32,114 nucleotides of DNA, taken from NCBI GenBank assembly GCA_023382575.1, contig JAHDWC010000023.1:1-32114 (forward strand). Reading direction: 5' to 3'. The notes under the pieces were generated by a model. That model saw only the letters and a list, made by a program, of their open reading frames with translations, ran no database searches and was not told the origin of the DNA. The stretch comes from Anaerolineales bacterium (GTDB taxonomy: Bacteria; Chloroflexota; Anaerolineae; Anaerolineales; Villigracilaceae). This document shows, one piece after another, positions 1-32,114 of the stretch. The number at the start of each line of letters is the position of its first letter. Position 1 is the first letter of the stretch. The position numbers and the translations under genes are program-made.

Positions 1-858
1 GATGGTGCTGATATCTGTACTGACTAACAGCGTGACAAGGTCTGCATGCAGGATAAGCGGCAGGGTGATCTTGGAAAGCGAACGCCCAATGTCGATCAAG
101 ACAAAATCGTACGATGACTTCAACGCAGTGACAATGTCCCATATCCGCCCGACATTGAGCTGATTGCTACGCTCCGGGTCTGGGGAGCCTGCCAAAAGAT
201 GGAAGCGCCAGATCTTCATCTCCGGTAGATGACGTCGGAAGAAATCCGGCGTGGTTTCATTGGCGGGCATGTCTGCAATGCTGACGATATTCTGCACGCC
301 ATCATAACCGACGATGGGAGCAATCGAACCGATAGGCAGGACAAGATCCACGACGACCATGCGCGCCTCAGGTAGATTTTCGGCAATGTTCATGGCGATA
401 TTGGCGCACATCGATGAAGTCCCTGTCCCACCTTTGGCGCTGAGAAAGACCATCGACAATCCGCCCTTTTTCATAACCTCTTCGCTCAATCCGAGCAAAC
501 GCGCCAACGCGTCGTTGAGCAGGGGCACTGCCTGACCAGATTTGATAATGTATTCGGTGAATCCCGCCTCAAGGCAGGACTTGCTGCGCGTAATGTTCGG
601 GTCACTGCTTAAGGCAATGAGAGGAATCTGCGCAGTACGCACATCGTTCCGTAATTTGGAGGCGAATTCCTCGCCTGATAGATCCGCAATGGTCGGGTCG
701 ACAACGATCAGGTCGGGTCGGTCGCGCCAGGAGCAGATCAATCCCTCTTTGCCAGACCCAGCCTGAATCACGTCATAGTTGGCATCGTATAACTTGCGGG
801 CAATAAAGTTCCTGCTTGCAACATCGGCGTCAACAATAAGAATTCTTTTTTTAGGCAT
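1..858 (-). CDS. CpaE-like receiver/MinD-type ATPase, partial (3' end outside window)
   Basis: The frame is open from an ATG at 858 to the window edge, giving 286 residues without a stop. Residues 1-120 look like a response-regulator receiver domain: a hydrophobic strand RILIVDADV, a candidate phosphoacceptor Asp in LIVVDPTIADLSG, and Lys in EYIIKSG. The usual acidic pair is reduced (DAD, not DD), so phosphorylation is uncertain. From about residue 137 a P-loop ATPase of the ParA/MinD/CpaE group begins, with a deviant Walker A (SAKGGTGTSS) and a Walker-B-like strand (YDFVLIDIG). CpaE proteins usually help place or assemble Tad/Flp pili. No pilus gene is visible here because the window ends. 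The gene is last in a run with a response regulator and two histidine kinases (39 bp after the regulator). A role in polar placement or pilus assembly is inference; an orphan ParA-like regulator is the alternative. Confidence 0.8.
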   Translation of the reverse strand, partial: MPKKRILIVDADVASRNFIARKLYDANYDVIQAGSGKEGLICSWRDRPDLIVVDPTIADLSGEEFASKLRNDVRTAQIPLIALSSDPNITRSKSCLEAGFTEYIIKSGQAVPLLNDALARLLGLSEEVMKKGGLSMVFLSAKGGTGTSSMCANIAMNIAENLPEARMVVVDLVLPIGSIAPIVGYDGVQNIVSIADMPANETTPDFFRRHLPEMKIWRFHLLAGSPDPERSNQLNVGRIWDIVTALKSSYDFVLIDIGRSLSKITLPLILHADLVTLLVSTDISTI

Positions 859-897
859 GATGTGCCATCCTGTTCATGCCTCCCCATTGCTTTGATG

Positions 898-1593
898 TCA
901 CGCTTCGATGGGAGGCATCAAATATCCCAGTCCCGACCGGGTCACGATATGTCGCGGACTGTGGGCGTCCAGTTCCAATTTCTGACGCAAACGAGCAATA
1001 CTGACCCACAGGATCTCTTTGTCGTTCTTATATTCCACGCCCCACACACTCGAGAGCAGATCCTCGGAGGTCAGAATCTTGCCGATGTTATGCGCAAATT
1101 GGAGCAGGAGACGATACTCCGTGGCGGAGAGGGAGATGGGCTCCTCTCCACGCCAAACTTCTGCGCGGGCAAAATCGATCTTCAGATCGTCGTGGGTGAA
1201 GAAGCGCACCTGTCCCGTATCCGTGGGCGGCTGCGCGCGACGCAGAACCGCTCGCACACGCGCCAGCAACTCAGTCGCTGAGAAAGGCTTGACCAGGTAA
1301 TCATCCGCGCCCAGGTCCAGCCCACGCACGCGATCTTGTTCCTCGCCTCTTGCCGTCAGGATGACGATGGGCACGTTGGAGAACTCACGCAAACGCTGAC
1401 AGACCCCAAACCCGTCCAAACGAGGCATCATCACATCCAACAGGACAAGGTCAATGGGCTGGGCAGAGAACACATCCAGCGCCTGCAGTCCGTCCTGAGC
1501 GGTGGTCACTTCGTAGCCTTCCGTTCGCAGGTTCGCCTCCAAGAGGCGCAGGTAACGGGGTTCATCGTCGACGATCAGGATACGCTTTGCCAT
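898..1593 (-). CDS. OmpR/PhoB-family response regulator
   Basis: The 231-residue protein is a two-domain transcriptional regulator. The receiver domain (about 1-118) keeps the acidic pair in LIVDDEPRY, the phosphoacceptor Asp53 in LLDVMMPRLDG, the switch Thr in ILTARGEEQDR and Lys102 in DDYLVKPFSA. The C-terminal winged helix (about 130-228) has the family pattern around LSATEYRLLLQF, and ends in VTRSGLGYLMPP. An AAGGAG ribosome site precedes the ATG. It lies 36 bp downstream of two histidine-kinase genes on the same strand, so one or both are its likely partners. Its target genes cannot be read from the sequence; autoregulation or control of the following CpaE-like gene would be typical for the family. 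Confidence 0.93.
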   Translation of the reverse strand: MAKRILIVDDEPRYLRLLEANLRTEGYEVTTAQDGLQALDVFSAQPIDLVLLDVMMPRLDGFGVCQRLREFSNVPIVILTARGEEQDRVRGLDLGADDYLVKPFSATELLARVRAVLRRAQPPTDTGQVRFFTHDDLKIDFARAEVWRGEEPISLSATEYRLLLQFAHNIGKILTSEDLLSSVWGVEYKNDKEILWVSIARLRQKLELDAHSPRHIVTRSGLGYLMPPIEA

Positions 1594-1629
1594 CTTGCTT
1601 CTCCTTCGGAGTAAAAGAATGAAAACATG

Positions 1630-2823
1630 TCAAAGCGTTGGATTGGCCGGCAACTCAATAAAAAAAGTTGTACCTTTATCCAACACTGACTCTACCCAAA
1701 TCTTACCATGATGCGCCATAACAATTTGCTTGCAAATATACAGCCCGAGTCCCGTCCCGGTCACAGTCCGCTCACCGGGGACGCGGTAGAAGCGCTCAAA
1801 TAGAAACGGCAGAAAATCCTCAGGAATGCCATCCCCCTCATCACTAAACGTGACAAGTACCTTCTTGGGCAGCGCCTTGGAACGAATGGTGATCTTCGAG
1901 CCAGGGGCGTATTTTAGCGCGTTGCTGAACAAGTTCTCAAAAACCTGTGAAAGCCGCAAACCATCTCCCAACACAGGTGGGATCGGGTCCAGATAAAATT
2001 CGATATTTAAATCTGGGTGATGCGTATTCACGCGCGTCGAAACATCACGGATCAGCGCATCAATACGAAGCGGAGAAAATTTAAATTGCAGGGTTTTACT
2101 TTGCAAGCGAGCCGACTCGAGCATATCCTCGATTAGCTTGGTCAGGCGATCCGCCTCTTCATCGATGATGGTCAGGAATTCGTGCTGTGTATCCTCATCC
2201 CAAGTGGTATCTTGCCGCAGCAGACTGGTACTATAGCCTTTAATGAAGCCGAGCGGCGTCCGCAATTCGTGAGAAATAGTTGAGACGAAATCATCCTGCA
2301 AACGCATCTGCCGCTGAACGGAATCCAATTCCGCGCGCGCCTCCTGCAACTCCTTGCGTTCGATCAACGCCGAAGACCAGATCGCCTGCAACGACGCGAT
2401 ATGGATGTGCATGTCGGTATATTCAGGCCCACCGAAGCGCACAAAAAGCAACGCGCCTCGCACCTTCGCCCCAACGCGCAATGGCACCCCAATTAAGTAG
2501 GGCTGGGTCATGCGATTGCCGTAACGCATCTTGGAGCGTGGTTCGCGGACTGTCGTACGCCCGGTGCGGATCACATCACTGGCGACCAATTCTCCCCAGG
2601 CGGCATCTGCCTCGGCATTCTTGCCGCGTCCCATCGCGCGCGCGTACACAACATCCAAGCCTTTTTCGCGGAGATCCTCCAAATAGATGGCAACGTTATC
2701 AAACACGAACGCGCCGCGCAAGGAAACGAATAACGTATCCAAAGCTGATTTCAGGTCCTGCTTTTTCTGCACTTCCTGAAAGATGTGATGAAGTTGTGCA
2801 AGCGTGACCGGCTGTTCTTCCAT
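1630..2823 (-). CDS. GAF-domain sensor histidine kinase
   Basis: The 397-residue protein has no membrane segment and is expected to be cytosolic. Residues about 20-155 form a GAF-like sensor domain (ending LRVGAKVRGALLFVRFGG), followed by a short coiled coil (ERKELQEARAELDSVQRQM). The HisKA domain carries the phosphorylated His185 in VSTISHELRTPLGF. The ATPase domain shows the N box (VFENLFSNALKYAP), G1 (SDEGDGIPED), F box (LFERFYRVPG) and G2 (GTGLGLYICKQI), so it should be active. It starts 3 bp after the preceding kinase gene ends, implying co-translation. Two kinases feeding one regulator suggest integration of two signals. The GAF ligand is unknown. Confidence 0.92.
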   Translation of the reverse strand: MEEQPVTLAQLHHIFQEVQKKQDLKSALDTLFVSLRGAFVFDNVAIYLEDLREKGLDVVYARAMGRGKNAEADAAWGELVASDVIRTGRTTVREPRSKMRYGNRMTQPYLIGVPLRVGAKVRGALLFVRFGGPEYTDMHIHIASLQAIWSSALIERKELQEARAELDSVQRQMRLQDDFVSTISHELRTPLGFIKGYSTSLLRQDTTWDEDTQHEFLTIIDEEADRLTKLIEDMLESARLQSKTLQFKFSPLRIDALIRDVSTRVNTHHPDLNIEFYLDPIPPVLGDGLRLSQVFENLFSNALKYAPGSKITIRSKALPKKVLVTFSDEGDGIPEDFLPFLFERFYRVPGERTVTGTGLGLYICKQIVMAHHGKIWVESVLDKGTTFFIELPANPTL

Positions 2824-2826
2824 GCC

Positions 2827-3849
2827 TCAATCTCGAATAATCAAAAGTGGGAATTTGAAAACGGACCCTTTCCCTTCCGTCGACTTGACATCCAACAACG
2901 AGCCGTGCGCCTCGATGATCTGACGCACAAGTGAAAGCCCAAGCCCAGTTCCGCCATAACGCCGCGTAGAGGAACCGTCCAGTTGATGGAACGGCTCAAA
3001 GATTTCCTTCATGCGTCCCTGCGGAATTCCAATACCGGTATCCACCACAGAGAGTTGAACGAGGTTACTGCCCTCTTCTTTGACAGAGATCGTCACGCTG
3101 CCACCTGATGGTGTGAACTTGATACCGTTATCAAGAAGTTGGTTGATGACCCAGCCAAGTTTCTCAGAGTCCGCTTGTACGGGCGGCAAGCCGTCGGAGA
3201 CATCGATCTGAAGTTTTACACCACGTTCCTCTGCCTTGTTGGTTGCAGACTTGGCCGCCAGTGAAACCAGACGACGGATGTCCACCAAGTCCAGCTTCAT
3301 GCTCAATTCGCCACGTGATGCGAGCGAGAACATGATCAGGTCTTCAATCATACTCTCCAGTTTGCCAGTTGCACGCTGACTCACCGAAAGCGCATGTTTC
3401 TGTTCTGCGGTAACCGGTCCCAGCGACTCAGTCACCATCAGTTCAAGATATCCCTTGATGTGCGTCAGCGGCGTGCGAAGCTCATGCGAGATATTCGAGA
3501 CGAAGTTCGCTTTCATCTGGCTGAGCTCTGAAAGTCGATTGAGGGCTTCGTTCAAGTCAGCTGTTCGCTCACGGACACGCTGTTCCAGATTGCGATTAGC
3601 CGCCTGCAAAGCCGTCCGCAATTGCAGGATCTGTTCGGTGATGGCTTGATCAATGGTATCGCGGTCAAGCAGATTCAAGTCCATCAGGGCTTGCCCCAAC
3701 ATGCAGGGGTTGCCCTGCGCGACCTGTTCCTGTTGATAGGCCAATGCGCGCATCAGGTCGTTATCACCGATCAAACCTTTCTGGACCAGATGTTCCCCCA
3801 GTCGTGGAATCAACATTTCAGGAGTCAGTTTGGGCGTGTTCGGTAACAT
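2827..3849 (-). CDS. Soluble histidine kinase with GspE/MshE-like N-terminal domain
   Basis: This 340-residue protein is unusual. Residues about 14-75 hold two copies of a helical motif, IPRLGEHLVQKGLIGDNDL and MLGQALMDLNLLDRDTI, matching the type II secretion ATPase N-terminal (MshEN/T2SSE_N) pattern, which in some proteins binds cyclic di-GMP. A coiled coil (about 76-112, NRNLEQRVRERTADLNEALN) leads to the HisKA domain with His122 in SNISHELRTPLTHI. The N box (VINQLLDNGIKFTP), G1 (VVDTGIGIPQG) and G2 (GGTGLGLSLVRQ) are intact. There is no transmembrane segment. A GGAG ribosome site precedes the ATG. The gene lies 15 bp after the amidohydrolase and 3 bp before the GAF kinase. Cyclic-di-GMP sensing is inference from the domain resemblance only. 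Confidence 0.9.
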   Translation of the reverse strand: MLPNTPKLTPEMLIPRLGEHLVQKGLIGDNDLMRALAYQQEQVAQGNPCMLGQALMDLNLLDRDTIDQAITEQILQLRTALQAANRNLEQRVRERTADLNEALNRLSELSQMKANFVSNISHELRTPLTHIKGYLELMVTESLGPVTAEQKHALSVSQRATGKLESMIEDLIMFSLASRGELSMKLDLVDIRRLVSLAAKSATNKAEERGVKLQIDVSDGLPPVQADSEKLGWVINQLLDNGIKFTPSGGSVTISVKEEGSNLVQLSVVDTGIGIPQGRMKEIFEPFHQLDGSSTRRYGGTGLGLSLVRQIIEAHGSLLDVKSTEGKGSVFKFPLLIIRD

Positions 3850-3864
3850 ATAAAATCTCCATTC

Positions 3865-5448
3865 CTACGGATGAAGTACCCATTCGCCATTAATCATCAC
3901 CGCTTCGGCGGATAACGTCAATAGTTCATCGGGTTGAATTTCGAACGGATCACGTTCCAGCACGATCAAGTCAGCGAGGTAATTTTCGGCAAGTTTGCCG
4001 AGTCGGTGTTCGGCATTGGCAGCGTAGGCAGCACCGAAAGTATAGCCAGACAAAGCTTCAGTGAGAGTTAACTTCTGTTCGGGGTACCAACCTTCAGCGG
4101 AGGGAGAAGCGTCAGCACGTCGGCGGGTGATGGCGGCGTGCAACCCCAAAAACGGGTTGGGCGTCTCAACCGGCGCATCCGATCCAAAAGCAAGCAACGC
4201 ACCATAATCAAGTTGAGTCCGCCAGGCATAAGAAAGTTTGGCGCGTTCGCCCCAGTAACGATCAGCAGCGTACATATCGGATGTGGCGTGGATGGGCTGC
4301 ATGGAAGCAATCACATTCAGCTTGGCAAGGCGCGGCGCATCATCGGGGTGGATGACCTGCACATGTTCAATGCGATGACGCAAATGCGGCAGATTATTTT
4401 GTGTTTCATAGTTGCGCGTCTGCTCGAAAGCATTAAGCACTTCATGATTGGCGCGGTCGCCAATCGCATGGACGGTCATGCTCAAGCCCACATCGGCGGC
4501 TTTGCGGCAATGCTCAAACAATTCCTCGCCATCCATATTCAAAATGCCTTTGTTTTCCGGCTCGCTTTCATACGGCTGGAACATTGCCGCCGTACGCGGA
4601 CCCAGCGCCCCATCCATAAAGGCTTTGACCGAACCGATCCACAACCAGTCGTCACCAAAGCCAGTGCGCAGACCCAAGTCATTTGCCTGCTGCACACTTT
4701 CGACGGGAATATTTTTGCATACTCTTAATTTTAGTTTTTCTTTTGCGCGCAAAGATTGCAAAGCCATGAACGATTCACGCCGATCAAAATCATGGATGCC
4801 GGTAATGCCCATCTTCCACAACACAGATTGGGCGTGGAGCATGGACGCCTCGATCTCCGCTTGAGTTGGTTCTGGCACTGCGGCATTGACCAGTCCCATA
4901 GCAGTCTCAAGCAGAATGCCCGTGGCTTTGCCATTCGCATCGCGATAAATCGCGCCATCTTTCGGGTTCGGCATGTCATCGGTGATGTTCGCCAACTTCA
5001 GCGCAGACGTGTTCGCCCAGGCCGCATGAAGCGACTTGGCTGTCAGATAAACAGGATTATTCGGCGAAACTGCATCGAGCTCCGCCGCCGTTGGGAAGTT
5101 CCCATCCCAGTCATTTTGCTGCCAGCCATGTCCCAACACCCACTCACCGGGTTTGGTATGTTTCACACGCTCCCCTACCCGTCGTAGACATTCTTCCTTG
5201 GTCTTCGTCTCGCAATCCACTTTGGAAAGACCGAGCGAATAATATTGCATATGAATGTGCGCGTCAGTTAATCCGGGCAGGATGGTCTTGCCCATCATAT
5301 CCTGCTTTTCCACTTTGCCATGTGCCAAGGCTTCAAGTTGGTCTTTGCTGCCAATAGCAATAATCCGCCCACCCGCGATGAGAATCGCAGAAGCAGACGG
5401 ATTGGATACATCAAGCGTGTGGATGTTGGCGTTGTAGAGGAGTTTCAT
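3865..5448 (-). CDS. YtcJ-type metal-dependent amidohydrolase
   Basis: The protein of about 527 residues belongs to the amidohydrolase superfamily branch that includes YtcJ and N-substituted formamide deformylase. The metal-binding HxH is His64/His66 in LPGLTDAHIHMQYY. Later signatures are TVHAIGDRANHE, RIEHVQVIHPDD and LLAFGSDAPVETPNPFLG. The N- and C-terminal strands form the small beta-sandwich seen in this superfamily (MKLLYNANIHTLD; YLADLIVLERDPFE). The start at 5448 is chosen because it gives the usual family N-terminus. An in-frame ATG at 5469 adds seven residues and has a weak AGGA upstream. There is no signal peptide. The substrate is unknown; a hydrolysed C-N bond in an amide, formamide or cyclic imide is likely. 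It follows parB by only 35 bp. Confidence 0.88.
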   Translation of the reverse strand: MKLLYNANIHTLDVSNPSASAILIAGGRIIAIGSKDQLEALAHGKVEKQDMMGKTILPGLTDAHIHMQYYSLGLSKVDCETKTKEECLRRVGERVKHTKPGEWVLGHGWQQNDWDGNFPTAAELDAVSPNNPVYLTAKSLHAAWANTSALKLANITDDMPNPKDGAIYRDANGKATGILLETAMGLVNAAVPEPTQAEIEASMLHAQSVLWKMGITGIHDFDRRESFMALQSLRAKEKLKLRVCKNIPVESVQQANDLGLRTGFGDDWLWIGSVKAFMDGALGPRTAAMFQPYESEPENKGILNMDGEELFEHCRKAADVGLSMTVHAIGDRANHEVLNAFEQTRNYETQNNLPHLRHRIEHVQVIHPDDAPRLAKLNVIASMQPIHATSDMYAADRYWGERAKLSYAWRTQLDYGALLAFGSDAPVETPNPFLGLHAAITRRRADASPSAEGWYPEQKLTLTEALSGYTFGAAYAANAEHRLGKLAENYLADLIVLERDPFEIQPDELLTLSAEAVMINGEWVLHP

Positions 5449-5483
5449 ATTTGGTTTACCATAAGGCATAACCCAAAACGTTC

Positions 5484-6350
5484 CTATGTTAATTTTTCCA
5501 ACAACACATCCAACTCTTCGTTGGAATAATAATAGATCGTGACCGTGCCGCCTTTTTTGCCGTGCTTCAAAGCAACTTTGGTTCCCAAACTTTTTTGCAG
5601 ACGTTTCTCCACATCCGACACGTCTGCGTTCTTTCTCGGCTTGAAGGCTTTGACAGGTTTCTGTCCAGAACGATTCCGCACCAATTCTTCGGTCTGACGC
5701 ACATTCAACGATAAGTTGACCACCGTCTGGAATGCCGCTTCGCGCGCCTTTTGAGTGGATAAGCCCAACAAGGCGCGTCCATGCCCTTCAGTGATGGTTC
5801 CATCCGCAACCGCACGCTTGACAACATCCGGCAATTCCAACAGACGAATCGTATTCGTCACTGCCACGCGGCTTTTCCCGACCCGTTCAGCAACTTTCTC
5901 TTTAGAGAGACCAAAATCATCCGCTAATTGACGATAGGCTTCGGCCTCTTCCATCGGGTTCAAGTCTGCGCGTTGGACGTTTTCGATCAGCGCCAGTTCG
6001 AGCAATTCCTGGTTGTTGGCCTGTCTCATAATCACAGGAACCGTTTTCAGTCCGGCGCGCTGCGAGGCTTGTAAGCGACGTTCGCCCGCGATGAGGATGA
6101 ATGTCCCATCCCCTTTCGGCGAGACGATCAACGGTTGGATGACGCCATGTTCCCGGATAGAGGCGGCTAACTCATCGAGATCCGCCTCTTTAAAGTGGAT
6201 GCGCGGCTGGCGTGGATTGCGTTTGATATCTTCCACTGCCGCTTGTTGCACGCCTCCGCCATGATGACCTCCACTCGCAGGCGGCACAGAAGATTTTCCG
6301 CCGGGAATGAGTGCATCCAAACCTTTGCCAAGACCTTTTCGTTGAGCCAT
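5484..6350 (-). CDS. parB: Chromosome-partitioning protein ParB
   Basis: The 288-residue ParB binds parS sites and, as a CTP-dependent clamp, loads chromosome-segregation factors. The N-terminus has the short ParA-stimulating motif (KGLGKGLDALIPGG). The CTP/parS core starts at VEDIKRNPRQPR (about 40-50) and carries the GERR box (IAGERRLQASQRAG, about 88-100) and an ENVQRADLNPMEEAEAY stretch. A helix-turn-helix follows (FGLSKEKVAERVGKSRVAVT). The C-terminal segment (about 230-288) is the dimerisation domain. A strong AAGGAG site precedes the ATG. It lies 50 bp after parA, with a hairpin in the gap. No consensus parS site was noticed in the window, so its binding sites are probably elsewhere near the origin. 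Confidence 0.96.
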   Translation of the reverse strand: MAQRKGLGKGLDALIPGGKSSVPPASGGHHGGGVQQAAVEDIKRNPRQPRIHFKEADLDELAASIREHGVIQPLIVSPKGDGTFILIAGERRLQASQRAGLKTVPVIMRQANNQELLELALIENVQRADLNPMEEAEAYRQLADDFGLSKEKVAERVGKSRVAVTNTIRLLELPDVVKRAVADGTITEGHGRALLGLSTQKAREAAFQTVVNLSLNVRQTEELVRNRSGQKPVKAFKPRKNADVSDVEKRLQKSLGTKVALKHGKKGGTVTIYYYSNEELDVLLEKLT

Positions 6351-6380
6351 TCTTGCTCCTTAATTTCCGTATTACTAAAC

Positions 6381-6407
6381 GAACTGACCATGCTTTATAG
6401 TCAGTTC
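6381..6407 (-). repeat. 8-bp perfect inverted repeat in the parA-parB junction
   Basis: GAACTGAC (6381-6388) and GTCAGTTC (6400-6407) are perfect complements around an 11-base loop, and the right arm overlaps the parA stop codon. In the mRNA this would form a hairpin immediately after parA, without a U-run, so it is not a standard terminator. It could tune the ParA:ParB ratio by slowing decay or partly terminating, or act as a protein-binding site. The structure is seen; the role is inference. Confidence 0.6.
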
Positions 6408-7171
6408 TTGTCGCCTTTCAACAATTCCTTTGCCAGCGTCTCATACGCCTGTGCCCCTACGGACGTAGGCGCATACTCTGAAATTGGCAACCCATACGAG
6501 GGCGCTTCCGCGAGGCGCACACTGCGTGGAATGATGCTCTTGAATACCAAATTTGGAAAATGATTATTCACTTCCCGAACGACATCTGTCGCCAGATTCG
6601 TACGATTATCGAACATGGTCAGCACCACGCCGCGGACTTTGAGTTCGGGGAATAAGGCCGAACGCACGCGTTCGATGGTATTGGTCAACTGTCCCAGCCC
6701 TTCGAGGGCGAGATATTCACATTGTACCGGCACAATGACTCCGTCAATCGCAGCCATCAACCCGTTGACGGTCAGCAAGCCCAACGACGGCGGACAATCC
6801 ACCAAAACATAATCGTAGCGATTCGCCACCTTCAAGATCGCCTTACGCAAACGTGACTCGCGCGCGAGTTCATCCACCAATTCCACTTCCGCGCCCGCCA
6901 GAGAAGGCGAAGACGGCAACAGCGACAAGTTCAAACGTTCGTTCAACAAAACATAAGGGAAGATATCCTCTTCGCCCAATAAGGCTTCATATGTGCCGCC
7001 TTCCACGCCAAGCTTATCCACACCCAAACAAGACGTGGCATTTGCCTGCGGGTCGAGATCCACTACCAACACGCGCTGATTCAACTTCGCCAGATAAGCC
7101 GCAATATTGATCGTGGATGTGGTTTTGCCCACACCGCCTTTTTGATTCACCAACGTATAAATCTTCGTCAA
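6401..7171 (-). CDS. parA: Chromosome-partitioning ATPase ParA (Soj), TTG start
   Basis: ParA is a nucleoid-bound ATPase that moves ParB-parS complexes. The predicted 256-residue protein starts TKIYTLVNQKGGVGKTTST just after the initiator, with a deviant Walker A (KGGVGKTT). Walker A' (LVVDLDPQANATSCLG) and Walker B (DYVLVDCPPSLGLLT) follow, and the fold closes with KSIIPRSVRLAEAPSYG. The start is placed at a TTG (7171-7169) because a GGAGG site lies 7 bases upstream and the protein begins as ParA proteins do. An ATG further upstream at 7285 would add 38 residues unlike the family and lies deep in the pfkB gene. The TTG overlaps the pfkB stop codon by four bases (TTGA), suggesting translational coupling. 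Confidence 0.95.
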   Translation of the reverse strand: MTKIYTLVNQKGGVGKTTSTINIAAYLAKLNQRVLVVDLDPQANATSCLGVDKLGVEGGTYEALLGEEDIFPYVLLNERLNLSLLPSSPSLAGAEVELVDELARESRLRKAILKVANRYDYVLVDCPPSLGLLTVNGLMAAIDGVIVPVQCEYLALEGLGQLTNTIERVRSALFPELKVRGVVLTMFDNRTNLATDVVREVNNHFPNLVFKSIIPRSVRLAEAPSYGLPISEYAPTSVGAQAYETLAKELLKGDKN

Positions 7172-8019
7172 GATAAAACCTCCATCAAGCAATGCTCGAT
7201 CTCTTTTTGGGTGGGAATGCCCTGCAAGCCCACACGCGTCACGGAATACGCTGCGAGATGAGTTGCAAATCGCGCCGCCTCCCACGGGTCACGTGTACGC
7301 GCTAAACGCGTAAAAAATGCCGCTGCAAAAATATCCCCTGCCCCAGTCGAATCCACTTCCTCCACCGCAACGGGGCGGAAGCGACGTCGGTCTCCATGCC
7401 AGTGCAACACTGCACCCTGATCCCCTTCTGTGAGACAAAGCAAACGGGTGTGATGCGCCATCCATTCGACCAATTCCAGATCACGGTCAATGTCCTCGAT
7501 GCTCATCACCACGCCTCCCACCTGACCGAGAAGTTGTTCACTGTTCTCCCAGGCTTTGGCAAACACCGAACCCTTTTCATCCCAGTCACGCATCCAGCCT
7601 TGCGGCGTGACGCCCACCCACGATGAACCAAATTGTTTTGCCATTGCCCCATCCACTTCCTGCGCAATCGGCGCAAGGTGGACAATAGGCGTATCCCGCC
7701 AAATCGGTGGGACGTGGTCAAACAAAATCGGTGTGGCTTGATGATGCAAGGTCTGCTTGCGACCATGAGCTGTTTTGACGTTTTCAAAAATCGTGCTTTG
7801 TTCGGTTGGGATATTGACAATTTGCATCCCGTCGAGGGTATGCAGAGGCGCATCCTCCCCAGCCGAAGTGACAATGCCCACACGCATTCCCAGCGCCTGC
7901 GCCGTCAATGCTGCGTAGGAAACCGTCCCGCCAAGTTGTTTGCCTGTAGGCGTTAAATCCACTGCCACATGGCCAATCAACAGATAGTCCACAGGCTGCA
8001 GGGGTTCCGGTTCAGACAT
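7168..8019 (-). CDS. PfkB-family carbohydrate/nucleoside kinase
   Basis: The protein of about 283 residues has the ribokinase/PfkB fold. It opens with VDYLLIGHVAVDLTP, has the glycine-rich GGTVSYAALTAQALG, and carries the C-terminal PfkB signature VDSTGAGDIFAAAFFTRL with the catalytic Asp in GAGD. It phosphorylates a hydroxyl of a sugar, nucleoside or related compound using ATP; the substrate is not evident. The start at 8019 (MSEPEP) is preferred. The longer form from 8082 begins inside a terminator hairpin, while a TATAAT box ends six bases before 8019, giving an essentially leaderless message. The gene overlaps parA by four bases, an uncommon metabolic partner for the partitioning operon. 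Confidence 0.88.
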   Translation of the reverse strand: MSEPEPLQPVDYLLIGHVAVDLTPTGKQLGGTVSYAALTAQALGMRVGIVTSAGEDAPLHTLDGMQIVNIPTEQSTIFENVKTAHGRKQTLHHQATPILFDHVPPIWRDTPIVHLAPIAQEVDGAMAKQFGSSWVGVTPQGWMRDWDEKGSVFAKAWENSEQLLGQVGGVVMSIEDIDRDLELVEWMAHHTRLLCLTEGDQGAVLHWHGDRRRFRPVAVEEVDSTGAGDIFAAAFFTRLARTRDPWEAARFATHLAAYSVTRVGLQGIPTQKEIEHCLMEVLS

Positions 8020-8025
8020 GGATGA

Positions 8026-8031
8026 ATTATA
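8026..8031 (-). promoter_or_regulatory. -10 box of probable leaderless promoter for pfkB-parAB
   Basis: TATAAT on the minus strand ends six bases before the chosen ATG at 8019, so transcription would begin at or next to the start codon. The best -35 candidate (TTCCGT, 8050-8055, spacing 18) is weak. The box lies between the khpB terminator and pfkB, where a promoter is expected. Confidence 0.6.
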
Positions 8032-8060
8032 CCGTGATGGACGATAACCACGGAAATGGA

Positions 8061-8090
8061 TAAAAAGACCGTAGATTTTCATCTACGGTC
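8061..8090 (-). terminator. Rho-independent terminator after khpB
   Basis: A perfect 10-bp stem (GACCGTAGAT / ATCTACGGTC, 8067-8076 with 8081-8090) closes a four-base loop and is followed on the minus strand by a run of five U. It stands 21 bp after the khpB stop and marks the end of the rpmH-khpB unit. Confidence 0.9.
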
Positions 8091-8110
8091 CATGACTATC
8101 TTTAATCCAA

Positions 8111-8959
8111 TTATTCTTTCGGCACAATGACCACTTTGCGATAGGGTTCCTCGCCGGTACTTTCAGTTTTCACAGCGGGATGTCCGCGCAATTCGATATG
8201 AACGACACGGCGTTCATTCGAGGGCATTGGCTCCATTGTCACTTTGCGTCCGGTCTTGGTGACTTGGTCTGCCATGCGCTGTGCCAGTTGACGAATCTGC
8301 TTTTCGCGGCGCGAGCGATAGCCTTCCACATCGATGACCATCTGCACCCATTTCTGGGTCTGCTTGCCGACGATGAGCGAGGCGACATGTTGAAACGCCG
8401 CCAGAGTTTCGGCGCGACGCCCGATCAAGGCACTCAGGTCATCACCGCGCACATCCACTTGGATGACACGATGTTCATCGGTGCTGGATTCATCGTAATG
8501 AGCCGAGACTTGTGCGGTCATGCCCATGTGATAGATCAATTTGGAAACCACCTCTTCGGCAGTATCTAAAATGGAATCATGTTCCATGCGCTCGGTCTTC
8601 TTGGGGGCAGGCGGCGGCTCGACCGGTTTCTGCGCCGCAGGCTTCGGGGAAGTCTGTTTCGGCTCAGCAGGCTTTTTCTCGGGACGAGGTTTGGCTTCCT
8701 TCGCTTTCGGCTTGGATTCCGTTTTTTTGGCAGGCGCCGTTTTCGGTTCCGGAGGAGAAGCGGGTTTTTCCATCACAGGCGGGTTGACGGTGAGGAGCAC
8801 ACGCACCTGGCGTCCGCCCAATCCGAACAATCCCTTTGAACCAGAATCCAAAACTTCCACCGAGACGGCATCCGCCGTCAGACCGAGTTGAGCCAATCCT
8901 TGTTGGATGGCTTCTTCGACGGTCGGAGCAATGACTTCAAGCGTTGTTCGCTCGTTCAT
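8111..8959 (-). CDS. khpB: KhpB/Jag RNA-binding protein (Jag_N, KH, R3H)
   Basis: The 282-residue protein has the three parts of KhpB (Jag/EloR). These are an N-terminal Jag domain (1-60, with GSKGLFGLGGRQVRV), a long low-complexity linker rich in Lys, Pro, Ala and Glu (about 62-125), and a KH domain with GDDSALIGRR-like sequence (actual VRGDDLSALIGRRAETLAA). An R3H domain follows, carrying SNERRVVHIELRGHP. KhpB binds RNA in the cytosol and in Gram-positives influences cell elongation and envelope growth. A GGAGG site precedes the ATG. It is the last gene of the rpmH-rnpA-yidD-yidC-khpB cluster, the usual order, and is followed by a terminator. The linker is longer than in many Firmicutes homologues. 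Confidence 0.93.
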   Translation of the reverse strand: MNERTTLEVIAPTVEEAIQQGLAQLGLTADAVSVEVLDSGSKGLFGLGGRQVRVLLTVNPPVMEKPASPPEPKTAPAKKTESKPKAKEAKPRPEKKPAEPKQTSPKPAAQKPVEPPPAPKKTERMEHDSILDTAEEVVSKLIYHMGMTAQVSAHYDESSTDEHRVIQVDVRGDDLSALIGRRAETLAAFQHVASLIVGKQTQKWVQMVIDVEGYRSRREKQIRQLAQRMADQVTKTGRKVTMEPMPSNERRVVHIELRGHPAVKTESTGEEPYRKVVIVPKE

Positions 8960-8968
8960 GTAGCCTCC

Positions 8969-9754
8969 CTATTTTTTGGCTGGGGCTTTCTTGTTGCCAC
9001 CCGGAAGGAGATTGCGCCAGTTGGCGCGTCCTGTGGCTGCGTATTGGACGATACCCAAAATGTTGCTGGTAATGAAGTAGACCGAGATGCCCGAGGCGAA
9101 GGTCAGCGCGAACCAGCCGAGCAGGAGCGGCATGTAGATGCTCATCATGCCAGACATGGCGGCGGTTTGGTCGTTGGGGTTGGTGGTGGCGGGCATGGTC
9201 AGTTTGGTCTGCACGTAGGTGGTGAGCGCCACGACGATGGCAAGAGTGGGCAGGGCAAAACCAAGCACGGGAATCGATTCAGGTTGACCGAGATTCATCC
9301 ACAAGAACTTGCTGTTGAGCGGGATGATGTTTTCCAGATTTTGGAAGGGATAGACCGTACGCGCCAGTTTGAGCATGTCCAAGGGGGTGCCGGCCATGGC
9401 GCGGATAATGGCTTGGTACAAGCCGATGATGATCGGGAACTGGATCAGGGTTGGCAAGCAGGAAGCAAAGGGGTTGATGCCCTTTTCCTTGTAGATGCGC
9501 ATTTGCTCCTGGGCGAGTTTCTCGCGGTCTTTGGCGTATTTCTTTTGGATCTCCTGCCATTCCTTGTCGTTCTGGAGTTCCTGCATGGCTTGCGCGCCCT
9601 TCACCTGTGAGGCGTTGAGCGGCCAGGTGATAACTTTGATGAGGACAGTAAAGAGGATGATCGCAAGACCGAACATGTGCGGTCCATGACCAAGCACGTC
9701 ATAGATCCACAACAGAAGATTGGTCAGCGGTTGGATGATAAGTAGTTCCCACAT
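8969..9754 (-). CDS. yidC: YidC/Oxa1-type membrane protein insertase
   Basis: The 261-residue polytopic protein inserts proteins into the cytoplasmic membrane, alone or with SecYEG. It lacks the large periplasmic domain of proteobacterial YidC and resembles the short form. The conserved core starts at HGPHMFGLAIILFTVLIKV. A cytosolic amphipathic loop follows (about 60-95, NDKEWQEIQKKYAKDREKLA), then FPIIIGLYQAIIRAM and the later helices around LPTLAIVVALTTYVQTKL and MPLLLGWFALTFASGISVYF. The C-terminus is basic (NKKAPAKK), as expected for ribosome contact. No lipobox is visible. It follows the BamB-like lipoprotein gene by 12 bp and precedes khpB by 9 bp. Confidence 0.95.
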   Translation of the reverse strand: MWELLIIQPLTNLLLWIYDVLGHGPHMFGLAIILFTVLIKVITWPLNASQVKGAQAMQELQNDKEWQEIQKKYAKDREKLAQEQMRIYKEKGINPFASCLPTLIQFPIIIGLYQAIIRAMAGTPLDMLKLARTVYPFQNLENIIPLNSKFLWMNLGQPESIPVLGFALPTLAIVVALTTYVQTKLTMPATTNPNDQTAAMSGMMSIYMPLLLGWFALTFASGISVYFITSNILGIVQYAATGRANWRNLLPGGNKKAPAKK

Positions 9755-9766
9755 GGGTCGGATTCC

Positions 9767-10840
9767 TTAATTTTCAGGGGTGAACGTCCAGGCTTGTTTG
9801 CCTTCGACGTCGTAAGCGGCGAGGGAAAATTCAGCCTGATACGGAGCAACAAGGATCAACTCACCGGAGAAGACCGGCGTGGTGTAGATCTTTCCACCTG
9901 TTTCCTTGTCCCAGAGGATGCTTCCTGCACGATCCAGCGCGAAGAAAGTGCCTTCTTCGGTAGCGATGTAAATCTGTTCCCCCACCACCAGTGGACTCGC
10001 CGCAACTGGACCATCAGGTTGGACTGCATCCCAGTTCTGACGTCCCGTCGGCAGATCGAGCGAATAGACGAACCCGCTTAAATCGGCGTAATAGAGAGTC
10101 TCGCCGTCGAGAGCAGGAGTTCCCCAAATCCAGTTGGAGGCGGTGGCGATCACTTCATGGTCACCGTTTGGAGTGACAAATTCCACATTGGATGTGAACG
10201 AACCGACATATACGCCGTCTTCGCTCAAAACTGGGCTGCTGGGAATCGCGCCTCCCAGATCGACGGGATCACCAGACGCCCCATTGGAGGGATTCAAAAT
10301 GTGGAGATGATGGTCGAGTGAAGTGACATACAGCAGATTGCCATCCGTCACCGGCGCAGACCAGAGTGAGCCGCCCAGTTCGACCGGGTCGACAGCCTGA
10401 TTGCCATCGCCATCCAAAATATAAAGGAAGCCATCCGTGTTGGGAGCGTAAATGGTTCCATCGATGACGAGCGGAGATGCCACCCACGCGCCTTTCGCAC
10501 CGGAGAAAGGTTCTGTCCAATTTTCCTTGCCCGTTGCCGCATCCAAATTGACGAGGATGTGGTTGTTGCCAACGCTTCCAATGAGCAGTTGACCATCTTC
10601 GGTCAGAGTGGGACGCGCATAAAACAAGGTGCCATTGTCGGCTTCTTCGGGATAGCGCCAGACTTCCTTGCCACTTTCCAAATCTACAGCATAGATGAAG
10701 GAGCCAGCCGAGAGATAAGCATGGTCAGCATCGGCGGCGAGACCAGGCCAGTTGTTAGCGAGAGGTTGTCCGGTACAAGCGCTGAGAAAAAGCGCACCGA
10801 TGACAAGCATCAAAAAAAACATCAAGCGTTTGGTTTTCAA
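9767..10840 (-). CDS. BamB-like PQQ-repeat lipoprotein
   Basis: The predicted protein of about 357 residues has a lipoprotein signal: basic KTKR, a hydrophobic core, then the lipobox LSAC, so it should be anchored on the outer face of the membrane. The rest consists of seven to eight PQQ/BamB-type repeats (for example GSFIYAVDLESGKEVWRYP and GTFFALDRAGSILWDKETGG), forming a beta-propeller. The start is put at a TTG (10840) with AGGAG ten bases upstream because it gives a textbook signal peptide. An ATG at 10885, overlapping the yidD stop by four bases, is the longer alternative (372 residues). It sits inside the conserved yidD-yidC pair. A role as a scaffold in exported-protein assembly is inference from position; enzymatic PQQ use is unlikely. 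Confidence 0.82.
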   Translation of the reverse strand: MKTKRLMFFLMLVIGALFLSACTGQPLANNWPGLAADADHAYLSAGSFIYAVDLESGKEVWRYPEEADNGTLFYARPTLTEDGQLLIGSVGNNHILVNLDAATGKENWTEPFSGAKGAWVASPLVIDGTIYAPNTDGFLYILDGDGNQAVDPVELGGSLWSAPVTDGNLLYVTSLDHHLHILNPSNGASGDPVDLGGAIPSSPVLSEDGVYVGSFTSNVEFVTPNGDHEVIATASNWIWGTPALDGETLYYADLSGFVYSLDLPTGRQNWDAVQPDGPVAASPLVVGEQIYIATEEGTFFALDRAGSILWDKETGGKIYTTPVFSGELILVAPYQAEFSLAAYDVEGKQAWTFTPEN

Positions 10841-10881
10841 ATTAACAGTACTCCTGAATCGCCAGGAATTGGCGAATAATG

Positions 10882-11184
10882 TCATGGAACGGGGTCGTAC
10901 CCGCCCGGGTTGAAGGGATTGCAGCGCAGCACACGCCAGACCGCCATGAAAAACCCCTTGAAGGCGCCATGTTTATAAACCGCCTGATACCCATAATGCG
11001 AGCAGGATGGATAAAAGCGGCAGGTATTTGCGGGAAGTCCTGGAGAGATCGCCATCTGATAGAAACGAATCAATGCCAGCAGCAGGATGCGTGGCATGTT
11101 TCCCAGCGTACGCGGCATGTCGCGCAGACGCGGTTCGTGGGAGTAATCGTGTAAATGGAATTGCGTTTCGGGTTCAGGATTCAT
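10882..11184 (-). CDS. yidD: YidD membrane-protein insertion efficiency factor
   Basis: The 100-residue protein shows the YidD core: an amphipathic helix ([17 protein letters not shown]), then [15 protein letters not shown] and [18 protein letters not shown] with its three Cys. YidD is a small peripheral membrane protein that assists YidC-dependent insertion. The first 28 residues, rich in His, Glu and Arg, go beyond the usual start; an internal Met at residue 23 or 30 is possible. The gene overlaps rnpA by four bases at its start, as is common for this pair. Confidence 0.95.
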
Positions 11185-11540
11185 CCAGGGGACTCGTCCA
11201 CAGGGAGGAGCAGGTTGGCGCGTTGAAGGAGATTCGTCAGCGCGGCGCGGGTATCTGTCAGCGTGGCAGTTGCCAAGGCGGGACGGGCGATCAGGATCAG
11301 GTCCCAGCCGGAGGCGATGGAGGGAAGCAAGGGGCGCATGGCTTCACGAAGAAGCCGTTTGGTCCGGTTACGATGAACCGCAGTCCCCACTGTTTTCCCT
11401 GCCGTCACACCCACCCGAATGTGCTCGTGCGTTTCGCAGGCTTGCGTTACTAACACAACAAGCGGATGGGCATAGGACTTGCCAGTTCGCCGCACCCGCT
11501 TGAAGTCTTCAGATCGGGACAGTCGAAATCGTCTCTGCAC
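11181..11540 (-). CDS. rnpA: Ribonuclease P protein component
   Basis: The 119-residue basic protein is the protein subunit of RNase P, which removes 5' leaders from pre-tRNA. It has the N-terminal [19 protein letters not shown], the central strand [20 protein letters not shown] and the signature [12 protein letters not shown]. Its length is typical. It lies 37 bp after rpmH and overlaps yidD by four bases. The C-terminus (LLPVDESPG) is a little longer than the core. Confidence 0.95.
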
Positions 11541-11577
11541 CCGCGCCTCATGTTCTCCGCGTCAAGACGCTGGAGAC

Positions 11578-11748
11578 TTACCAACGAGTCCGCTTGACGT
11601 GCTCGTTGGCTGTGACAGTAAGTTTGTGGCGACCCTTAAGGCGGCGGCGCTTGAGAACGGCGCGACCGTCTGCCGTTGCCATGCGCGAGCGGAAACCATG
11701 CACACGCACGCGGCGGCGGATCTTGGGCTGATAAGTTCTTTTAACCAT
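11578..11748 (-). CDS. rpmH: 50S ribosomal protein L34
   Basis: The 56-residue protein starts [19 protein letters not shown] and continues with [20 protein letters not shown], the L34 signature. The ATG at 11748 is chosen because it gives the family N-terminus and has AAGGAAG eight bases upstream; a longer frame from 11787 does not fit. L34 is normally about 44-47 residues. Here a basic tail ([13 protein letters not shown]) follows the usual end. It is the first gene of the rnpA-yidD-yidC-khpB unit. Confidence 0.96.
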
Positions 11749-11808
11749 TCGAGATGCTTCCTTTATTTCTTGAAGATGATTACACAATCCCCAACGGGAT
11801 AGGTATGC

Positions 11809-11839
11809 TAGGGTAAGACTGGCGCATTATTTTACCCTA
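11809..11839 (-). repeat. 8-bp inverted repeat overlapping the rpmH promoter
   Basis: TAGGGTAA (11809-11816) and TTACCCTA (11832-11839) are perfect complements separated by 15 bases. The right arm overlaps the proposed -10 box, so the pair could be an operator or a 5'-leader hairpin. The left arm is within the transcribed leader. Function is not shown. Confidence 0.45.
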
Positions 11840-11858
11840 AGGGTTCCGATTCGGTCAA
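11829..11858 (-). promoter_or_regulatory. Promoter of the rpmH-rnpA-yidD-yidC-khpB unit
   Basis: The minus strand has TTGACC (11853-11858), an 18-base spacer and TAAAAT (11829-11834), a good sigma-70-type match. The -35 box overlaps the stop codon of the upstream deaminase gene. Transcription would give a leader of about 75 bases before rpmH. Confidence 0.75.
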
Positions 11859-12889
11859 TTTGAATCTGGGGCAATATTAACAAAATATTTATCCCAGATT
11901 CTTTTCGTCTTTGCCGGGTCGATGAACGAAGATTCAAACGCAAAGCGATTGCAGGTTTGAATATCGTCCATGCTCATTCCAAGGATTTCATGCGCAATGC
12001 GATATTCATTGTTGACATTGGTCTCAAGGACTTCGGGATCATCCGAGTTGATGGTTACGCGCACCCCAAGGTCGGACAACTTTTTGAGCGGATGCGCTTC
12101 AATCGTCAGGACGGAGTTGGTCAGGTAATTCGACCAGGGATTCACTTCGAGCGTGATTCCCCGCTCGATGAGCATTTCTACGGCTTTCATATCTTCGATG
12201 CTATGTATACCATGACCGATGCGATCTGGCTGAAAATTCTTGATGGTGTCGATGACATATGAAGCGGGCGTATCTTCACCGGAGTGAATGGTCACTTTCA
12301 AGCCGGCATCTTTGGCTTTCAGGATCGGCTTGATGAAATCTTTGGCGGGGAAAAGCATCTCGCCATCGGCAAGGTCCACGGCTTGGATGTGCTCGCGGTG
12401 GCGGATCGCCCAATCGACAGTTCGCACACACGAGTCCGCGCCCATGCCGCGTGAGGTGATGGCAATAATGCCAATCGCCATGTCGAACTCTTTTTCGGCA
12501 CGTTCTTGTGCGCGCAGCAAACCTTCGAGGCAGGCATCCCAATTCAGGTTGTGACCGTGAAACGCCCAATCCGGCGAGAAGCGCACTTCAAAGAGTTTGA
12601 TATTCTGCGCTGCGCAATCTTCAAATAACTCCCATGCGATCCGTTCAAAAACTTCGGGGGAAGTAATACTACGCTGAAAAATATCAAACGCCTCCAGCAC
12701 GGCTTGCAAGTCTTTCATCTGGTCAAGGACTTTGACGTGCTTGTCTAACTCCCCCACTTCATACGAAGGCAGGGAAATGTTGAACTCGCGCGCCACATCG
12801 ATGATGGTCTGTGTGCGAATCGCACCTTCAAGGTGACAATGGATCTCGGTCTTGGGAATGTCGTTGTACTTTGGGTCGAAGTTTTTCAT
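11855..12889 (-). CDS. Adenosine deaminase-family protein
   Basis: The 344-residue cytosolic protein is a metal-dependent deaminase of the adenosine/AMP deaminase family. It has the HxH zinc ligands His17 and His19 (KTEIHCHLEGAI), the catalytic Glu205 in IHSGED, His226 in RIGHGIHS, and Asp283-Asp284 in TINSDDPEV. The substrate-side loop NPWSNYLTNSV differs from the CPWSSYLT-type of classical adenosine deaminase. Adenosine, deoxyadenosine or a relative such as aminofutalosine or a modified adenine nucleoside could be the substrate. It follows the M20 hydrolase by 33 bp, so the two may form a purine or nucleobase salvage pair; that is inference. Confidence 0.88.
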   Translation of the reverse strand: MKNFDPKYNDIPKTEIHCHLEGAIRTQTIIDVAREFNISLPSYEVGELDKHVKVLDQMKDLQAVLEAFDIFQRSITSPEVFERIAWELFEDCAAQNIKLFEVRFSPDWAFHGHNLNWDACLEGLLRAQERAEKEFDMAIGIIAITSRGMGADSCVRTVDWAIRHREHIQAVDLADGEMLFPAKDFIKPILKAKDAGLKVTIHSGEDTPASYVIDTIKNFQPDRIGHGIHSIEDMKAVEMLIERGITLEVNPWSNYLTNSVLTIEAHPLKKLSDLGVRVTINSDDPEVLETNVNNEYRIAHEILGMSMDDIQTCNRFAFESSFIDPAKTKRIWDKYFVNIAPDSN

Positions 12890-12922
12890 GGATGTCCTTT
12901 GGACGACGAGGGTCTGCTAATT

Positions 12923-14170
12923 TTACCCGCTCCCCAATCGCAAAGCGGCTTGCAATAACACATTCGCACCGTTGACACAATCTTCCCATTGGGTGAACTC
13001 ACGCGGCGAATGGCTCGCGCCGTCAACAGATGGCACGAAGATCATCCCCACCGGGCAAAGATCCGCCAACGATTGTCCATCATGCCCCGCACCCGAAGGC
13101 AAAGGCATATGCGTCAAACCCAAAGTATCACAAGAATCAGCGAAGGCAGTACGCACCTTTTCATCCATCAAACTCGGTGAATGCTTGCCGAGAAATTCGG
13201 TTTTCAAATCCAAGCCAAAACGCGACGCCTGCTCACTAGCCAATTTCAACAACACCTGATCCAGATGGTTAAACTCGGCTTCATCTGGTGAGCGGAATTC
13301 AAGTGACACATCCACTTGCGCAGGGACGATATTGAACGCACCTGGCGCAAACTCCATCTTTCCCACATTTACTACACAGTTCGGGAAATCACGCATCACC
13401 ATCTCACGCGCCATCAGAGTAAAGGCGCTTGCGCCCAGCGATGCATCACGCCGGTCTTCCATTGTCGTTGAACCGGCATGATCGGCTTTGCCGATGAACG
13501 ACAATTTATAAGACCAGATTCCAACAATAGCGGTCACAATCCCAATGTTCGTCCCAGCGCGTTCCAAGCGTTTGCCCTGCTCGATGTGCAGTTCCAAATA
13601 GCCCGCCAGCGCCTCTTTCTTCCGCACCGCGCTCAACATACTTTCATCAGATAAATCCGCGCGTTTCATACCTTCCATCAATCGTTCACGTCCACCTCTC
13701 GGCTTCTCTAAATTTTCTTTGGATAGATGACCAGCCAACGCCGCGCTGCCGAGGAGTCCGACCAGCGTACCTTCCTCGTCGGTGAAGTCCATCGCTTCCA
13801 ACTGGACTTTGAGTTTGATGCCGTTTTCTCGAACCGTTTTCAAGGCTTCGAGCGCCGCCATCACGCCCAATGCGCCGTCGAAGCGACCGCCGTTCGGAAC
13901 GGAATCCAAATGCGAGCCGAGGATGAGAGTTGGCGCATTCGGGTCATCGCATGGCAAACATGCGGAATGATTTCCGGCGCCATCAGTGCGAAATTCAAAT
14001 CCGCTGGACTCGATGTGGTCACGGAACCATTTGCGGGCTGCGAGATGTGACTCGCTAAACGTGGGACGGTCCACGCCCGAATCAGCCGTCGCACCGATGG
14101 CGGCTAACTGGTTGAAGGCATCCAGCATCCGGTCAGAGTTGACGCGAAGAGAGGAAAAGGCTTGGGTCAT
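12923..14170 (-). CDS. M20-family hydantoinase/carbamoylase-type amidohydrolase
   Basis: The 415-residue protein belongs to the Zn-dependent M20 group with N-carbamoyl-L-amino-acid hydrolase, beta-ureidopropionase and allantoate amidohydrolase. Metal-site motifs are LGSHLDSVPNGGRFDGALG (His87, Asp98), DFTDEEGT (Glu132/133) and LELHIEQGKRLE. The lid/dimer domain has GKADHAGSTTMEDRRDA, and the C-terminal metal His lies in SGAGHDGQSLA or DGASHSPREFT. These enzymes cleave carbamoyl or ureido groups to give an amino acid or ureidoglycolate plus ammonia and CO2. No hydantoinase is adjacent. It begins 33 bp upstream of the deaminase-like gene, with CAGGAG ten bases before the ATG. Confidence 0.92.
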   Translation of the reverse strand: MTQAFSSLRVNSDRMLDAFNQLAAIGATADSGVDRPTFSESHLAARKWFRDHIESSGFEFRTDGAGNHSACLPCDDPNAPTLILGSHLDSVPNGGRFDGALGVMAALEALKTVRENGIKLKVQLEAMDFTDEEGTLVGLLGSAALAGHLSKENLEKPRGGRERLMEGMKRADLSDESMLSAVRKKEALAGYLELHIEQGKRLERAGTNIGIVTAIVGIWSYKLSFIGKADHAGSTTMEDRRDASLGASAFTLMAREMVMRDFPNCVVNVGKMEFAPGAFNIVPAQVDVSLEFRSPDEAEFNHLDQVLLKLASEQASRFGLDLKTEFLGKHSPSLMDEKVRTAFADSCDTLGLTHMPLPSGAGHDGQSLADLCPVGMIFVPSVDGASHSPREFTQWEDCVNGANVLLQAALRLGSG

Positions 14171-14203
14171 GGGTCAAAGTCTCCTGTATCCCGCCTATCA
14201 TAA

Positions 14204-14231
14204 CAAAAACAGGAGTCTGTCGACTCCTGTT
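14204..14231 (-). terminator. Rho-independent terminator after hsp20
   Basis: A perfect 9-bp stem (AACAGGAGT / ACTCCTGTT, 14208-14216 with 14223-14231) with a six-base loop is followed on the minus strand by a short U-run. It lies 18 bp after the hsp20 stop and just upstream of the M20 hydrolase gene. Confidence 0.85.
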
Positions 14232-14249
14232 CTTGAGGGTTGGTTGGGT

Positions 14250-14693
14250 TTACCTGGTCTTGATGGTGATGGTCTTGGGTTTGACCTCTTCCGCCTTGGG
14301 GAGTGTGATGGTCAGGATGCCGTTTTCGAACTCGGCTTTGGCTTTGTCTGCCACAACCTGCGTAGGCAGGGCAATCGAGCGTTCAAATGTGCCCCAGCGC
14401 TGCTCACGGATGTGATACGCCTTCTCTTTGGTTTCGTTCTCCTGTTTGACCTCGCCTTTGAGGGAGAGCAGTTCGCCAGTGATGTTGATTTGCACCTCGT
14501 CCGCTTTGATGCCGGGGAGGGCGGCTTTCACCACAACCTCGTTATCGGTCTGGTACATATCCACGGCAGGGACAGACCAGGCATTGCTGGACAGGCTGAG
14601 CGGGCGGGTGAACGCATCGTCGAAGAGGCGATCCATGGCTTCGCGCAGGGTCATCATCTCACGAGCGGGTTCCCAACGAATGATACTAGACAT
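14250..14693 (-). CDS. Hsp20/alpha-crystallin small heat-shock protein
   Basis: The 147-residue protein is an ATP-independent holdase chaperone. It has an N-terminal arm (IIRWEPAREMMTLREAMDRL), the alpha-crystallin domain (about 45-135, with KAALPGIKADEVQINITGEL and IREQRWGTFERSIALP), the GILTITLPK C-terminal strand and a short tail ending KPKTITIKTR with an IxI-like contact. An excellent AGGAGG site lies six bases before the ATG. It has its own terminator and is separated from the signalling unit by another. No CIRCE element was found upstream, so HrcA control is not supported. Its position next to a J-domain gene is notable but the unit is separate. Confidence 0.94.
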   Translation of the reverse strand: MSSIIRWEPAREMMTLREAMDRLFDDAFTRPLSLSSNAWSVPAVDMYQTDNEVVVKAALPGIKADEVQINITGELLSLKGEVKQENETKEKAYHIREQRWGTFERSIALPTQVVADKAKAEFENGILTITLPKAEEVKPKTITIKTR

Positions 14694-14740
14694 AGGTACC
14701 TCCTTGTAGGTGATTGGATTTTGTTTTACGCCATTAATTT

Positions 14741-14773
14741 AAAACGCCTGCGTTAGAAAAACGCAAGCGTTTT
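14741..14773 (-). terminator. Hairpin terminator at the end of the kinase-phosphatase unit
   Basis: Two 14-base arms (14741-14754 and 14760-14773) pair across a five-base loop. On the minus strand the single imperfect position is a G-U pair, while on the plus strand it is a C-A mismatch, which argues for a minus-strand structure. The arms begin and end in A and U runs. It lies 25 bp after the response-regulator stop. Confidence 0.75.
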
Positions 14774-14798
14774 GTATTCATTTTGTTAGAGGATTCAG

Positions 14799-15515
14799 CT
14801 ATTCTTTGCTGCGTTTGAAATCCACAAAGCGGTAGCCCACGCCTCGCTCAGTGAGAATGTAGACCGGGTTGGCGGGGTCTTTCTCCAATTTTTGGCGCAG
14901 GTAGTTAATGTAGAGGCGGACGTAATGTGGCTCGTCGCGGTATTCGTAGCCCCAGACTTTTTGGAGCAATTGGTCATGCGAGACCACCCAACCCGCATTC
15001 TGCACAAGATGATACAGCAGGCGGTATTCGGTCGGGCGGAGTTTGACGAGTTTGCCTTCAAGCCAGATCTCGCGACGCTCAAAGTCAATTTTGAGGCGTT
15101 TATCGATCTCGATCAGCCCATGCATGGAGCCGCTCGTCCCTTCGGTGCGACGTAGCACGGCTTTGATGCGGCTGACCAATTCACGTGGACTGAATGGCTT
15201 GGTGATGTAATCATCTGCGCCATGTTCAAGTCCGCGCACGCGGTCATCTTCTTCGCCTTTGGCGGTCAGCATGATGACGGGGACATTGCTGAAATCGCGG
15301 ATGGTTTCAAGGACATCGAAGCCGTCGATATCCGGCATCATCACGTCGAGCAGGATAAGGTCGGGGGTGAAATCGCGGATCTTTTGGATGGCTTGTTTGC
15401 CGTTGAACGCCTCGCCCACCTGAAAGCCATCGTGCTCGAGGTTCATGCGGATGAAGCGCACCATGCGCTCTTCGTCGTCCACCACAAGGATGCGGCGTCT
15501 GTCCATATCTGCCAT
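14799..15515 (-). CDS. OmpR/PhoB-family response regulator in the kinase-phosphatase unit
   Basis: The 238-residue regulator has a receiver domain (about 6-122) with LVVDDEERM, phosphoacceptor Asp57 in [11 protein letters not shown] and Lys106 in [11 protein letters not shown] winged helix (about 136-232) carries [14 protein letters not shown] and ends [11 protein letters not shown]. It closely resembles the regulator at 898-1593 in receiver layout. No histidine kinase is adjacent. It starts 3 bp after the 80-residue unknown and is the last gene of a unit headed by a Ser/Thr kinase, so its activity may be set by Ser/Thr phosphorylation or by a distant kinase. A second start at residue 4 ([11 protein letters not shown]) is possible. 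Confidence 0.93.
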
Positions 15516-15518
15516 GTT

Positions 15519-15761
15519 TTATTCCCTCACAAAACCGATGATCTTTTCCTCTTCGGAATCGCCAAGGACTTCGATGAAGCTTATCTTCACCAGCGGCCAG
15601 ATCACCTTGACGGTATTATGGTCGACATAGTGCAAATCCTTGCCGTCTTTCTGGCGCGGATTGACCACCACAATGATATTGTCGGTGGGCTTGGGAAGTT
15701 CGTCTATCTCACCGAGCACGGAGGCTTCATTCGGGATGTGTAAAATGACGGTGTGTGCCAT
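15519..15761 (-). CDS. Small unknown protein in the kinase-phosphatase unit
   Basis: The 80-residue protein is not recognised. It begins AHTVILHIPNEASVLGEIDE and alternates hydrophobic and charged residues in several likely strands (NIIVVVNPRQK, TVKVIWPLVKISFIEVLG), so a small all-beta or barrel fold is plausible. There is no signal peptide, membrane helix or Cys. Its tight spacing (4 bp after the FHA gene, 3 bp before the response regulator) and the conserved-looking frame argue that it is real and translated with its neighbours. A vague likeness to small uncharacterised beta-barrel families was noticed and not relied on. Function unknown; an adaptor to the regulator or FHA protein is inference. 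Confidence 0.75.
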   Translation of the reverse strand: MAHTVILHIPNEASVLGEIDELPKPTDNIIVVVNPRQKDGKDLHYVDHNTVKVIWPLVKISFIEVLGDSEEEKIIGFVRE

Positions 15762-15765
15762 GATG

Positions 15766-16278
15766 TTATTGTTCCTTGAATAAGATCTGCATTTTCAATT
15801 TTCCAAGCGCGATGATGTCACCATGATTGACGATCTGCTCGATATTGGGGGAAAGACGCTTTCCATTGATATAGGTCCCATTGGCAGAGCCGAGGTCCAT
15901 GAAGATGATGCGTCCAGCCTCACGCTTGATAACCGCATGCAAACGGGATACTCCCGCCGCATAGGCCTGGAACGGAGAAAGGTCAATATCTGGCATGATG
16001 GGTTGCCCCTCGCTGATGCGTCCCATTGTGAACTCATTGCGCGACGAAAGCGGCAAGACCTGGCCGGTATCCAGCAGGTGCAGGCTGCCCCAGGCATCGG
16101 TCACATCAAAGTCTTGATAGGCTTCCTCGTCCCCGGCTTTCTTGCTCACCTTCTTGAATTTGTCCGTCGAAATGGTCTGTGTGATGAGCGCATCCCTGCC
16201 GATTAACTGCGCGCCGCACTCCGCGCAAAACATCGCCCCAGACATATTTGCATGCCTGCAATTGGAACAGACTATCAT
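15766..16278 (-). CDS. Zinc-ribbon/FHA-domain phosphothreonine-reader protein
   Basis: The 170-residue protein has an N-terminal zinc ribbon (Cys4, Cys7, Cys18, Cys21 in MIVCSNCRHA and MFCAECGAQL). A linker of about 45 residues contains several Ser, Thr and Asp positions. A complete FHA domain follows (about 75-168) with the GR of FTMGRISEG, SRLHAVIKREAG, and MDLGSANGTYINGKRL. FHA domains bind phosphothreonine, so this is the expected reader for the kinase in the same unit. The linker Thr residues (DALITQTIST) could themselves be phosphorylated, as in GarA-like proteins. It overlaps the J-domain/VWA gene by four bases, pointing to equal production. Confidence 0.93.
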   Translation of the reverse strand: MIVCSNCRHANMSGAMFCAECGAQLIGRDALITQTISTDKFKKVSKKAGDEEAYQDFDVTDAWGSLHLLDTGQVLPLSSRNEFTMGRISEGQPIMPDIDLSPFQAYAAGVSRLHAVIKREAGRIIFMDLGSANGTYINGKRLSPNIEQIVNHGDIIALGKLKMQILFKEQ

Positions 16279-17762
16279 CCTGCTTTCTCCTTGCCACTTT
16301 TTAATAAGAGCGCTCGAGTTTTATATTTGATATCCTTACTGCCGCTGGCACTGAATGAATGCATCCTTTCCAAGTTATCTGCTTCGAACAGAGCCGTTTT
16401 GGCCAGCGAATGTTCACCCTGCGAAAGCAGATGAGTGGCAAGATTTTGCAAGTGGCGGACAGCCACATCGATCTGCCCCGCATCGACCGCAGTTTGGGCA
16501 CGTTCCTGCATCCGATAGAGCGTCAAGCGCGACAGCGCACTGAGGATCCGCGTTGGGGGTGGGTCTGCTGATGGGTTTGGTTGAATCTCACGGGTCAGCT
16601 TGAGGCGAATGGGCGGCAATGGCATGGGGTTCGCATTGACAGACGTCTTCAGTGAGCCATCGATCAATGTAACTTCATTTCCACTTAGTGCCTCTGCCCC
16701 AACGACTACTTCCAGCAGGACGTGCAAGGGTGTATCTCTCAAGATCGGACCGAGGTGCAGGGGCGCTTGAAGGGCAACTGTGCCGCCTTCAGGTTGCAGG
16801 CGAAAGGCATAATTGAAGCGGATACCGGGTTGCTCTTTGAAATCCAAGATGACTTCGTCGGCATAGGTGCTGACCAATGCCTTGAATTTATCAATGAGCA
16901 GACGCTCGATATCTTTCGGATTGGAAATGTACGCTGATGAGCCGCCAGTTTTGCTGGCCAGCGCATCGAGGAAGATATCATTCCATTCGTGCCCCACACC
17001 CATGCCGGTGATGCCGACATTTTGAGCGGCGGCTTCTTCTGCCAATTGCAGACAGGCCTGCTCGTCGCCATAGGTGTGACCATCTGTCAGCAGGATGATG
17101 TGATTGACACGCGACGGGTCGAGCGTGCGGCGGATCTCACGCATTCCAGCTTCGAGTCCGTGATAGATCTCGGTCGCGCCGGATGTTTGCATCATCTGAA
17201 TGCGACCTTCCTGCTTTTTCTTATCCAAACTTATTGAAGCAGGCACGATGACTTCGGCTCGGTCACTGAATGCCACAATGCTCAGAACATCTTGCGGACG
17301 TAAACTCCGCAAGAGTTGGATAGCTGTGGCTTTCAAAATATCCATCTTCTCGCCCTGCATGGATGTGGAACGATCCAACACGAGGCACAGGTTCAGCGGC
17401 GGCGCCGGGACTTGATCCGGTTTTTCTTCACGCGGTCCCACCTCAAAGAGAATGTACACCAACTGGTCTTCCCCCAGCCGCACTAAATTTGGGCGACTGA
17501 AAAAGACTTCATGTTTGATGAGGCGGTTTCCCTCATCGATCTCCGGCGGCAATGTCGCATCATATTGATTGCGACGCTTGGGATTCGAAAGCACTTCATA
17601 CGCCTGCTGGACGGAGAGAAAGAGTTCCGTCTCACCAGCGGCGACGTTTTTATCGGGATGCAAACGCTGGGCAGCGTCGAGATATGCGCGTTTGATCTCT
17701 TCCTGCGACGCGTCGCGGAAAACACCAAGGACAGCATAATAATCGGGCTTGCCAACAGGCAT
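16275..17762 (-). CDS. J-domain/von Willebrand A-domain fusion protein
   Basis: The 495-residue protein joins an N-terminal J domain (about 5-68, DYYAVLGVFRDASQEEIKRA, HPD at 35-37 and the end RRNQYDATLP) to a von Willebrand A domain. The VWA (about 124-310) has a full MIDAS: Asp130-x-Ser132-x-Ser134 in LVLDRSTSMQG, Thr in SGATEIYHG and Asp in LLTDGHTYGD. A beta-rich region (about 310-410) and a helical C-terminus (about 415-490, LSRLTLYRMQERAQTAVDAG) follow. The intact HPD means it could stimulate an Hsp70. The VWA part would bind a partner through a divalent metal. No signal peptide or membrane helix is seen. It starts 2 bp after the PP2C gene and overlaps the FHA gene. The substrate it delivers is unknown. 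Confidence 0.92.
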   Translation of the reverse strand: MPVGKPDYYAVLGVFRDASQEEIKRAYLDAAQRLHPDKNVAAGETELFLSVQQAYEVLSNPKRRNQYDATLPPEIDEGNRLIKHEVFFSRPNLVRLGEDQLVYILFEVGPREEKPDQVPAPPLNLCLVLDRSTSMQGEKMDILKATAIQLLRSLRPQDVLSIVAFSDRAEVIVPASISLDKKKQEGRIQMMQTSGATEIYHGLEAGMREIRRTLDPSRVNHIILLTDGHTYGDEQACLQLAEEAAAQNVGITGMGVGHEWNDIFLDALASKTGGSSAYISNPKDIERLLIDKFKALVSTYADEVILDFKEQPGIRFNYAFRLQPEGGTVALQAPLHLGPILRDTPLHVLLEVVVGAEALSGNEVTLIDGSLKTSVNANPMPLPPIRLKLTREIQPNPSADPPPTRILSALSRLTLYRMQERAQTAVDAGQIDVAVRHLQNLATHLLSQGEHSLAKTALFEADNLERMHSFSASGSKDIKYKTRALLLKSGKEKAG

Positions 17763-17764
17763 GA

Positions 17765-18688
17765 TTATCCAACCATTTGTGCAATGGCGACGGTGATGTT
17801 ATCGGGTCCGCCAGCGGTATTGGCCGCTTCCACCAAACGCTGACAGGCTTGATGCAGGGTTGTTGCTTCGTTGAGGAGGCGCACGATGTCCTTCTCATTA
17901 ATCACGCCCCACAATCCATCACTGCACAGCATGAGATATCCCGCTTGTGGGAATGGGATCGTAAAAATATCCGCCTCAAGGGTCTCGCCTTGGCCGAGCG
18001 CACGAATCAAAACATTTCGGTGCGGGAAGTTTTCCACTTCGTCGCGACTGAGATGTCCGAGTTCTTCGAGGCGTTTGACGAGCGAATGATCACGGGTCAG
18101 CGCTTCCATCCTGCCATCAGGGTAGACCGCATAGGCGCGGCTATCCCCCACATGACCAATCGTCACCTGCTGACCGAGGACAAGCGCAGCCGTCACTGTG
18201 GTGCCACTACCTGGCGCCTCACGCTGGATGTATTGATGCGCTTCGAGGATCGAAGCTTCCATCACCTCTTGAAGCGATTCCTGCAAAGACTGTGTTGGCA
18301 TATTGAAAAGGAAGGAATGGAATTTTTTGGCAATGTTTCCACCGATAATGCGGATGGCTGCGTTGCTTGCCACCTCTCCAAATTGATGCCCGCCCATGCC
18401 GTCGGCAACGATATACAAACCAAACGGCACGCTTTCGGTGCTGCCAGAGATGGTCGTCGTTAGCGAGAGGACGCTATCTTCATTGTGCTCGCGCTGCTTC
18501 CCAACGGATTGCCCAACGCTTGCGACCAACTGCTTCATTTCATATTTTGGCGTCTGGCTGGCAATGATCGAACTGATCTGCTGGTCCGTCAACGGTGCCG
18601 TGGTGGCATTATCTGCCGCCGCCACCGACACCTTCGGTTTTTCCTGAACTTCCTTACCGCCAAATAGTTTTCGAAAGAAATCAGCCAC
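17765..18688 (-). CDS. PP2C-family Ser/Thr protein phosphatase
   Basis: The 307-residue protein has an N-terminal extension (1-55) containing a short basic hydrophobic stretch (ADFFRKLFGGKE) and then a complete PPM/PP2C catalytic domain. Its metal and phosphate motifs are QREHNEDSV, VADGMGGHQFGEVAS, IGHVGDSRAYAV, LMLCSDGLWGV and AGGPDNITVAIAQ. It should remove phosphate from Ser/Thr residues using Mn or Mg. It lies 11 bp after the kinase gene and 2 bp before the J-domain/VWA gene, so it is the natural antagonist of that kinase. No membrane segment is visible, in contrast with many PrkC/PrpC-type phosphatase partners that act on membrane kinases. Confidence 0.95.
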   Translation of the reverse strand: MADFFRKLFGGKEVQEKPKVSVAAADNATTAPLTDQQISSIIASQTPKYEMKQLVASVGQSVGKQREHNEDSVLSLTTTISGSTESVPFGLYIVADGMGGHQFGEVASNAAIRIIGGNIAKKFHSFLFNMPTQSLQESLQEVMEASILEAHQYIQREAPGSGTTVTAALVLGQQVTIGHVGDSRAYAVYPDGRMEALTRDHSLVKRLEELGHLSRDEVENFPHRNVLIRALGQGETLEADIFTIPFPQAGYLMLCSDGLWGVINEKDIVRLLNEATTLHQACQRLVEAANTAGGPDNITVAIAQMVG

Positions 18689-18699
18689 AAGAACTCCTT

Positions 18700-20589
18700 T
18701 TAGGCGAACAGAGCGTAGACATGATGGTCTGTTGAGCCAAAATATACAATGTCATCGAACACTACCGGCGAGCCGGTAATGGGTTTTTGAGATTCAAACT
18801 TCCAGCGCAGGCGTCCCGTGCGATATTCAAGGCAGTACATACTGCCATCCACAGAGCCGCAGTAGATGGAGTCCTTGTAAATGACAGGCGAACTACTGAC
18901 CTGATTTTCCGTCTTGAAGCGCCAAACTTCCTTGGCTGTACGCGCATCTATGCAATAGATGAAGCCATCAGCCGCGCCGACGAAGATAAGGTCGTCAGAC
19001 ATGATCGGCGAAGAAATCGAACCTTTGCCGAGGCGGAACTTCCAAATCGCCCAACCGCTCTTCGCATCCAACGCGTAGAGAGTTCCATCAAGCGACGCAA
19101 CATAGATAGCCTGCGCATTCAAAATGGGCGACGATGTAATGCCTCGCTTCGCCTGAAAGCGCCACTTCAAAGAACCGCGGAAATCAAGCGCATAAAAGGA
19201 ACCACTCTCCGTGCCGAAATAGATCATCTCATTTGCAACAAGCGGTGTGGAATGGATCGGTCCATCGGTGGAGAACTTCCAGACCGCACGTCCGCTGTTG
19301 ACGTTGACAGCATGCAGATCCTGATCGTCCGAGCCGAAGAACACATGCCCATCCGCGATGCGCGGCGAGGAATAGATTTTCCCGTCTGTGTAATACGTCC
19401 ACACCACTTTACCGGTGCGGGAATTAACCACATGCAGGCGTTTATCTTCCGAGCAGAAGAACACATTATTTTCAAACACCACCGGGCGCGAGACAATCCC
19501 GCCATCGGTTGGGTATTTCCACTGGAATTGGCCGTCGGCGGCGCTCAACGAATAGAGGTTATTATCGTAACAGCCAATGAACAGATTTCCCTGACTCAAA
19601 ACCGGCGTGCCGCGAATCTCGTCTTCGCATTTGAACGACCACAATGGCTTCACACCGCCGCTGGAAACCGGCAATGCAGAGGTGATCTTGGATAATGCGC
19701 CCGTCTTGCGCGCCACGTTCATCAACGCATCTTTCATCGCCTCAGCATTGGGGAAGCGTTCGCCGGGATTGTATTGCAGGGCAGTCGTAATCACCGCTTC
19801 AAACTCAACCGAAACGTTGGTATTGATGCGTCGAATGGGTCGTTCGGAGAAGGAGAAAGGCGGCTCCAGACGTGGGTCGCGCCGTGTAATGGCGTGATGC
19901 AACGTCGCCCCCAACGAGTAGACATCTGCCAGTTGGGTGGCTTCGCCGCGATACTGCTCTGGCGGAGAATACCCTTCTGTGCCGATCATCGTCCCTTTTT
20001 GTCCCACCTGGAAGGTCTTGGCGATGCCAAAGTCCACCAGCACCACATCCCCATTGTGATTGATCATCACATTGGACGGTTTCATATCACGGAAGACAAT
20101 CGGATCTGGCTTGTGGCTGTGCAGATACGCCAATACATCGCAAAGTTGGATGGCCCAACTAATGACCTGATCTTCCGGCAAAAAACCGTTCGTGTCATTA
20201 ATGACCGTTTCAAGGTCTTTTCCATGCACGAATTCCAGTACCAGATACGACCGGTCATCGTGTGAAAAATAATCATAAATACGAGGAATGGAAGGGTGGT
20301 TGAGCGTGGCCAACAGATTTGCCTCACGCTCAAAATTCTGAACAATCGTCTGACGCACCAGCGGGTCGGGCGCCATGTTGATCATTTCCTTGACCGCCAC
20401 CAGTTTGACGACGTTGGGGAAGTGCATATCACGGGCACGATAAACCGAACCCATGCCGCCAACGCCAATCACATCCTGAACGTTATAGCGGTTGACCAGC
20501 GTCACGCCGGGTTGTAGTTGCTGGCGCGGCTTCTGGTCCCCAGACCCATATCCCGAACCGATAGGTGAAGTAATATTTCTCGTTTCCAT
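18700..20589 (-). CDS. Cytosolic Ser/Thr protein kinase with C-terminal eight-repeat PQQ propeller
   Basis: The 629-residue protein starts with a short disordered Gly/Gln-rich tail, then a kinase domain (about 35-290). It has a Gly-rich loop (IGVGGMGSVY, 41-50), Lys67 in VAVKE, Glu89, the catalytic loop FRDMKPSN (Asp168, Asn173), Asp186 of DFG, and EGYSPPEQY. The usual His of HRD is Phe166, which is tolerated in some bacterial kinases. A linker (about 291-314) leads to eight 38-40-residue PQQ/BamB repeats (about 315-629), each ending like YFGSTDHHVYAL and followed by a WxF strand, giving an eight-bladed propeller. There is no transmembrane helix, so the propeller is predicted to lie in the cytosol, where it may bind substrates or a ligand. 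A promoter lies 22 bp upstream of the ATG. Confidence 0.94.
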   Translation of the reverse strand: METRNITSPIGSGYGSGDQKPRQQLQPGVTLVNRYNVQDVIGVGGMGSVYRARDMHFPNVVKLVAVKEMINMAPDPLVRQTIVQNFEREANLLATLNHPSIPRIYDYFSHDDRSYLVLEFVHGKDLETVINDTNGFLPEDQVISWAIQLCDVLAYLHSHKPDPIVFRDMKPSNVMINHNGDVVLVDFGIAKTFQVGQKGTMIGTEGYSPPEQYRGEATQLADVYSLGATLHHAITRRDPRLEPPFSFSERPIRRINTNVSVEFEAVITTALQYNPGERFPNAEAMKDALMNVARKTGALSKITSALPVSSGGVKPLWSFKCEDEIRGTPVLSQGNLFIGCYDNNLYSLSAADGQFQWKYPTDGGIVSRPVVFENNVFFCSEDKRLHVVNSRTGKVVWTYYTDGKIYSSPRIADGHVFFGSDDQDLHAVNVNSGRAVWKFSTDGPIHSTPLVANEMIYFGTESGSFYALDFRGSLKWRFQAKRGITSSPILNAQAIYVASLDGTLYALDAKSGWAIWKFRLGKGSISSPIMSDDLIFVGAADGFIYCIDARTAKEVWRFKTENQVSSSPVIYKDSIYCGSVDGSMYCLEYRTGRLRWKFESQKPITGSPVVFDDIVYFGSTDHHVYALFA

Positions 20590-20610
20590 CCGTTAAGTCC
20601 AATTTAATGA

Positions 20611-20639
20611 ATTATAGTGTGCGTTTGGGGGAAATGCAA
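20611..20639 (-). promoter_or_regulatory. Promoter of the kinase-phosphatase unit
   Basis: The minus strand carries TTGCAT (20634-20639), a 17-base spacer and a perfect TATAAT (20611-20616). Transcription would start about 15 bases before the kinase ATG. It faces away from a plus-strand promoter 35 bases to the right, so the two units are divergently transcribed. Confidence 0.75.
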
Positions 20640-20673
20640 ATACCAGGAATTGCAATTTTGTCGGGTAATACAC

Positions 20674-20702
20674 TTGCAAGGATTCGTTTTCTACGGCACA
20701 AT
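20674..20702 (+). promoter_or_regulatory. Promoter of the metallophosphoesterase gene
   Basis: TTGCAA (20674-20679), a 17-base spacer and CACAAT (20697-20702) form a plausible plus-strand promoter. The start would fall within a few bases of the GTG at 20711, so the message may be leaderless, in line with the lack of a ribosome site. Confidence 0.55.
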
Positions 20703-20710
20703 GCGTGCTT

Positions 20711-21334
20711 GTGAGAATCCTAGCCGTAAGCGATCAAATCGTGGACCGCATCTATACCCTTGCCCCGAACGGGCATTTTCGTGATGTTGACCTGATTCTG
20801 GGCTGCGGCGACCTGCCTTACAACTACCTTGAATATATCGTAACGGTGTTGAACAAGCCGCTCTATTACGTACCTGGAAATCACGACCCGGAATTCAACC
20901 CACGCGACCTGCGCTCAAAGGCGGAAGGCGGCATCAATCTGGACCTCAAAACGGTGTGTTACAAAAAATACCTGATCGGCGGTTTTGGCGGGTCAGTCCG
21001 CTACCGACCCAATGGCACCAACCAGTACACACAAATGGAGGCGAGCCAACGTGCCTTTCAGATGATGCCCAGCCTGTTCGGCAACTTTGTCCGCCACGGA
21101 CGCGCCCTGGATATTCTCATCACCCATTCCCCCCCATTTGGTATCCATGATGATACTGATCTGGCTCATAATGGACTGAAAGCCTTGAACTGGCTCATCC
21201 GCACCGTCAAACCGCGTTATCTGCTTCACGGACATACACACTTTTACCGGAAGAACATCTCCGATAGCGAGACGACCATCAATGGTACGACCATCATCAA
21301 TGTCTATCCCTACAAGGTTATCGACATCCCGTAA
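20711..21334 (+). CDS. Calcineurin-like metallophosphoesterase
   Basis: The protein of about 207 residues is a dinuclear-metal phosphoesterase. It has RILAVSDQIVD at the start, CGDLPYNYLEY (GD motif), VPGNHDPEF (GNHD), ITHSPPFG and LHGHTHFYR (GHxH). The first motif is normally DxH; here the His position is Ile, so one metal ligand is missing or supplied otherwise. A GTG at 20711 is preferred because it gives the usual MRILAVSD-type start and fits the promoter. A GTG at 20705 adds two residues. The substrate may be a nucleotide, cyclic nucleotide or phosphoprotein; none can be assigned. It is divergent from the Ser/Thr kinase unit and shares its control region. Confidence 0.85.
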   Translation: MRILAVSDQIVDRIYTLAPNGHFRDVDLILGCGDLPYNYLEYIVTVLNKPLYYVPGNHDPEFNPRDLRSKAEGGINLDLKTVCYKKYLIGGFGGSVRYRPNGTNQYTQMEASQRAFQMMPSLFGNFVRHGRALDILITHSPPFGIHDDTDLAHNGLKALNWLIRTVKPRYLLHGHTHFYRKNISDSETTINGTTIINVYPYKVIDIP

Positions 21335-21462
21335 AAGAAATGCCATTAACCACACATTAACCTATTGTTGCTGTAATTCATAAAGACAACTGGAATAATC
21401 AAACCATCTCAGAGAAAAAGGAATAAAGCGAACGTTCTTATCGTAACGGAAGCGAGAGTATT

Positions 21463-22311
21463 ATGTCAGACGTAATTGATTCACAAGTTCGGTCCGATTT
21501 TAGCAGGGCGCGATTCAAGTCATTTATCAACCAGGTATTTTCCGTCCTTTCAGGGAAGCGCAATAATCTGCTTTCCTATGACGATATCAAGGAAAAGCTA
21601 CGCATTGGCGGCCCCATCTATCAGGGAGTAAAAACTGTCCGCGTGGACCAGATCGCGGGTAGCCTGAACCGCTACCATGAATTTGACAGCACCTTCCTCC
21701 CCAAGGAAGATCAACTTGCCAGCCGCTGGCAGAAGGTCGATCGCGCTTTTTATGAAGATGTACACCTGCCGCCCGTCGTTCTTTACAAAGTAGGACAGGT
21801 CTATTTTGTGGTGGATGGACATCACCGCGTTTCAGTCGCGCGCGGACAAGGTCAGGAATTCATCGAAGCCGAAGTGCGCGAATGCGCCACGCGCGTCAAC
21901 ATCACGCCGGATATCAAACCGGAAGATTTGGAAATCCTCGGCTCGAAAGTGGATTTTCTCGAACGCACCGGGCTGGACCGGTTGCGCCCCAATGCTAACA
22001 TCAAGCTTAACATCCCCGACGGTTTTACGCGTATGCTCGAGCACATCGCCGTGCATCGCTACTTTATGGGACTGGATTTCAAACGTGATATTTCTGAACA
22101 GGAAGCGGTCGTACACTGGTATGACACAGTGTATCTGCCCATTGTGAAGATCATCCGCAAGAGCAACCTGCTCGATGAATTCCCCGACAAAACCGAAGGC
22201 GACCTGTATCTCTGGACGCTCGACCATCAACATTACTTATATAAAGAAGAAGGTCAACCGCTTCAGCCGCCAGAGGCTGCCGCCAAACAATTCATCAAAG
22301 AAAACGAATAA
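21463..22311 (+). CDS. ParB-fold protein of unknown function
   Basis: The 282-residue protein carries a ParB/sulfiredoxin-like segment (about 55-140). Regularly spaced strands lead to PPVVLYKVGQVYFVVDGHHR (DGHHR at 118-122) and VSVARGQGQEFIEAEVRE. This resembles the GERR-type nucleotide-binding box of ParB but with HHR. There is no recognisable helix-turn-helix after it. The C-terminal half (about 150-282) is mainly helical, with a conserved-looking ending around DLYLWTLDHQHYLYKEEG. It does not look like a partitioning ParB; a nucleotide-binding or transferase role is possible. An AAGCGAG-type ribosome site precedes the ATG. It stands alone between a metallophosphoesterase and a hairpin terminator. 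Confidence 0.8.
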   Translation: MSDVIDSQVRSDFSRARFKSFINQVFSVLSGKRNNLLSYDDIKEKLRIGGPIYQGVKTVRVDQIAGSLNRYHEFDSTFLPKEDQLASRWQKVDRAFYEDVHLPPVVLYKVGQVYFVVDGHHRVSVARGQGQEFIEAEVRECATRVNITPDIKPEDLEILGSKVDFLERTGLDRLRPNANIKLNIPDGFTRMLEHIAVHRYFMGLDFKRDISEQEAVVHWYDTVYLPIVKIIRKSNLLDEFPDKTEGDLYLWTLDHQHYLYKEEGQPLQPPEAAAKQFIKENE

Positions 22312-22316
22312 AATCA

Positions 22317-22357
22317 GATTGCAGATAGTTGACCACTCGCTATCTGCAATCTATCTT
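22317..22357 (+). terminator. 12-bp perfect hairpin after the ParB-fold gene
   Basis: GATTGCAGATAG (22317-22328) and CTATCTGCAATC (22340-22351) pair perfectly across an 11-base loop, followed by a moderately U-rich stretch. It starts five bases after the stop codon. The U-run is broken, so it may be a terminator or a 3' stabiliser, and it resembles the palindromic intergenic elements seen in the trp region. Confidence 0.65.
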
Positions 22358-22385
22358 TCTGTAACATTCAACCATCAGGAATTTT

Positions 22386-23315
22386 ATGACAAATCTCCAT
22401 CCGCTCGCCGGTGTATACGCCGCCGCTGTGACTCCCTATCTCGGAAAACCCAGAACCGAAGGCAAGCCCGATACCGCTTTTGACTTTGAATCGTTGGCCG
22501 TGTTTTTACATTTCCTCGCCTCGCGTGGATGTCATGGCGCGCTGCTTTTCGGGACGACGGGAGAGGGTCCATCGTTCTCGCCGCGCGAACGCGAAGCCTT
22601 GCTGCGTTCCATCCGTGTGATCCGCCACCAGGTGCGAGACTTTAAACTGCTGGCTGGAACAGGGACCCCCAGCCTGACTGAAACCATCGAACTGACCAAA
22701 CTCGCCTACGAACTTGGTTATGATGGGACAGTCGTCCTGCCGCCGTATTATTTCCGCAAAGCCAGCGAAGAAGGTTTGTTCCAATGGTTCAGCGAGTTGA
22801 TCGAAAAAGCCGTCCCGCAAGGAAAGTATCTGCTCGGCTATCACATTCCGGTGATGACAGGTGTGGGCTTCTCGCTCGATCTTCTGGAACGACTCAAGGC
22901 GAAGTACCCCACTCAATTTGCAGGCATTAAAGACTCGTCACATGATGAGGCGTTTGCATCCGCTGTGGGTCAGCGTTTTGGAAGTGAGTTACTCGTCTTC
23001 AATGGCACTGATTCCTATTTTCATCATGCCTTGAAACATGGCGCCCAAGGCGCGATTACAGCGCCTGCCAATCTCATCTCTGATCACCTGCGCGAAATTT
23101 GGGATTTGTATCAAGCGGGAAAAGATCCTTCTGAGGTTCAGGCAAAAGTGACCGAACAGCGACATTTCCTTGAGCAGTACTCTCCCATTGCGCCGATCCT
23201 CAAAGGCTTGTTGCATAAAGTTCATGGGCTGCCGCATTGGGCGCTCCGCCCGCCGCTGGAAAATGCGGACGAGAAAATAATTGAAGATGCGGCTGAGAAA
23301 TTTTTAAAGCTATAA
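22386..23315 (+). CDS. DapA-family (dihydrodipicolinate synthase/NAL) aldolase
   Basis: The 309-residue TIM-barrel enzyme has the class I lyase set. These are FGTTGEGPSFSPRE (GTTGE, 56-60), PPYYFRKASEEG, the Tyr152 position in GYHIPVMTG, and the Schiff-base Lys182 in FAGIKDSSHD. True dihydrodipicolinate synthases have YNVPSRTG; here the loop is HIPVMTG, and the pyruvate-binding Arg is not obvious, so a different keto acid or aldehyde is likely. AGGAA is suitably spaced before the ATG. It is followed by lipM after 4 bp, which may only reflect a shared transcript. Family membership is firm; the substrate is open. Confidence 0.9.
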   Translation: MTNLHPLAGVYAAAVTPYLGKPRTEGKPDTAFDFESLAVFLHFLASRGCHGALLFGTTGEGPSFSPREREALLRSIRVIRHQVRDFKLLAGTGTPSLTETIELTKLAYELGYDGTVVLPPYYFRKASEEGLFQWFSELIEKAVPQGKYLLGYHIPVMTGVGFSLDLLERLKAKYPTQFAGIKDSSHDEAFASAVGQRFGSELLVFNGTDSYFHHALKHGAQGAITAPANLISDHLREIWDLYQAGKDPSEVQAKVTEQRHFLEQYSPIAPILKGLLHKVHGLPHWALRPPLENADEKIIEDAAEKFLKL

Positions 23316-23319
23316 AACC

Positions 23320-24135
23320 ATGACCATCTGGCGATTACTTCACACTCCCCCATCCACTGGCGCGTGGAACATGGCTGCCGACGAAGCCATCCTTGAACAT
23401 ATTTATCGCGGCGAGGCAAAACCAACGCTGCGACTTTATTCGTGGAATCCGCCCTGCCTGTCTTTAGGGCACGCCCAATCATTCAAGGATGTAGATGTAG
23501 AGCGGCTCCATGCTCAAGGCTGGGAAGTGGTGCGCCGCGTGACCGGGGGACGAGCGATTCTACACACTGACGAATTGACTTACTCTGTGACGGGTCCCGC
23601 TGAAGATCCCATCCTTGCGGGTGGTGTGCTTGAATCCTACAACCGTTTGGCGCAAGCCTTGCTTTACGCCGTGCGTGAATTAAGCGTGCCAGTTGAAATG
23701 AAAGAACATGAAGGCGGACATACTCAGCAAAATTTGAATCCGGTTTGTTTTGAAGTGCCCTCCACTTATGAGATCACCGTGAACGGAAAGAAGCTCATCG
23801 GTTCGGCGCAGGCTCGAAAAAAAGAAGGCGTGCTGCAACATGGCTCGCTTCCATTGAGCGGCGACCTGACCCGCATCTGCGATGCGTTGGTCTTTGCTGA
23901 CGAGTCTGCCCGCCAGCATGCAAAGGACAGGTTGCTCGCGCGGGCAACGACGGTCCAATCCGTTTTGAATGCGGAAGTGCCCTGGTCGCGTGCCGCTGAC
24001 GCATTCGTGCGGGGATTTGAGACAGAACTGGGAATTCAATTTGAGCGCGGGGAAATGTCTGCTTCCGAACTTAAGCGCACAGAAGAGTTGGTCAGCGAAA
24101 AATACGCCCATCCCTCGTGGACGAAGCGGATTTAG
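23320..24135 (+). CDS. lipM: Octanoyltransferase LipM (lipoate-protein ligase fold)
   Basis: The 271-residue protein has the biotin/lipoate ligase fold. It carries WNMAADEAILE, LRLYSWNPPCLSLGHAQ, RRVTGGRAILHTDELTYS, and the LipM-type active Cys143 in NPVCFEVPSTYEI, followed by GKKLIGSAQARKKEGVLQH. That Cys marks LipM rather than LplA. LipM moves octanoyl from acyl carrier protein to the GcvH lipoyl domain, the first step of lipoate assembly; LipA would then insert sulphur. No LipA or LipL gene lies in the window. It starts 4 bp after the aldolase and ends 8 bp before the asparaginase. Confidence 0.92.
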   Translation: MTIWRLLHTPPSTGAWNMAADEAILEHIYRGEAKPTLRLYSWNPPCLSLGHAQSFKDVDVERLHAQGWEVVRRVTGGRAILHTDELTYSVTGPAEDPILAGGVLESYNRLAQALLYAVRELSVPVEMKEHEGGHTQQNLNPVCFEVPSTYEITVNGKKLIGSAQARKKEGVLQHGSLPLSGDLTRICDALVFADESARQHAKDRLLARATTVQSVLNAEVPWSRAADAFVRGFETELGIQFERGEMSASELKRTEELVSEKYAHPSWTKRI

Positions 24136-24143
24136 CCGTTTCC

Positions 24144-25154
24144 ATGAAAAAACGCGTCTACATCATCTATACTGGCGGAACGATTGGGATGCAGCCAACC
24201 TCCGAAGGCTACGCGCCTGCGCCCGGCTATCTGGCAGAGCAGATTCTATCCATGCCAGAATTGAAAAGTGACTTGATGCCCGACGTGGAAATTCATGAAT
24301 ATGATCCGCTGCTTGATTCAGCGAACATGACCCCAGATGATTGGTATAAGATCGCTCGCGACATCGGGGAACATTATGACAATTACGATGGCTTCATCAT
24401 TCTGCACGGCACCGACACGATGGCCTACACCGCATCCGCTTTGCCGTTTATGTTGGAAGGATTGGGCAAGCCTGTCATACTCACTGGCTCGCAAATTCCG
24501 CTGTGTGAGGTCCGCAATGATGCGCGCGCTAATATCATCACCGCGCTGACAGTCGCCGCAAACTTCAACATCCCCGAAGTCTGTTTGTGTTTTGGCAACC
24601 AGCTCCTGCGCGGATGCCGCTCGGTCAAGGTCAGCACGGACGGGTTGGATGCCTTTGCCTCCCCTAACCTGCCGCCGCTCGGTGACATCGGCGTGGAGAT
24701 TCGCATCCACAAAAATTTAGTCTTACCCGCGCCACAAAGCAAGTTGCAAGTGCAAGAATTGAAACAAGTCAATGTGGGAGCACTGCCCTTGTGGCCCGGC
24801 ATTCCGGCACAGGTCGTGCGCAACTTTCTCCAGCCACCATTGCAAGGATTGATCTTAAGAGCCTATGGCGTTGGCAACGGTCCCACCAACAACGCGGATT
24901 TCCTCGCCGCGCTTGAAGAAGCCACTGCGCGCGATGTGGTGATTGTCGATTGCACGCAATGCTTGCGCGGCAGCGTCCACCTTGGCGATTACGCCACCGG
25001 CTCCGCCCTCGCCCGCGCCGGAGTCATCAGCGGCTTCGACATGACCGCCGAAGCCGCGCTTGCCAAACTATCTTATCTTTTCAGCCAAAATCTTCCGGTG
25101 GATGAAATCAAACGCCTAATGCAGATGAATCTACGCGGGGAACTCACCACCTGA
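24144..25154 (+). CDS. Type I (cytoplasmic) L-asparaginase
   Basis: The protein of about 336 residues hydrolyses asparagine to aspartate and ammonia. The first catalytic Thr is in IIYTGGTIGM and the second Thr-Asp pair in ILHGTDTMAY. Other family motifs are KPVILTGSQIPLCEVRNDA and LLRGCRSVKVST. There is no signal peptide, which fits the low-affinity cytoplasmic AnsA type. The ATG at 24144 (MKKRVYII) is chosen over a frame start at 24117, which would overlap lipM and add nine unlike residues. It is the last gene of the plus-strand group and is followed by a convergent glycosyltransferase gene. Confidence 0.93.
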   Translation: MKKRVYIIYTGGTIGMQPTSEGYAPAPGYLAEQILSMPELKSDLMPDVEIHEYDPLLDSANMTPDDWYKIARDIGEHYDNYDGFIILHGTDTMAYTASALPFMLEGLGKPVILTGSQIPLCEVRNDARANIITALTVAANFNIPEVCLCFGNQLLRGCRSVKVSTDGLDAFASPNLPPLGDIGVEIRIHKNLVLPAPQSKLQVQELKQVNVGALPLWPGIPAQVVRNFLQPPLQGLILRAYGVGNGPTNNADFLAALEEATARDVVIVDCTQCLRGSVHLGDYATGSALARAGVISGFDMTAEAALAKLSYLFSQNLPVDEIKRLMQMNLRGELTT

Positions 25155-25224
25155 TTCTTTTATTCAATGCAGACAATGCGCTTTAAAATCTGCGAATTGC
25201 TTCGCGGTTTCAACTGGCTTTGAG

Positions 25225-26556
25225 CTACACTCTCGGGTTTCGGTAAATGTCAGGAATTCGAGTTGAAAAAAGGTTTGGCAGAAAATACGGTATGGAGAGC
25301 GCACTTAATACGATTATCGATGGTGCAATAGGAATTAGATATCTTAACTGACTCCCAACAGCCATGTATGTAGCCATAAAAAGGAATAAACTCAGTCCAA
25401 GGAATCTCAGTCGTGCTTCCCCTTTCCACATTACAAAGAGGATTGCAACCAGCAGAATAACTTGTTGAGCAACTACAAGATAATCAAGAATGGTCATTGG
25501 GTCGCCATATTGATTCAATACCCCTAAATTGAACCACAGAGGAATAAAACGGTATATCACCAGCTGGGCATATTCCTTGGGGTTGGCAAGTATTAGTTTA
25601 ACTGCTTCATTCTGAAAAATTTGATTGACTTGCACTTCATTAATAGGTGTGTTCAACTCAGGGTATTTGACCGTCAGCTCACTTAAGAGAACTTCGGCTT
25701 CATCAGGTCCTACATAGTGGGGATAAAAATCGTCCCTGGCGATAATTGCATTATGACGATAAATATTGTAGCCGACCAGGGTGGTACCCATCATTGGTTT
25801 TCCAAATACGACTTGGTTTCGGATCACCCAAGGTAAAACCGTCAGTCCCATCACAAGCCCTGCTAAAACCACATTTTTCACAATACCAACTGTCAAACGT
25901 TTCTCAATAATCCATACGTGGAATATATATCCCGCCAGCAGAGAAGCAGCGAACACGATCACAGAAGAACGGGACAGAATGGCCAACCCCAAAACAAGCC
26001 CAGACAGGAGCCAATCTCTTAACAACCCATACTTAATTGCGCGGACAAACATGAGCATTCCATAAGTAACAAAGACGCCAGCTGCCAGGTCTCCATTGAG
26101 ATGAATTTCAACACGCACAACTGGCAAATATAGAGCCCAAGCCGCCGCTGCGATCAACCCCAGCAGATGGTCCTTTATTTCACTACCCAGCCAATATGTG
26201 CCCCATAAAATTGCTAAACTAAAGAACAGTTGAGCGCCCTGAAGAAAAATCATATATTCGTGCGTCAATGCAATATATACCGAAAACAACAAGACGGGAA
26301 CCGGCTCACGAATGGCTGTCAATTGGTTTGTCAAAGTACAATTTGGAATATAGCTTGTTGGGCATGCTTTATATCCACGTCCATCTTCCACATTATCCAC
26401 TAGCTCTATCCAGGTTCGGTCTTTACTATCGCGGATAAGATCTAAAGGCTTCATAAAGACTATAACCCAATAAAGCGAAATTACAACAATAGATAAAAAG
26501 AACATTATGATTGCAGGCTTTGCACTAATCACATCCAAATAATTTTTGAATTTCAT
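25225..26556 (-). CDS. GT-C (GT39/ArnT-like) membrane glycosyltransferase
   Basis: The protein of about 443 residues is hydrophobic, with roughly 10-11 predicted membrane helices, beginning ISAKPAIIMFFLSIVVISLY. A large loop (about 40-75, with KDRTWIELVDNVEDGRGYKA and AIREPVPVLL) is in the place of the catalytic acidic loop of GT-C enzymes. An Arg-Glu-Pro and the later EIHLNGDLAAG fit lipid-linked sugar transferases. The C-terminal part has VGSQLRYLIPIAPSIIVLSA. The ATG at 26556 is chosen because GGAA lies ten bases upstream, while that at 26565 is almost on it. The gene is AT-richer with different codon choices than its neighbours, suggesting recent acquisition. The sugar and acceptor are unknown. 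Confidence 0.82.
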   Translation of the reverse strand: MKFKNYLDVISAKPAIIMFFLSIVVISLYWVIVFMKPLDLIRDSKDRTWIELVDNVEDGRGYKACPTSYIPNCTLTNQLTAIREPVPVLLFSVYIALTHEYMIFLQGAQLFFSLAILWGTYWLGSEIKDHLLGLIAAAAWALYLPVVRVEIHLNGDLAAGVFVTYGMLMFVRAIKYGLLRDWLLSGLVLGLAILSRSSVIVFAASLLAGYIFHVWIIEKRLTVGIVKNVVLAGLVMGLTVLPWVIRNQVVFGKPMMGTTLVGYNIYRHNAIIARDDFYPHYVGPDEAEVLLSELTVKYPELNTPINEVQVNQIFQNEAVKLILANPKEYAQLVIYRFIPLWFNLGVLNQYGDPMTILDYLVVAQQVILLVAILFVMWKGEARLRFLGLSLFLFMATYMAVGSQLRYLIPIAPSIIVLSALSIPYFLPNLFSTRIPDIYRNPRV

Positions 26557-26586
26557 TATTATCATTTCCTTTCAAAGAAGGAAAGC

Positions 26587-26595
26587 ATTGTAACA
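26587..26595 (-). promoter_or_regulatory. Extended -10 promoter of the glycosyltransferase gene
   Basis: TGTTACAAT on the minus strand matches an extended -10 (TGnTACAAT). No good -35 is visible. The start would lie about 20 bases before the ATG at 26556. The rest of the 213-base gap (26566-26778) is AT-rich, with no ORF or clear terminator noticed. Confidence 0.45.
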
Positions 26596-26778
26596 TGGCG
26601 CTTGACCACGCTCATTTTTTGTAAACTCTGTGTGTGATTCGTTTTTTCTGCAAACTTGCGGTGCAATCATTGGCTTTGTAGCAGACGAGAAATCACCCGC
26701 CACACTATTCATGAAGAGGCATTGTATGATCTATTGAGAATAAAAAAACGTTTTAAAAACTGGGTAATGAAAAATGTT

Positions 26779-27564
26779 TCAAGTTTTTGGGGTATTGCTC
26801 AAAGCGCTTCGAAAATTCTTCGCAAACAGCCTGGCTGTTTCAACAGGCTGTTCACTCCCCCCTATCGTCTTTACGCACGCCGAGCCGACAATGACTCCAT
26901 CCGCAAGTTGACCAACCTGCTGCGCCTGTTCAGGCGTGCCGATTCCAAATCCCACACACACCGGTGCGGACGTGTGTTCCCGCACACGTTGTATCAGATC
27001 GCCAAGGTCGTTTGAAATTTCTCTGCGCTCGCCTGTCACACCAGTCACCGAAACCAGATAAATAAATCCCTTCGCATTGCGGGCAATCGCTTCCATGCGC
27101 TCATCGGGCGAAGTCGGCGCGAGCATTTGAATCAACGGCAACTCCCCCGCCACGGACGTAAATTCTTCCGCTTCTTCCATCGGCAAATCAGGGATGATGA
27201 ATCCGTCCGCGCCTGCTTCCTTCGCATCACGGATAAATTTTTCCAGTCCATACGCCAGCATGGGATTGTAGTAACCCATCAGAATCAGCGGAATGGTCAC
27301 ACCACGTCCCCGAAGTTCTTTCACCGCAGCGAGTGATTTCTTGATCGTGATTCCCTTCTCCAGCGCGATTTGAGTCGCTTGCTGAATCACAGGTCCATCT
27401 GCGAGTGGGTCAGAGAAAGAAAGACCAACCTCAATTAAGTCCGCGCCGTTTTTTGCTAAGGCTTCGATCACATCAATGGATGTTTCCAAATCTGGATAAC
27501 CCAAAGGAAAGTAGGGCATGAAAATAGGCTTGGTCTTGAAGGCTTCGTCAATTCGATTCGTCAT
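26779..27564 (-). CDS. trpA: Tryptophan synthase alpha subunit
   Basis: The 261-residue TIM barrel splits indole-3-glycerol phosphate to indole and glyceraldehyde 3-phosphate and passes indole to TrpB. The catalytic Glu45 (DLIEVGLSFSDP) and Asp56 (ADGPVIQQ) are present. Later motifs are PLILMGYYNPMLAYG, GFIIPDLPMEEAEEF, TGVTGERREI and CVGFGIGTPEQAQ. It is the last gene of the trp operon, 15 bp after the unknown membrane-protein gene rather than next to trpB, where it usually lies. Confidence 0.97.
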   Translation of the reverse strand: MTNRIDEAFKTKPIFMPYFPLGYPDLETSIDVIEALAKNGADLIEVGLSFSDPLADGPVIQQATQIALEKGITIKKSLAAVKELRGRGVTIPLILMGYYNPMLAYGLEKFIRDAKEAGADGFIIPDLPMEEAEEFTSVAGELPLIQMLAPTSPDERMEAIARNAKGFIYLVSVTGVTGERREISNDLGDLIQRVREHTSAPVCVGFGIGTPEQAQQVGQLADGVIVGSACVKTIGGSEQPVETARLFAKNFRSALSNTPKT

Positions 27565-27579
27565 TCTTTGTTCCTTAAT

Positions 27580-28248
27580 CTAACTTTGTATTTTCTGTCC
27601 TGAACTTGTGTTTGGCGCCATGACCAACACAAAAACATCTGTCAAAATCCAGAATACATTTTGCAAAATCCCGTTGGATGTCAGCGAAAAAACATACTCG
27701 GTAAGATTGATCGTATTGGCAATTCCATAACTTGCCATCGAGAAGAATAGGAGGATGGACTGTCTGCGCCACACAGCTTCACTCACCGAGCGGATGCGTC
27801 GCCATACCAGCATGATGATTCCCGCATCCAATACCGGATACATTGCCAAACCTAAAAAGCCCACCCAATCTCCGCCTCTGAGTTTCATCGCCGGATTGAA
27901 ATAAATAGTCCAGACCATTGCGTTTGCGACAAATACCGCTGCACCGATCCAGACGCCATCTCGACGGCTCAACGAAATTGGGTGCAACCAAAGTGCAAAA
28001 CCAATCAACACATAACGCAGGACAAAGAACAAATCAACTGCAGAAAATGTATCCAGCATCGTTCCGGTGACAAGGTCGTGAAACACCCAGGCAATATTGC
28101 CCAACAGATTCATTGTCCACGCCACAGCAAGCCAGCCCCACATCTGTTTTGATTGGTGAAAGGTCTTGTACCAAAGCAACGTCAAGACGAGCAGCAAGGT
28201 TATATAACCAATTGCTTGAAGGGTTTGTAAGATCAGGTCCACTGTCAT
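27580..28248 (-). CDS. Unknown polytopic membrane protein between trpB and trpA
   Basis: The 222-residue protein has about seven hydrophobic segments, for example IGYITLLLVLTLLW, WLAVAWTMNLLGNIAWVF, FFVLRYVLIGFALWLH, IGAAVFVANAMVWTIYF and ILTDVFVLVMAP. There is no signal peptide beyond the first helix, and no recognised family signature. Its layout is reminiscent of membrane sensor domains found ahead of kinases or diguanylate cyclases, here standing alone. A GAAGGAG site lies well spaced before the ATG. It sits 33 bp after trpB and 15 bp before trpA on the same strand, so it is cotranscribed. A role in tryptophan or indole transport is inference from position only; a chance insertion is the alternative. 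Confidence 0.8.
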   Translation of the reverse strand: MTVDLILQTLQAIGYITLLLVLTLLWYKTFHQSKQMWGWLAVAWTMNLLGNIAWVFHDLVTGTMLDTFSAVDLFFVLRYVLIGFALWLHPISLSRRDGVWIGAAVFVANAMVWTIYFNPAMKLRGGDWVGFLGLAMYPVLDAGIIMLVWRRIRSVSEAVWRRQSILLFFSMASYGIANTINLTEYVFSLTSNGILQNVFWILTDVFVLVMAPNTSSGQKIQS

Positions 28249-28281
28249 ATACTCCTTCCAATTATTATGCTGACAGGGATT

Positions 28282-29475
28282 CTAACTCCCTAATTCCTTT
28301 ATTACTGTATTTAAATCCTTATCTCCTCTTCCCGACAGATTCACTAAGATCACCTGATCCTTGCGCATCGTCGGCGCTTTCTTGATGACTTCCGCCACGG
28401 CATGAGATGACTCTAACGCAGGGATAATCCCTTCGGTGTGACACAACATCTGAAAAGCGTTCAATGCTTCTTCATCGGTTGCGGAGGTGTAGAAGGCGCG
28501 TTCGTTGTCTCTCATCATCGCGTGTTCGGGACCGACGGCGGCGTAGTCTAAACCTGCTGAAACCGAATGGGTCTCGGCAATCTGTCCATCTTCATCTTGT
28601 AAGACGTACGTGCGTGTACCGTGAATGACTCCCACCCGCGCTTTTTCCGCGTCGCCGAAACGAGCCGCGTGTTTGCCCGAAGCGATTCCGCTGCCCCCCG
28701 CTTCGACGCCGATCAACTCCACGCCTTCGTCTTTGACAAATCCGCTGAAGACGCCGATGGCATTCGAGCCGCCGCCCACACAGGCGATGACCGTATCGGG
28801 CAGGCGTCCCGCGTCCATGAGCATTTGTTCACGCGCCTCACGCCCGATCACCGATTGAAACTCGCGCACGATGGTCGGGTACGGATGCGGTCCGAGCGCA
28901 GAACCCAAAAGATAATGTGTGTCGCGCACATTCGTCACCCAATCGCGGATGGCCTCGTTGATGGCGTCTTTCAAGGTCTTCGTGCCCGACTCCACGGGGC
29001 GAACTTCTGCGCCCAGCAACTTCATGCGGAAGACATTTGGTTCTTGCCGCGCAATGTCCACAGAGCCCATGTAGACCACGCATTCAAGTCCAAGCAATGC
29101 CGCAGCGGTGGCAGATGCCACTCCATGCTGCCCCGCTCCCGTCTCGGCAACGATGCGCTTCTTGCCCATGCGCTTCACGAGCAATGCCTGTCCCAACGCA
29201 TTATTGATCTTGTGCGCGCCTGTGTGCGCCAGGTCTTCGCGTTTCAAATAGATTTGCGCACCGCCCAATTTTTCGGAGAGGCGTTTGGCGTAGGTCAGAG
29301 GTGTGGGTCTGCCAACAAATGATGCCATCAACTTATCGAATTCCGCGTTGAAGGCTGGGTCTTTGCGCGCTGAGACGAACTCGCGCTCCAACTCGATCAG
29401 CGCGGGCATGAGCGTTTCGGGGACGAATTGTCCGCCGTAGGTACCGAATTTGTGGGGTAATAAAGTGGTGGTCAT
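28282..29475 (-). CDS. trpB: Tryptophan synthase beta subunit
   Basis: The 397-residue PLP enzyme condenses indole with serine to form tryptophan. It has the start [17 protein letters not shown], the PLP Lys89 in [34 protein letters not shown], the phosphate loop [13 protein letters not shown], and the C-terminal [10 protein letters not shown]. It is the TrpB1 type that works with TrpA. A GAAGGAG site precedes the ATG by a good distance. The gap to trpF is 53 bp and holds tandem and inverted repeats. Confidence 0.98.
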
Positions 29476-29491
29476 AAGTTCTCCTTCACTT

Positions 29492-29551
29492 GACGATAGA
29501 CGATAGACGATGGACCATTGACGATGGTCTACCGTCCGTTGTCCATCGTCT
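29492..29551. repeat. Tandem 7-mers and nested inverted repeats at the trpF-trpB junction
   Basis: Three near-identical 7-mers (GACGATA, GACGATA, GACGATG; 29492-29512) are followed by GACCAT/ATGGTC (29513-29518 with 29524-29529). A larger perfect 11-bp pair is AGACGATGGAC (29505-29515) with GTCCATCGTCT (29541-29551). The right arm lies inside the last codons of trpF and the loop includes its stop codon. In mRNA this gives a hairpin across the end of trpF, with no U-run. Confidence 0.7.
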
Positions 29552-30161
29552 GCTTAGCGGCTTTTACAAACACTGACATCTTCCCCGCGTCTTTCTCCCC
29601 TGGAGCGGATTCAACACCCGAAGCCACATCCACACCCCAAGGGTTGACTTGGCGAACAGCGTCCGCGACGTTTTCGGGGGTGAGTCCACCCGCGAGCAGG
29701 AGGGGATATTGTTGCGCTAGTTTTGCGGCGGCTGTCCAATCGGCGGTGACTCCGCTGCCGCCATAGACACCTTTGACGGCGGCGTCGATCAACATGAATG
29801 GCGCTTCGCTTCTTTCATAGCCTGCGTTCGATTCGGGGATTCCTCGAAAGGCGCGGAAGGCGTGTGGAGCGAGTTGGGCAAATATCTCTGGCGTTTCATC
29901 GCCGTGGAGTTGGGTAAGGTCAAGGTGACAGGTTTGTAAAATATTTTTCATTTCATCCACTGGTGAATTTACAAACACGCCAACGAGTTTGACCTGCGGA
30001 TGTTCACGCTTCAACACGGATGCGATTTCGGCGCAGGCAGATTTTTCAATGAAGCGGACGCTCTTGGGATGGAAGTTGAATCCCAAATAGTCCGCGCCTG
30101 CGTTAATTGCCGCTTGTGCGTCTTTCAATGTTTTGATGCCGCAGATTTTTACAATTGTCAT
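29529..30161 (-). CDS. trpF: Phosphoribosylanthranilate isomerase
   Basis: The protein of 210 residues is the TIM barrel that converts phosphoribosylanthranilate to the carboxyphenylamino-deoxyribulose phosphate. The catalytic Cys is in [11 protein letters not shown]. Further motifs are [38 protein letters not shown], and the late [12 protein letters not shown] and [16 protein letters not shown]. The ATG at 30161 is chosen, since the extra eleven residues from 30194 are encoded by a palindromic repeat. The final residues (TMDNGR) lie in another repeat, so the C-terminus may have been altered by repeat insertion. Confidence 0.96.
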
Positions 30162-30164
30162 AAG

Positions 30165-30220
30165 GTTTGAAAGTTGGCGCGTTTGAACGTTCAAACTTTC
30201 AAACGCTTGAACTTGCCAAC
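30165..30220. repeat. Palindromic repeat cluster at the trpC-trpF junction
   Basis: A perfect 16-bp palindrome GTTTGAACGTTCAAAC (30181-30196) is flanked by GTTTGAAAG/CTTTCAAAC (30165-30173, 30196-30204), GCGTTTG/CAAACGC (30179-30185, 30200-30206) and GTTGGC/GCCAAC (30173-30178, 30215-30220). Several alternative hairpins are possible. The right part encodes the last residues of trpC and covers its stop, so the repeat reaches into the coding region. Confidence 0.75.
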
Positions 30221-30993
30221 TCCCTCACTTTCGCGGGGATGTCTTCGGATGTCACCAACGCCTCCCCTACCAAGGTGGCGTCTATGTTGGCTTTCTCCAA
30301 GCGTTCTACATCGGCGGCGGTGAAGATGCCTGACTCGGCGACGACGGTGATGGTGGAGGGGATCATCGGGCGGAGGCGTTCGGTGGTGGTGAGGGTGACT
30401 TCGAAGGTGGCGAGGTTGCGGTTGTTGATGCCGATGAGTTGGATGTTCGGGATTTTTAGGGCGCGTTCGGTTTCGGCTTCGTCGTGGACTTCGACGAGGG
30501 CGGTTAATCTCAAACTTTGGGCGCAGGCGTGGAGGTCGGCGAAGTGTTTGTCATCGGGGAGGGCGGCGGCGATGAGAAGGATAGCGTCGGCTCCGTTGGC
30601 GCGGGCTTCGTAGATTTGGGATTCGTCGATAATAAAATCCTTGCGCAAGAGTGGGGTTTTTACGGAATACGTATTACGTAATGCGTAAAGTGTTTCAAGT
30701 TTGCCTTGAAAGAATTTTTCATCGGTCAACACAGAAATCGCGGCGGCGCCGTTTTGGGTGTAGATGTCGGCGACTTGGAAGAGGTCGAGGTGCGGGGCGA
30801 GGATTCCCTTTGAGGGTGAAGCACGTTTGAGTTCAGCGATCAGGCTCGGGCGGAGTCCGAAGCGGCGGCGCTGTATGGCGGCAAGGAAATCTCTGGGCGT
30901 TGGCCTCTGCTCGGCGGCGTGGCGCAAGGCTTGGGCGTCGAGCGCCGCAATTTCCAATCGTTTTTGGTCGAGGATTTTTTCTAAGATGTTCAT
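30199..30993 (-). CDS. trpC: Indole-3-glycerol-phosphate synthase
   Basis: The protein of about 264 residues closes the indole ring from the product of TrpF. It starts MNILEKILDQKRLEIAAL, and has LIAELKRASPSKGIL (catalytic Lys and the SPSKG loop), VLTDEKFFQGKLETL, LLRKDFIIDESQIYEARANG, LIGINNRNLATF and VVAESGIFTAADV. The start at 30993 matches family N-termini; a frame start at 31077 would overlap trpD. It lies 28 bp after the trpD end. The last residues (ELASSSV) fall in a palindromic repeat. Confidence 0.97.
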   Translation of the reverse strand: MNILEKILDQKRLEIAALDAQALRHAAEQRPTPRDFLAAIQRRRFGLRPSLIAELKRASPSKGILAPHLDLFQVADIYTQNGAAAISVLTDEKFFQGKLETLYALRNTYSVKTPLLRKDFIIDESQIYEARANGADAILLIAAALPDDKHFADLHACAQSLRLTALVEVHDEAETERALKIPNIQLIGINNRNLATFEVTLTTTERLRPMIPSTITVVAESGIFTAADVERLEKANIDATLVGEALVTSEDIPAKVRELASSSV

Positions 30994-31021
30994 AAGCGGA
31001 TTGTTGAAACGGATAGCGGAT

Positions 31022-32114
31022 TTAGGCGGATTGAGTGAAGGCGATGAGGGCGTTGAGTTTTTCGAGAGCCTTGCCACTGATGAGCGCGGCTTCGGCTTCG
31101 GCGAGCGCGGATTTGAAATCGCCTGACTCGGCGGCGAGAGCGGCGGCGGTGTTGAGAAGGACGGCGTCGCGACGGGCGCCTGTGAGTTTATTGGAAAGGA
31201 TGTCTCTCATCATCTGCGCGGCTTGGTCGGGAGTGCCGCCACGAAGGTCTTGAACGGTGCAGGGCGCGAGACCGAGGTTGGCGGGGTTGAGGTCGTAGGT
31301 TTCGACGGTGCCGTTGCGAAGGTGACTGACGCGATTGACGCCCGTGGGATTGAGTTCGTCGAGACCGTTCGCGCCGTGGATGACAAGCGCGGCTTTGCTG
31401 CCGAGTTGATTGAGAACATGCGCGAGCGGCTCAGTGAGTTTGGCATCATAGACGCCCGTGAGTTGGATGCTGGCGCCCGCGGGGTTGGTGAGCGGACCGA
31501 GGACGTTGAAAATGGTGCGCTGACCCATCTCTTTGCGCGGACCGACGGCGTACTTCATGGCGGGATGAAACTTGGGCGCGAACATGAAGCCGATGCCAAC
31601 CTGCTCGATAGCGGCGGCAACTTTTTCGGGCGTGAGGTCGAGATTGACGCCGAGCGCGGAGAGAACGTCGGCGCTGCCACATTGAGAGGACGCGGCGCGA
31701 TTGCCATGCTTGGCAACTTTACGCCCTGTGCCTGCGAGGACGAATGCGGCGGCGGTGGAAATGTTGAAGGTATGCGCGCCGTCGCCGCCTGTGCCGACAA
31801 TGTCGTAGATGGGATCGGCGGCGTTGACGTTGACCTTCACCGCAACATTGCGCATGGCACGGACGGAACCTGTGATCTCGGGAATCGTTTCGCCTTTCAT
31901 GCGAAGCGCGGTGAGATAGGAACCGATCTGCGCGGGAGTCGCACCACCTGTCATGATGACGGTCATGGCTTCTTCGGCTTCGAGGTCGGTCAGGTCTGTG
32001 CGGTTGATGACCCTGGCAATGAATGGCTTGAGCATGACGGGTTCAGTCGTGGGCGGCGGAGCGATTTTTATATCAAGAAAGTTCTTGAGCAATTGCTTGC
32101 CGTGTTCGGTGAGA
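31022..32114 (-). CDS. trpD: TrpG-TrpD fusion, partial (5' end outside window); anthranilate phosphoribosyltransferase part complete
   Basis: The frame is open from the window edge to the stop at 31022. The first visible residues, LTEHGKQLLKNFLD, match the C-terminal end of TrpG glutamine amidotransferases. A short Pro/Thr linker (IKIAPPPTTEPV) leads straight into TrpD at MLKPFIARVIN (32035) with no stop between. The TrpD part transfers phosphoribose to anthranilate. It has IVGTGGDGAHTFNIST (PRPP site), AKHGNRAASSQCGSADVL, KFHPAMKYAVGPRKEMGQRT and NPAGASIQLTGVYD. So this appears to be a TrpG-TrpD polypeptide like that of E. coli. Only seven TrpG codons plus a partial one lie upstream of the TTG at 32092, so the TrpG call depends on the tail alone. 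A free-standing trpD with an upstream start cannot be fully excluded. Confidence 0.85.
   Translation of the reverse strand, partial: LTEHGKQLLKNFLDIKIAPPPTTEPVMLKPFIARVINRTDLTDLEAEEAMTVIMTGGATPAQIGSYLTALRMKGETIPEITGSVRAMRNVAVKVNVNAADPIYDIVGTGGDGAHTFNISTAAAFVLAGTGRKVAKHGNRAASSQCGSADVLSALGVNLDLTPEKVAAAIEQVGIGFMFAPKFHPAMKYAVGPRKEMGQRTIFNVLGPLTNPAGASIQLTGVYDAKLTEPLAHVLNQLGSKAALVIHGANGLDELNPTGVNRVSHLRNGTVETYDLNPANLGLAPCTVQDLRGGTPDQAAQMMRDILSNKLTGARRDAVLLNTAAALAAESGDFKSALAEAEAALISGKALEKLNALIAFTQSA

Follow-up and report, generated by a model that had tools for sequence, protein, structure and literature searches.

A J domain fused to an ArnB-like scaffold in a kinase, phosphatase, and FHA operon of Anaerolineales

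The repression of motility in Sulfolobus acidocaldarius by ArnA and ArnB (8s05, 5a8i, 5a8j; PMC6509490, PMC12852372) is the closest described parallel to the locus that we analyzed, and the two systems have in common the scaffold fold, the MIDAS ligands, the cysteine spacing of a zinc finger, and an FHA domain. The ArnA and ArnB genes are neighbors (Saci_1210 and Saci_1211), as are the scaffold and FHA genes here, and in Sulfolobus the pair is under the control of a Ser/Thr kinase and a phosphatase; genes for enzymes of these two kinds lie in the operon described below. According to PMC12852372, unphosphorylated ArnB holds ArnA loosely, with the ArnA zinc finger at the β1-β2 loop of ArnB and at the link to its helical bundle. 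Phosphorylation of the ArnB bundle by the kinase ArnC then leads to tight binding through the FHA domain (PMC12852372, PMC6509490). The account in PMC12852372 leaves open how the switched ArnA-ArnB complex acts downstream. It also describes ArnB-like folds in bacteria, in Catenulispora and in YfbK of E. coli, a blueprint that it presents as mostly lacking the multiple phosphorylation of ArnAB. The Sec23/Sec24 core of the COPII coat shares with the present system a VWA domain, a β-sandwich, a helical arrangement, and a zinc finger (PMC12852372 and our Foldseek matches); the protein described here has no gelsolin domain, and nothing suggests a coat function for it. Neither DnaJ nor J domain nor Chloroflex occurs as a term in the main text of PMC12852372, and the titles and abstract openings found by searching open-access literature, a scope outside which most subscription journals fall, yielded no description of a J-VWA fusion.

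The window, by which we mean the whole stretch of 32,114 nucleotides that was analyzed, carries such a fusion on the minus strand at 16275-17762. The open reading frame starts with ATG and has 495 codons, and on the plus strand frame 1 of the same interval is interrupted by stops. DnaJ and VWA are the only Pfam families that match the 495-amino-acid product, which we call the J-ArnB-like protein, at E ≤ 0.001. Its J domain covers residues 7 to 68 (17559-17744) and aligns with positions 1 to 63 of the 63-position profile (E = 6.4e-21), with the HPD loop at residues 35 to 37 (codons 17652-17660). The VWA domain covers residues 124 to 279 (16926-17393; E = 2.1e-16) and has a complete MIDAS made up of the DxSxS motif (17361-17375), T197 (17172-17174), and T226-D227 (17082-17087); an alignment of 32 members of a diverse family set shows no variation at D130, S132, S134, T197, or T226-D227. 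An initial annotation had proposed this J-VWA fusion, with its intact HPD loop and complete MIDAS in one soluble protein, without stating a strand. The searches bear out the fusion and both motifs, and solubility agrees with the sequence as judged by eye. The annotation had also chosen beforehand the alignment of the J domain at helices II and III as the place where its claim could fail; the profile alignment runs through both helices, which the structural model places at residues 20-34 and 44-59. It had further denied that the protein is a truncated DnaJ, and rightly so: no G/F region, CTD I/II, or zinc finger follows the J domain in Pfam searches, and the model passes from the J domain into a β-sandwich that begins at residue 82. 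The ArnB fold after the J domain rules out a truncated DnaJ, and the missing regions rule out an identity with DnaJ or CbpA (class A or B). Class C J-domain proteins are the "J plus anything" group. The J-ArnB-like protein shares with them an intact HPD-bearing J domain and the lack of a G/F region and DnaJ zinc finger, but it differs in its fusion to an ArnB-type scaffold, in its kinase and phosphatase operon, and in the fact that its J domain can be lost.

The predicted structure relates the remainder of the protein to ArnB. In an AlphaFold2 model built from a 32-row alignment (mean pLDDT 88.8, pTM 0.86), the J helices span residues 8-12, 20-34, 44-59, and 61-70, and the HPD region is the less certain part of the model (mean pLDDT 72 for residues 31-40). 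The J helices are followed by the three-domain layout of ArnB, that is, a β-sandwich into which the VWA domain (123-297 in the model) is inserted, between the strands at residues 82-110 (17433-17519) and those at 299-394 (16581-16868), and then a C-terminal four-helix bundle (404-485; 16308-16553). The bundle is the counterpart of the one that is phosphorylated in Sulfolobus ArnB (PMC6509490). Foldseek places a VWA protein of Catenulispora, two ArnB chains of the ArnAB complex, and an ArnB paralog in its first four rows. By VIA-align, the closest fold is the VWA protein of Catenulispora acidiphila (PDB 4fx5; Z 34.2 over 397 residues), yet our family profile matched only the VWA stretch of that protein and no J stretch. 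ArnB of the Sulfolobus ArnAB complex (8s05_A) aligns with Z 30.6 over 371 residues, pairing model residues 80 to 488 with ArnB 2 to 382, and the ArnB paralog 5a8j gives Z 26.6 over 352 residues; inter-alpha-inhibitor gives Z 25.2 over 330 residues and single VWA domains Z of about 22 to 25 over about 180 residues. At the level of sequence profiles, the ArnB chain 8s05_A tops the VWA rows (3.9e-22) with ITIH4 close to it (2.1e-20), the ArnB_C model of Pfam (PF18677) matches 2 of the 32 members weakly (best E 0.014), and the vWA-TerF-like model matches 5 of them (best E 0.0011). As the VWA part discriminates less by sequence and ArnB_C matches weakly, we base the likeness to ArnB on the whole fold and on the partner protein. 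The ArnB metal ligands D46, S50, T110, T135, and D136 given in PMC12852372 correspond to D130, S134, T197, T226, and D227, and the spacing within the pairs D130/S134 and T226/D227 equals that of D46/S50 and T135/D136. By position in the model, the loop at residues 89-99 may correspond to the loop of ArnB on which the zinc finger docks (PMC12852372). On this structural comparison, the VWA domain looks like the core of a three-domain ArnB-type scaffold.

Immediately downstream, at 15766-16278 on the minus strand, lies the gene of a protein with a four-cysteine zinc finger (C4, C7, C18, and C21) and an FHA domain, whose start overlaps the stop of the scaffold gene by 4 bases; the same overlap is seen in 64 of 78 FHA genes at the loci of the best 80 of 545 relatives. 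When a profile of 20 FHA-family relatives was compared with the PDB, ArnA ranked first among 49 sequences, with 6.9e-16 for 5a8i and, for ArnA in the ArnAB complex, 1.1e-15 over positions 3-164, which comprise the finger and the FHA domain. The four cysteines are invariant in the 20 rows, with the spacing of ArnA C21, C24, C35, and C38 reported in PMC12852372, and so are the FHA positions G86, R87, S111, H114, and N133. Neither the ArnB-type scaffold around the VWA domain nor the ArnA-like nature of the FHA protein had been noticed in the initial annotation. Since the VWA domain would be an ArnB-type core and its neighbor is ArnA-like, the VWA/FHA pair would itself be a known kind of phospho-switch, and the locus looks like an ArnA/ArnB-type switch to which a J domain has been added. 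We consider it quite probable that this is an ArnAB-type module.

The order of genes on the minus strand is consistent with such a module. Upstream of the scaffold gene are a Ser/Thr protein kinase with a C-terminal PQQ-type β-propeller, an AfsK-like architecture (18700-20589), and a PP2C-type Ser/Thr phosphatase (17765-18688); downstream of the FHA gene are an 80-amino-acid protein (15519-15761) and an OmpR-type response regulator (14799-15515), the last gene of the conserved run (all minus strand). The adjacent kinase, PP2C, and FHA genes provide the phospho-signaling context at which the initial annotation had hinted. At those loci of the best 80 of 545 relatives that have contig room on the relevant side, PP2C is present in 75 of 75, the kinase, the FHA gene, and the 80-amino-acid protein each in 71 of 71, and the regulator in 66 of 66. 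An Hsp20 gene adjoins the run in the window (14250-14693, minus strand) and follows it in 33 of 57 such loci, and on this count its membership is doubtful and unsupported; we leave it outside the operon. Compared with ArnA-ArnB, the present system is bacterial, has an N-terminal J domain, a kinase with a PQQ propeller, and a PP2C in place of a PP2A phosphatase, and includes the 80-amino-acid protein and the OmpR-type regulator in its operon. The 80-amino-acid protein has no Pfam or NCBIfam match, and its model (pLDDT 86.5) resembles Sm/LSm barrels. The best Foldseek E value is 0.013, with none at or below 0.001, and 3by7 leads the structural alignments with Z 8.2 over 70 residues, the score being down to Z 6.7 by rank 50; from these modest scores, which say nothing on function, we predict an Sm/LSm-like barrel. 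A promoter-like site (TTTGCA-18-TATAAT, 10/12) lies just upstream of the kinase gene at 20611-20640 on the minus strand; as four such sites occur in the region against 5.1 expected, it is its position that makes it a candidate. A hairpin lies between the regulator and Hsp20 genes, but the region has 7 terminator-like sites where 7.1 are expected, no more than chance would give.

Relatives of the J-ArnB-like protein are common close to the source genome. At E ≤ 1e-30, 36 of 41 genomes have a match (24 of 25 in its own genus, counting itself, and 12 of 16 in other families of the order), with one copy per genome except in G013, where the gene is split across two contigs. In two of the matching genomes, G025 and G039, the match starts at residue 78 or 84 and the J domain is lacking. 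In a wider survey, in which up to three candidates were scored per genome and matches include J-less proteins, 125 of 400 genomes match: all 25 of the same family, 4 of 11 in the rest of the order, and 9 of 19 elsewhere in the class. The J-ArnB-like protein is thus widespread within its own family, with a patchy distribution outside it. All of the best 80 of the 545 relatives are labeled as Chloroflexota; Anaerolineales or Anaerolineae account for many, and there is one Herpetosiphon. Some loci deviate from the common arrangement. L066 to L069, from other classes, keep the usual succession of kinase, PP2C, VWA protein (here J-less), FHA protein, and 80-amino-acid protein and lack the regulator; L063 and L064, from one family of the same order as our genome, have a J-less VWA protein in the same operon place, and additional J-less copies occur elsewhere in other classes. 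Among J-bearing loci, L062 and L072 have the kinase and PP2C, but no adjoining FHA or Sm-like gene was found, and in L073, on a short contig, an unrelated gene comes next, again with neither adjoining. L059 has no PP2C between kinase and scaffold, and both L059 and L060 are without the regulator. These loci indicate that the phospho-switch can exist without the J domain and that the J-scaffold can exist without an adjacent ArnA.

Where the J domain is present, its sequence appears to be under selection. Among 109 unique J+VWA proteins, many of them closely related and all at least 380 amino acids long from the J start with a J match no weaker than 1e-2, both MIDAS motifs are present in every one and HPD in 105; HPD is lost in L054, L057, and L058 and interrupted by a run of N in L018. 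L047, which falls outside the 109 on the J-match limit, has lost HPD as well, so that four members have lost the motif while retaining the J fold. By position, H, P, and D are kept in 28, 29, and 28 of the 32 diverse members. In the diverse set, the J domain has a mean identity to the window protein of 54%, compared with 51% in the bundle and 50% in sandwich plus VWA; the value is 29% in the linker and 30% in the second half of the sandwich, which changes fastest among the folded parts. In L006 and L082, whose synonymous sites are less saturated than those of any other pair examined, dN/dS comes to about 0.08 in the J domain, 0.04 in the VWA part, 0.03 in the bundle, and 0.13 in the second sandwich half; in most of the other pairs, synonymous sites are saturated. 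Both measures indicate that the J domain is under selection as part of the J-ArnB-like protein, and the dN/dS values together with the matches across the 41 genomes rule out a spurious open reading frame. In a 44-row tree of the region from the VWA domain to the end, absence of the J domain takes four changes, two of them forced by well-supported branches, and loss of HPD takes three, two of them likewise forced. The J-less L063 and L064 are nested in a J-bearing clade, making at least one loss of the J domain likely. J-bearing proteins of other classes (L060, L062, L072, and L073) branch deep in this unrooted tree, which fits an old fusion. A tree of the 67 J-domain columns, too short for the purpose, neither supports nor rejects the idea that the J domains found in J-VWA proteins arose once (p-AU 0.251).

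The explanation that we find best, and to which we give about an even chance, combines an ArnB-type phospho-switch scaffold with an N-terminal J domain that works with DnaK. Taken by itself, the second part is rather likely. The kinase, perhaps sensing through its propeller, would phosphorylate the scaffold, with the C-terminal helical bundle as the most likely place, and the PP2C would take the phosphates off again. T482 of the bundle is kept in 31 of the 32 diverse members, and other bundle threonines are kept less often. As in Sulfolobus ArnA-ArnB, the zinc-finger/FHA protein would be bound loosely through its zinc finger when the scaffold is unphosphorylated and tightly through FHA-phosphothreonine contact when it is phosphorylated. 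The J domain would recruit DnaK to the partner of the scaffold, and this would either reset the complex or remodel the partner. In the model, about 11 residues connect the J domain to the first strand of the sandwich, an edge strand, beside the loop that would match the zinc-finger dock by position. From this placement, and from the parts shared with ArnAB, we propose that the state of the switch sets access to the J domain and hence the recruitment of DnaK. Such gating of the J domain by phosphorylation is a tentative idea, to which we give clearly less than an even chance. The full device, in which an ArnB/Sec23-like scaffold is switched between states by a PP2C and by a kinase with a propeller sensor, its state decides when DnaK is delivered to a bound ArnA-like, Sm-like, or regulator partner, and the chaperone serves as output or reset step, is conceivable at the same tentative level. 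What is new here is a probable bacterial ArnAB-type switch with its kinase and phosphatase in one operon and a fused J domain; it is neither a new fold nor a new kind of switch. The operon would offer a compact and tractable bacterial version of ArnAB, and its J domain points to Hsp70 as a concrete candidate for the output of an ArnAB-type switch. If the proposal is correct, Ser/Thr phospho-signaling and chaperone targeting are joined within one polypeptide, and the family would show how a J domain can be retained, inactivated, or lost while its scaffold stays the same.

How far the J domain takes part in chaperone work is where the explanations diverge. The initial annotation had seen a dedicated Hsp70 co-chaperone; the intact J domain speaks for this, but the claim is weakened because HPD is lost in four members, because J-less VWA proteins stand in the same operon place elsewhere, and because the distribution of the protein is patchy beyond its own family. 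Its further suggestion, that a client or partner is picked by metal-dependent adhesion, is a conjecture at this point. The same losses could mean that the ArnAB-type switch is genuine while the J domain serves as a structural or docking part and does not work with DnaK. The repeated changes in the tree, the retention of the J fold after loss of HPD, the J-less operons (L063/L064 and L066 to L069), and a MIDAS that is kept more strictly than HPD all agree with that reading. HPD is, however, kept in 105 of the 109 unique proteins, and loss of the loop should be more frequent in a purely structural J domain; we regard this reading as unlikely, though one to be reckoned with.

There are two further readings. 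The protein could be an ordinary specialized J protein for protein quality control, with clients bound by the VWA domain, Hsp20 as a cooperating chaperone, and the kinase and phosphatase as mere neighbors. The intact J domain and MIDAS and the Hsp20 gene that comes next, here and in more than half of the loci with room, are compatible with this, and peptide-binding VWA co-chaperones are described for MoxR systems in PMC7159879. This reading leaves unexplained why, among the best 80 relatives, no locus with room lacks the kinase, PP2C, FHA, or Sm-like gene and many lack Hsp20, and why the scaffold is built like ArnB, a signaling protein; it seems improbable to us. The remaining reading is that of a kinase-PP2C-VWA triad in a conflict or stress system, acting in defense against phage or stress. 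The TerY-P triad consists of a TerY-family VWA protein, a kinase, and a PP2C. Section 29 of PMC7159879 describes such triads, and also DnaJ-fused components beside HSP70 in other neighborhoods. The GAP1-N2 systems of that section, marked by a zinc-ribbon GTPase together with GAP1 and in part associated with HSP70/GrpE, have the same kinds of parts (DnaJ, VWA, PP2C, and kinase); in them, DnaJ is fused to an FNIII-repeat protein apart from the kinase triad, the kinase-PP2C-VWA sets being a separate theme, whereas no GTPase or GAP1 was recognized here. No PADLOC model matches the J-VWA, FHA, or Sm-like protein at E ≤ 0.01, although the kinase and PP2C do match; no GTPase, toxin, or effector gene was recognized among the 33 translated genes of the window, 20 of which were scanned with Pfam and the whole set inspected by eye for a GTPase; and the gene is single-copy apart from the split gene mentioned above. 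We therefore judge a conflict triad to be very improbable and continue with the preferred reading, in which the scaffold is an ArnB-type switch and the J domain works with DnaK.

For that reading, the presence of DnaK matters. No tie between DnaK copy number and J or HPD status was seen among 40 genomes. Counting matches at E ≤ 1e-50, fragments included, the four genomes that have lost HPD have two each, the J-less G025 and G039 have one each, and other J-less genomes and HPD-bearing genomes alike have one to four. DnaK itself is present in all 40 genomes, and the genome from which the window comes encodes two full-length DnaK proteins and three J proteins at E ≤ 0.001, one of which is the J-ArnB-like protein.

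Four relatives of the J-domain scaffold (at loci L054, L057, L058 and L047) have lost the HPD loop motif, with the J fold itself retained. Judging by their sequences, the J domains of these proteins could serve as natural inactive controls for the Hsp70 step. The genome to which the window belongs carries two full-length DnaK genes (G000:C25 and G000:C52), one of which lies directly 5' of a J-domain gene.

In some genomes of other classes (L070, L071 and L074; families f36, f46 and f72), we found at least three ArnB-like VWA proteins that lack a J domain, with up to three candidates scored per genome. Some of their genes adjoin PP2C, kinase or FHA genes, and such genomes appear to encode several parallel ArnAB-like modules.

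The operon kinase with a C-terminal PQQ propeller (18700-20589, minus strand) has AfsK of Streptomyces as its top NCBIfam match, at a score far under the model cut-off. At the related locus L050 (6225-7448 and 7346-7708), a second kinase gene whose product has an FHA-like C-terminus is situated between the ArnA-like and Sm-like genes. The 80-amino-acid operon protein (15519-15761, minus strand) belongs to no known family, and structure prediction models its fold as an Sm/LSm-like barrel; H8, R36, K41 and R79 are invariant in an alignment of 22 relatives.

Beside the operon, and transcribed away from it, are plus-strand genes for a metallophosphatase (20705-21334; assigned by Pfam) and a 282-amino-acid protein (21463-22311) for which no family was found in Pfam or NCBIfam. 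Both adjoin the operon in many of the best 80 of 545 related loci. Elsewhere in the window, minus-strand genes for ParB, ParA and a Jag-like protein (assigned by reading) and for YidC, YidD and the RNase P protein (assigned by Pfam) are clustered at 5484-11540, a gene set usually located near the replication origin.
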